64,000 nt of DNA from NCBI GenBank assembly GCA_018398815.1, contig CM031622.1, positions 24,654,633 to 24,718,632 of the forward strand. The letters are read 5' to 3'. Below the pieces are notes generated by a model. That model saw only the letters and a program-made list of their open reading frames with translations. It ran no database searches and had not been told where the DNA came from. The position numbers were made by a program, and so were the translations under genes. The DNA is from Conus ventricosus. Lineage: Eukaryota > Mollusca > Gastropoda > Neogastropoda > Conidae. Below are positions 1 to 64,000 of the stretch, one piece after another. The first letter of the stretch is position 1. Each line of letters opens with the position of its first letter.

Positions 1-38
1 AAATTGTTCATTTGATTCTGTTGTTGTTTTTGTTTCAG

Positions 39-149
39 TTTCACGCGTGTGGCGCTGTGCATGCTTGTGCTGCATTACATGGTAGAGCTGGTGTTCCACA
101 CGGCCAGACTCATCTACTTTTCTGACAAACCTGACTTGGCAGCTAATGT
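39..149 (+). CDS. TRAM1: TRAM1-like exon A (TLC-domain segment), partial gene
   Basis: Internal coding exon of a translocating chain-associated membrane protein, an ER multispanning protein that sits beside the Sec61 channel and helps nascent chains insert. The acceptor is a pyrimidine-rich tract ending in CAG at 36-38 and the donor is GTAAGT at 150. The exon is 111 bp, with 1 base, 36 codons, then 2 bases. It encodes a hydrophobic helix and the family-typical stretch ELVFHTARLIYFSD, matching the TLC domain of TRAM1/TRAM2 proteins. The end phase matches the exon at 6965. The N-terminal half of the gene lies left of the window. Seen: splice sites, phase and motif. Inferred: orthology to TRAM1 rather than TRAM2. 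Confidence 0.93.
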
Positions 150-1560
150 GTAAGTCATACGTTACCAAGAACATGGAATTGGGGAACCTGTGCGCTTGAG
201 CATCTTCTGGATGGTTGTATGTCATGATATTCTGTGTGTTCATTGAAAAAAAGTGGAAGCCTGAAGTCTGCTGCAAAGAAACCATAATTACGATGGTGAT
301 AAATAGGTAAATACTCCCTTTTTTTCCCCTTGAGAGGGAGGGAATGTGGGTGATGAGATGGGAGGAGAAATCATTCTATGTTACTTAACTAAGTGTTATT
401 TAGGAAATTTTCACATCCAGTTTTGTCTTGCTGACCATAAAGTCATCATGACAAATGAAAAAGAAGATTCCTGTAGTCTTCACCAGCCATTGTATGCATT
501 CTCTTATATATATATTTGTTGTGTTTAAACAAGTCGGAAACAACATGATATTCGGATGGAGTTTCATGCTTAAGACATCATTCTGCATCTTTTTCTGTTT
601 TCTGTCATGTTGTTTCAGCGGCATAGCTGGTTGATATGGGCACAGAATGGTTTGAGAGATGTGACTATACCACTTCTATTTTCGATTCTTGACTGTTGTC
701 AGCAGGCCTCGATTCTTTAGTGCATAAGTCTTCTTCATTGGTGATAAGGTCTTTATAGGTGTGTGTAGGATTTGTGGTAGCACCTCATTTCAGATTCCTG
801 GATTCTTTCTGTGATCTGCTGTCAGGTCCACGTTTCACAAGCGAAAAGATATCCCAGTATGCGCATCATCCTCATTTTGGATTTGAATGAGACGTTGTTC
901 CAGATGGTCTGGAGCTGGGAAAGCGCTGTTGAGGTAAGGGCCATTTTAGCCAGGGCTTCTGGTTTTGGGCCCCTTTACATGTCACAACTACTCCCAGATA
1001 GTTTATTAAAGCTGTGTAGTCTAACTTTGTATCCTGCATGCCCGTGGGTGTTCTTTGTCAACAGTAGAGTCTTTTCGCACTGTAGCCTTTGCCATATGCT
1101 GTGGTGTGTTGTTTTAAAGGGAGATTTTACCAGTGGGGCAAGTTCTTTTTCCTGTTCAGCATAACTAACGATGTCATCATCAAACAATGGGTTGGCTATG
1201 GCCCTGCCCCTTGTGGTCACTGTTCCAAAATGGTTTTCTAGCACATCAGTCATCAGTCTTTCCCCGAAATATGTTGAAGAGGATGGGGAAGAGGAAACAG
1301 CCCTGTCTGATTTCCCAAAACTTGGCAGAACCATTTGCTGGCTGCTGTCATTGAGAACTGTGCTGGTAGCTTCTTTATAAAGTTGCTATGTTCTGATAAT
1401 TTTTCTTTCCCAAGTTGTAGTTCCCTTAAATTGCTCACAAAGCAGCTTTATAGAGCCTGTCAAAGGGATTTTAAAGTCGATGAAAACATAATGTAGATCT
1501 TGCTGGTGTTCAAGGTGTTTCTCACAAAGGAGTCGATGTTGAAAAGTTGTTTGGTTGGGG
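150..1560 (+). other. TRAM1 intron, unique left part
   Basis: First part of the 6.8-kb intron between the exons at 39-149 and 6965-7036. AT-rich single-copy sequence; short open frames on both strands lack splice context or family resemblance. No gene, RNA or mobile element is recognised here. Confidence 0.7.
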
Positions 1561-1564
1561 CCCG

Positions 1565-2135
1565 GTGGTGTCACTAGAATTTGTGAAGTGATCACAACAT
1601 ACCGTCCTCTGAGATTGTTGGTGTCAGTAGGATTTGTGAAGTGATCACAACTACTATTCACTGAAATGTAAGTGTTGTCAGTAGGGTTTGTGAAGTGATC
1701 ACAATATACTACTCATTGAAGTGTTTGTGTTGTCAGTAGGATTTGTCAAGTGATCATAAATACTATTCAATGAAGTGTTTGTGTTGTCAGCAGGATTTGT
1801 GAAGTGATCACAATATACTATTCATTGAAGTTTTTGTGTTGTAAGTAGGATTTGTGAAGTGATCATAATATACTATTCAATGAAGTGTTTGTGTTGTCAG
1901 TAGGATTTGTGAAGTGATCACAATATACCGTCTACAGAGACTGTTGGTGTCAGTAGAATTTGTGAAGTGATCACAGCATACTATTCATTGAAGTGTTTGT
2001 GTTGTCAGTAGGATTTGTGAAGTGATCACAACTACTGTCCATGAGAGTGTTACTGTTGTCAGTAGAACGCGTGGGGTGATCACAATATACCATCCTCTGA
2101 AAGTGATTGTGTTGTCATTAGGATTTGAACTGTGG
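1565..2135. repeat. ~55-bp minisatellite with TGATCA core
   Basis: About ten imperfect tandem copies of a ~55-bp unit, each containing TTGTCAGTAGGATTTGTGAA followed by the palindrome TGATCA and a variable AT-rich part (for example around 1680-1735 and 1850-1960). It lies inside the TRAM1 intron. The block passes directly into a 29-bp minisatellite that shares its TTGTCAGTAGG and TTTGTGAAG segments, so the two appear to be one family at two stages. Confidence 0.85.
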
Positions 2136-2159
2136 TTGCAGTATATCATCCATCTCTGT

Positions 2160-2690
2160 GAAATGATTAGATTGTCAGTTGGATTTGTGAAATAGTGACT
2201 TTTCAGCGGGAATTATGAAGTAATTACATTGTCAGTAGGCTTCGTGAAGTAGTTGCATTGTCAGTAGGCTTTGTGAAGTAGTTGCATTGTCAGTAGGCTT
2301 TGTGAATGAGTGACACTGTCAATAGTATTTGGGAAGCAATGACTGTCAGTAGGCTCTGTGAAGCAGTGACATTGTCAGTAGGCTTTGTGAAACAGTGACA
2401 TTGTCAGTAGGCTTTGTGAAGGAATGACTGTCAGTAGGCTTTGTGAAGCAGTGACATTGTCAGTAGGCTTTGTGAAGCAGTGACATTGTCAGTAGGCTTT
2501 GTGAAGGAATGACTGTCAGTAGGCTTTGTGAAGCAGTGACATTGTCAGTAGGCTTTGTGAAACAGTGACATTGTCAGTAGGCTTTGTGAAGCAGTGACAT
2601 TGTCAGTAGGCTTTGTGAAGCAGTGACATTGTCAGTAGGCTTTGTGAAGCAGTGACATTGTCAGTAGGCTTTGTGAAGCAGTGACAGTGC
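2160..2690. repeat. 29-bp minisatellite
   Basis: About seventeen copies of a 29-bp unit containing TTGTCAGTAGGCTTTGTGAA plus GCAGTGACA, with some shorter copies lacking part of the unit (for example near 2335 and 2425). Copies are most uniform toward the right end (2525-2690). Related to the 55-bp array immediately upstream. It abuts the exon-derived array that begins at about 2705. Confidence 0.9.
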
Positions 2691-2704
2691 AGCCCCTGTG
2701 TGCC

Positions 2705-3274
2705 GGTGCAGGTTCATGACCTTCAATGTGCTGTTTGTGCTGGTGCAGGTTCATGACCTTCAATGTGCTGTTTGTGCTGGTGCAGGTTCATGACCTTCAA
2801 TGTGCTGTTTGTGCCGGTGCAGGTTCATGACCTTCAATGTGCTGTTTGTGCTGGTACAGGTTCATGACCTTCAATGTGCTGTTTGTGCTGGTGCAGGTTC
2901 ATGACCTTCAATGTGCTGTTTGTGCTGGTGCAGGTTCATGACCTTCAATGTGCTGTTTGTGCCGGTGCAGGTTCATGACCTTCAATGTGCTGTTTGTGCT
3001 GGTGCAGGTTCATGACTTTCAATGTGCTGTTTGTGCTGGTACAGGTTATGACCTTCAGTGTGCTGTTTGTGCTGGTACAGGTTATGACCTTCAATGTGCT
3101 GTTTGTACCGGTGCAGGTTCATGACCTTCAATGTGCTGGTGCAGGTTCATGACCTTCAGTGTGCTGTTTGTGTTGGTGCAGGTTCATGACCTTCAGTGTG
3201 CTGGTACAGGTTATGACCTTCAGTGTGCTGGTACAGGTTATGACCTTCAATGTGCTGGTACAGGTTATGACCTT
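2705..3274 (+). repeat. Exon-edge minisatellite, left block (37-bp unit)
   Basis: About 17 copies of a 37-bp unit (type copy 2712-2748) with 28-bp and 27-bp deletion variants. Each unit reads, in order, the first ~30 bases of the TRAM1 exon at 6965 and then GGTGCAG, so each carries an AG splice acceptor followed by a copy of the exon start. The left border GCCGGTGCAG at 2702-2711 may be the original intron end. The block is cut at 3274 by a hAT element and resumes at 5127. Confidence 0.95.
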
Positions 3275-5126
3275 CAGTGATGATTCTAGAGCGCGTTTTC
3301 GCGGGATAACCGCTGATTTTTTCGTTTGGCCACATAAAATCGCGAGCGATGCGTCTCGAGAGCCGCTAAAAATTGAAAACGGCCACCTCTTTCGTCAGCG
3401 TGTGCGGCATCACTGTCGATCGTCTGGTTGTCGTTGACATAGCAACATCAGAAAGGGCGATAATTCTGGCAAAGTTGCAAAGCCTAGCCATAAAACTGCC
3501 GACGATTCTCATTGGTTGACAAGTTTTTTAGTTCCGAGCTCAACCAATCAGAAAAATTGTATTAGTATGACAGTTTTTGAAGCGCCATTGTTCTCCCACA
3601 TGCTTCGAAGCCTGCATGCCGTCGTGACCTCGTTTCAAAGGAGACAATATCTTTCACCATGAAGCGTTCAAGCACCCTGTTTTCCTTCGCTTTCACAAAA
3701 GCAAAAAAGAGTTGCTCAGGTACCAGCAGTACTTCGGACAATACTGATAATGAACGGATTTCCACCGTGAATGAGTTAGGTGATGAAGAAGGGGCTGGTG
3801 TTGAAATATGTGAGGCAGTCAATTCAAATTCGATTTCGAGTGAAGAACCATCGACTTCGATGGAAGAACCCGGAGAACTTGAAGAAGAAGAACCGAAAAC
3901 TAGTGAGCAGAAGGAGAAAATGCAGCTGTTCAAAACTTTTCAAGTATCTTGGATGAAAGAATGGCCCTGGCTAGCCAAGGACGATGACGGCAACATGCTG
4001 TGCACTGTGTGTTCGAAGCATGGAAAGAAAAACGCCATGACGAAACCTGGGTGCAAAAATTACCGACTGAACTGCTAGACAAATTAGAAAAAAAGAAAAA
4101 CACTGAGGGGGAGACAGTGGAAATTGCCTACAAGAGGAAGAAACTGACTTTTGACAGCAGTGTTAGAGCAGTCACAAAAGAGGTAGAAGAGGTGCGCAAT
4201 TCATTTTGTGACAATCTTATCTCTAACATTGACCACAGGTTTCCAGCTGACACAAAGGATGTTGCTTCTGCCTTCAGCATCCTGTCCATGAGGCCACTGA
4301 CCTTCCTATCTCAAGACAAGCGGGAAGAGTTTGGACACAAAGAAGTAGGCATCCTGGCTGATTTTTATGGTGGGGAGAGGAAGAGGGGAGAGAAAGTGAG
4401 CAAGCCTTTGATCACGAAGGATGTCTTGATGGAAGAATGGTCTGTGGCCAAGGAAACAGTCCTCCACAATATGTATCCACGGATGTAACAAAAACTTTGT
4501 TCAAATTGCTGTTTGACTACCACAAGGATAGTTTTCCAAATCTCCTTGTACTTGCTAAGTTAGCGCTCATCATGCCATATCACACTGCTGACTGTGAACG
4601 GGGATTCAGTTCCCAAAATGCCATCAAGACTGCACGCAGAAACAGAATGAAGGAAGACAGCCTGAATGTTTTGATGACAATCAAATGTGAAGGCCCTGCA
4701 GTAGAAGACCATGACTTTACAACAGCAGCAGCTGTTTGGAAAGAGAAAAAGGACAGAAGGATATACAAAAAGTAGCACTTCTTCTGGGTTTTTTTTCATT
4801 TTTTTTTAAGATTTTGTGACTCATACACACTGTTTGGTGCTGGTGCTGCAGAAATCAAGAACTTGGTGAGTTTTACAAGTGTATGACATGTTCTGTACCT
4901 TTTTTTTCCTTTCTATTTTTTTTTCAGGCTGTACTGTGTGTTCTCAGTCACTTCAATTCATTGTTGTATTACTACATTTACTTTAGCCAAGTAATGTTGC
5001 TGGCTTTGATGAATAGTCGCAAATATTTGGAGCCTCCCTTTCTTTGCCCAAGAGACCCCTGGGGCTCCCTTTTTGCTTCTGAGGGAGGCATTGGCTCCCT
5101 TTTTTGAAATCCTAGAATCAACACTG
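3275..5126 (+). mobile_element. hAT-superfamily DNA transposon, internally deleted
   Basis: 1852-bp element with terminal inverted repeats: left CAGTGATGATTCTAG (3275-3289) and right CTAGAATCAACACTG (5112-5126), 14 of 15 complementary. It is flanked by a direct repeat GACCTT (3269-3274 and 5127-5132), a candidate target-site duplication. The target is the TRAM1 minisatellite, whose units continue on both sides, so insertion came after array expansion. It contains hAT transposase fragments in three frames. The 6-bp flank is shorter than the usual 8 bp of hAT elements and sits in repetitive DNA, so its length is uncertain. Confidence 0.85.
3659..4775 (+). pseudogene. hAT transposase remnant (BED/TTF-like zinc finger + C-terminal dimerisation region)
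   Basis: Three overlapping frames. 3659-4078 encodes an acidic N-terminus and then a BED/TTF-type zinc-finger start with WMKEWPWLAKDDDGN and CTVCSKHGKKNA (CX2C). 4000-4488 continues in another frame with no clear catalytic motifs. 4437-4775 encodes the family-typical C-terminal region with YHTADCERGFS and IKTARRNRM. The total is far below a full hAT transposase (commonly 600-900 residues), and most of the central RNase H-like catalytic part is missing. It should be inactive unless trans-mobilised. Confidence 0.8.
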
Positions 5127-6964
5127 GACCTTCAATGTGCTGGTGCTGGTTCATGACCTTCAATGTGCTGGTGCAGGTTTATGACCTTCAATGTGCTGTT
5201 TGTGCTGGTACAAGTTATGACCTTCAATGTGCTGTTTGTGCTGGTACAGGTTCATGACCTTCAGTGTGCTGGTGCAGGTTCATGACCTTCAGTGTGCTGG
5301 TGCAGGTTCATGACCTTCAATGTGCTGTTTGTGCTGGTACAAGTTATGACCTTCAATGTGCTGTTTGTGCTGGTGTAGGTTATGACCTTCAATGTGCTGC
5401 TTGTGCTGGTACAGGTTATGACCAATGTGCTGTTTGTGCTGGTGCAGGTTCGTGACCTTCAGTGTGCTGGTGCAGGTTCATGACCTTCAATGTGCTGTTT
5501 GTGCTGGTGCACATTCATGACCTTCAATGTGCTGTTTGTACCGGTGCAGGTTCATGACCTTCAATGTGCTGTTTGTGCTGGTGCAGGTTCATGACCTTCA
5601 ATGTGCTGTTTGTGCTGGTGCAGGTTCATGACCTTCAGTGTGCTCTTTGTGCTGGTGCAGGTTCATGACCTTCAATGTGCTGTTTGTGCTGGTGCAGGTT
5701 CATGACCTTCAGTGTGCTGTTTGTGCTGGTGCAGGTTCATGACCTTCAGTGTGCTGGTGCAGGTTCATGACCTTCAATGTGCTGTTTGTGCTGGTGCAGG
5801 TTCATGACCTTCAATGTGCTGTTTGTGCTGGTGCAGGTTATGACCTTCAGTGTGCTGGTGCAGGTTATGACCTTCAGTGTGCTGTTTGTGCTGGTACAGG
5901 TTCATGACCTTCAATGTGCTGGTACAGGTTATGACCTTCAGTGTGCAGTTTGTGCTGGTACAGGTTATGACCTTCAATGTGCTGTGCAGATTATGACCGT
6001 CAGTAGGCTGTTTGTGCTGGTACAGGTTCATGACCTTCAATGTGCTGTTTGTGCTGGTACAGGTTATGACCTTCAATGTGCTGGTACATGTTATGACCTT
6101 CAATGTGCTGGTACAGGTTCATGACCTTCAATGTGCTGTTTGTGCTGGTACAGGTTATGACCTTCAATGTGCTGGTACAGGTTATGACCTTCAATGTGCT
6201 GGTACAGGTTATGACCTTCAGTGTGCTGTTTGTGCTGGTGCAGGTTCATGACTTTCAGTGTGCTGGTGCAGGTTCATGACCTTCAATGTGCTGGTGCAGG
6301 TTCATGACCTTCAATGTGCTGGTACAGGTTATGACCTTCACTGTGCTGGTGCAGGTTCATGACCTTCAATGTGCTGGTGCAGGTTCATGACCTTCAATGT
6401 GCTGTTTGTGCTGGTGCAGGTTCATGACCTTCAATGTGCTGTTTTGCTGGTGCAGGTTCATAAGCTTCAATGTGCTGTTTGTGCTGGTGCAGGTTCATGA
6501 CCTTCAATGTGCTGTTTGTTCTGGTGCAGGTTCATGACCTTCAGTGTGCTGTTTGTGCTGGTGCAGGTTCATGACCTTCAATGTGCTGTTTGTGCCTGTG
6601 CAGGTTCATAACCTTCAATGTGCTGTTTGTGCCGGTGCAGGTTCATGACCTTCAATGTGCTGTTTGTGCTGGTGCAGGTTCATGACCTTCAGTGTGCTGG
6701 TGCAGGTTCATGACCTTCAATGTGCTGTTTGTGCTGGTGCAGGTTCATGACCTTCAATGTGCTGTTTGTGCCGGTGCAGGTTCATGACCTTCAATGTGCT
6801 GTTTGTACTGGTGCAGGTTCATGACCTTCAATGTGCTGTTTGTGCTGGTGCAGGTTCATGACCTTCAATGTGCTGTTTGTGCTGGTGCAGGTTCATGACC
6901 TTCAGTGTGCTGTTTGTGCCGGTGCAGGTTCATGACCTTCAATGTGCTGTTTGTGCTGGTGCAG
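5127..6964 (+). repeat. Exon-edge minisatellite, right block
   Basis: About 54 further copies of the 37/28/27-bp unit family, running without a gap into the real TRAM1 exon at 6965. Variants differ in GTTCATGACC versus GTTATGACC, in GGTGCAG versus GGTACAG, and by loss of a 9-bp internal piece. Most units keep the CAG acceptor. Two of three frames are open through a 37-bp unit and the third meets TGA in TTCATGACC. Together with 2705-3274 there are about 70 copies by eye. Confidence 0.95.
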
Positions 6965-7036
6965 GTTCATGATCTTCAATGTGCTGTTTGTGCTGGTGCG
7001 GCTGGGGACCATTACTTTGGCTGTGCTCACATTCTG
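6965..7036 (+). CDS. TRAM1: TRAM1-like exon B (transmembrane helix)
   Basis: 72-bp coding exon (1 base, 23 codons, 2 bases) following GGTGCAG at 6958-6964 and ending before GTTAGT at 7037. It encodes LFVLVRLGTITLAVLTF, a membrane helix matching the TRAM/TLC motif after the ARLIYFSD segment. Phases match exons A and C exactly. Its 5' half is the parent sequence of the upstream minisatellite: this copy has ATGATC where most repeat units have ATGACC. Its acceptor is therefore the last of about 70 near-identical acceptors. The donor GTTAGT is weaker than consensus. Confidence 0.93.
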
Positions 7037-7090
7037 GTTAGTCAGTCATTCAGCCAGCATAGGCTGACATGTTTCTGCTGCGTATGTCTG

Positions 7091-7130
<40 letters not shown>

Positions 7131-8033
7131 AGCATGTGTGTGTGTGCCTCTGTGTGTGTGAGTGTGTATGTTCTTGTGCTTACATAGTGCAGATTTCACT
7201 TAATTCGTGTTCAAAGTAGACCCAGAAAATTTGCTTATTGGCTGAATTCATTTATGTTCGATGAGGTCCTTTGTGAAGTCCATGATTGGGTTAGATATGG
7301 TGATGGTTCCTTGGGAAGAGGGTATTAGGATGGTAAGACAATGGACAGTTCATTTGGGGATGGGTTTTAGAGGAGGACCATGAAGCCTTCACTTGCACTA
7401 AAGAAAACATCTACATCAGGCAAGAATTGAACAAACCTTTCTTTTCAACTTGTATGTTATACTGAGTTAATGTACTGTCAGATATTCCAGAGGTGGTTAA
7501 AAACCCAAAAGTGTAGATGCTTTGTTTGGACGTTTTTTGGGTTGTTTGTGTTTTCTCTGAGGTCTGTGGGTGTGTTAGTCATGAAGGTGTGGGAAACTGG
7601 ATGTGAAGGGAGTTGGGTTGACAGATGGAGTGTGGCCCCTGAATGAGGTCATTCAGTTTGCCTGTGGATCAGTCAGAGAGATCCAGATCCCAGGGCTCGT
7701 GCAGGATCCTCTGGACTGTGGCAGAGGTCATGTTTTTTTTATTTTTAATTTTTTTAAACTTTTACAAGACCTCAGCAAAAGTTCCAGATCATTTCTTCTT
7801 GTTTTGAATACAATAAAAAGAAGTTGGTGGAGAGACGTCGTCATTTGTGGTGATGTCATACAGTTCTTTTGGCTGCTGTCATGTCGACTGCTATCTGTGT
7901 AGGGTTGAATACACACAAGCAATTTTTTTTTCTTAAAATGTGAAAAATGATACCTGATTTTCTCTCTTGTCTTTGACTGTTGAAGTCAATCATTTGTTTG
8001 GTACATCATCAATAGCACATGTTGTAATGACAG
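7037..8033 (+). other. TRAM1 intron B-C
   Basis: Intron between exon B and exon C. It contains a GT microsatellite at about 7098-7165 just past the donor. Otherwise unique, T-rich sequence, with no gene or mobile element recognised. Confidence 0.75.
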
Positions 8034-8105
8034 GTATGGACTTGAGCAGACAAGTCAGCCCAGTATCAACCCAGCCACCGGAAACTACAATACACAAGTT
8101 GTCAG
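8034..8105 (+). CDS. TRAM1: TRAM1-like exon C (lumenal/loop segment)
   Basis: 72-bp exon (1 base, 23 codons, 2 bases), acceptor TGACAG at 8028-8033, donor GTAACA at 8106. It encodes YGLEQTSQPSINPATGNYNT, matching the conserved YGL...N...G.FN loop that separates two membrane helices in TRAM proteins. Phase joins exon B (shared Trp codon) and exon D (shared Arg codon). Too short for a simple ORF scan; found by phase and family pattern. Confidence 0.9.
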
Positions 8106-10212
8106 GTAACACTGTCTTCTCCTTGGTAACAATAGTAAGAAGATAGCATTTATAAAGTGCTTTGCCAAGGGTTCTGAGCACTGACAATCCACACTCTTGT
8201 GTACACAATGGGCTCCCTACGTGGTAGTGTCGACTGAAGAGCTGCCTGCCAGTGTTTCATTCAGTTGTTTCCCGTGTCATGCAGTCAATATCTTTCATTC
8301 ATTCACTCAGTTTTCATACTTCTTCATTCTTTTCATTTCTCCCGCAGGGTGCATGCTATGTGTAATATGTCATCCATACCAACAGCCAAACTGGCCTTCT
8401 CTTCGAAAAGTTGATGTGAATATGTGCATGCAAGATGTTATGCATGCGTTCACACATGGAACCTTGGGTTTATGGTCTCATTCGATGGACTATTTGGGAA
8501 ATAGAGTCAGAACCAATGTTAACTCCAAGGTATAGTACCCTGTACCGAAACAGCCTAGCAGAGATTCGAACCCGCTACCCCAGGATTACCAAGATTGCAA
8601 GTACGGCGCTCTGCCAGCTGAGCTATTCTGGCCCCTTTGTCTTTGAACAGTCAATAATTTTGAGTAAAACGTTCCCTAGACTTCCAGATTAACTTACATG
8701 AGACTTAGACAAACTGAGGTGCTGTCATTGAAAAGAAGAAAAAAAAAAACTACCTTCATTGAAAATGATAATGGTACCAATTTTTTATCTTCTAGAATAT
8801 GAGTGTGATGGGTTAGAAAAACATGTTGACTTCAGCAAATAAAATGACACATGTAAAAGTCTACTTGGGTCATGTGCAGTGCAGCACTTGAGCGTTCCAC
8901 TGCAACAACTTCACTTGCACTGGTACACAATGAGGATGACAGACTGAGAGAGACACATCAGTGAGATCAGTTGGGATGTGTGATTTATTTTTTTTATGGT
9001 CTCAGCATGGTTTACCTTACTGTCTGAGAGGAGATTATTTTATTCAGTATCAATGTCAGTGCATGTGTCATTGCATGTTAACTAGGGTTAAGAACTGTTG
9101 TTTGAATGTTTTCTGGGTTTTTTTTTAAAGATAAAAGTTTATGTAGCTACACACCAACAAGAATGCCTTTAAAACGATATCTCAATAAAGGAGTCAGACT
9201 CACGAAACGACAGTGGTTTCAGAACTGTCTTGTTTCATTGTAATGTACAGGATTATAGTCATGGTCTTGGGGCCCACGTCCGTTTCAGGATTGGGGATTC
9301 TTTCCCCACTTGTATTCCCGTTGTTCACTCAGTCTGTCCACCCATTACACTGATGGGTGGTTTGGTTAGCAGTGTTGTGAATGTGATGACTAAATGAATG
9401 GTCAGGTGGTGACTTGTGTCAGCAAGCAGCCCCTGTGTGTGTGTGTGTTGTGTGTGTGTGTGTGTGGTGTGTAGTCTTCAATGTCTATTCACATTGTTTT
9501 CTTTGACAAATAAAGAACAATTTACGAAAAAAGAAAAAAAAATGCAGCAGGAATGAGAAATAACCAGAAGTAACATCAAATACAAGTATACAACATCTGC
9601 ATTCATTACAGGTAGGTAAAGATCGGACTTTCACTTAATGCTAATCCAGTGTCACATGTTAGTGAGGAATTATGTAAAATTTCATCCAGGGAAGATTCGG
9701 ATAAAGCAGGCAAAAATTTTTCAACTGTTTGCATATTAGAAGTATATGTATATTTGATATTTTTCACACAAATGCATTTTTGTCATCAGTAAATTTGTTT
9801 TAAAAGCATTAAGTTTAAGTCTGAGTTCATTGACCTACATGACATAAGCCATTTCAAGTTCTTAAGATAGTATCATACCGTGGTGGCTGATTTTTTGGTT
9901 GGACAAAAAGTACTTAGAATACTTTAGCTTCTTTCTAAAGTGTTTCCAACATGCTTTCTGTAATAACCTATATCCCTCTAGAGGCGACAGGAATATTTAA
10001 ACTATGTGCATTGTCAGCACATTTTGTTCCACTTTTTGCCAGTCTATCAACTCTTTAACTACAATGGATTCCACGATGTGATGGAATCCAGCAGAATGTA
10101 ACACTACTACCTTTCAAAAATAGATGTATTAACTGTGGAGTTTGATTTGCTTTGTGTGTGTGGCGTGTGTGTGTGTGTGAATCTGATATATGTCTGTCTG
10201 TCTGTGTTTCAG
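8106..10212 (+). other. TRAM1 intron C-D
   Basis: 2.1-kb intron holding a minus-strand tRNA-derived SINE at about 8345-8640 and GT-rich simple sequence at 9435-9470 and 10157-10180. AATAAA occurs near 9509, inside the intron. No other gene or element recognised. Confidence 0.7.
8345..8640 (-). mobile_element. tRNA-derived SINE (mollusc-type)
   Basis: On the minus strand a tRNA-like head shows a pol III A box (complement of 8607-8625, TAGCTCAGCTGGCAGAGCG) and B box (complement of 8562-8572, GGTTCGAATCT). It is followed by a tail whose + strand reads CTTGGGTTTATGGTCTCATT (8462-8481). I recognise that tail type from common molluscan SINEs, where it reads as a 'gagac.ataaac..aggt' core. The stretch between the boxes is longer than in a real tRNA, so this is a retroposon and not a tRNA gene. 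Ends are approximate; no target duplication confirmed. Confidence 0.7.
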
Positions 10213-10352
10213 GATCAACTGCCTGGCAGCCATCTGCCTGATGCAGGCCTGGCTGATGTGGAACTTCATCAACTTTCACCTGCGGAAACTGCGTGAGCGA
10301 AACATGGCCAGCCGCAAGTTGCGCTCCCCCAGCAAGAAAAGGCTGGCAAAAG
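10213..10352 (+). CDS. TRAM1: TRAM1-like exon D (last helix and basic cytosolic tail)
   Basis: 140-bp exon (1 base, 46 codons, 1 base) after GTGTTTCAG and before GTGACT. It encodes INCLAAICLMQAWLMW and then NFINFHLRKLRERN, matching the final membrane helix and basic tail of TRAM1 (the family pattern is QAxMMWxFINFQLRRWRE). The tail continues with a basic stretch rich in Lys, Arg and Ser. Phase 1 end joins the terminal exon at 16169. Confidence 0.95.
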
Positions 10353-11022
10353 GTGACTGACCCCTGTGTCGTACAGCTTGTGGTACACTATTCAGTTACC
10401 CACGGTTAAAAAGCCCTGTCGCTCAAGGTCAGTGTTCCCCACCATTCCTCTGTCCGCTGTGTGTCCTTTGGACGATAGATCCACAAATATGTTTCTGCTA
10501 GGATTGAATTTTTTTTCCAAATTGACGTTCCGTCTTCTCCTCTTAGCACACACACACATCTCTCTCTCTGTGTCTCTGTCTCCCGCTTGCTCTCTCTCTC
10601 TCCCTGCCACCCTCTCTACATCTGCCATGCCTTTTCTTATTTATCTGTTTATCTTTTTCTTCACATACCATTCCAAACAAATGCCTTATCCATACTTGGC
10701 GTGGAACATCGCCATATTATCAGGATCCTTCCCCAAATTAAATTTGGAGAGCAAGGACAGAGCTGGCCTGCATACCCAGACAGGCAGCAAGAGTGATTGC
10801 CCTGAGTGATCACCTCATTTGAATTTGTTCAGTTTTCTCCCTTTCTTGGTGCAGGAACACCCTCTTTTGCTTTCGACTTCGGACTTTTTTCGTTTCTTCA
10901 GACGGCAGTGGGTTCCCAAGAAAACTTGTTGAAGCTTGCCCTTGCTTTTGAAGGAGTGACTGATTGAAACCAATTTATTGTCAGATTAACTCATGGTTGC
11001 ACTGACGCTTTTGAAGGAGAAA

Positions 11023-11046
11023 CGCACACACACACACACACGCGCG

Positions 11047-11104
<58 letters not shown>
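11023..11104. repeat. CA microsatellite
   Basis: Near-perfect CA dinucleotide run with a short CGCGCG interruption at 11041-11047, at the left border of the DIRS-like remnant. Confidence 0.97.
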
Positions 11105-11107
<3 letters not shown>

Positions 11108-11109
11108 CC

Positions 11110-12840
11110 TCCACACTTCATTTCCTGTGTGGACTAAGGTCCCTGTGGATCTAGCCAAGACTTCTGTTTTGATTGAGGAGGTGAATTCTCTTCACCAGGT
11201 GGCAGTTTCGGAGCTCCCCTTCCATGCCCTACATTTTTTGTGTGTGTTATCCTGTTCCTCATTCCCAAGAAGAATGGCAGCTGGGCACCAGTGATCGACC
11301 TCAGCTAGCTAAACCTGCATGTTTCCTCTCCCAAGGTTGCCATGGAAACAGTCAGAAGGCTACTAAGCACTTCCATCTTGCCCAGGGATTGGGCCATTAG
11401 CCTCGACCTTTCGGATGCTTATTTCACATTCCCTTCCTTATGACGTCTCAAATGTACAGTTGCTTTGCCTTTCAGAAACGGATCTTTCAAGTTCAAGGCC
11501 CTTCTGTTCATTCTGTCTCCGACTCCTTAGGTGTTCACCTGGTGATTACAGTCATAGCTGCTGTAAGACAGAGAATGGAGTTTTTGTTTTTTAACTATCT
11601 GGGCGACCTCTTTGGATGACCTCCTGCAGAAGGGCCAAAATCCAGAAGCTTGTGCGTGGCCCTAAAGTGTCAAGAACTGGATCAACCCTTTTGCTCAGTC
11701 TATGGGTAAAGGTTCTCATACCCCTCCTTTTGAGACTGGACTTGCTGTCCCAGCTCAGGTCGAGGAAATGCCTCTCAGATCTTTTCTTCCTCTGTCTACA
11801 CCAACTACATTTCAGGCAATACCTCTCTAGTGAGAGACATTTCTGCCCTTCCTACGTGAAAACAGATCATGAGTGGTCAGAGATGGTCAACCTTGAAGGG
11901 ATACAACACAGATAGAAGATCTCTGCAAACTAGCACAGTCAGGCTGGTATTCTCCTTCTGCTGTTGACACTGAAACACTGAACATGTTGCTCATTTGGTG
12001 GAGGATCATCATGATACAGGAAGGGAGGTGAGTACTGTTTGGGGGTTCAGATCAGCCATTTACCATAACCTCCAAGCTTGTGGGGAGAGACCTTGATATC
12101 ACCGTGATCCCTTTCCTTCAGCGTTAGTTATGTACTGCTCATTACGTATTGTAGGATCTAGTTGGTGCCCCGAGTGTAGTATTCCACTTGCCCTGGAGTG
12201 TCTGGCCTCCACTGGGCTTTGAGCTGCATGCCTGTTGTTCTGTCAGGAAACTCACTCTTAAAGCATGAGTTTTTTTAAAAATTTATTGGTACCTTGACCT
12301 CTGCCTGTACAGTGAGTGAGGGTCATGCCTTCTTCAGGGACCCTCAGTCCTTGAAGTGGCACGATGACGGTTCAATCACCATCCCACATGCCCCTTTCTC
12401 TTCGCCAAAACTGCAAGCCCAAAGAGCAGCCCTTGACAACAGGCTTACAAGCGGGCCCCTTCTTTATCTCATCCCAGGCCAGTCAAAGGTGGAGCAGTTT
12501 AACTGTCCAGTCACAGCACTGAAGGAGTATGTTCAGATATTCAGGGGACTGAGTCAGGCAATCTGTGCACCCGTTACAGCTTAGCCGGGCAACACGTAAG
12601 CTCCTGGTTTGGGCAGGTTATTTGCCATGCTTATGTCTGTGGCCAGAAACGGCTTCCTCCTCAAGTGGAGGTAGGCCCCATAAGTTCAGGCCCTTTACCC
12701 CAGTGGTGCCCTCTGGCAGAGTACCATGGTCAGCAACCTTTGTTGGTCAGCAGGCGGGCAGTCACAGACTAGCTTCAGCAAGTTTTATCTGCTTGACTTG
12801 ACTGAAGATATGGATCCACTGACTGCCTCGGGGGGATAGT
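11110..12840 (+). mobile_element. DIRS-like retrotransposon remnant (RT + tyrosine recombinase)
   Basis: Conceptual translation in shifting frames gives a DIRS-type reverse transcriptase start at about 11245-11480: LIPKKNGSW, VIDLS, METVRRLL, then ISLDLSDAYF. This matches the IDL-x-DAY box and the PKKDGGWRPVIDL pattern of DIRS RTs. Further on, about 12020-12800 resembles the DIRS tyrosine recombinase: VSTVWGFRSAIYH, later FFRDPQSLKWHDDGSITIP and CPVTALKEYV (family pattern CPVRALKxY). Many stops and frameshifts make it long dead. DIRS elements integrate through a tyrosine recombinase and leave no target duplication, so ends are approximate. Confidence 0.72.
12294..12584 (+). pseudogene. DIRS tyrosine recombinase fragment
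   Basis: Longest surviving open piece (96 codons) of the recombinase domain of the DIRS-like remnant. It shows FRDPQSLKWHDDGS and CPVTALKEYV, which align with the segment before the catalytic H-x-x-R in DIRS recombinases. The catalytic Arg-His-Tyr set is not recoverable in this frame. It sits within the TRAM1 intron on the gene's sense strand. Confidence 0.65.
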
Positions 12841-14983
12841 CATTGCTCAGACGGTAACATACCCTGGCGTTTTAGACGGCTTTTCTCTGTTTGAATGGTC
12901 TTGTTGCCACAGCACTTTTACCTTTGTTTTTGTGCTGCTTCATTTTACTTTGTGCTTTGATCAAGCCTGCATCGGCATTGCCGGTTTTGTGCAGAAGAGC
13001 CTTTATGTGGATCTTTGTGTTTGTGGGTGCTTAAAGTAGCACAGCTTGACCTCACTTTCACTGTACTTTTTAGGAAGGACTCTTCTACTTTTCTTGATGC
13101 TGGGCTTGAGAATTTTGTTGTTGAATTTGTGCGTATTATTGTCTTTTTGAGTCATTACAAGAGGGAAAGGGGGAACCACACCTTTCACTTTCACACTGTC
13201 ATACAGATTAATGCCTAACGTCTTTGGTACCTCTGTCGGCCAGTTCTACCCTGGGGAACTGTGCAGGGTCATTTTCCTGTGGGATCAGTGTCTCCCTCTT
13301 CAGGTGAGCTGGTTTCCCTCCATCCTTTTCATTAGGCTGGCGTTGTTTGGAGGGGAAAACATGAGAAAAAGGAATTGTACCACTAAATGTGGTTTTAGGT
13401 ACACTTGCCTGTCCAAACACGAAGTCGCCCTTCCATTTCCCCACTTAAGACAGGAAAAATGCAAAAAAATGACCTAATTCGATTATAGCGCAAAGAAGCG
13501 AACTCACAAACGGCAATCGCTCTTGCTGTATATCTGGGTATGGAGGTGAGGTTAGCTCCCTGCTGTCTTAGTATTTTTTTGTCTTTCTAACCTGATGCCA
13601 CAGCAATACTGCAAGTGGGGATAAGGTATTTGTTTGGATAAGTAAGTACATTGTAAAACTGCTTTTTTGTAATGTATATATATATATATACAAATTTTAG
13701 AATTTAAGCTAGGCTGGCAGGGGTTGGCACATGTTTAATCTGTGGTCATGCCTGTGTCTGGTACCTTGGAATCATTCATTCTGTCTGTCTTCTTTCTTTG
13801 GCGACGTCTCCCAAGGTTCACCCGCTGGTGAGATTTTTGCCTAGGCAGCTGCTTTTAATCCCACCCATAAGGTGGCCACATTCTGCCTTCGGGAACGACG
13901 TTCAAATTTAACATCAGTGTGTGTGTGTGCTTTATGTTTGTGTCGTCCATCCCACTGAGATGATGTCAGACTCATCTTAGAGAGGTAGAAGGGGTTTTTA
14001 GAATGGAGGCAAGATCTTAACTGAAAGAGGTCATGCCAAGGACCTAGGTGTGTAGTCAAGTCTTTTTGGAATGACTAAAAAGGGTGTTGGGCCTGCACAG
14101 GTAGTCAATCTAAAGGGAACATCTCTTTCTCTTTGAGGCTTGAGCACTGAATCAACCATTTGAGGGGAAAAAAAGGGGAAGCAATGCAGGCCCCACCACT
14201 GATCATCAGGTTGATGAGGAGAAAAGAGAACAGCATGTTAATGGTTTGTCATGTTTTCCCCCACCAGCCACCACTGAATCCACGTTTTGTAGGAAGATGA
14301 CAGTCCCATTACATGTGTAGTTCTCCACCCCACTGAATCCACGTCTTGTAGGAAGATGACAGTCCATGGTTTTGCCAGTTCCCTCACCACCCACACAAAT
14401 CCATAAGCAACCATATTCAGCTGTTGAGTTCCTCATAATGCGCTGAGGTTTATCACTCGAGCACATTTTTTAATGAAACCCCCATCATGCACCAAATTTG
14501 ACGAGATGAGTGATTGCTTGTTCTTCATTTTCGTTGTCCAGAGGTTGTTTGTCTTGCTTGAAGAAGACCTAAGGGTTCAAACGCAATCGCGTTTTGTCTT
14601 GTGTTTTCGTTTGTTCATGTTTGGTGAATATAGTACTTGAACTTGTTAATGTGAAGTTGGCTTTTAATGTTTTAGTTAGGGTGAGGGTAATTTTTTTGTG
14701 TCCCGCTGGCCTCCATCAAACGCAATCCACTGGACTGCCAGTACATAGACCTGTGCCTCAAACAGCAAGGGAGACACAGGCGCTTTTTGTGTTTGATGGA
14801 GCGAGCAAAGTAGCCTTCATTCATATGGTCTGAAAATCGGGCTACTCAAACATAGTTCCTGGAATATTAACCAGACAAATGTCAGCGACTCGCCAAACTT
14901 GGCAAATGAATTTCCCCCCCAAAATTTTGGGGGGTCATGTTGGCTGTTAAAAAAAAAAAAAAAAAGAGAGAGAAAAACAAATT

Positions 14984-15707
14984 CAGTGTTGATTCTAGGC
15001 GCGTCCTGGCCGAAATCGCGCTGAATTTTCGGTAAAGACGCTTAAAAAGAAGCCTCTGCGTCCCCTGTGACGCAAGAAAAACGAAGAGGACGCGTTATTA
15101 ACCACCAATGCGTCAATACAAAATTGCATTGCGGCTTTGCGTATAGCCACTAAACCGGAAACGATTTCTTCAATGCATCCGGGCGCGCGAATAGTGTGAT
15201 GAAATGTCAATGGTCGCCATGAAGCGAAGGGCCACCCTCTTCGATTTTGCCTTTCAAGGCATAAAAAGCTCCATTTTATCGAGGCAGAAGAATCAGTATC
15301 TTGAAAGAACCTTTGTGAATACGTCTGCAGTTCCCGAGGATTCAGGATCAACATCCACGCCGCCGATCTTGAGATGCCGACGCCAGCGCCGTGCCCGATC
15401 AGTCGAGTGACGAAATCAAAGAAAAAGCAAGCGCTACCACTAGTAGTTGTGATACTCGCACCAAAGAAAGAAAATTCAAAAAAGCTGGCTTACAAAATGG
15501 CCGTGGGTGCAAAATGGAGATGACGGCATGAGGTGTAAGTGTTCTGTCTCTGCTGTATGTTTTGGCTTTTTTTTGATTGCAGTAGAGAAAAATCATTTTG
15601 TCTTCTTGGACCCATTTTTTTAACATGAAGTGTCCAGGGGACCCCTTTTTTTTCACCTGAAGGGGTCCTTGGCCCCCCTTTTTTGTAAAAGTCTAGAATC
15701 AACACTG
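14984..15707 (+). mobile_element. Short hAT-type element with the same termini as the one at 3275
   Basis: 724-bp element with perfect 15-bp inverted termini: CAGTGTTGATTCTAG at 14984-14998 and its complement at 15693-15707. It is flanked by AAATT on both sides (14979-14983, 15708-15712). An internal start at 15219 encodes MKRRATLFDFAF, similar to MKRSSTLFSFAF at the start of the 3659 transposase. Both elements also share a G/C-rich 'GGACCCC/GGGGTCC' block near the right end. It is a non-autonomous relative, keeping only the first codons of the transposase. Confidence 0.85.
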
Positions 15708-16168
15708 AAATTGCATTGTGAGGAATTCTAAGCTCAAACGAGAATGACATAAACTCAACACTTAACTATTACTTGATCTTAAATACGGATCTGGATATTT
15801 CTTATTGATAAAGATCACTTTTGTGAAGGGTATCGAAAATCTTTTTTTGACCTTGATATCAACCCGGATATTTTTTATTGATAAGATCACTTTTATAGAA
15901 GAGGATATGGAAGTCCTTTTCGTTTTCTGCACCCACCTGAACTTGTGTTATTATTCAGTGTCTTCAGTTTAACTTAAAAGACAAATGACAAAATTGGACC
16001 AAAAGCCAATTTTTTGTGTCTTGAATTATGACGATGGGAGTGCCACTGACACATCCAGAATGGGCAAGCAGCTCGAGGTGACAAAAACAGGAACTAGAGA
16101 TGAATGACTGACATTGTTTCCCCAGTTTCAGAACTGAGTAGTGAGCATCTTGTGTGTTGCTGTTGTAG

Positions 16169-16272
16169 GTATGATGGATGATGACTACGATTCCTTGCCA
16201 GAGGGGGATCAGAACACGGCTACTGATAATGACAACCTCCGTGGGCCCTCCAGAACCAAAAGGACCCACTAG
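16169..16272 (+). CDS. TRAM1: TRAM1-like terminal exon E with stop codon
   Basis: Acceptor TGTTGTAG at 16161-16168. Two bases complete a Gly codon, then 33 codons and a TAG stop at 16270-16272. It encodes an acidic, Asp/Asn-rich tail (MMDDDYDSLPEGD) ending in RTKRTH, consistent with the variable, charged cytosolic C-terminus of TRAM proteins. Assigned by phase match with exon D and position; the tail itself is poorly conserved in the family. Confidence 0.85.
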
Positions 16273-17929
16273 GGGACAGCGTGCAGTCCCGTCTTTTGAC
16301 TTGTTTGTTTGAAGTTAGCTATTTTGACTTTGGTTGTTTTTTTTTGGTTGTTTTAAAGTTGCCTGTTGCAACTTTGTTTAGATTTTTTTTTTCATTGGTA
16401 GATATTCCCTTTGTTTCTTTGCCCTTGCTGTATAAAGCTTTTGTTTACTTTTTGGATAACTTCTTTTTATAAATGAAGCCTCTCTTTGTGTTCGTTTTTT
16501 TTTGTTTGCAAGATTTGTGAGATTGAGATATCTGCATGAAATGAGTGGTTATTGAGTGGCATAATTGATGTCTTGTTGGTTGCAACTTCAGTGTTACTCA
16601 TTTTTGTGAAAAGCACTGGCAACAGTTTACAAGCACCACATTTTGAGATTACATTTGAAAATGTATGAGGCTTGTTCAGTTTTCTGATGTTCCTGTTTCA
16701 ACATGAAAGGAATGGTTTTGATCAGAGAATCCTTTGCTTCACCCGTTGATTGTTGGGGAGTTATTGCCCTGTGGTATTTATTTCTGTGTCAAAGCAGGAA
16801 AGCTTTATTTCAATTTGTTTTCTCTGCTGTGAGGAGAACAAACTGTAAACAAAAAAAACAGGCCTGTCAGCAAGTTGTCTGGACAGAAGTGGCTGGTAAA
16901 TAAGTTGTTTTCATGATTTTGCGAATAAGTTGTTTTCACGATTTTGCAAATATGTTGTTTTTACGATTTTGCGAATAAGTTGTGTTATATGATTCTGCCC
17001 TCCACATGTCCCCTGTTGAAAGGAAAAGACATTTCTCCCTGATGGGTATCCATATAAGTGTCCACTGTTGATGTCTGACCTGACTCCAGTTCCACATGAA
17101 TGCCCACTGATGACGTTGGGCATTGGTCAGTGGACTTGGCACAGCTACCCAGCACATTGGAACCATCCACTGTGTGCATGCAGGAGAGGTGAAATCAGGC
17201 AGCATCGCCGCAAAGTCCTGAGGGATGGGTTGCACTCCGTTGCTGGCAGGGTCCACTGGCCCGGCAGTGAGGTCTCCCGGTCATGTCTCGGTGAAGTCAA
17301 CACAGTGGGCCATCTGCAGTGTGGTGCAACATCCCCACTTCGGTTTGTGGAGCAGTCGTGTGAGGAAATGGCTCTGTGTGTTTTACACGTCGTGGAGCCT
17401 GCACAGACCAGAACAGCTGAGTAGGCTCAGGGGACTTGGCAATCAGGGGGGAGGGAAGCAGCATGCTCCCAGCAAGCTTCCCCACGTATTGCAATAGGTC
17501 TGCACCTATTGGTGTCAGGTCTTCTTTTAATGTCGTGTGAGTTGACTTTGATATGGCCCTCTGCAGTCGGCTGGGCTGTAAGCAACATTACCTTACCTTA
17601 CCAGGTCCACAGTCCAAACAGGGTTTTACACTCTTGTTTTTTATTTGTTGTTTTTGAATTCTTGTAATTCTTGGTCTTTTTTGTGTGTTTTTACTTGATA
17701 TTTGGCCATGTGCGGTTGTCTGCTTAACACATCAGTGAAACATTTATACTTTGATGCAAAGAATTTGTGATTTGACAATCATTGTTAGTACTTGAGCGTG
17801 GACATGGAATGTCTCGGCACACATTTTCAAGCGATTGAAAGGATGAATGCACTGGAGAAAGTACCTGCCTATACTGATGTAGAGAGGCCACCAAAACCCT
17901 GTCACCTTCCTTCTGTGTGACAAGTGAAA
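16273..17929 (+). other. TRAM1 3' UTR and downstream flank
   Basis: T-rich sequence following the stop. No perfect AATAAA occurs until 17944-17949, which belongs to the first satellite unit, so the polyadenylation site is unassigned. A three-copy ~25-bp repeat (GATTTTGCGAATAAGTTGTT) lies at 16917-16981. About 17050-17600 has higher GC and ends in a TTACC tandem tail (17590-17602); this looks like an unclassified old retroposon. Its open frames do not resemble a known protein. Confidence 0.5.
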
Positions 17930-19331
17930 AACTTGTGAAATTTAATAAAACAGATTTTTGACCACAGATCTTCTATGAACAATGCAAAATGTCTTTGAGA
18001 ATTATAGAAAAGAAAAAAAAAAAAAAAAAAAATCTACGTTTTGGTCACAGACCATCTTTAGGACTTGGACATAAAAAGAATACAACAGATTTTTGACCAC
18101 AGATCTTTTGTGAACAATGCAAAATGTCTTTGAGGATTGAAATAGAAAAAAAAAAAGAACAAAATATGTGTTTCGGTCATGGACAGTCTTCAGGACTTGT
18201 GACATAAAGAATGAAACAGATTTTTGGACTGCAGATCTGTGAACAATGCAAAATGTCTTTGTGAATTTTTTTTTTTTTTTTTAATCTACAATGTTTCGGT
18301 TATACACCGTCTTCAGGACTTGTGACATGAAAGAAATAAAACAGATTTTTGATTGCAGGTCTTCTGTGAACAATGGAAGTATCTTTGAGGATCAAAATAA
18401 AATTTAAAAAAAAAAAAACAGAACAAAAATGTACAACATTTTGGTCTTAGACCATCTTCAGGACTTGTGACATAAAAAGAATAAAACAGATTTTTGACAG
18501 CAGATCTTCTATGAACAATGCAAAATGTATTTGAGGATTAAATAGAAAAAAAAAAAAAAAAACAATCTACAATGTTTTGGTCATAGACTGTCTTCAGGGC
18601 TTGTGACATAAAAGAATAAAACAGATTTTTTTACCATGGATCTTCTATGAACAATTCAAAATGTATTTGAGGATTAAAATAGAAAAAAAAAAAAGAACAA
18701 AAATTTATGTTTCAGTATAGACCGTCTCAGGACTTGTGACAGGAAAAAATTTAAACAGATTTTGGACTGCAGTCTTCTATGAACAATGCAAAATGTCTTT
18801 GAGGATTATAATAGAAAAAAAACGAACAAAAAGCTACAACGTTCTGTCATAGACCGTCTTCAGGACTTGTTTACATACGAAGAATGAAACAGATATTTGA
18901 CCGCAGATCTTCTGTGAACAATGCAAAATACTTTGAGGATAAAATAGAGAAAAAAAAACAAAAACAAAAATTACAACATTCGTATAGACCGTCTTCAGGA
19001 CTTATGACATAAAAAAATTAAAACAGATTTTTGACTGCAGATCTTCTGTGAACAATGCAAAATGTATTTGAGGATTAAAAAAAAAAAAAAAAAATCTACA
19101 ACCTTTTGGTCGTAGACAGTCTTCAGGATTGTGACATACAAGAATAAAACTAGATTTTTGACGATTGATCTTCTATAAACAGTACAAAATGTCTTTGAGG
19201 ATTAAAATAGAAAAAAAAAAAAAACAAACAATAATCCACAATGTTTTAGTCATAGACAGTCTTCAGAACTAAAACAGATTTTTTGTCTGCAGATTTTCTG
19301 TGAACAATGCAAAATGTCTTTGAGGATACAA

Positions 19332-19363
<32 letters not shown>

Positions 19364-21255
19364 CTACAACGTTCGGTCATAGACCGTCTTCAGGACTTAT
19401 GACATAAGGAGAATAAAACAGATTTTTTATCCGCAGATCTTCTGTGAACAATGCAAAATGTTTTTGAGGATTAAAATAAAAAAGAAAAAGAAAAAAACCC
19501 AGAACGATAATGTGCAATGTTTCGGTTCATAGACAGTCTTCAGGACTTGTGACATGCTAAGAATAAAACAGATTTTTTGACCGCAGATCTTCTGTGAACA
19601 ATGCAAAATGTCTTTGAGAATTGAAAAAAAAAAAAAAAAAAACTACAACGTTTCAATCATAGACCGTCTTTAGGACTTGGACATAATAAAGAATAAAACA
19701 GATTTTTGACCGCAGATCTTCTGTGAACAATGCAATGTATTTTTTGAGGATTAAATAGAAAAGAAAAAAAAACAGAACTAAAATCTACTTTCGGTCATAG
19801 ACTGTCTTCAGGACTTGTGACATACAAAGATTTTTAACCGCAGATCTTCTGTGAACAATGCAAAATGTCTTTGAGAATTAGAATAGAGAAGAAAAAAAGG
19901 AAAAGAAAAAAATCTCAATGTTTCAGTCATAGACAGTCTTCAGGACTCGTGACATACAAAGAATAAAACAGATTTTTGACCGCAGATCTTCTGCGAACAA
20001 TGCAAAATGTATTTGTGGGGAAAAAAAAAATCTACAATGTTTCGGTATACACAGTCTTCAGGACTTGTGACATAAAAAGAATAAAAAGATTTTTGACAGC
20101 AGATCTTCTATGAACAATTCAAAATGTCTTTGAGGATTAAAATAGAAAAAAAAAAAAAATCTACAATGTTTCGATCAAAGACCATCTTCAGGACTTGTGA
20201 CATAAAAAGACTAAAACAGATTTTTGACCACAGATCTTCTGTGAACAATTCAAAATGTCTTTGAGGATTAAAAATAAAAAAAAAAAAAACAGAACAAAAT
20301 CTACAATGTTTCAGTTAGACAGTCTTCAGGACTTGTGACATGAAAAAATTTAAACAGATTTTTGACTGCAGATCTTCTATGAACAATGGAAAATGTCTTT
20401 GAGGATTATAATAGAAAAAAAAAACAACAGAACAAAATCTACAACGTTTTGGTCATTGACCGTCTTCAGGACTTGTGACATATGAAGAATAAAACAGATT
20501 TTTGACCGCAGATCTTCTGTGAACAATGCAAAATGTCTTTGAGGATGAAATAGAAAAACAAAAAAAGAAAAAGCTGCAACATTTGGTCATAGACCGTCTT
20601 CATGACTTATGACATAAAAGAATATAACAGATTTTTGACAGCAGATCTTTTATGAACAATGCAAAATGAATTTGAGGATTAAAATAGAAAGAAAAAAAAG
20701 AAGAAACATCCACAATGTTTCAGTCATAGACAGTCTTCTGGACATGTGGACATACAAAGAATAAAACAGATTTTTGACCGCTGATCTGTGAACAATACAA
20801 AATGTCTTTGTGGATTAGAATAGAGAAAAAAAACAACAGAACAATAATCCACAACGTTTCGGTTATAGACCGTCTTCAGAACTTGTGACATACAAAGAAT
20901 AAAACAGATTTTTGACTGCAGATCTTCTGTGAACAATGCAAAATGTCTGTGAGGATTAAAAAATTTTTTAAATATGAAAAAACAAAAATCTACAACGTTT
21001 GGTCATAGACCATTTTCAGGACTTATGACATAAAAAGAATAAAACAGATTTTTGACCGCACATCTTCTATGAACAATGCAAAATGTCTTTGAGGATTAAA
21101 ATAGAAAAAAAAAAAAGAACTATAATCCACAACGTTTCGGTCATAGACAGTCTTCAGGACTTGTGACATACAAAGAATAAAACAGATTTTGACCGCAGAT
21201 CTTCTGTGAACAATTCAAAATGTCTGAGGATTTAAATAGGAAAAAAAAAAAAAAA
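17930..21255 (-). repeat. ~130-bp satellite array, left block
   Basis: About 25 tandem copies of a ~130-bp unit. On the minus strand each unit reads CTGAAGA, a short hairpin (CGGTC-TAT-GACCG), then GAAACG, then a T-rich tract and a conserved segment around GAAGATCTGCGGTC. On the plus strand each has GAATAAAACAG, a variable A-run and CAATGCAAAATGTC. A-run length and point differences vary from copy to copy, giving old, unhomogenised units. A SINE interrupts the array at 21261. Confidence 0.93.
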
Positions 21256-21260
21256 AAAAT

Positions 21261-22094
21261 CAGCCACCGTGGCGAAGTGGTTAGCGTCGCGGACTCCCAG
21301 CTGGGAGGTCGTGGGTTCGAATCCCATCAGAGTCATGTTGGGTTTTTCTGCCTGACCGGCTCCTACCCAGAGTTGAGTTTGCTGCGGACTCAGTTGGGAA
21401 GACTGGGACCACACAGTCGAGTCTCATCCACTTAACGGATGCGTTTCTGAGAGTGTTGCTCAAATTTTCATGACCAACACTGCAGGTGCCTGTATTCTCT
21501 CGGGCCTGGTTGATGCCGGGATATATTATGAAAGGAAGCGTTAGAGTACGACCCTGTCATGTAGTCTCAGACCAAAATGGAAATCCGTAGCATCATCTTA
21601 ATCATCCTCATTCTCATCGATCAGCATTAAAAAAAATGTCTCAAATTCTGTGGCCCTTCATGCCCTGCTCTCATGGTGACCTCAATTTCGATGTCGTCTT
21701 CACGTCTGTGGCCTTGGTTTGGTTCCGTCGGGTCACCAGTATCGGCGAGCCCATGGGGGCTGTCGTTGGACGGACGTGGTGGCGCCCTCCGGAGGAGAGC
21801 TCACTCACGCCGGCTCCGCGACAAAGCAATTATTGTCGTCAGTAGGGGCTTAGTAGGTGGTGTCCTGCGTATGTTAGATCAGAACAGGCGCCACTGAACA
21901 CCACCGAAGTGACTCGGCAGCAGTGCAGTGTCTCCTCCGGTGGGGTGCCTCTTGACGACTTGACATTGACTGCTCCCTGTGGATTGCTGGTGGCGGGGCT
22001 GCGGCGGGGCCGACCGGGCTGTGGCTGTGGACGGGGTGTCGAAATGAGCGGCGTGGGTGCACTGCCTCTGAGGTGGCGCAGAGGTGGGATAGCA
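21261..22094 (+). mobile_element. tRNA-derived SINE inserted in the satellite
   Basis: A tRNA-like head starts near 21262, with A box TGGCGAAGTGG (21270-21280) and B box GGTTCGAATCC (21314-21324). A ~750-bp body follows, ending at an A-run. The body from 21335 to about 21700 is clearly related to the sequence at 32857-33230, including CTTCATGCCCTGCTCTCATG (21656-21675 and 33177-33196), so this is a dispersed family. It inserted in the A-run of a satellite unit, which hides the target duplication. The GC-rich 3' part (21750-22090) may be a separate module. Confidence 0.8.
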
Positions 22095-23150
22095 AAAAAA
22101 AAAAAAAGAAAAAAAAATCAGAACAAAAATCTACAATGTTTCAGTATAGACTGTCTTCGGGACTTGTGACATGAAAAAATTTAAACAGATTTTGGACTGC
22201 AGATTTTGACCGCACATCTATAACAATGCAAATGTCTTTGGGATTGTAATAGAAAAAAAAACAGAACAAAAATCTACAACATTCGGTCATAGACAGTCTT
22301 CAGGACTTATACATAAAAAGAATAAAACAGATTTTTGACAGCAGATCTTCTGTGAACAATGCAAAATGTCTTTGAGGATTAAAATAGAAAAAAAAATCTA
22401 CAATGTTTGGTCATAGACCGTCTTCAGGACTTGTGAATAAAAGAATATAACAGATTTTTTGACGGCAGATCTTCTATGAACAATGCAAAATGCCTTTGAG
22501 GATTAAAATAGAGAGAAAAAGAAACATCTAAACGTTTCGGTCATAGACAGTCTTCAGGACGTGTGACATACAAGAATAAAACGATTTATGACCACAGATC
22601 TTCTGTGAACAATGCAAAATGTCTGTGAGGATTAAAATTTCAAAAAAATTGAAAAAACAAAAATCTCAACGTTTGGGTCATAGACCATCTTCAGGACTTA
22701 CGACATAAAAATACTAAACAGATTTTGACGGCAGATCTTCTGTGAACAATGCAAAATGTCTGAGGATTAAAATAGAAAAAAACCCAACAGAACTATAATC
22801 TACAACGTTTCGGTCATAGACAGTCTCAGGACTTGTGTGACATACAAAGAATAAACAGATTGTTGACCACAGATCTGGAACATTGCAAAATGCCTGAGGA
22901 TTAAAATAGAAAGAAAAAGAAATCTGCAAGGTTCGGTCATAGACAGCCTTTAGGACTTGTGACAAAAAGAATGAAACAGATTTTTGACCGCAGATTTCTG
23001 TGTACAGTGTAAAAAGTCTTTGGATGAAAATAGAAAAAAAAAAAAATCTACATGTTTTGGCCATAGATTGTCTTTAGGACTTGGTCATAAAAAGAATAAA
23101 ACAGATTTTTGACCACAGATCTGTGAACAGTGCAAAATGTCCTTGAGGAT
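22095..23150 (-). repeat. ~130-bp satellite array, right block
   Basis: About eight further units of the same satellite, more degraded than the left block, with several deletions inside units (for example at 22200-22230 and 22860-22890). The array ends at an inverted unit starting near 23155. Confidence 0.9.
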
Positions 23151-23154
23151 TATG

Positions 23155-23285
23155 TCACAGTTGTGATGAAGGTCTTGACCGAAAGTTTGTAGATTTTTGT
23201 TCTGTTTTTGTTGTTGGGTTTTTTGTTTCTATTTTAGAATCTTCTGAGAATCCTCAACATTTTGCATAGTGAAATTTAGAGTAGA
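23155..23285 (+). repeat. Inverted terminal unit of the 130-bp satellite
   Basis: After TTATGTCACAG the sequence turns over. The plus strand now reads TGATGAAGGTCTTGACCGAAAG (split here as TGATGAAGGTC at 23166 plus TTGACCGAAAG), then GTAGATTTTTGTTCTG and TCCTCAACATTTTGCAT. This is the minus-strand order of all other units. The junction near 23152-23160 is a short palindrome. Confidence 0.75.
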
Positions 23286-24049
23286 GTGTGTGCATGGAGA
23301 CTTGAGAACACATGTTGTGTGCCAGCAACAACAATCGTTTTTGGGCCCAGTCAGTGTCTTGTTGACTTGGAGAGAGACAGTGGTCGGTTGGAATGGAAAC
23401 TGGTCTCTACACAAATGAAGCATCGAGTATGTTGTCACGTTACCCCGCCATCACACCCTTCCCAGTACAAGTGTGTGACACTGATATGATGATGGTCATA
23501 TTTGTGATGTGCTCCAGTTCATAAAGGAGGGGGAAAAAAAAGGAGAATCCTGTTCAGTGATTTCTGAGTATACTCACGTTGTGTCCATAGATCCACAAGG
23601 TTTGCACAGTCGTCAGTTTTTTTTCAGAAAATGGGGTGCCATTTTCATGACTGTTTCAGTCTTTGAAAACTCGATGGAAACATCCTGAAAGGGTTTGTGA
23701 CAGTATCACAGTGCTGAACTGTGTTGTGGCCCTGGGTAAAAATGAGGATTGTGTATTCAACAAAAAGTTAGGGTCTATCAGCTCAGTTGCTAAGAGTTCA
23801 TCATGACGTTCTTGTTTCTTGGAATGCAAGTCCTTGAATGATAAGAGTTATGTCCCTTGCCAATGTCTGGGTGCTTCACTCAGTCCGGCAGCCAGTGTGA
23901 TGATGGTGGTTTTAGTACAGAGTGTTCCTAAAAATGCATGGACATTTTGCCTTCAGTGTCAGGGGGGTGGATAAGGCAGAATAAAGGCAATGTTTGCGCT
24001 TGGAGTCTTTGACAGTGGTATAAAAGATCTTTGAAAGCTAGTGAATTTG
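23286..24049. other. Unannotated spacer
   Basis: Unique sequence between the satellite and the 57-bp minisatellite. Short open frames only; no recognised gene, RNA or element. Confidence 0.6.
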
Positions 24050-24860
24050 GAAATGAAAAGTCTGTGAACAGACAGTGAACATGCCTATAATGTCGCTGTC
24101 TGTGAGAAGTGGTCCGATGAACAGACAGTGAATATGCCCATTGTGTCACTATCTGTGAGAAGTGGTCTATGAACAGACAGTGAATATGCCCATTGTGTCA
24201 CTATCTGTGAGAAGCGGTCCTATGAACTGACTGTGAATATGCCCATAATGTCGCTGTCTGTGAGAAGTGGTCCTATGAACAGATCCTATGAACAGATGGT
24301 GAATATGCCCAGTGTATGGCTGGCTGTTCGTGAGAAGTGGTCCTATGAACAGACAGTGAGTATGCTGTTGTTTGGCTGGCTGTTTGTGAGAAGTGGTCTA
24401 TGAACAGACAGTAAGTATGCCCGTTGTTTGGCTGGCTGTTCGTGAGAAGTGGTCCTGTGAACAGACAGTGAGTATGCCCGTTGTTTGGCTGTATGTTCAT
24501 GAGAAGGGTCCTATGAACAGACAGTGAATATGCCCGTTGTATGGCTGGCTGTTCCTGAGAAGTGGTCGTATGAACAGACAGTGAGTATGCCCGTTGTTTG
24601 GCTGTATGTTCATGAGAAGGGTCCTATGAACAGACAGTAAGTATGCCCGTTGTTTGGCTGGCTGTTCGTGAGAAGTGGTCCTATGAACAGACAGTGAATA
24701 TGCCCGTTGTTTGGCTGTATGTTCATGAGAAGGGTCCTATGAACAGACAGTGAATATGCCCATTGGGTAGCTGTCTGTTCAGTGAATATGCCCATTGTGT
24801 CACTGTGAGAAACGGTCCTATGAACAGACGGTGAATATGCCCAGTGTGTGGCCGTCTGTT
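24050..24860. repeat. 57-bp minisatellite
   Basis: About 14 imperfect tandem copies of a ~57-bp unit with TATGAACAGACAGTGAATAT, GCCCGTTGTTTGGCTGGCTG and GTGAGAAGTGGTC. Several copies are shortened. The minus strand keeps an open frame through several units (24273-24500, 24610-24795), an effect of unit length rather than evidence for a gene. Confidence 0.92.
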
Positions 24861-25694
24861 AATAGGTGGTCAGGCGGTGTGTTGGCTATTGGTTTTACAT
24901 GAAACCCAGTCCTGGGTGTTTAACACCTCAGAATGGAAAGAGTGTGAAAGGTGATGTGCTTGGAATGTGTGGGCTGTACATTACAAAGCCACTGGGAAGA
25001 ATCTGATGACTTTCCCAACAAAGGAATGCTCTCTTAGTCATGCAGCATGGTTCGTTCCGTTAGCACAAGTCTGATCAATGCTGGAAATGAAAATTCATCC
25101 TGCCATCTTATCAGCCTTGGGCTCACTGCCGTCGAGTTCAAAGGGGATGTCGTCGTTGCTTTCTCCGATTCAGAACGAGTCTACAACAATGAGAACTGTG
25201 ACAGATTCCAGCCGGTAACTGCTGTCGCGGAGTGTGCAGAGAACACGTGATGTGGGAGGGGAAAACCTGGTGTGTGGTGTGGCTACGTCCTACCTCTCAT
25301 GTTCTTTGAGGGCAAAGCAGGGACACCGTGTTTAATGATCTTTTGCCGTTCAGTGCCTTTTTTCTTGTTGGAAGCGTATCGTTTTCTGAAACTTGCCTTT
25401 GCAGATGTTGGTGAATACTGGGCAGGTGAAGGGAGAGGAAGGAGGGTGTTGTTGGGATTGTCGGCCATCCCACGTTTACTCTGTTGCCTGTCTCTCTTGG
25501 CCTTCACCTTTGTCACTAGACCTTGGAGCTGGAGTGGAGCCGATGTTCTGCGTGAGGCATGAAGATTGCCATCAGTCCTGGCAAGCATTTAGCTTGTTAT
25601 TCATTCTGAAAAGGAATTGAATAAACCTTTTGAGACACAAAGCTGCTGTTGACGTAGCAAAGTAATCTTGAAAAAAAAAAAGACTGGAGATATA
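24861..25694. other. Unannotated spacer
   Basis: Single-copy sequence between the minisatellite and the Helitron. Overlapping open frames on both strands at 25272-25620 (75-101 codons) have no family resemblance I can name and no splice context. A short A-run precedes the Helitron. Confidence 0.5.
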
Positions 25695-25819
25695 TCTAAT
25701 ATATAAATGGCAAATTCTGTGTGCGTGTGTGTGTGTGTGTACGCTATAGACTCAAAAACGGCTCAACCGATTGTAATGAAATTTGGCAGGTACGTCTGTT
25801 GTGACCCGAGGATGGTTTT

Positions 25820-26860
25820 GGGCTAATCTCTAAAAAAATAAAACCGTTAAAAACCGTTAAAAAACTGTTATAATGGTTTCAAAGACATCTTTTCCTCTGC
25901 TTTTCATCAAATGGCCGTTGTGACATTGCACAGGTACAGGACTACATCTCTAAAATGAGAACCGTTATTTGGCAGTTACAAAAACCGTTATTTATAACAG
26001 TTAAAAACCGTTAAAAACACCAAACCCTATAAAAGAAACTGTTTAGAACCCGATCTTCTTGAAATTTAGCAGGTACGTCTGTTGTGACCCAAGGATGGTT
26101 TTGGACTAATCTCTAAAAAAGAAAACCGTTAAAAACCGTTAAAAAAACTGTTATAAAGGTTTCAAAGACATCTTTTTCCTCTGCTTTTCATCAAATGGCC
26201 GTTGGACATTGCACAGGTACATCGAACCTAGAGAGACATCTCCCGAGTAACATAGGGTCATTGGACAGTTTCTACGACAGTTATTTATGACCGTTAAAAA
26301 CCGTTAACAACATGTACCCCTTAAAAACGATCAAAATACAATCTTTTCTGATGTTGGCGGCAAAGGAGTCGTCGGATCGCCACCAAACTTGGCATGAGTC
26401 TAGAGGGACATACTGTGGATAACACTGGGTCATTCGATAGTTTTTATGACCGTTATTTATCAGCGTTAAAAAGCGTTATTTTCTAAATTTAGACCCTTCT
26501 TGATGAAATTTGGTATACGGGTGAAGTTTTTAAATGCTGAATAATGATATACAACTTACACGAACCGAAACTTAAAATTGACCATTAAAACCGTTATTAT
26601 ATAAATTTAGACCATTCTTGATTAAATTCGGTATACAGATGCAGTTTACACGCTGAACAATGATATACAACTTACACGAACCGAAACTTTAAAAATTGAC
26701 CTTTAAAAACCGTTATTATATAAATTTAGACCGTTCCTGATGAAATTCGGTATACAGATGCAGTTTTAAACACGCTGAACAATGATATACAATTTACACG
26801 AACAGAAACTTAAAATTGAGCGTTAAAAACCGTTAAGATCCGTTATTTTCTAAATTTAGA
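25820..26860 (+). repeat. AACCGTTA-rich diverged repeat inside the Helitron
   Basis: Several imperfect longer units (roughly 130-330 bp), each with one or more ACCGTTA motifs. Recurring segments are GAAATTTGGCAGGTACGTCT (25780 and 26066) and TTTAGACC-TTCTTGAT-AAATT-GGTATACAG (26500, 26617, 26735, 26857). No coding potential. It occupies the place where a full Helitron would encode its Rep domain. Confidence 0.8.
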
Positions 26861-26946
26861 CCTTTCTTGATGAAATTTGGTATACAGGTGTAGTTTTAAA
26901 TGCTGAACAATAATATACAACTTACAAGAACCGAAACTGGAAGATG

Positions 26947-28665
26947 ACCGCCTTCTACAACTTGCCCTGGAGGAAGCCTCCATCTCTCAGAGACCCCGAC
27001 TGCTGCGTGACTTCTGTATTATCCTGGTGGCTTGCAACCCCAGTAACCCAGGCAACTTGTGGAACCTCTTCAGAGACCATCTTGCTGAAGATTTCCTCTT
27101 CCAAGTCCGAAGAGATGTCTGTTATGAAGCGCAGTACACAGATGCCATCTACAACCAAGCTCTTACTGTGATTCAGTATAAACTCTTCCTTCTTGGAGGC
27201 AAGTCTACAGAGGAGTATGGGATGCCAACAGTCACACAACGACAAACTGTGCCTCGAGAATACTACCGCGAGACCAATTACGACACTACTGCACTCCGGG
27301 CAGCATCTGATGATCAGCTGAAGAAGCTGACAGCTGACCAGAGAGACGTGTACGACAGCTTTATGACCATGGTTGAGCAGAGGCAGGATCCCACAGCAAG
27401 CAGCAACATAATGTTCCTTGATGCTCCATGAGGGACAGGAAAGACCATCCTGAATCTTATCCTGAACAGGATCTGCTCCACAGGCAAAATAGTGCTAGCC
27501 ACTGCTTCCAGTGGCATTGCCGCTACTCTTTTGCCAGGTGGGCGGACTCTCTGACTCTCCGTTCGTACGAGGAGCTGAAGATCGCCAACCTGCCCGTCAA
27601 GCGTGGGTCAACGTTGGCCAAACTCATCAAAGAGGCTGCAACCGTCATAATTGATGAAGCTTCCCATGACCCACAAAGCTGTCTACGAGGCCATGGACTC
27701 TACGCTGCAGGACATCACCCAAGTGCACAGGCCAATGGGAGGCATCCCAACGCTGTTCTGTGGGGACTTCTGGGAGATCCTCCCTGTCGTCCTCAATGGC
27801 ACCAGAGCAAACATTGTCAACGCCTGTCTGAAGAAATGGCGGAGCATGATTGTTAAATATGAGAGCCCACCTGTCTGGAAATCCCCAGACAGCCAGCTTC
27901 GCCAAACTTCTGCTTGACATTGGCAATGGTGCCATTGAGTCATGTTTCCAGATACTATATTGGTCCCACCAGCACTATGCCAGTTTTATGATAGCCAGGA
28001 GGATCTGATAGAAGCAGTCCACCCGGATCTTCATGCTCACTGTGCAGACTCAGACTGGTCAGCGGAAAGGGCCATAATCTCCTCCCTGAACGAGACTGTC
28101 AACAGGCTAAACAGAAAATCGTAGCTGACTTCCCTGGAGAGGAAACTCTGTACAGATCTGTTGACAGAATGATGATGAGGGAGTCCTTTATCCACAAGAA
28201 CTCCTGAACTCCATTGAGATTTCTGGACTTCCACCGCATGAACTGTTGCTGAAATCTGGAATCCCCATGATCATTCTCCACTCACTGGACCCGCCAAAGG
28301 GGATCAATGGCACCCGATGTGTCTTCACCCGACTGCACAGGAAAGTTGTAGAAGCGAAAATATCATGTGGCCCCCACAAAGGTGAACCGGTGCTGCTCCC
28401 CAAAATTCCTCTGGAACCCATGGACTCACCCCTGCCATTCCAGTTCTGATGGCTTCAGTTTCCCAGGAAACCAGCTTTCGCTCTGACAATCATCAAGAGC
28501 CAGGGTCAGACATTTTCATCCCTTGGGGCAGACCTGACCGTTCCCTGTTTTACACATGGAATGTTCTACGTTGCAGCATCACGAACTGGAAACGCAGAAA
28601 CACTGACTATACTTGCGCCAAACAGGGAGACCAGAAATGTTGTCTACCCAGAGGCCCTCCATTAG
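26947..28665 (+). pseudogene. Helitron Pif1-like helicase, frameshifted, stop in Walker A
   Basis: Helicase part of a RepHel protein, which unwinds DNA during rolling-circle transposition. Motifs in order: Walker A read as DAP-stop-GTGKT, with TGA at 27429-27431 where GGA is expected; Walker B VIIDEAS near 27636-27656; FCGDFWEILPV near 27757-27790; the late motifs KSQGQTF and FYVAASRTG near 28495-28590; natural stop at 28663-28665. At least three frame changes separate these. The sensor and C-terminal motifs are well kept, so decay is moderate. Confidence 0.88.
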
Positions 28666-29095
28666 ACATGATACATCGTGAAAATGCAATCTTTTCACAG
28701 AGTTGTCATGTTTGAGTTGGATTTAACGTCCGTGCCCAAATCAAGAATATGCAGAAAGGCTGGTCCGTCACATTAGCCTGACACCTGCGGGGCCAGGGTG
28801 GACATCGGGGTGAACTACGGTCATTTTAGCTGGAAACATTCCACGTGAAAAGTACAGGCATCCCTCTATGGACTATGCATCGTATTACAAAAAAAATTCG
28901 TGAGTGAAACAAATTGAGAGGCAAGAAGGAGTGGGTGAAGTAGATAGGAAGAGGCTGGGGGAATTGGTTCAGCATAGGAAAAACGAAACAAACCCAGGGT
29001 GAATTTTATTGTATTGTCTTTTAAGTGGTGAGAGAAAGGGTGGCCAGAAAATTATTGTACAGATATACCCGAGCAAAGCCGGGTACACCGGCTAG

Positions 29096-31979
29096 TATAT
29101 ATATAATATATATATATAACACATTTATGTGTGTGTGTGTTCTTGCCCAAAGAAATGAAGTTCCTAATCTGACGTCTTTCTTTATGAGGGCATAAATCCA
29201 GGGAGGTCAGCTCAGGTGCCATATCAGTGTCTGGCGTTTGGTGTTCACAGAGGAGGATGACGATGCTTGTGGGTCAAGACTGTTGTCAGACTTTAAATCA
29301 TCGGCTCGTATTTCCCCAGCAAGAATAAATTTTCGGAGGGGGAGGGGAGTTGCTGTGAGGAATCTCAGTTGTATGCGTTTTGGCAGATTTCTTCTTTTTT
29401 TTGTTAAAGAAATCCTTTCTGAAATTAAATTTTGTTTTTAATCCTTTTCTTCATAGTGATAGGAAATGTTTATTTTCGTCATAGTGCCATTGACTACATT
29501 GCTGAGTTCATTCTGAGACAGAGAAGGACAGAAATAGGTTGACTATTTTTTTTTTCTTCCTAATGTTATGGCAGTCCAGTCAGTGTGTCTGTGTGTGTGT
29601 GCGTATGTTCACTGTTGGAGCGTTTGGTTTTGTTTATCTTTGGAAATTTTTCTTTTTTATCATGAAACCACAGAAAAAAAAATCTCGGTTATAATTTCAT
29701 TTAATTCCTGTTTTGAAACTAAAGCGATTTTCCATTTTGCCAAGCAGTGTGTAGTGTTGCTTGTGGTGCTAGTGACGTCAACGCTTACTGGTGAGTAGAA
29801 TGTGCTACCTGGGATAGTCATGTGCATTTTTGCCAAGTGAATCCTCTTATTGTGCATGTGTCTTTTGCAGCTTGATACTTAATAGAGTGCATGCATGGTG
29901 CTTTTAAAAAAAAAAATGCTGGACAATAATGTTTTTATACCGTGCTTGTTTATACAGTATGAGAAAGCATAATATGTGAAGATGATGTTTTGTATGCGTC
30001 TTCAATGCTAGTTTTTACGGAGTGAAACAAAACCTGTTTCATGTGGTGCATGATTCAGTGGCATAGTCAACCATGCACGATAAGGTGCCTGTATTTGGTG
30101 AAAAATGTGAACGGATAGGATGGCTGCATTTCTCATCATTGTCATCTCATTGCAACGTATTGTGATTTCATCATTGATAAGTATTTTTTCAGTTTGGAGA
30201 CTTGGAAAAAAAAAACCACATTTGACTCGTACATTATGAGGTGTACTGATGTCTGTTTGAAATACTTTCAGTTTTGAAAAAAAAAAAGTCTGGATAGAAT
30301 ATTATTGTCCGGACAGGTTTTTTAAAGGAGTCGTCATCAAGTTGGTGGCTGATACTGTACTGAAGACAGCAGGAGTTGACTTCGGAAATGAAAAGTACTG
30401 CTGTGTTGGAGAATGACATGTTATAGTGTAAAACATGTTGAGGAAAGTAATAGAACAAGTCTACTTAACCTGAAGTGAAAAGAAATATTGCATTTTAAGT
30501 GGGAAAGTGTATTGATGTTGAAAAAGACATGTATGCATATCTTGAACTCAGTACAAACCAAACATATGGCAGATTGGTTGCAACTTTTTATACAAGAATA
30601 TTTTGCATGCTCTTTCCTCATTTTGTAAATTTGAACTGTTTGAATTTTGTGCAAAATATGTTGGCTTTTTATCTTTGCATAGGCGTCTGCATGAACAACA
30701 TGTGTTTTTCATTGTCCCACCCATCCTGTTTGCTGATCGCACAAACTCCAGATATGATTTTTGGGGGGGGGGTGTGTTCTGCTCATACTTCATTACATGA
30801 ATACATATTGTGAAGATGAAAGCAGTAATGAGCACATTGTTTTAACTGACTTAGATACATCATCACATGTACACATTTTGTCAAGATGAGAGCAGTGATA
30901 AGTGAACACTTTGTTTTTAACTTAAACATAGCACACCATTAGGTGTACACATATTCTAATGTTAAGGTAAAAACAGTATTAAAACAAACTTGTTATATTT
31001 AGATAAGTAAACAAAGTATACCATTACATATACATACATTATCCAGATGAAAACAGTAATTAGCAAACACGCCAATCAACAAGAAACACCATTACCTATT
31101 GTCAAGAGGGGAAAAAGTAAAGCGAAAACACTTTACTTTTATATTGATACACAGGAATAGCAGTGATGAGCAAATGCGGGATTATTACATTGATAGATCA
31201 ACATGTGCATAATTGTCAAGAACAGTAACCAAAGCAAACTCATGTTAAAACATGAGTTCAGCGAAAGACTGTGGATATGCAGTTTGTTTTCCATTTGTAC
31301 ATGGTACTGTTTGTGCACGTTTAAGGCTATGCATGGATACCCAGAAGCGACATAATCCTATTAATAAAACATTCTTGTTGACATCTGTGTTTGAATTGTG
31401 TTTCTTCAGGTGGGACATTGTTCTTGCTTTTGGGCTCATATGTTCAACAGTGCATATATGGTGAATCTGGTTTGGTTGTGTGTGTGTGTCAGTGTAAGTT
31501 AACACGTTGGCATTTTCACTGCAGTTTGATATTATGCAGACCACCATACTTAGCAGAATAATGTCAATTCTCCACAGCCATCCCTTGCATTAAATGTGAA
31601 GCCTCAGTGTGTGATGAATGTAGTCAGAAATGTTTGAAATGTTAACAACACTGAACTTGTGATCATTTACAAGTGTTGCTAAGATCTGTATTCAACTGTT
31701 GCTAAAAAAATTTAACTTATATTCCTTCAAGGCAAGACCATTTCAGCATTGCAACCGACAAAAGAAGCTAGACGCACACCTCGAGAAATCGCTTGATTCC
31801 ACACCCCAATTCAGAGCACAACAAAAAATTTGAGTCACTAAGGTAGTGATTATGAATTAGAAATAAATTTTCAGTCAATGGAATATGCATGAAAGACATT
31901 CAAGGCCCAACATTGTATGCACATAGATTATACAGCTTTTTTCATCTTCGGGGGTAAATAGGATATCACTCGACAAAAT
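29096..31979. other. Gene-poor spacer with an old tandem repeat
   Basis: AT-rich sequence with no recognised gene. At 30800-31230 four or five strongly diverged copies of a ~95-bp unit are visible, each with ACA-TA-C-TT...GATGA-A-CAGTAAT-AGCAAAC. The many short open frames on both strands are not supported by family similarity. Confidence 0.55.
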
Positions 31980-31984
31980 GTGCA

Positions 31985-32104
31985 AACACACACACACACA
32001 CACTCATACTCACATACACACACACACACCACACATACACACACACACTCGCATACACACACACACACCCCGCACACACACACACACACACTCACACACA
32101 CACA
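31985..32104. repeat. CA microsatellite
   Basis: Interrupted CA dinucleotide run. It produces spurious His-Thr frames. Confidence 0.97.
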
Positions 32105-32603
32105 AAAATTTCCCTATTTGAGTCAAGGTTCACCCCACAACACAGGCACCAAAGCTGGCTTTGACTTGAAGACGGCACAGTGATGGAATGCACCATGGTT
32201 TTGATTTGATTCCAACCAGTGATTCTCCAACTGCCTTCTGTCACCCTACCCCTGTGGCTGGATCTTTTTTTCTGTATGATCTTTGGTTTTAAACATCATG
32301 GGAACACTTTTAAGTGAAAGTATCTCTTGTTACCGTGTTCTGTCTTCTTTAATAGTGTTTTAGAAATATTTCGCTACATTTAAAGAATCTATAACTATGC
32401 TACTGGACTGGTACGTATGTATTTGTATCAGACAATTCATAATTGCATTTCTAAAATGGTCGTGATGTATGGCGATGAATAATGACGTATCCTTAAACCT
32501 TGAAAGAAAACTATAACATAGACAGGTTTAAAAAAAAATTTCAGTAAGTGTGTGAGTGAGTGTTTCTCTCCTTTGTTCCTCTATGTTTCTGTATATATGA
32601 GGG

Positions 32604-32658
<55 letters not shown>

Positions 32659-32856
32659 ATGAGGTGTGAACCATTTCTGTTTGCATTCCATTCATTCTCA
32701 GCAGAAGTTTTGTCCCAAGTGCATGTTTGGGGAAATTCACAAAATCAAAGTGATGTTCTCAATTGGCATACTTGGTTCACCAAGTTGATGCCGTAAACTG
32801 ACATAGAATTGTCACCTTCTGATATAACTGGCCCTTAGCAATACAGGGAGTTTTAC
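32105..32856. other. Spacer with a CT microsatellite
   Basis: No gene recognised. A CT run lies at 32589-32655. The SINE follows at 32857. Confidence 0.7.
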
Positions 32857-33525
32857 CAGCCGTTGTGACGAAGTCGTTGGCGTCACGGACGCTCGGCTAG
32901 GAGGTCATAGGTTCTGTGCTAGACAGCGTCGTTCTATTTGTGGGATTTTTCTGCCCCAGCTGGCTCCTATCCAGTGTTGAATTTGCTATGAGCTCAGCTG
33001 GGAAGAATGGGATCACACAGTTGAGTTTCATCCTCTTTATGGACGCGTCTCTGAAAGTACTGCTCAAATTTTCCTGACCAACATTGCAGGTGTCTGTATC
33101 TTGCGAGCCTGGTTGATGCCAAGATATGAAAGTAAACGTGGAGCACAGCCCTGTCATGCAGTATGAAAAATGTCCTTTCATGCCCTGCTCTCATGGTGAC
33201 CAGTTTTGATTACCTTTCTACTGTCTATGCCTTTGGTTGTTTCTGTTGGGGTCACCGGCATCACCAAATTCTTGACTTGAGTTCTTTGGGCCCTTCCCAT
33301 GTTTTGATGGTGCAGCTTCAGAGGAGATGGAACCTCCGGCCTCAGGCGGACCGAAGAGCTGTTGATTGAGGGACCCTGCACATCGTCTGCTACAGATGGT
33401 CCCCCAGTGTGAGTCGCAAACATTTGGACCGACAGAGTTGACCCACCGCTGTAGCAGGCAAGAGTTTGACACAGAACAACTTGTGATGCCAATGTGTGGT
33501 CACTTCCAATACCATCACTAAAAAA
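32857..33525 (+). mobile_element. Diverged SINE, sibling of the one at 21261
   Basis: Starts CAGCCGTTGTGACGAAGTCG, matching the tRNA-like head at 21261 with a damaged A box and a lost B box (the region near 32909 reads GGTTCTGTGC). Body segments shared with the first copy include GACCAACA-TGCAGGTG-CTGTAT (33075-33100) and CATGCCCTGCTCTCATGGTG (33179-33198). It is older than the copy in the satellite. The right end near 33525 is approximate. Confidence 0.75.
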
Positions 33526-34439
33526 TAGTCAGGCTGATGGAACTTACCAAGTCTGCTGGTTCCATTTCATCTGATAATTAATGACTTTCTTCTCTCTTCA
33601 GCATCAACATTCAGAACACTGTATTCATCAAGGCTCAATTCCTCGGTGTGCCAATCTTTGCGAACGATGTCACACTCTGTACTACTGGATCAAAAAAAAG
33701 TTTTTGCTGGTGTTCTCTGCCACCAGGGTTTATACAAGTCCTTGAATTTTGAGCCCCTTCCGACTTTGGTGTTTATATAAACACCTCAGAGTGCTTGAAA
33801 AGGAAGACTCTTGCTGGCGCTTTTCATGTTCTAATGGTAAATCACAAAAATTATCGTGAGAATGAATCATATACATGAACTTTGAGATGATCGAGCAAAA
33901 GTTGGAAGTTTCCATTTCCCTGTCGACAGTTTCTGTGCGGATTCTCCTGCACTAACTGAAGCATCACAGGTACGCATAAAGGCTTATGTCGTCTATGTTA
34001 CAGTCCTTGAATTTCATGATAAAAGTCCTTGAAAAGTCCTTGCATTTGCTATTTGGAAGTCATATGAACAATGTGCCAATGCCAGTTTTGAACAAATAAA
34101 GTCCAGCAGAAGCCAGAAAACGATGACTTCCAAGTTATCTACATACAAAAACTCAGTGTATGCACTTTCACGATTTGGAGAATTCTTTTCAGATCCAGTG
34201 ATCCGAACAGAAAACTCAAGCATTCCCGTTGTTACCTTTCTGTTCACGTTGACACATGTTGACAGATATTGTCCACTGAGCGCCGCACACAGCATTGGAG
34301 GCACTCGGACCTGTGTGCATGTGTTGGTGGTTCCTTTAGTATGTAAAACAAACAAACAAAAAGAAAAAAAGCAAATAAACAAAGATAAGAGAGTAATAGA
34401 ACAAGAACATGCTCTTGCTAATGATACCACACAATAATG
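33526..34439. other. Spacer without recognised gene
   Basis: Contains a perfect 18-bp palindrome GGTGTTTATATAAACACC at 33768-33785 and repeated AGTCCTTGAA motifs at 33737-33750 and 34003-34043. Open frames at 34014-34437 overlap on opposite strands and resemble nothing known to me. Confidence 0.55.
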
Positions 34440-35122
34440 TCTAAATCAGTGAATGAAGTCAAGAAATATCCTGTTGAAAAGTACTAAAAAGTTGTTAATT
34501 AATAAATTCAAGAACTACACTGTTAAAAAGTGCTAAACAATAATCAGTAAATAAAGTAAAAAAACAAATGTCCTGTTGAAAAGTATTAAAAATTAATCAG
34601 TAGATAAATTCAAGAACTACACTGTTTAAAAAGTGCTAAAAAGTAATCAGTAAATATAGTCAAGAAAGATCCTGTTGAAAAGTGCTAAAAAGTAATCAGT
34701 AAATAAAGTCAAGAATTGTCCTGTTGAAAAGTACTAAAAAGCAATCGGTGAATAAAGTCAAGAAATGCTCTTTCGAAAAGTGCTAAAAAGTAATCGGTGA
34801 ATAAAGTCAAGAACTGTCCTGTTGAAAAGTCCTAAAAAGTAATCAGTAAACAAAGTCAAGAATGTCCTGTTGAAGAGTGCTAAAAAGTAATCAGTAAATA
34901 AAGTCAAGAATTGTCCTGTTGAAAAGTGCTAAAAAGTAATCAGTAAATGAAGTCAAGAAATGTCCGATGAAATGTACTGAAAAGTCATCAGTAAATAAAG
35001 TCAAGAAATGTCCGATGAAATGTACTGAAAAGTCATCAGTAAATGAAGTCAAGAATCATCCTGTTGAAAAGTACTAAAAAGTAATCAGTAGATAAAGCCA
35101 AGAATTGTCCTGTTGAAAAGTA
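34440..35122. repeat. ~49-bp minisatellite
   Basis: About 14 tandem copies of a ~49-bp unit: TGTCCTGTTGAAAAGTGCTA, AAAAGTAATCAGTAAATAAA, GTCAAGAAT. The right half is more uniform than the left. The last unit breaks off inside GTTGAAAAGTACT where a truncated CR1-like LINE begins. Confidence 0.93.
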
Positions 35123-35614
35123 CTGTGTGGTGCTATTGGGGTCTTGAGCTTTAGAGGCGTGTAGTTGCCTTAGTTTATCTTTCGGTGCGGTCGAAGTGCA
35201 GAGTATCATTACCTGGCAGTAACGAACACCTCATTTTTGGAGTAGTGTATAGATCTCCCATTCTGAGTGCGAGGATCACTCTAATTTAACTAAACTAATA
35301 AATTATGTATTTAGCATTTTTAAAAACAACATTATTATCACAGGAGACTTTAACTATCCAGAAATTGACTGGCGAAATGCAGTAAGTTGTAAGAACGAGG
35401 ATCACCCAGCTACGAATTTTTGGAGTGTGTACAGCAAAATTACATCACCCAAATGACTTCTGAACCTACTCATTAGAGAGGTTTACAAACACCCAATGTG
35501 TTAGACTTATTGTTTACAAACACGCATGAGGATGTCATTAATCTGGAGCATTGGCCCCCACTAGGGAAAAGCCACCACTCAGCTCTTTACTTCGATGTTC
35601 AAGTCAGAAAGGAA
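35123..35614 (+). mobile_element. CR1-like LINE, 5' part (endonuclease region, 5'-truncated)
   Basis: Begins abruptly after the minisatellite. Frames translate to an AP-endonuclease-type domain: FGVVYRSP, then IIITGDFNYPEIDW (the GDFN motif) near 35325-35372, and LDLLFTNTHEDV near 35497-35535. Frameshifts and stops are present. The element is cut at 35614 by an LTR retrotransposon and continues at 40669 after the duplicated GGAA. Confidence 0.85.
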
Positions 35615-36296
35615 TGTAGTGACGCACGGTTTCTGCGCACGTAGGCGAGCTCAGCGGAAGTGCACCTCGCGTGAGAAGTGTTCACTGACACTCGTGTAAA
35701 CAAGCCGACGAACTTCGGAGTACGACACGGGAGCTTGAAGAGTGCGGTGCTACTGACTTGTTGTTAGGTTAGCGACACTCGGGCCTTGAGGAGAGAGCGG
35801 ACTAGCTAACTTGTAGTTAGCTAGGGAGCTCGACACTCGGCCTTAAGGAGAGCGGACTAGCTAACTTGTTAGCTAGGGAGCTACGTCGTACTACAGTACA
35901 CTAGTGACAGACCAGTGCTGGGGCCTCCAGTTACCAGGAGACAGTTTTGCCCTAGCACTGCGACAGTACAGCCGTAGACGGACACAACGGCTAGGACGGT
36001 TCTGACAGCACCACTGTGGGCCCGGAGGTGGACACTGACAGAATAGACTGTACCAGCTGCTTGACCCTCTGATGAAAGCTGCAAGCTCGGCTTGGAAGCT
36101 TGGACAGAGTGCGTCGCAGACTGTGTGTGACCGACCTTACTTGACAGTTCATGCCAGTGAAGGGCTTGGGAAAGAATCCTGACGAAGCCCCCAAGCCAGA
36201 GTCTGGACTGACCAGGTAAGGTAGAGTGCGTGTGTGCGAGTGCAGGAGTGCTAGGTATATACACGAACTTCTCTTGAGTGTAGGGAAAACACTTCA
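35615..36296 (+). repeat. 5' LTR
   Basis: 682-bp long terminal repeat. It contains a consensus 5' splice site, GACCAG|GTAAGG, with the junction at 36215/36216. A 138-codon minus-strand frame (35881-36297) exists, and its counterpart in the other LTR is an expected consequence of LTR identity. Confidence 0.95.
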
Positions 36297-36297
36297 T

Positions 36298-36314
36298 TGG
36301 TGTCAGAAGTGGGA
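36298..36314 (+). promoter_or_regulatory. Primer binding site
   Basis: TGGTGTCAGAAGTGGGA lies two bases after the LTR end, the place and TGG start expected for a tRNA primer binding site. The priming tRNA was not identified. Confidence 0.7.
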
Positions 36315-36499
36315 TATGCTTAGCACTTTCAGTTAGTACAACCCTAGCTGTAAGTTAGCAAACAAGTTGCTAATAGCGTTGGGTGTTGGTTGTGTTGTAC
36401 CCCAGACCAGGTACTAATTGTACTCCACACTAGTACTTTCCAGCTGCTCCATTAATAAAAGGGGGAAAGATTTATTCAGTAGACCATAGGGCTGAATGT

Positions 36500-38350
36500 A
36501 ACACAGCCTCTGGATTGAGCAGTGCAGCTTGTGTGTTCAGGGAAAGGAAGGGGAAATTGAGGTTATCCATGATGACGTCCATTCCTTGTGGCAAACCCAG
36601 TGACGACCTGCTTGAACTGATTGATTTCGGAATGCAGCAGGGGGCCATGGAAGATTTAATAGAGCCCAAAATGGCCGCCGTATTGGGGGGAAGAAAAGAA
36701 AGAGTACTCCCTTACCCACATGGGATGAGCAGCAGTCCATGGATGATTTCTGGTCCTCTCTTCACTCAGGGGCAAGCAAAAACACAAGTCTAGTTGCTGA
36801 ACCCAGTGATACCAGTTCCTTGCTCGCCGAGCTGCCACCAGTTCCGACTCATCCACTAAACTTTGTGGACAACCTGGTTGAGTTGGAAGTGGGCTCTCCT
36901 GGGTCTGCTGAAAAATTGGAACCCCATCCCTCCAGAATGGTGAGAAAATCACCAGGAAGGAGCGAGTCTTTAGACTTGGTTACTCGGATCGGGGACACGA
37001 GCGGTCGCGGAGGTCTCTGTCTTCGTCAAGGTCGGCCTCTAGCGGACAGCATTGCCACAGAATTGGTCAGAGTCTCTGGCGTGGGAACACAACCAGAGTC
37101 TGAGCAGTCGAATCCTGAAAACAAGATCACAGGGACGACAGCACAGACACCATGGTGGGGACTTTAGACCTAAAGATTCCAGGCACTTTACCCCATACTC
37201 AAGTAGGTCCAGGTCGCCAGCACCGACTGACCACAGCGTCGAGATTTTGCTGGAGATCATGACCAAGAGCATAGAGATGGGGAGGGGCGCCTGTATAGTG
37301 GCAGGAGGCATGACAGACGAACACGGGCCCCGTCGAGCTGTCCCTGCCCTCGAGAGTAACTTGGAGCAGGCACCAAAGGTCTAGGTCACACAGAAACCGA
37401 TTTTACTGCCATGACCACCTCGACTGCACTGAGAGTGAGTCGGAATTGTATTCTGACCCCTCAGACAGCAGCAGGGAAAACAGTCCTGTTAGTACTCTCA
37501 TTCTGGACCAAGAGGAGACCCCCGAAAATTACCACAAAATCTACAGTATGACGGGAACACAAACTGGCTGTCATTCAAGTACAGGTTTGACAGCTATAGA
37601 ACAGCCCTCAACTGGTCAGAAATGGAGAGTCGGGATTACCTGGGATGGTGTCTGGAAGGAAAAGCCCAAGACTTCTTCACCATTGCCACCCAGATGAGCA
37701 GTCAGTGCTCATATCACCAGATGATGATGAAGTTGGAAGCACGCTTCGGGGCCAGAGAGCTGACGGAAACGGCCAAGCTCAAGTTCCAGCAAGCCAGCCA
37801 GAACCCAGGGGAGTCCTGTGAGGACTGGGCAGACAGGGTCACCATGCTTGCTGTTTCAGCCTTCAGAGACCTGCCAGAAGATATGTACAGGGCGAGGCGA
37901 TCAGCAGATTTTGCATTGGCAGTCAGGACAAGGAGGCAGGTAAATATGCCTATCTGGAGAGACCCAGAACCATGGAAGAAGCCGTCCATAAGGTCAAGTG
38001 GTACCAGCACGTCTCCCTGGTCATGGATGAGGCACCAAGGAAAGTTCAGGAGGAGCCACAGGTCAGTTCTGGTTTCTCCAAGCAGAATCTGGACAGCTTT
38101 AAGCTGATTGTGGAGAAACTGACCACTCATCTGCAGCTTATGGCCAGAGAAAGTGGAAACAAGCTCCTGACAATCCGGATTCCAACATCAAGTGCTTTTA
38201 CTGCAAACAGGTTGGGCACCGGAAAAAAGATTGCAGGCGGTACCAGAAGTGGCTGCAGAACCAGTCTGGCAAAGGGGATGGAAGGAAGGAAAGGGACCCT
38301 AGCTCTCCAGTCAAGGTTCCAGTTCCTTCGCACCCTGGCAATGCAGTAAG
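36500..38350 (+). pseudogene. LTR-element gag (capsid region + CCHC zinc knuckle), frameshifted
   Basis: Structural protein of the element, forming the particle that packages its RNA. Fragments fall in three frames. An acidic, Ser/Pro-rich N-terminal part (36515-37380) is followed by a capsid-like region (about 37540-37960) with MMMKLEARFGARE and CEDWADRV. A zinc knuckle CFYCKQVGHRKKDC (CX2CX4HX4C) lies at 38193-38234. Three or more frameshifts separate the pieces. The retrotransposon gag family is clear from the order capsid then knuckle; clade (Gypsy) is inferred. Confidence 0.82.
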
Positions 38351-38359
38351 GACCATCTC

Positions 38360-39405
38360 CCATGGCAGGGTTTCCAAGGTGCAACCTTCGGTACGGTCCA
38401 AGGCAGTGGGAGCTAAATGGCAATAATCCGCCACATATGCCTAGTGCTTCACCACTAAAAGGACCCAACCAGCCCCAGGCAGTCAGCACCCCTTGCAAGA
38501 CTTTGAAGGAATCACCTCAAGCAGGGCCTGAGGTTATTCGAATTGCTAGGGTCAGGGCCGGTTCTAAGGTGAAAGTGACCATGAGGGGAACAGGTCAGGA
38601 TGCCAGAGTCAGGTTTCAGGTTCAGCTGGCAAATCAAGTTGCACTGGAAAAGTGTCAGCCAGGGATACTCAGGACAGTAGGGGTATTGGGCAGTCTAGCC
38701 AGCATCAGGAGGATCCCAACACAGGCCTTATAGAAAGGGACAGGGAATCCTCTGACAAAGGGCCCACAACAGGGAATAGATGCACGGACTCGAACCCTAC
38801 TGCTGAGATCCAGGATGCCAGAACTTCTCCCAAGCACATGTCTGTACATCGCCACAGATCAAGGAAGGCAAAGGAGGCCGGTTCCACATGCCAGGAAACC
38901 CAAAAGAGGGGCAAGAAGTGTTTGATTCCTGGATGTGGAGAGGCTAACCGGTATCCGAAAGCTCATGCCTTCATTCACCATCTGCCTGGCATATTTGATG
39001 AAAGGTTGCCATCTTCATCAAAGGTTGTTTTGCAGGGTCGGACACAGGCACTTGAGCAGGCAATAGCATGGCTACTGGGGCCATGTGGAAACTGGGAAAA
39101 GCTGGTGGACTTCATCAGCAGGCGGCACTGCCCAGCGTGGGCAATACAGTCTTCACCAACTGCCAGAAGGAGGCCATGAAGGCTTTTAGCCACCATGTGG
39201 GAGAGCCAGTTCCAGAAACACTTCATCTGGAGTCTGTGCCGGCTCTCATTCACTGGAAGGCACTGTTGGTGTTGATGGCTAGTATGAGCCCGGAGAGGCA
39301 GAGCTGCTGGCGGAGGAGGTACCCAGCACCAGTGGACATGGAATCCCTGAGCCTTCTGCTTGCTGTTAGGGTGCCTGAGAGAGAGACTGTGATGGTATGC
39401 TGAGG
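38360..39405 (+). CDS. Accessory ORF with C2H2-like finger in place of pol
   Basis: Follows gag where protease-RT-integrase would normally lie. Frame 38652-39179 encodes a basic linker and then KKCLIPGCGEANRYP with downstream HAFIHHLPGIFDERL: a CX4C...HX3HH pattern like a divergent C2H2 finger. The next helix-rich part has IAWLLGPCGNWEKLVDFI. After a frame change (39068-39403) come CQKEAMKAFSHHVG and LIHWKALLVLMASM. I recognise this arrangement as resembling a domain found in some invertebrate retroelement-linked proteins, but cannot name a family. Function unknown. It is not an RT, protease or integrase by any motif seen. Confidence 0.55.
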
Positions 39406-39977
39406 GGTGTGCAGGGCATTGTGGCAGGCCATGGATTGGTTTGTCGTGTCACTGGGAGGCTGGAGGTGACTGCTCCAGTTCCCCTGAATGCAGTGTCTTC
39501 TGTCCGCCCTGGGTGACGTGCGCATCCAGGATGGGCAGAGGGAAGCGATGGCCACTTTTGCCAGTATATCGGGGGGCTGGTTCAGGGTAGCTTCCAGATG
39601 TGCCCGGCTGAGGCGGCAACCGTCCTGGTTCATTAAAAGGTCATGCTGCTTCTGGTGGTGCAGATAGACCCACAGTGAAAAAACTATGGAGAACACTATC
39701 TAGCGCTGGAGGCCTGGGAGCCTGCCCAAGCAGTGATGCCTTAGGCATCTGCTGACCCTCCGAAGTGGCTGAAATAGCCTTACCGGACGAGGTCGCAGAC
39801 GGCTATGGATCAGTTTCCATGGGCCTGTTGGCACACAGTGCTTTCCGCATCTCCGGCTGCTAAACAGGAAGCACTCTCAGAGGACCTGCAAATCGACACT
39901 ACAGACATGGGCTCAAGCGAGGTGAAGAGCTCCCTTCCTCACTGCAACCCCTGGACAAAAGCTTTCATCATGAAGTC

Positions 39978-39985
39978 GGGGGGAG
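39978..39985 (+). promoter_or_regulatory. Polypurine tract
   Basis: GGGGGGAG immediately before the 3' LTR, the position of the plus-strand priming tract in LTR retrotransposons. Confidence 0.65.
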
Positions 39986-40668
39986 TGTAGTGACGCACGG
40001 TTTCTGCGCACGTAGGCGAGCTCAGCGGAAGTGCACCTCGCGTGAGAAGTGTTCACTGACACTCGTGTAAACAAGCCGACGAACTTCGGAGTACGACACG
40101 GGAGCTTGAAGAGTGCGGTGCTACTGACTTGTTGTTAGGTTAGCGACACTCGGGCCTTGAGGAGAGAGCGGACTAGCTAACTTGTAGTTTAGCTAGGGAG
40201 CTCGACACTCGGCCTTAAGGAGAGCGGACTAGCTAACTTGTTAGCTAGGGAGCTACGTCGTACTACAGTACACTAGTGACAGACCAGTGCTGGGGCCTCC
40301 AGTTACCAGGAGACAGTTTTGCCCTAGCACTGCGACAGTACAGCCGTAGACGGACACAACGGCTAGGACGGTTCTGACAGCACCACTGCTGGGCCCGGAG
40401 GTGGACACTGACAGAATAGACTGTACCAGCTGCTTGACCCTCTGATGAAAGCTGCAAGCTCGGCTTGGAAGCTTGGACAGAGTGCGTCGCAGACTGTGTG
40501 TGACCCACCTTACTTGACAGTTCATGCCAGTGAAGGGCTTGGGAAAGAATCCTGACGAAGCCCCAAGCCAGAGTCTGGACTGACCAGGTAAGGTAGAGTG
40601 CGTGTGTGCGAGTGCAGGAGTGCTAGGTATATACACGAACTTCTCTTGAGTGTAGGGAAAACACTTCA
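39986..40668 (+). repeat. 3' LTR
   Basis: 683-bp copy of the 5' LTR. Differences seen: one extra T in GTAGTTTAGC, one extra C in CCACTGCTGG, GACCCACC for GACCGACC, and one C fewer in GAAGCCCCAAG. Confidence 0.95.
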
Positions 40669-42986
40669 GGAATACTCTGAATCTGGTTACTCTGTGAAGT
40701 ATCAACTGGATAAAGGAGATTACGAAGGCATGAGGAAACATGTAGGAGAGATAAATTGGAACGACCTTGTGACCAATGAAGCACCAGTGGATGAAATTTG
40801 GGGGATTATTCATAATGTACTTATTAAGTCAATGGACAAATTTATTCCTAAAAAGTCTTTTAAACAAGGACCAACCAACAAACCAAGACGAGACCCCTTT
40901 CCCCAATCTCTCTTAGATAAAATTCACCTTAAGCGCAGAGCCTTCAAAAGGTACAAGAAATACCCCACAAATGAAAACTACAAACTGTATGCATTGCAAG
41001 AGCTAGAAACCAAGTAACATGGGGACAAGGAAAAATGTAAAAGCAAAGGAGGCTAAACTGGCTAAAGAATCTAAGCAAAACCCAAAAGGATTTTTCCGTT
41101 ATGTTACGAGTAAAACCATACCAAAAGAATCGATAGCTAATTTACTAAAGGAAGATGGTACCTTAACACAAAATGATTCTGAAAAAGCAAGTGTACTAAA
41201 CAGCTTCTTTGCCAGTGTTTTTACTGAGGAAAGTAACATAAACGTTCCAAAGTTTTCATGTAAAAAAGAGGTTACAGAATTAACAAAAGTGGAGATCACA
41301 ACCGACCAGATGGAAAAAACATTAAAGAACTTAAACCCATCGAAGTCCCCAGGACCTGACGAGATTCACCCAAGAGTACTGAAGGAGCTGGCTAACGTCA
41401 TCGCTTACCCATTGAAGACATTATTCGATAGAACACAAGAAAAGGGTGTAATAACGAAAGATTGGAAAGAAGCAGAAGTACGTCCTATTTTTAAGAAAGG
41501 AAACAAGAACTCAGCAGGAAACTACCGTCCAGTCAGCCTAACATGTGTTGTCTGTAAAGTTTTCGAGGGTTTTATTCGAGACGCTCTTTGCCAGCACTTA
41601 ACCAAACATGACCTGTTATCTAGAGAACAATTTGGATTTACCACAGGGCGTTCATGTGTTACACAATACTTGTTACTTTACAAGATGGTTAGTTACATTG
41701 GATGAGAAAATACCAGTTGACGCAGTCTACCTAGACTTGAGGAAAGCATTTGATACAGTTCCACACCAAAGACTGATAAATAAACTGGAGGCTACGGTAT
41801 AAACGGCAAGCTACTATCGTGGATCAGAGATTTCTTAAAAGGAAGATCACAGTTTGTAAGTGTAAACAGTAGTAAATCATCGAAGGTCAACGTGACTAGT
41901 GGAGTACCACAAGTAGTGTTCTCGGACCGACCTTGTTCATATACTTTATAAATGATATGCCTGAGGAGGTAGATTGTAAAGTAAAAATCTTTGCAGACGA
42001 CACCAAGGCTTACTCTGCCATCCAAAATATAGAAGACAGAGATCATTTACAATTGTGTATACACAATCTAGTGAAATGGACAAATACTTGGCTATTGCAG
42101 TTTAATATCGAGAAATGCAAAGTTCTGCACCTTGGAAAGAATAATCCACACTATCAGTACACAATACTGGAAAATGGGGTTAATAGAACACTGGAAAGTA
42201 CTATTGCTGAGAGGATTTAGGTGTCACCATGGACCCAGATTTGAACTTTGAGACTCATATAAAACAACATTGTGAAAAAAAGGTAATCAAATGGCTGGTC
42301 TTCTTGTGAGGATTATTACAAATAAATCTCCTGAAATCATGATTCCATTGTTCAAAGCTCTAGTTAGACCAATTATTGAATATGGAAACTCAGTATGGTG
42401 CCCCTATCTTAAAAAACATATAAATATGATTGAAGGTGTTCAACGAAGATTTACAAGTGTGTAACTAGAACGAGTACTCGTGATCTTAGTTAGAGAGCGC
42501 CTAACTCTGTTTAGGTTGCCTAGCCTAGAATTCAGAAGACTAAGAGGTGATCTCATTGAAGTATACAAATTATGCACAATATTAAAATTTATGATCCTTG
42601 CACCACCTCTTCCTTGTTCACTATGGCTAACTATGAAAAGACTCGAGGACATAACTTCAAAATAACCAAAACAAATTTTGCAACTAACCAGTTACGCAAT
42701 TTTTTTACTAACCGTATCATTAATCTGTGGAATAACCTTTCCGATGACACTATCAACGCGCCATCAGTAAACGCATTTAAAAATCAAATTGACAAAAAGT
42801 TTAAAGACCAGGTATTTTCCACTGAGTTGGATCTTTATTAAGATGATGATAAATGTAGTATACACTATGCCTGACTTAAGCCATTAGGACTTTCACGAGA
42901 AAGTGATCCAAAAGCACATAAACGGATACTGATTATGAGGGCAAAAGGCTATTAGCCTATAGCCATACATTTCTGTGATTCTGTGA
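40669..42986 (+). mobile_element. CR1-like LINE, 3' part (reverse transcriptase and 3' end)
   Basis: Continues the LINE interrupted at 35614; the frame resumes after one GGAA copy. It contains the reverse transcriptase and ends with TTCTGTGATTCTGTGA (42971-42986), resembling the short ATTCTGTG-type 3' repeat of CR1 elements. The RT is broken by at least two frameshifts. Confidence 0.85.
40676..42841 (+). pseudogene. CR1-like reverse transcriptase, frameshifted
   Basis: Copies LINE RNA into DNA at the nicked target. Pieces: linker 40676-41017; 41019-41705 with LNPSKSPGPDEIHPRVLKEL, WKEAEVRPIFKKG and NYRPVSLTCVVCKVFE, the standard LINE RT blocks; 41700-41802 in another frame with VYLDLRKAFDTVPHQRL; 41933-42220 with the catalytic FADD at 41990-42001; 42572-42841 the C-terminal region with FFTNRIINLWNNL. 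A single-base event near 41700 separates blocks 3 and 4, and stops occur near 41800 and 42220. Jockey or L2 families share these blocks; the 3' tail favours CR1. Confidence 0.88.
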
Positions 42987-43865
42987 AGTTATGTGAATAC
43001 TGACGGGAACAAACCGTCAGACTCTTCGCCTTCTTCCAGTACAGGCACGTCCTCTAACTTTTCTTTCGTAGACGTGCTCGCCAAGAAGCCATAACTTTTT
43101 ATTAACCATCAACTAACCATTTTCTGCAAACCAAGCCCCTCTTTCAATATTGGACTAACACAGAAAAGATTTTAGTTTGATACTGTACGGAATGGCAAAA
43201 ATGTTTAGGGTTTAACGTGGATTCTCTGGCAGTCTTCTGTTTATGGTTCGTTTAGTCCGTTTAGCATTCTTTGACATCCATTCCAGTAACATTTGTATTG
43301 TTTAAGGGATGGATCTGTTGGTTTGTAAGAATTTCACAAGACTGAGAAAGTTCCAAGTGGAGAACGCAAATCACTCGAGATTGCTGAGGGGGGGAGGAAT
43401 GGGGAGGGGGAAAGTCCGAGAGCGTGCCCTCCAGTCCACTCCCCACTTAAAAAAAAAAAAAATTAAAAGAAAGAAAAGAAGAAAAAAGAAAAACACGCGA
43501 ATCCAATGCTACGTTTAAGAAAACGAAGCCTTGTTAATGAGCTTGCAAAAATATATTTTAAGCTTCGAGAGTGCTCATGCACTCAATGTACCTTCTTCGT
43601 CCTCTTCTCCCGCCACGCCTGTGTTTGTATTTATAAGCAGTGTTTGTTTTTAAAGTTGTTTTTTTTTTAAAATTATATACAAGCAGTACTTCTTTTTCAG
43701 ACTTTTTCTCATCTTGTCATTCAAACATTCTGGCTTACTAGAATCAGTTAAAAAAAAAAAAAAAAAATCCATTTTCATCTTTAAAACAGGCTATCGCGTG
43801 TATGGCTTCACAAACAACATATTTGATTTTGGCCCAATCTTAACTCAAAACCTATCAGTTAGCCT
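42987..43865. other. Spacer, AT-rich
   Basis: No gene recognised. Purine-rich and A-rich runs at 43385-43490 and 43749-43767. Confidence 0.6.
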
Positions 43866-43872
43866 ACTATGT

Positions 43873-43873
43873 G

Positions 43874-43942
<69 letters not shown>

Positions 43943-44222
43943 GTTGTTGTTGTTGTTGCTGTTGTCTTCAATTTAACGTCTTTCCACATTGTGACATTAG
44001 TGTGTATGTGTGTGAGCGCGCGCGCCCGCGCGTGTTCGTGCATGTGTGTGTGCGCGCAAATGCGCGCGTGTGTGTGTGTAGTGTGTGTTGTGTGTGTGTG
44101 TGTGTGTGTGTGCGCGCGCATATGTGCGTGCGTGCGTGTGTGTGTGTGCGTGCGTGTGTGTGTGTGTGCGCGTGCGTGCGTGCGCGAGTGTGTGTGTGTG
44201 TGCGTGCGTGTGTGCGTACACG
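43873..44222. repeat. GT/GC-rich microsatellite cluster
   Basis: A long GT run (43877-43940), a GTT/GCT run (43940-43965), then alternating GT and GCGC blocks to 44222. Alternating purine-pyrimidine over hundreds of bases could favour Z-DNA. All long Cys-Val and His-Thr frames here are repeat artefacts. Confidence 0.95.
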
Positions 44223-44718
44223 CGCTTGCGAGTGTACACCCTTCTTCCCTCTCTTTCTCCCTGTCACCAGATGTGTTGAAGCACCTTGTAATCATGAAAT
44301 TCGAAATTTGAAACATGTCGCGATAAAGCGTCTGGGGTCAAAAAACACTTGGATCGCTTTCCGTAGCATTTCTTCATTCGACGTCGCAAACAACGCCAAT
44401 TCAATGACAACATCCTTTTATGTTTAAATCAGAGAACAGAGTCCACGGTGGGGCGGAGACTGAACAGGGGGTTAGGCCCCGCGCTGTTTTGGGGGGGGAT
44501 GGGGAATGTTTGGAAAGAGGAGGGTAAAGGTCGCAAGGGGGGTAAAAAAGGGACAGAATTCTTTCATTCGGCTCCAAATTTCACAAGTTACGTCCCTTTG
44601 ATTCCCATTTTATTTTACAAGTTGCGTTGACACCACTAACCCCCCCACTCCCGCATGCCAAAGCCTTTTCCCCCCCCCCCCCCCCCCCCCCCTCCCCGTT
44701 CCCCCACTACCTACTCCT
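44223..44718. other. G-rich and C-rich spacer
   Basis: No gene recognised. It contains a C homopolymer near 44670-44692 and many mononucleotide runs; base-level quality looks low from here on. Confidence 0.5.
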
Positions 44719-45117
44719 CTTAAAAAAAAATTAAGAAAGAAAAAGGTGGGAAAAAAGACACGTTTTTCATTTGATAAACGTAAACAAGTGGGGTATGTTT
44801 TGCTCCCAAAAGGAAACCAACAAGAGTAACTTTTTTTAAAGACTGGCACCCCTTTTAAAATTTGAAAAAAGTCAATAAATACATAGACGAACAATCTTGG
44901 GGGGAAAAACAAGCACGGCCAACAATAAAAGCGGGCAAAGATTTGGACTTGAGGGGGGAGGGGAGAGGGGAGTTTGAATTTGGAGAAATGGGAAAAATAA
45001 AATTTAAAAAAAAAAAAAAAAAAAATTGTTAAGATATGAAAACCTTCATTGCTGCATAAGGGAACCATCGCAATCCCTTTTAAAGGGGAAGATAATTTGT
45101 TTTGCCTGCCCCGAGGC

Positions 45118-45144
45118 TTTCGCCCGCTGGTCGGGACTCATCAG
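45118..45144 (-). ncRNA. Hammerhead-ribozyme-like core, copy 1
   Basis: The minus strand reads CTGATGA (complement of 45138-45144), then a short stem GTCC...GGGC with loop, then GAAA (complement of 45118-45121). It continues with GCC-TCGG-GGC, which can form a short stem III. This matches the CUGAUGA-stem II-GAAA core of hammerhead ribozymes. After GGC the base is A where U16.1 is expected, so cleavage is doubtful as written; a sequencing error could explain it. Self-cleavage is inference. Confidence 0.5.
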
Positions 45145-45832
45145 GGAGACTGGTGGTTGTGTTGCGCTCCCGGCGTAATAGGACACACCACAGTCCATAA
45201 TACTGTGGTGTTCTCCCACCATGGGTGAAAAAAAGAATCCAATAGCCCCCCCAAGCAGCCAGCGAAGGTAGAAAATTTGCAACCAAACGAAAGTGTGGGG
45301 GGGAAAAAAAAAAGTTGCTGTAAAAAAAAAGACTTTGCAAAAATATAAAATGTGGGGGCAGTCTTTGACCCCTACCCCTGAGGATCCCCCCAAGAGCAAG
45401 GGATTCAAAAGACAAACACAAAAACGGACAGAAAAAAATACAAATAACCTCATTTAATCAAAGCGAATGGGAAAAAAAAATTTGAGGTGGGAAAACAGTA
45501 AACGAAAACAGTAAACAAGGGGGGTATGTTTTGCTCCCATAAGGAAACCTAAACAGAGTAATTTATCAAGATGGCCAGCCTTTTAAATTGAAAAAAGTAG
45601 ACAAATCATAGACGAACGATTAATATGGGGGAAAAACAAGCGCAGCCAACAACTGCTGTGGCAAAGTTTTGGGACTTGGGGGGAGGGGAGAGGGGAGTTT
45701 GAAGAGGAGAAACTGGAAAATAAAATTTAAAAAAAAAAAAAGTTACAGATTTTAAAACTCTTCACTAGCTGATGGGGGAAACCACCACAATCCCTTTTGA
45801 AGGAGATATATTTGTATTGCTGCCCCGAGGCC

Positions 45833-45859
45833 TTTCCCCCGCTGGTTGGGACTCATCGG
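45833..45859 (-). ncRNA. Hammerhead-like core, copy 2 (mutated)
   Basis: Same position in the second tandem unit. The minus strand reads CCGATGA (complement of 45853-45859) instead of CTGATGA, so the conserved U4 is changed. The stem-loop and GAAA (complement of 45833-45836) remain. Probably inactive. Confidence 0.4.
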
Positions 45860-46452
45860 GGAGAACGGTGGTTGCGTCTGCCTCCCGGCGTCAAATGAGA
45901 CACCCACGTCCTAATACTGTGTTTTTCCACCACCATGGGTGAAAAAAGAACCCAAAAAGCCCCCAGAGCAGCCAGCGAAGAGAAAAATGAAACCCAAACA
46001 AAAAGTGTGGGGGGGGAAAAAAAAAGTTGCTGAAAAACTAAAGAATTTGCAAATAATTAAAATTGGGGGACAGTTTTTGAGCCTACCCCTGGATCCCCCC
46101 AAAGATGAAAGGGAGATCAAAAACAAACACACGGGACGGACAAAAAAAACTACAAAAAAAATAACCTAATTTAACAAACAAATGGAAAGGTGAAAGGAAA
46201 AAAAACGAAAAACGTAAACAAGGGGGATGGCCCCAAAGGAAACCCACAAGAACTTTTACAAGCGGACCTTTTTAAAATTTTTAAAAAAGCAGAAAAATAC
46301 TAGAGAACAATCTTTAGTGGGGGGAAAAAAAACAGCGCAGGCCAAACAATAAACTGTTGGAAAAAGATTTGGGATTTGAGGGGAGGGGAGGGGGAGGGAA
46401 GGGGGAGAAAAAAACGGGAAAATTAAATTAAAAAAAAAAAAATGTTACAGAA

Positions 46453-46760
46453 TGAAAATTTTCCCTTGTCCAGTTTTCCATCTTCAAACTCCCCCTCCCC
46501 CTCCCCTCAAGTCCAATCTTTGCCGGTTCAGTTGTTGGCCTGTGTTGTTTTTCCCCCCTTTAGATTGTTGTCATGTATTTGTCTGCTTTATTCAAGTTTA
46601 AAAGGCTGTGCCCCGTCTTGAATAAAAGTTATCTGTGTTAGGTTTCCTTTTTGGGGGCAAAACATACCCCTTGTTTCTGTTTATGTTTTTGTTCCCTACC
46701 TCATTTCATTTCCCATTCGGTTTTTTCATTTGGTTTTGCTTTGTTTTCTACTTTGCTGCA
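46453..46760 (+). repeat. Inverted copy of the 0.7-kb repeat's left part
   Basis: Reverse complement of roughly 46170-46440: CCCCTCCCCCTCCCCTCAAG, then TTGTTGGCCTGTG, GGTTTCCTTTTTGGGGGCAA and CATACCCCTTGTTT. With the copy just upstream it forms a near-continuous ~300-bp palindrome with a centre near 46447. Confidence 0.85.
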
Positions 46761-47744
46761 TTCACGTTTAAAATAAAAAAAAAATGAATAATTTTTTTTT
46801 AAAAATGGGGAATACGTGCAGTCCGTTTAGTGTGTGTGTGGTTTGGGTGGTTTGTGTGTGTGTGTGTGTGTTTTGTGTGTGGTGTGTGTGGTGCATGCGT
46901 GGTGCATGTGTGTGAGATCCCCTTCCCCGGAACTTTTTTTTTTTTCCATTGAATCAACGATAAGCGGATAAAGGGAAAATGCTTTTTTCCGTTGACATGT
47001 TTTATGAGGAGAGGAGAGAAGAGGAGGGGGGGGGGGGGGGCGGGGCGGCAATGGGGGTGGTGGTTTATGACGAAGGGGGATGTGAGGGTCGCGAGAGCCA
47101 GAGCATAACCCCTAGTAAATAACAAATAAAAGAACTCAGAAAATTTTGGAAATAAATAAAATTTTAAAAATTAATCGTTAAAAAAATAAACAAAGCCACC
47201 ATTTTTTATCAAGTCTTTTTTTTCCTTATAAAAATTCATCCAACACAGTTTAGCATCTGCAAACATTTAAAAAACACATTGGCCATTATTTCGCAGTATG
47301 AAACATCTTAAACGACTGAAAATAAAAATCAGCCTCTAGGGTTGAAAAAAAGTAACAAATCGTGAAAAGTTTTTTTCTTCACAGAAACCCGACTTTTACC
47401 TTGATCGATTTTTAAATTGACATTATTTTGTAAATTAGACCCTTTTTCCAAAACAGTGTTTAGACGATATTTTTCCATCATGTTTGAGACGATTATTTAC
47501 CAATCATGTGTTGTTAAAATTTAATAAATTTTTCAAAGGGAAAGGAAATATCGCGCGGTTTGCATCAAACAGTGAATATTGAAAAAAAGCAATTTTACTC
47601 AAATTTTTCACGTGTTGGCTTAGGCTGTGTCAGGGCAATTGACATAGGCTAGAACACCAAGGCTACATCAAAATGTTGTTATGCTCTGCGTTGCTAGGGC
47701 GGGGATTGTCTTCAGTTGTGACAAGCTCCTAGCATAACATTATC
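46761..47744. other. Spacer, AT-rich, with GT run and G homopolymer
   Basis: GT-rich simple sequence at 46829-46913 and a G run at 47026-47042. Otherwise AT-rich, with no gene or named element. Confidence 0.55.
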
Positions 47745-47930
47745 AGTCTCCAAAACCCCCCGAAGTCGGAGTGTGGCTGCCCACGTAGCGGGGTAATCAA
47801 AAAACGGTCACACACGTAATTTCTCATCCCCAGCTGATGCATTTGCACCATAGTATTCAAGTACTTTGGCTGTTCGGATGATCCCTGGAGTCTTTTAGCC
47901 AGGGTATGACGACGACGACAACCACAACTA
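47745..47930 (+). mobile_element. Mollusc-type SINE tail fragment
   Basis: Contains CGAAGTCGGAGTGTGGCTGC, GCGGGGTAATCAAAAAACGG and TCACACACGTAA, a segment I recognise from abundant molluscan SINE-like repeats. It is followed by ATGATCCCTGGAGTC and a GAC-rich tail (47909-47922). No intact tRNA head or B box was found. Family name not assigned. Confidence 0.4.
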
Positions 47931-48019
47931 CAATAACTCCAATTTTCGATAGTGGATGGAAGAAAGAAGGGAAACAGTGTAGATCGAGGCGGAAGGCGTC
48001 AGTCGTTTTATTTCATGAC

Positions 48020-49397
48020 TGTCAAGGAGCGTGAAACCTCTCACAAAGGCATTAGACGCTTGGAGGCAAAGGGACGTTGTACGTAGTATACAAATAGGTA
48101 ATAGACCAATTAACCAGGGTACCTTACCCATCACACACAGCCGAACTGTGTAAAGGGAGGACGAAGTGGTCAGATGACAGATGACACCTAAGGTAGTAGA
48201 GAGTTCGGACCTGCCCGATAGCGAAAGGGGGAAGGGATGTAACCACTACGACCTCGGTGCCCCAAAAGTGAGCGCTAAATGCTCAGTCAGCTGAGGTTCT
48301 TTTGTAAACAGTCAGTGAAGAGCAGGAGTCTTGGATTCGTTCGGATGGTATTGCCGTGGGTCACTGTGTTGGTTCTATTGTCAGGCTGGTTGAATGTGTG
48401 CGGAGGTTGTAGTACCCCTCCTTAAGATAATTACTGTGTTAAGTGACCACCGAAGTCGGCGGGAATTTTCGATGTCCATCTGGTGCTAAGTGTTTGTTTG
48501 CTAATCAATTAGGTAGAGATGTGTGTAAATGCTGATGTGTGGGAGAATGTAGCGAATGGAGAATTCAGGGCACTTGTGAACTAGGGGTTTGAGAAGCAGC
48601 ATGGACAAAGGCATGGCCCGAAGGGGAATCCTTTGTCTCCATCCCTATATAAACTGAGGGAGAACAACGTGCCGGGAACACACCAGGTGAGAGAGAGAGA
48701 AGGCAGAGGAGAGAGAGAGAGAGGAGAGGAGTGAGCAGGACAGAGAAAGGGTCGAGAGAAACGTGGTCTTGGAGATAGAAGAGACAGCAAGGTCTTAGAG
48801 TTAAAGACAAGCTGGAAGAGAAGGAAACTAAGTTAAAAGCCCAGAGGTGGGTGAAGACAGACAAACTGAATTTGAACCCAGAGGTGGGTGAAGAAGACGA
48901 AGAAGAAGAGTTCGACGTCGAGATCCCAGAGACGACCACGAAGACCCAGTCCTGAAGCCTGGAGCCAGTCAAACCAAGGGCATCACCATCAAGCAGTGCT
49001 GAAGAAGACGTGAAGAGACTTTTTTCAAGAACTGTGGTGTGGTGTGAAAGCGTGGTTGTGTGTGTGAAAACCTGGCCAGGTAAGAAGTCATTTATTATAA
49101 CCCGGGATTAGGAAGTCTTGATCTTTTATGTGTTGATTTGTGCATCTGTGTAATTGGATATTTTTCATGTTTGATTATAAGTAGCATAGAAATTGTATTT
49201 CTTGTGCTCAGTCGTGTTAGGAGAGAAACGAATGCGTGACATCCCATTCCCAGAGAGAGGTGAATGATTTTATGGGCGCATGAGTGTGCATATGCGTGTA
49301 TGAGTGCAAAGATAACCTTGGTGTGTTAAGCCTGACTAATGATACATCAACTTAGTGCACTTAAGCAATACCATCACGATTTCCCCCGTCCTGGACA
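48020..49397 (+). repeat. Outer 5' LTR
   Basis: 1378 bp. It carries a TATA-type promoter (TATATAAA at 48646-48653), a GA-rich transcribed leader, and a consensus splice donor CCAG|GTAAGA with the junction at 49080/49081. Serine-rich minus-strand frames (48565-48972) come from the GA-rich leader. Confidence 0.93.
48646..48653 (+). promoter_or_regulatory. TATA box of the outer LTR
   Basis: TATATAAA in CCCTATATAAACTGAGGGAG. The same place in the 3' LTR (60122-60131) reads TAATAAAACT, so the motif is lost there. Start site expected ~25-30 bp downstream. Confidence 0.65.
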
Positions 49398-49400
49398 AAG

Positions 49401-49417
49401 TGGCGAGCCTGCCAGGA
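49401..49417 (+). promoter_or_regulatory. Primer binding site of outer element
   Basis: TGGCGAGCCTGCCAGGA starts three bases after the 5' LTR, the position and TGG start typical of tRNA primer sites in Ty3/Gypsy elements. Confidence 0.75.
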
Positions 49418-49786
49418 TTGCATGGCCCAAATAAGTTTCAGGAGGGAAACAAAGTGAGTACTAGAGTAGTACTGGGGCGAAGCGTCCACTAAAGGCAATT
49501 TTAATTAGCTCTTCTAATTATTTCCTTTAGTTCTTTGAGTGTTGAGTATTGACTTGTGTGTAGGGTGGGTGTATTAATGAAAGGTCGTTCAGAGAAAACG
49601 AAGAACGAGGTTCTAGTCATAACTCTCACAGAAGCTGTGGTTTAAGATTAAGGCTCCTTTGTGTTAGGAACACTACCACTGGTTGGTGTACTCATAACGT
49701 TTAGTAGATAAACTGTTTACTGACTTTCTTCCGGGTTTATAAGCTTAACTGTTTTTAGTAAGTGCTAAAACATATCAGAAAAGAAA

Positions 49787-50470
49787 ATGGCTGAAGAAAG
49801 TTTTACCCCCATAGAGAAACTAGTAAGTTTGGGGAAAGAAATGGGATATACAGGAGATGAACTGCGTAGATTCATTGAAACTCAGCAGAAGACTGAGAGA
49901 GATGAAAGGGCTGAAAGAAGGAAGTTTGAAAAGGAACAGCTCGCAGCTGTCAAAAGTAATCTAGAGGCAGAAACTGCTGCGTCGGGGGTAAAGAAAATGC
50001 ACAGACCAGAGAGTGCAGTGCCAGAGCGAGAGCGGAAGCGGAATCGGAGTTTAGCCAAACAAAGGGAGTTAAAAATAAAGTTAAAACGCGGAAATAGACA
50101 CCAGTTCTGATATAGCCGCAGCTAATTTGCGCCCCAACTTAAACTCCCACTGTTCAGAGAAGAAACGTTCGTGGGAGATATCAGTCGGTTGAATCTGTGC
50201 CGCAAAAGGGGCTGGCCTGAAAAACGGGAAATAAATTTCTTGTTGACAGGTCGTCGTTACCATTTTAAACCCCCCCAAAGGGTGACAGAGAGATTTTGAA
50301 AAGGGTAAAAACAAGAGTACTAAAGGCGTATGATTTGATGAAAAAGGGTTTTTGGGTGAAAGTTTCGTGAGGCGAAAATAAACGGGTGGACATACTGGAC
50401 GTTTTAAAAACCCCCCTTCAAAAGGGTTTGGGTGCTAGGAAAAGAACAAAGACCTTGGGAAAATAAGTTT
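49787..50470 (+). pseudogene. Outer element gag, N-terminal half
   Basis: The ATG at 49787 opens a 107-codon frame rich in Glu, Lys and Arg, with a predicted helical/coiled start (LVSLGKEMGYTGDELRRFIE) typical of the gag N-terminus in invertebrate Gypsy-type elements. The frame stops at 50110 and the similarity continues in other frames (for example LKAYDLMKKGF near 50320-50350) to about 50470, where the inner LTR element begins. The gag resumes at 57758. Frameshifts here may be sequencing errors. Confidence 0.75.
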
Positions 50471-52132
50471 TGTCCACACCCTTCATTTTTTCCCCACGAT
50501 GTAATCAAGGGGTTTGATCTTTGATTAAAAAAAGTTAATTAAGTATGAAAAAAGAGATTGATCGCTTAATAGCGTATGGTTGCTTTGATTTGATTTCGTT
50601 TTTTTGCCTATGAAAGAGTTAATATAAAAGAAAAAAATCATCACATACCCCAAAAACGAAAAAATTTCGTCCTTCTTCCCTTCACTTTGCAGACAGAATT
50701 GACTTCTGCTCGTGTACAAAAAATTTTCCCGGGAGGAACACACAGTTATAGTATACACAAAAAAAATATGTTAGAAAAAATGCTAGGGTTTTCTGGCGTG
50801 CTTTGATGGGAGGTGTTTTATAAAATTCCCAACCCCTCCGGAATCGGTAACTTCCGGGATTCCCGCTGACTTCAGGGCTTCCCCCAAACCCGCAAGGTCA
50901 AAACCCGCCGTTCTCCCGACGAAGGAGAGGGGGGATAAAGAGTGTGCCGAAAAGGGTGAATTGGAAAGCGGAGTGGTAGTAAACGGCGGGAAATAAGAAC
51001 AGAACCGGATAGGCCCTGCAAAAATAACAATTGTCTTAGATTTGCACCGGTCCATCACTTTTCCCACCCATCACACGTTTAAAAATTTTACAATTTGGCA
51101 CTAGCTTGCTTACATTAAATTTGTTTCCTTCAAAAATCGTTTTCGATGAAGCTCATCACAAAGAAGGAAAAAGTAACGAATTTTCCCCAATCGCCTTGAC
51201 GGTTTTCGCCAAGGTTTAGGGCTTGATGAATTTTACAATTATATTTAATCCTTGAAGGGATTAAATCAAATGGCGCAATCTCTATTATACAGATCACTTA
51301 ATCCACGAAAATGCTTCGTTCATACTTGAACTCGTTTAATTTTTTAAAATATAAACTGCATTCACACAAATATCACATCTTCTAAATAGGGTTTGATACA
51401 AGGGTGAGCGAAATAGATTTACATGTAGGTTAGTACATGGCAACACGTATATAAGCAAAAGATGAAAATGACGCTTACGATCAACTAGTGTTCCCGGGTA
51501 AACCCAAATTTTTAAATTCAGGCATATTAATGATCGCGCGACAAAATATTATTGAATGAAATTCCCTTTTAATGCGATTAATTTTTAAAATAAAATTTTT
51601 TTGCTCTATACAAAAAAAAATGATTTCGTCCATTTACCCAACATTCTGTTGGCCCACAGTTTTGGGGGATCCCCACGGAACGATGAGAGTTCAGTTTTCC
51701 CCCCCAAAAAAAGTTTGGGTGCTGCGAATGTCTTGGTCCCCCTTTCATGGCTAGATGATGTTTTAAAAAGTTTACTTGCTTTTCCGAAAATAAACCCCTT
51801 TTCTAGGGAGCCAATTTTCACGATATGTTTCCCAGGGGGTAATACAACGGCCACTACCCCCCGCACATGCGCGGACGAGCCCTATTTGCCACTTGGACTC
51901 GTGTTTGGTCGTACAGGGGTTTTCGATGCCCTAAATTGTAATCATTTTTATTATTAATAAAAATGCAAGTCTGCATGAGTTGAAATATAAACTACTGCCG
52001 AAAGCAAAAACTAAAATTATTTTTGGTTTGGAATAAAAATTTAATCCAGGCAGAGCGAATAACGTCATGTATCGATTAGTTTTTTTTAAGAAAATAAACC
52101 GGCTTTTAAATGAATGTCACAAATACCCCCTA
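50471..52132 (-). repeat. Inner element LTR (left copy)
   Basis: About 1662 bp, aligned by eye along its whole length with 56089-57757 with numerous small indels. Starts TGTCCACACCC and ends near ATACCCCCTA in + orientation. Confidence 0.78.
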
Positions 52133-55100
52133 CTTAGCAAAAAACCCTTTTTTTAAGCAAAACAAAAAAAGGGTCCCGTCCATTAATAAGTCAAATACGG
52201 ATTAAACAACAAATTACCCCCTCTTTTGCTTTTTCCAATAATACACATTTGCGGAATTCCAGGTCCTTTATTTTTGAAAACTACATATATATGTAGCTCT
52301 TGAGTAGGCATTGTTTGCCTCAACTGTTCCCCCCCAAGTTCAAAGCGATTAAAATTTATCAATAAAGTTGTGGACATCTTTTGATTTATGTCACTCAAAA
52401 ATTCCCCTCATACCCCTATAAACATGGCACTTGCTTTTCTCACCCCAAAAGGGGCTACGTTTGCAGGGGAATTGCATGACGATGAAAATGTTTCCTAGCT
52501 CTGTCTTCCTTTCCTTTGGGTAAATACTCTTCACGATCCCCCCCTGCATAGAAACTGCGACTACCTTTTATTTCAAGCCTTCTCTTTCAAAGTATTCTTT
52601 GGGGAGATTGAGTTTTGTCTTTCTCCTTTTGATTAAATTTTGTAATCGATGGATGAGTTTCGGAAATGTGTAGGGCCCTTTCCATTTAACTGGGCTGTTA
52701 GTTTCTGGGGAAGTACACTAAAATTTGTTCCGGGAATGAAGTTATCTTCTTTTTCCTTTTTAGTGCTTCGCTTGTCGTCCGGGGGCCTTGCAAATTGTAC
52801 GAGATCTTGCATTTTCTTCGTTTCCTCCTTAATCGATGAATTTTCCCGCCTTGTTCTAGTCTTTTCCCAGCCCCTCGTCTGCCCAATTTTTTTTTAAGCC
52901 TGCTTGCCCACCACTTTCCCTCCCTAATAGTTAAAATGGTAGAACTTGAGTGATTTTGGGGCCCCTTGAAGGAAAAATCTGCAGGAAAAATTTTCCCCCA
53001 CTCTTGGGTTTGATCTAAACAAATTTTCTTAAACAGCCTTCAACTGCCAAAAAACTTTCCACGACCCCGTTGGTCGGGCGGGTATGGCGTTTGGTGATCC
53101 CTTAATGTTAAAGAGTCTTTTGACCTTTGCAGCCCCAAAAAAAATTTGATCCCTCGCCGTGGAAATTTGGTTGGTTTTTCCCACTCGGGGCCAGTTTTTC
53201 CCACAAACTTCGACTGCTTCGTGTTGTGTCGGAGGCTGTTGCCTTGCGTACGCGTACCAAAACATGACGGTGAAATGTATCTTTTCCCTGATGATGACGG
53301 GGTTGATTCCATATGCCCACGCAACACGTGGAACGGATTCGATCGCGGCACCCGCTGAATGGCGCTTTCCTAAGCGTTTCCCGATACATCTCTGAACGTA
53401 TCGCATAGAAAATATCTTTTGACGTCCCCCCCACCCTGCCAAAAAGAAATCATGTAGAGACGCTCTTTGTACCCCTTTACCCCGAGGTGTCCAAAATGGG
53501 AAGTCAGAGCTCTTGTAGTACGTTATCTCATTTCTGGGTACCACATTTGGGTATGCTGCGTCGTTGGTGTACGCCCCTTTCCCGTAAATCCCTTCTTTCA
53601 AAAAGTGTTAAAACCCCTGTTTTTGCTGGTACGGGGTTTGTTGTTTTAGGGCCAACTCAAAAAACTCTTGAGGAGGGTCTTTATTGTTTTTCCCTTTCAA
53701 TTTGCGGGAGACACAATCTAAATTTTTGCTTCTTTGACTTACGTTTCATTGCCTGCCGGTAACGCGCCCTTGGATTGGTAAACGGGTACTTTAAATGATC
53801 CCCCCCTTTTTCTTGTTGGGGGGGTTTTTCCAATCAATACTGGGCAAACGGTTTTTCAAAACAAGACTTCAGTCTTGTAAAAGAGGGGGTCTCCCAAATT
53901 CACCGCCAAAAGGGAAAAATTTTTTTTGACTGATGCATGCCTGATACCTTTTTTTCTGACCTGTGTAACAATGTTTGGAAATAATCTTTCCTCCCTGTCT
54001 GGAAGGGTATCTTACAGCATCCACCCTTTCTCCTTCGCTTCTAGTTCAATAGGGGTTTAATCGACCCTTTACAACTACAACAACGTTTATCTCTTTTGTT
54101 GACCTGGGCACCGCGTCGTAGTGCACATCCGTGTCATTTTTTTTTTTTTGTACAATCCCTCTGGGGATGTGGTCCTCCACATCTGAAAATTTTTTTGGGA
54201 AACAATAATTTTCCGTCGTTTCCCCCCCTGTCAGGTACAACCCCTGGTTATCCTCCTTCCCACTTCCTTTGGGACCCTTTACACTCCGACCATACTCGAT
54301 GATGGTTTTTCTCTCACGATAACTCCCCCCAAATTCGTCTGTTCAAAAGATCTCTGCTGCAACACTTCCTTTCCCTCTTTGGGGGCTCTCTCCCGCAAAT
54401 TCGCCCGCCAAAAAGGAATGCTTTCCCGAACTTTTTAGGGTTAAAAATCTTTTTAAAACCCTTTTTTGTCCTGTTGGACAAATTCAACCACCTCTCTAGC
54501 CCCATAGCAAACACCCATGGAAAAACGTACAGTGTTCTTTGCGTGCTGTACGAAACTTCTGTCTGTATGACCAGCACTCATTTAACTTATGCAAAAGTGC
54601 CCGTTTGATGAGGGTTTTAAATCCGCGACTCTGCCGCGGGGGATTTTACATACGCTTCCCTAGCCCGCCCTTGAGTAATGGAGCAACCGGCCCCCCTTCC
54701 TCCCCATTCCATCCATTTAAGACTGCCCCCCCTTTTTTAAACTGAGCTATGCCCAGGTGCCTTGTTTCTAAGTAAAAGGGAACTTGACCTTGCCGAACTA
54801 CAGTTGAAAAAGGATTGGGCGCTAGCCTTGGTTGAGATCACCCCCTGCTTTCCCCGCTTTAACTCTAGCTAAACCCAGCGTAATTTTTTCTCCCCTTTTT
54901 TTTCTCGATCTCTTTCCCCTTTTTTTTTTCTCGTCTCTTTTCCTTTTTCGTTCTTTTCCCCACGTTCCCTTTTCTCGTTCTCTTTCCTCACGTTCCTTCT
55001 CTTTCTCTTTCTCCGTTTTCCCTTTTCCCCAATGTAAAGAGCGGTTTTTGTCCTTTTAGGCCCGCTCTAGTGCCTGGGTTTCCATTCTCGGAACTGCGCA

Positions 55101-56088
55101 CAAAACGAATTTGTTTTAGAGACTCCCCCATGGCAGATGCTCGTGGGACTTTCCCTTTGGCTGTTGCCTACCACCAAGTCCTGAGTCCAACAATTTACAG
55201 TCAAATAACCGGAAACCGAAAACGTCCGCGTTTGTGCCCAAAAAAAAAAATTTTTGACACAGTTCCAAAACACAAAGTCAAGGGAAAAACTTCCCACCAG
55301 ATGGAAAAAACACACACAGCCCCCTGTGTAAAAAAAAGGGGGTAACAACACCGAAACCCCCAAAACGTTATTCAAAAACTCAACAAACCAAACCCCGGTT
55401 GCACACACTACGGGCGAACGGCTAATGAGACGGGCGTGCTGAAAAAAAATTTTTGCCCCAAATTTGTACAAAAACAAAACGCGCCCCCAAAAAAGCCCCT
55501 GGTGCCACGTCGCACCCACGTTAAAGCTTACGTTGAAACCGCTTTGAGATCAATACTTTAACACTGTGTCCCCCTCCGACACAAAAACAACACAACGCAC
55601 CCCCAAAGCAGTAAAAAAAAGAGCACTAATGCAATTTAAACAAATCTTTTTCCCTTTCCAAAGGATCTAGTACAATAGATCTAATAAGAAGTTAAAAAAG
55701 TCGTGGAAAATGAGTGAATTGGGCCCAAAGGGCTTATTTTTTTTATGTGTTGAGGCCTTTTCTAAAAATTAGGGAAATAATGAACAAATAGCGCGCGACA
55801 AAAAGAATGAAACAAAAATTTTTGAACAAAAAAAAGTGAAATTTAAATTTTTTTATTTTAGTTAGAGGCAACCATATAAAAAGACATAGAGACACCGCCC
55901 AACCCCCACAGAAAAAAAAGGTAAGGTTTTGGGCTACAATTCTTCCTCGTCACGAGTCTTCCAGGGACTTTCCAAACGAAAAACCCCGGGCGGCCCCCCA
56001 AAAAATAGTGAAAAAGTTTTTATTTGCCCCATTATAAAAGATGGGTTGATGCTCAGGCAAACGATAGACCGTAGTAGGAAATCAATTT
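52133..56088 (-). pseudogene. Inner element interior: degraded gag-pol on the minus strand
   Basis: No long intact ORF. On the minus strand, near 52660-52745, the translation FIPGTNFSVLPQKLTAQ followed by GKGP fits the 'F-PG---VLLP---KL-AQW-GP' pattern of the post-integrase region of Ty3/Gypsy pol. That position is next to the left LTR, as expected for a minus-strand element. The 190-codon minus frame at 53029-53601 lies in the pol region, but its frame does not give recognisable motifs. The rest is unreadable because of indels. Confidence 0.5.
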
Positions 56089-57757
56089 TGCCCCACCCTT
56101 CATTTTTCCCAAGTAATCAAGAGGTTTTATCTTTGATTAACAAGGGAAAATTAATTAAGTTAATAAAGATGTGAAACTGTGGAAAATGTGTATGGGGTTT
56201 TTTTTGTATGTTGATGGTTTGTTGCCCAGAAAAGGTTTCATAAAAAAAATAAAACAGCAAACACCCAAAAACACAAAATCTCTGTCCTTCTCCCTTTATT
56301 TTTCAGTACACGAAAAAAATGTCTGGTGCTACAAAAATTCTTCCAGACACACACAGGAATCCCCTACACAAAATAATAATTATAGAAAAAATGTCTGAGT
56401 GTGTTTGGGTGCTTTTTGTGGGGGATGTTTTATAAATTGCCACTCAGCTTCACGAATCCGTAACGTTCCCGGGGTTTCCCCTGACGTTCACGTCTCTCCC
56501 CAAACCCCCAAGGTGACCACCACACTTGCTCCCCACGAAGGATTAGGGGATAAAGATGTGTGCAAAAGGAAAAAGGAAACAGGAGTGGGAGTAGAAAAGG
56601 AACAGGAAAAAAAAGAACAACGGGTGGACCGCAAGTTTAAAATTTTCTTTGATTTGCCCATGGTGGGACACATACCTCCCTCACACTTCCCAAAAAACAT
56701 TTCAATGGACACTTGCTTACATTTACAATTGATTTTTCAAAATCGCTTTACGTGAAATCATCAACAAGAAGGAAAAATGTAACGAAATTCCAACGCCTTT
56801 AGATTATTTGCCCAAAGGGTTAGTGCTTGAAATTTCAATTATATTTAATCCTTTAATGGTTAAAAAACAAATGGGGTCAAACTTCATATTATTTCAGATC
56901 ACTTAGATCCCCCAAAAATGCTTGTTATAATTGAACCGTTTCGATTTTTTAAATAATAAAATTTCTTCAAAAAATATCACATCTTTTAAAAATGGGGCAA
57001 ACAACGGTGAGCTGAATAAATTTAATAGTATGGGTTAGTAATGGAACACGATATATTTAAACAAAACAGATGAAAAAAGCACTTACATCAACATACGTGT
57101 TTACCGGGAAAAACCCCAAATATTTTTTCGAGCATATTAAATGACGCGCCACAAATATTAATTTAACTGGTAAAGTGCCTTAATGCGATTACATTGAAAA
57201 GATTTTGTTGCTCATACAAAAATGATTCGATCCTTTACCTCAACACAGTTTTAGTGCCCACAATTTTTTTCCGCCCCCGAACGAGAACTGTTAGCTTTCC
57301 CCGAAAAAAAGTTGTGGGGGGCTGTCAATGCTCTGTGGTGCCCCCTTCATCCGGCCCAGTGATGTCTTCAAAAAGGTTTCTTCCTTTTCCCATAATCAAC
57401 CCTTTTCTACGGGGCCAATTTCACGACCCATGGCTGTCCAAGATGGAATACAACGGGGCCCCTTCTACCCCCATGCGCGGGGCAAAAACACTACTGCCAT
57501 TGGACAGGTATTGGGCAGTACGACGGTTTTTTGATGCCCTACAATTGTAAATCATTTTATTATTAAATACAAATGCAAGTCTGCATGATGCTTGAAATTA
57601 TAAACGTACTGCCGTAAAGCAAAAACTAACAATTAGTTTTGTCGTTTGGACATAGAAATATTAATCCAGCGCAGAGCGAATAGACGTCATGTACGATTAC
57701 GTCATTTTTCTTAATGAAAATGAACCGAGCTTAGAATAAATGTCACACATACACACA
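56089..57757 (-). repeat. Inner element LTR (right copy)
   Basis: About 1669 bp. In element orientation it begins TGTGTGTATGTGTGAC and is the 5' LTR. Pairs with 50471-52132. Confidence 0.78.
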
Positions 57758-58230
57758 GTTCGGAGTTAGACTGGACCACTATTTCAACAAGTGGGTAGAA
57801 CTTAGTGGAGTAGACAGTGATTTTGAAGGCCTCAAGACACTGGTGATGAAGGAACAGATACTTGATGGTTGTGGGACGGGCCTTACATCCACATTAAGGA
57901 AAAAGGTGCAACCACAATAGTGAGGTATTTCAGACGGCAGAGACTTACCGGGAAGCGAGGCGTGATTTGCCTGAACAAAGGAAAGCCCAGAAGCATATTC
58001 AGAGGATAGCAGGCCAGCACATGAACTCACATAATGAGTCAGTAGTACACACCCGTAGGCCCACGGCGTCACGTGAGCAAACAAGGGTGAAAACCAAATA
58101 CCACGTGGCTAGAAGGGAGCGTGCCTGTTTTCTGTGCAATAAGACAGGGCACTTGGCTAGGGATTGTATATTTAAGTCACAAAAGGCCAGCAGCAATGAG
58201 GATCAGGCCAAGAGAGAGGAAAGATAGAAA
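57758..58230 (+). pseudogene. Outer element gag, C-terminal half with zinc knuckle
   Basis: Resumes the outer gag right after the inner element: LDHYFNKWVELSGVDSDFEG and LVMKEQILDGCG are typical of the end of the Gypsy-type capsid region. After a short break comes an Arg/Lys-rich linker and the zinc knuckle CFLCNKTGHLARDC (CX2CX4HX4C) at 58126-58167. The open frame 57967-58227 covers linker and knuckle. Confidence 0.85.
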
Positions 58231-58299
58231 AAGATGAACAAGATGACAGTGTTATTTTGTCTGGATTGTGCTGTGTGTTCACAGATTCAGGCGATAACA

Positions 58300-58640
58300 T
58301 GGATGTGCACAAAGGCAGAGTAGGGGAAAAATGTGGTTAATGTCATTAGAGACCTCTGGGTGCACAGGTATAAATGGTGAAGGAATCCCTGGTTAAGGAG
58401 GGAAAATTCACAGGTAAAACACAGGGGTTTGTAGACAAATAGATGGAACAGTAGCAGAATTCAAACGGCCCAGGTGTTTATTGCTAAAAAAACCATTTTA
58501 TAGTGGAAGTGTACAGGCTTTGGCTGTTCCAAGCCGCCGTATGATTTGGTAATTGGGAACATTCCAGGAGCGCGTGGGTACGGAGACCCAGATCGTGATT
58601 TCTGTGTTGAATAGGGAAAAGGAATCACGTGAGGAAAGCG
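58300..58640 (+). pseudogene. Outer element aspartic protease remnant
   Basis: Frames after the zinc knuckle give SLVKEGKFTGKTQGFV, then PFYSGSVQALAVPS and YDLVIGNIPGARGYGDPD (58530-58590), matching the retropepsin-like protease and its flank in mollusc Gypsy elements. The catalytic DTG/DSG is not cleanly readable. Several frameshifts. Confidence 0.72.
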
Positions 58641-58739
58641 CCCACCGGCAGTAAAAACACTCCAGAAAGCATTGGAGGCGTGCCAGTGAGACCTACCGCA
58701 CTCACCTACGGGCAGAACAAAAGGGCGACTACTCGCTCA

Positions 58740-59110
58740 GAAAACTGGTTGGTTTTTCTCACAGAGGGCAGAAAAAAAATGTTAAAGAGGGTACAATCGG
58801 GTTCGAGTTAGAGAACGGCATATTGTACCAAACCCTTTTAACTCATTAGCGTTCGGGAAAAAAACGAAGAAGCAGGTTGTCGTTCCTAGGCAGTGCAGAA
58901 AGGCAGTGATGTCCGACAATCATGTGACGTCAGCCTGGGGCCATCGAGGTAGAAAGGGCCACACAAAGGTTGTGACGCGAGAGTACACGGGCCCGGTATC
59001 CTTGGTGATGTCAGGCTTTTCTGTGCACAATGCAGCACATGCCGGGGGGAAAGCAAGGTTTTGTGTACAGGAAGGGGGATCAGACAGGTCTTAACCAAAA
59101 AGTTGGCCAA
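58740..59110 (+). pseudogene. Outer element integrase zinc-binding domain remnant
   Basis: Directly after the protease, with no RT or RNase H between them, frames give ELENGILYQT, VVVPRQCRKAVMSDNHV, GHRG and ILGDVRLFCAQCSTC (58996-59043). These are the H-x-H and CxxC halves of the integrase HHCC domain. The catalytic DDE core does not follow; instead noncoding sequence leads to the 3' LTR. Confidence 0.7.
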
Positions 59111-59488
59111 AATAAAATGGTCGGTCAGAAGTCAGTAGTGGGTTGCGTGTGTTTTTTTGCAGTGTCGGTATGCGTGACGTAGTTGGCTGGGGGCCACGTG
59201 TATGAAGAGAAAGGGAGAAGAATTTCCGTAGAAACATAATGTTTATCTTTATATGGCCACACGACTTAGAGCTGGTGGAGACCTCAGATTATGTTGATAT
59301 TTGCTTGGATATGTGTATGTATTGATTTTTTCTCCAATTTTTGTTGCAAGACACTCTTGCGTGTGTTCTCTTGTGTAAGTAGGCTTATGGAGAGGCCGAT
59401 ATTAGCACTGGTTTAAAATGGGAAAATTATAGAGTTTTCATCCCCTTGAATGTTAAGTTTTAGCCAATGCAGGGCATTGTCTTCGAGT
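59111..59488 (+). other. Outer element 3' untranslated region
   Basis: No motif recognised between the integrase remnant and the polypurine tract. Confidence 0.6.
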
Positions 59489-59498
59489 GGGGGGGAAA
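59489..59498 (+). promoter_or_regulatory. Polypurine tract of outer element
   Basis: GGGGGGGAAA two bases before the 3' LTR. Confidence 0.65.
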
Positions 59499-59500
59499 TT

Positions 59501-60879
59501 TGTCAAGGAGCGGAAACCTCTCACAAAAGGCATTAGCGCTTGGAGGCAAAGGACGTTGTACGTAGTATACAAATAGGTAATAGCCCAAATTTAACCAGGG
59601 TACCTTACCCATCACACACAGCGAACTGTGTCAAGGAGGACGAAGTGGTCAGGTGACAGATGGCACCTAAGGAAAGTAGAGAGTTCGGACCTGCCCGATA
59701 GCGAAAGGGGGAAGGGATGTAACCCCCTACGCCCTCGGTGCTCCAAGTGAGCGCTAAATGCTCAGTCAGCTGAGGTTCTTTTGTAAACAGTCAGTGAAGA
59801 GCAGGAGTTTTGGGATTCGTTGGGATGGAAATGCCGTTGGGTCACTGTGTTGGTTCAAATTGTCAGGCTGGTGAATGTGTGCGGTGGTTGTAGTAGCCCT
59901 CCTTAAGATAATTACTGTGTTAATGACCACCGAAGTCGGCGGGAATTTTCGATGCCATCTGGGCTAAGTGTTTGTTTGCTAATCATTAGGTAGAAAATGT
60001 GTGTAAATGCTGATGTGTGGGATAATGTAGCGATGGAAAAATTCAGGGCACTTGTGAATAGGGTTTTGAGAAGCAGCAGGGACAAAAGGCAGGGCCCCGA
60101 AGGGGAATCCTTTGTCTCCATCCCTAATAAAACTGGGGGAGAACAACGTGCCGGGGAACAACACCGGGTTTGAGGAGAGAGAAGGCAGAGGAGAGAGAGA
60201 GAGAGGAGAGGATTTGAGCAGGACAGAGAAAGGGTCGAAGAAACGTGGTCTTGGAGATAGAAGAGACAGCAAGGCCCTTAGAGTTAAGACAAGCTGGAAG
60301 AGGAAAAGGGAAAATAAGTTTGAAGCCCAGAGGTGGGTGAAGACAACAAACTGAATTTGAACCCAGAGGTGGGTGAAGAAGACGAAGAAGAAGAGTTCGA
60401 CGTCGAGATCCCAGAGACGACCACGAAGACCCAGTCCTGAAGCCTGGAGCCAGTCAACAAGGGCATCACCATCAAGCAGTGCTGAAGAAGACGTGAAGAG
60501 ACTTTTTTCAAGAACTGTGGTGTGGTGTGAAAGCGTGGTTGTGTGTGTGAAAACCTGGCCAGGTAAGAAGTCATTTTATTATAACCCGGGATTTGGAAGT
60601 CTTGATCTTTATGTGTTGATTTGTGCATCTGTGTAATTGGATATTTTTCATGTTTGATTATAAGTAGCATAGAAAATTTTATTTCTTGTGCTCAGTCGTG
60701 TTAGGAAAAGAAACGAATGCGTGACATCCATTCCCCCGAGAGAGGTGAATGTTTGGTGTGCGCATGAGTGTGCATATGCGTGTATGAGTGCAAAATAACC
60801 TTGGTGTGTTAAGCTGACTAATAAAACATCAACTTAGTGCACTTAAGCAATTTCCATCACGATTTCCCCGTCCTGGACA
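59501..60879 (+). repeat. Outer 3' LTR
   Basis: 1379 bp matching the 5' LTR. Most differences are single-base insertions or deletions in runs, plus the changed TATA region at 60122-60131. Splice donor copy CCAG|GTAAGA with the junction at 60562/60563. Confidence 0.93.
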
Positions 60880-60884
60880 ATGAC

Positions 60885-61092
60885 AAGCTTTTAAAGAAAG
60901 ATTCAAAGTACGAGACATACCAAACGAAAGCTCATGATTGTAATGCAGAATTTTTTCCCCATCATTTGTCAGTGTGTGTAATGTGTGTGTGTGTGTGGTG
61001 CATGCGTGCGTGCGGCGTGCATGCGTGCGTGCATGTGTGCGTGTGTGTGTTTTTTGTGGTGCGTGCGTGCGTGCGTGCCTTTCGTGCATGCG

Positions 61093-61151
<59 letters not shown>

Positions 61152-61494
61152 TGTGGTGTGTGTGAAATCAACTGGTGTTAAAGACTTAACAAATGGAATT
61201 GTGAAAATTTGTGCAGCAGAATTGTAGAGATATTGATTCATTGAAACTATGGGTACACCTGTCTGATCTTGCTTTTCGAAGAAAGGGGGAGGGGGGGGGG
61301 GAGGGGGGGGGGAGTCAGACTGAAAAACACGATGACGCCAGGGAAAGCAAATCCCGTTGGTTTACCTTTGTATCACGTGTCACTGCAGACAGCAATAACA
61401 AAAGAGAGACACAGAGGAAGGATAGAAGAAAAACAGTGAGGAGAGAAAGGATGGAGGGGGAATTAATTATAAGAGAGGTGTGGTGTGTGTGTGT

Positions 61495-61537
<43 letters not shown>

Positions 61538-61719
61538 TGCGCGCGCACGTGCGCGCGTGCAAAATGTAATGTAGGGGAAAAAAACCAAATGTCAGTATGT
61601 CAGTAACAATGAGGACTGTATGAAACGACAGGGTTTTTTTTTTCATCGATTGAAAACCGTGACTGTGAGTGGGTCCCCTCTCTCTCTTCTCTCTCTCTTC
61701 TCTCTCTCTCCTCTCTCTT

Positions 61720-61776
<57 letters not shown>

Positions 61777-62140
61777 CCCACACAACATACACCACTGTCA
61801 CGGACAAAAAAAGAAAAAACCGAATTCGTGGTCAGTCGCCAGCCAGTTAAGTGGACATAAGTCCAAACTCAAACATCCTGGTTTTTTAGGCAGACGACTA
61901 CATGTGTCGCGTCAGCCAATTAGGCACAGCGAAGAGGCTATTTTTAGTCCTCACGGAGACAGCACCGTCCCCTAGACAGACTGATTTGGCTTGACGACGT
62001 CTCAATGGTCTGGCCAGACGGATCTCGGCGTCTGGGTCAGACTGATCCCGCTAATTTGCAAGACCAGGGCCCACAGTTAAGTCGACGTCGCCGGTTGAAG
62101 TAGGAAGGGGGAAGGTATTGTGTGGTGGGGGTGAAATCAA
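60885..62140. other. Spacer with GT, G and CT runs
   Basis: GT/GCGT runs at 60974-61165 and 61481-61550, a G-rich run at 61284-61313 and a CT run at 61677-61762. The remaining unique DNA, including 61860-62110, shows no gene. The open frames here are repeat artefacts. Confidence 0.6.
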
Positions 62141-62569
62141 GTAATTAATTAAATGACCCATTGACCACCACAGAGAGCAAGGCCGGTAGATGTGACTTTT
62201 ACGATTTGAATGTCCAATGGAATTAGAGGGGAGGTAACCTCAGTACGAGGCGGAAAAAATTCTGACCAATGGTACTCGCCCTTCTGACACATAGGATGAG
62301 AATAAGAAAGCGAGGAGAGAACGGGAAGAGGGGAGAACGAAAAACAGAGAGAGAGGAAGAGGTTCTGGTGTAGGCTCTGCACGAAGAAGAGCAGAGAGAT
62401 GAGAGGAGGAGTGAAGAGAACCGAGCTGTAGCATTAGCACCCGATAGAGTCCTGCAGAGGAAGGACTAAGGAGAGATGTTGAGAGAGGAGAGTTGCTAAC
62501 TGAATGAAGAGAAAAAAAAAGAAAAAAAGAAAAGAAAAGAAAGCAACCATGTCCATTTTATAGAGCAGA

Positions 62570-62571
62570 CT

Positions 62572-62639
<68 letters not shown>

Positions 62640-62640
62640 T
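62570..62640. repeat. GA microsatellite
   Basis: Nearly pure GA run within GA-rich DNA (62280-62640). Confidence 0.95.
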
Positions 62641-63511
62641 GCAATGCGTTAATGCAGGAAGAAAGAAAGGAGAACAGATCGATGTCTGGTAGTCACTGTT
62701 CAATCTGAACCGGGTTCGACCTCATACCTGGGAGCGCCCCCTTTCATCAGCAGTCCAACTGACCACGCCAGCGGTCTAACCTGACCAGTTTCCAGCAGTC
62801 CAACCTGACCCCGTGCCACAGTTGTGTCGTGACTGGTGTTTGTGAAAGTGACAGTGAAAAGAAAAGAGAAAAAAAGGAAGAAAAGGAAAGACAGTGATTC
62901 GTAAATATTTTAAAATCACCTGGCCAGGTAAAGTAGAACTCTATTTAACCCGGGTTAGTTATGATGATTTAGATAAATGGTTTTGTGAAGTTCAAGAAAA
63001 GAGAATGTTTTATGTTGTTTTACTCCATGCGCATTGATGTTTTGTCATGTGACGTAGCCTCACATCAAGGCATGTGCGCTCCATGCATGTTAGTTAGTGA
63101 TATGAATCATTTCCCCATGCCACTACTAGAAAGGAAGGATATTCATGTGGCTTGATAGTGTAGCGGGCGTCCCCAAATAATTGTGAGTATGACTCAGTAA
63201 AGAAGAAGGGTGGTCATTGGGTGAAAGTGACCATGATTGATAGTTTAACAAGGGCTGGTAAGGTAAGGTGTGGTCATGTGTTTTGAACACGAGTATGCAC
63301 TCACTAGGAGAAGGGAGGAAAGAGTCAGTTTTAACCAGCAGATGGCCTAGAGACTCGAACCTGTCAGGACGGTGGTCTCTCTGCTGACCCCGTCATTACC
63401 AGGTGAGCGATAGATAGTGGGGGGAAAGCTACAGGGGGAAAACTTAAAGAAAAGAGAAAGAAAGAATTCATATGTTGAATTAAGAAGGTTACTTACACGA
63501 AACCCTTTTTC
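62641..63511 (+). other. Possible LTR/leader of a third retroelement
   Basis: GA-rich DNA is followed at 62918-62955 by CCTGGCCAGGTAAAGTAG and ATTTAACCCGGGTTAG. This closely resembles the outer LTR around its splice donor (ACCTGGCCAGGTAAGAAG and TATAACCCGGGATTAG at 49071-49110). No matching second LTR lies in the window, so it may be the 5' end of an element that continues to the right. A TTTCAG acceptor lies at 63516-63521. Confidence 0.4.
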
Positions 63512-63575
63512 GTGTTTCAGCCTTCACCCTTTAAACCCCTTTGCCCTTCACCTTTTTACCCCGTGAGGTGGTTGA

Positions 63576-64000
63576 AGTGGCCATGGTGTGAGGGAAACAC
63601 CGGTAGTTCGCCCCAGCAAGTTCCAACTCCAGGGAGAGGAGTTGAAGCTCGTCGTTTCTCAAGAGACAGAAGAAGTCGCGGAAGAGAAGTCGGAGACTCG
63701 TATCTCCCGGACAGGAGAATTCGAGGGGGCAGTATATTGTCACAGAGAGACAGGGATAGGGGAAAGCGGAGAAGTTTTACGTGAGGCAGGCAGGTCCTCA
63801 GTGATTACGGGAGTTATGTATTCTCCCGGTCCGGATTTTTGGATAACGGAATGTGAAGGCCACGGCTTTATAGAAGCGGAACTAGATTGTTTTATCTCTC
63901 AGTGTGAGGAGAGATACATGTGTGAAGACTGTGTTTTTTTCTCTCAGTGTAAAGAGAGTACATGTGGGAAGATTGATTTGTCTCCCGACGTGAGGAGAGA
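63576..64000 (+). CDS. Open frame at window edge with B-box-like Cys cluster (partial)
   Basis: After a TGA near 63573 one frame stays open to the window end (about 141 codons). The first ATG is at 63816; alternatively the frame enters by splicing. The N-terminal part is Glu/Arg-rich. After 63816 it encodes CEGH, then LDCFISQCEERYMCEDCVFF and KESTCGKIDLSPDVRR. The order CxxH...C...C...CxxC...C...C followed by 'LSPDV' resembles the B-box zinc finger of TRIM proteins with Cys in place of the last His residues. The frame at 63512-63784 (90 codons) overlaps it in another phase. Could instead be a retroelement ORF. Confidence 0.35.

Follow-up and report, generated by a model that had tools for sequence, protein, structure and literature searches.

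A mirage-like minisatellite derived from an exon's 3' splice site in an intron of a TRAM1-like gene of Conus ventricosus

Previous reports have described minisatellite-like tandem duplications of intron-exon boundaries, known as mirages, in amphioxus, where they affect the globin genes BflGb6 and BflGb9 as well as Adh3, PGBD5 and TnC (PMC3087553, PMC3902484). In BflGb6 the 3' end of an intron and the 5' part of an exon are duplicated, one haplotype having 6 units and another 3; by RT-PCR, mirages seemed to leave regular splicing undisturbed (PMC3087553). Intron 7 of human F7 contains 37-bp repeats, each with a splice site, of which normally the exon-adjacent one alone is used (PMC6627357), while the tandem repeats of human UBC carry dual-specific AGGT sites (PMC10809524). 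In addition, introns have been reported to arise when exon sequence that carries AGGT is duplicated in tandem (PMC4974935), and human repeats have been described at exon-intron boundaries (PMC2812944). Among the papers listed by our literature searches, in which coverage of subscription journals was thin, there was no molluscan mirage, and the parts examined of a paper on cone-snail introns mention microsatellites only (PMC3862624).

The window analyzed here, a stretch of 64,000 nucleotides on contig C28 of the Conus ventricosus assembly, starts within a gene of the TRAM family, as indicated by a TLC domain and by TRAM1-like relatives. Four exons were placed on its forward strand by homology to TRAM genes (to TRAM1 for e8) and in-frame joining: e8 (39..149, with the donor GTAAGT at 150), e9 (6965..7036, 72 bp, with the donor GTTAGT at 7037), e10 (8034..8105) and e11 (10213..10352). 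When joined they contain no stop, and the resulting fragment matches PF03798 (TLC, TRAM_LAG1_CLN8) at 2.9e-11, with 44.1 bits vs a cut-off of 24.6; the closest relatives, searched with the protein of a paralogue on contig C35 as the query, bear TRAM1-like names. Over 129 positions the identity of the window gene to Babylonia P0005 is 88%, to Nucella P0010 82% and to Babylonia P0001 78%, which suggests an old TRAM gene pair. The exon at 6965 is a TRAM exon with the expected intron phase, and its reading is conserved in 10/10 relatives. The phase-2 intron that precedes it (150..6964, forward strand) holds three minisatellites in a row: a 55-bp tandem array of 10.3 copies that is not exon-derived (1565..2127), a 29-bp array of 18 copies (2171..2686), which by eye has TTGTCAGTAGG.TTTGTGAAG in common with the former, and finally an array derived from the exon itself. 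The search of the window against Rfam gave no match, and an open frame at 41007-41705 resembles reverse transcriptases weakly, scoring under the threshold of the family.

The exon-derived array occupies two blocks on the forward strand, 2705..3274 and 5127..6964, with 17 and 55 unit boundaries respectively, and passes into the exon at 6965 without a break, its last boundary being the acceptor of that 72-bp exon. The consensus unit, GTTCATGACCTTCAATGTGCTGTTTGTGCTGGTGCAG, agrees with the exon's first 30 bases at 29/30 positions, the sole difference being ACC in the unit and ATC in the exon; the other 7 bases, GGTGCAG, correspond to the intron end and have GGTGCGG as their counterpart within the exon. 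This form is also the commonest, accounting for 37/172 complete units parsed when this array and a second copy on contig C4, described below, were pooled. These data confirm the proposal, made in a first-pass annotation of the window, of a minisatellite made up of copies of the exon's 3' splice site. The composition given there for the unit, GGTGCAG plus about 30 exon bases, also held, but the units are not all 37 bp long: the 70 spacings within blocks are of 37 bp (37 cases), 28 bp (13), 36 bp (10), 27 bp (8), 33 bp (1) and 26 bp (1). The estimate of about 70 acceptors agrees with the 72 boundaries counted between 2705 and 6965, true acceptor included, of which 65 read CAG|GTT, although they do not form one span, being separated by a hAT transposon at 3275-5126. 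The extended motif CAG|GTTCATGA is found at 46 sites, and the whole span has 66 CAG|GTT, one of them (4239) inside the transposon.

The 37 bases upstream of the working acceptor (6928..6964) are identical to the consensus unit, so that 30/37 are exon-derived. In our reading, each full unit looks like a 3' splice site, with ATGAC as a candidate branch point 29 nt upstream of the AG, a stretch rich in T and G, and CAG|G at the boundary. The original end of the intron seems to lie at 2690-2711 on the forward strand (CAGCCCCTGTGTGCCGGTGCAG), beside the first exon-like unit and more than 4 kb upstream of the working acceptor. Selection within the array was also considered, and a value of 0.56 was obtained for nonsynonymous/synonymous changes per site (96 37-bp units from both copies); nothing was concluded from it, since the figure is dominated by a handful of recurrent changes, indels put some of the units out of register (one has 19 mismatches) and units are copied from one another.

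By the features tested, units that span the boundary and splice dinucleotides that are partly kept, the array belongs to the mirage class. As in amphioxus, tandem units span an intron-exon boundary and many of them, not all, keep AG/GT (65/72 here). Unit number differs between haplotypes in amphioxus; here, 72 boundaries in the window compare with 104 in the copy on C4, which is likely, but unproven, to be the other haplotype. In contrast to BflGb6, with its 6 and 3 units of 150-160 bp, the copies here have 72 and 104 boundaries and a main unit of 37 bp; they further differ from the amphioxus mirages in the mollusc host and in the transposons nested in the array. With F7 the locus shares homologous splice-site repeats and, by coincidence, a 37-bp main unit, but its units contain the acceptor of the exon that comes after them rather than the donor of the one that comes before, and it is not an array of the F7 donor type. 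The repeat number in intron 7 of human F7 we take to be under ten, fewer than here. AG|GT at tandem-unit boundaries is a feature in common with UBC; there, however, the repeat is coding, lies in one exon and has 228-nt units that keep the frame, while here the array is intronic, its retention leads to stops and the donors are weak. As in intron gain by AGGT duplication, duplicated coding sequence lands inside an intron, although no new intron arose in this case, the C35 paralogue having it at the same site and phase. The first-pass annotation had presented the expansion of an exon boundary into an intronic array as something undescribed for this gene, a novelty that was overstated given the mirages of amphioxus (PMC3087553) and the donor-side array of human F7 (PMC6627357). 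The kind is already known; what is unusual is the scale, the phylum, and the origin of the 37 bases before the working acceptor, which form a unit of the array and in 30 positions come from the exon.

A genome search covering the 3.52-Gb assembly (12,740 contigs) gave a strong array signal at one other place, on C4, the counts in that search being lower bounds; weaker matches on C19, C24 and C17 turned out on inspection to be unrelated repeats. The second copy (C4:71147549-71166952) lies directly beside a 100-N gap, aligns with inserts to window positions -526 to 9802, has the same left array flank, and contains 59+45=104 boundaries vs 72 in the window. The two copies also differ in their transposons. 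The element in the window (3275-5126, forward strand, 1,852 bp), which splits the array in two, contains the hAT dimerisation region PF05699 (2.9e-8, above cut-off) and has matching ends, CAGTG.TGATTCTAG, with GACCTT on both sides. The corresponding array stretch on C4 lacks it and aligns to its joined flanks with a score of 477 of 588; the C4 array is interrupted by a different insert of 4,004 bp, and the flanks of that insert, when joined, align to the window array with 514 of 588. Outside the exon-derived array, mismatches amount to 31/1,401 aligned bases in the unique part of the intron, 6/1,055 in the 55- and 29-bp arrays, 17/460 at the start of the next intron, and 169 in 2,245 columns, with 240 gap columns, over 7614-9802. 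In that next intron C4 also has an insert of about 6 kb, which corresponds to window 7614-7617. Of ten TRAM matches, none falls on C4. The C4 copy is probably a misplaced piece of the other haplotype, though this is not proven. The rise in mismatches towards 9802 speaks against another haplotype, and the copy could instead be a partial duplication of the locus. Whichever holds, the array was assembled twice.

This second copy also bears on the only difference between exon and array. On C4 the exon reads ATGACC, as the array does, with ACC as the codon where the window has ATC, and the single difference between array and exon is therefore not fixed. Sequence exchange between the array and the exon at 6965-7036 is possible. 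At this site ten relatives have V (7/10), A (1), S (1) and I (1), and none has T; by our count, changes in either direction need equal steps.

The paralogue on C35 has an intron at the same position and phase, with the acceptor TTCATTGCAG|GTTCATGG, which is a single ordinary acceptor without exon copies. Since the intron is shared and its acceptor in the paralogue is ordinary, the intron predates the array, and the 3' end that it has in the window gene grew out of coding sequence. Over four exons, window gene and paralogue gave a dN of 0.13, a dS of 1.1 and a dN/dS of about 0.12, which points to constraint on the window gene, as does the retention of its relatives in Babylonia and Nucella. Single-base frame breaks were seen in several exons of both TRAM genes (outside the window on C28, and on C35), and they are probably residual assembly indels.

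That the upstream copies are decoys, as the first-pass annotation had it, is in agreement with their sequence. Scored with an approximate matrix, the true acceptor reaches 8.21, and among the 66 upstream AG|GTT sites (65 in the array, 1 in the transposon) 29 equal it and 4 exceed it, so that 33/66 score at least as high; of the intron AGs outside the array, 9/336 do so too, the best (15.67) being in the transposon. Local acceptor strength thus does not single out the true site, and the matrix decides nothing. The full exon is reached from the last copy only, as had been proposed. The 27-bp variants had been expected to keep the frame, and 18/66 upstream sites are indeed in frame, yet all 66 lead to a premature stop, in 65 cases within the extended exon and in one (6928) in a later exon; units that start with GTTATGA stop at once. 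Among AG|GTT sites, an open message is obtained from the last one alone. Because every upstream choice gives premature stops, an open gene needs the last AG|GTT acceptor, and we infer that the acceptor in use is 6965. Use of the nearest upstream copies would yield exons of 109, 146 and 183 nt, which are of ordinary size, and exon length alone therefore does not explain the choice of acceptor.

The reading that we regard as probable is that of a 3'-type mirage minisatellite which is mainly a neutral product of slippage, and whose last acceptor is chosen by exon definition. According to it, the intron of this TRAM1-like gene is old, and in it the segment from the acceptor GGTGCAG to its exonic near-copy GGTGCGG would have been duplicated in tandem; the near-repeat may have seeded the first duplication, although this is a guess. 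Slippage or unequal exchange would then have made the array grow to 72 boundaries in the window and 104 in the second copy, as a mainly neutral by-product. The acceptor of the last unit would be used as the only one to form a pair, over a short exon, with the donor at 7037, the unique half of the exon acting together with that donor; the contribution of the exon's downstream half or of the donor to acceptor choice that the first-pass annotation put forward is plausible. Products from upstream copies would carry stops and would probably be lost to decay. This reading mirrors what is described for F7, where the exon-adjacent repeat alone is used (PMC6627357), and is in line with the undisturbed splicing seen by RT-PCR for published mirages (PMC3087553).

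The equal or higher scores of half of the upstream sites with the approximate matrix, the stops in all 66 products and the ordinary length of the nearest extended exons could also reflect a regulatory role, in which a sizeable share of transcripts would use stop-bearing upstream copies and array length would tune TRAM output through decay. We consider this unlikely, since regular splicing is intact in the published mirages (PMC3087553), and a difference as wide as 72 vs 104 boundaries does not suggest a tuned element. Another proposal builds on CAG|GTT at 65/72 boundaries: units bounded by GT and AG and retained through an upstream acceptor could later be spliced out without trace, in the manner of UBC, in whose tandem repeats an AGGT site can take either role, donor or acceptor, such sites tending to be weak (PMC10809524). 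Here, however, the donor scores of the units are 1.5 for CAG|GTTCAT and 3.1 for CAG|GTTATG, vs 4.3-11.1 for 16 TRAM donors of both genes (approximate matrix), and a single 37-bp unit is too short, so at least two would have to leave together, all of which makes the proposal distinctly improbable. We give equally little credit to a combined scheme in which splicing would enter at any AG|GT, retained whole units would later be removed, and array and exon would exchange sequence. Were its first part true, a correct message would result whichever acceptor is tried first, and were the exchange true, an intron repeat could rewrite protein sequence.

The array might have been inflated by the assembler from a short true repeat, as the single-base frame breaks in the two TRAM genes and the position of the second copy at a scaffold gap could indicate; but the two copies differ in length, in unit variants and in nested transposons, and we hold this to be very improbable. 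An assembly artefact had been named from the start among the findings that would overturn the array; the C4 copy counters it, since its array length and its transposon are both different. Decay of the window gene, with splicing no longer of consequence, is hardly credible: frame breaks occur in its e1 and e3, and in e8 of the C4 copy, but similar breaks in exons of the paralogue look like sequence error, the four window exons join without a stop and dN/dS is about 0.12.

The locus represents a natural competition experiment, with dozens of near-identical acceptors before one exon, two array lengths and a paralogue with one acceptor, and owing to these features standard RNA data could reveal the rule of acceptor choice. 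The locus further suggests that the entire region ahead of a working acceptor can come from duplicated coding sequence, that an intron can gain kilobases out of a neighboring exon, and that mirages occur outside lancelets as well.

As to how common such arrays are, a scan of 31 TRAM boundaries for boundary copies found one with a multi-copy array and one other, the C35 e10 donor, with a second copy. Arrays within 60 bp were present at 5/15 mapped TRAM acceptors (C35 4/9, P 0.00028; C28 1/6, P 0.26) and at 1/16 donors, that of the exon at 6965, which counts because the array runs into that short exon; on the intron side the figure was 0/16. The idea that minisatellites gather at acceptors was not upheld in 52 CCT and myosin exons (31/59 CCT and 21/70 myosin places, with domain-hit edges standing in for mapped splice sites and with flanks of 500 bp), where arrays lay within 60 bp upstream in 4/52 and downstream in 5/52, and within 300 bp in 14 and 15, respectively. 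In this set, copies of the exon start upstream at z>5 were found in 0/52 exons and copies of the exon end downstream in 1/52, with 29/40 bases; judging from this limited sample, mirages are uncommon in the Conus ventricosus genome. The exon concerned, a CCT exon at C28:60471383, has this imperfect copy of its last 40 bases about 100 bp into the downstream intron. At the C35 e11 acceptor there is a degenerate upstream copy of the boundary (49/60 columns match) that reaches 15 bases into the exon, 13/15 of them identical, although a shuffle test of the exonic portion by itself gave no significance (z 1.9); a second, perhaps older, boundary duplication or mirage is only suggested by it. Unrelated minisatellites with units of 44, 33, 12 and 31 bp end 0 to 13 bases before the C35 TRAM acceptors e7, e9, e10 and e11, and the 44-bp and 12-bp units carry CAG|GT.
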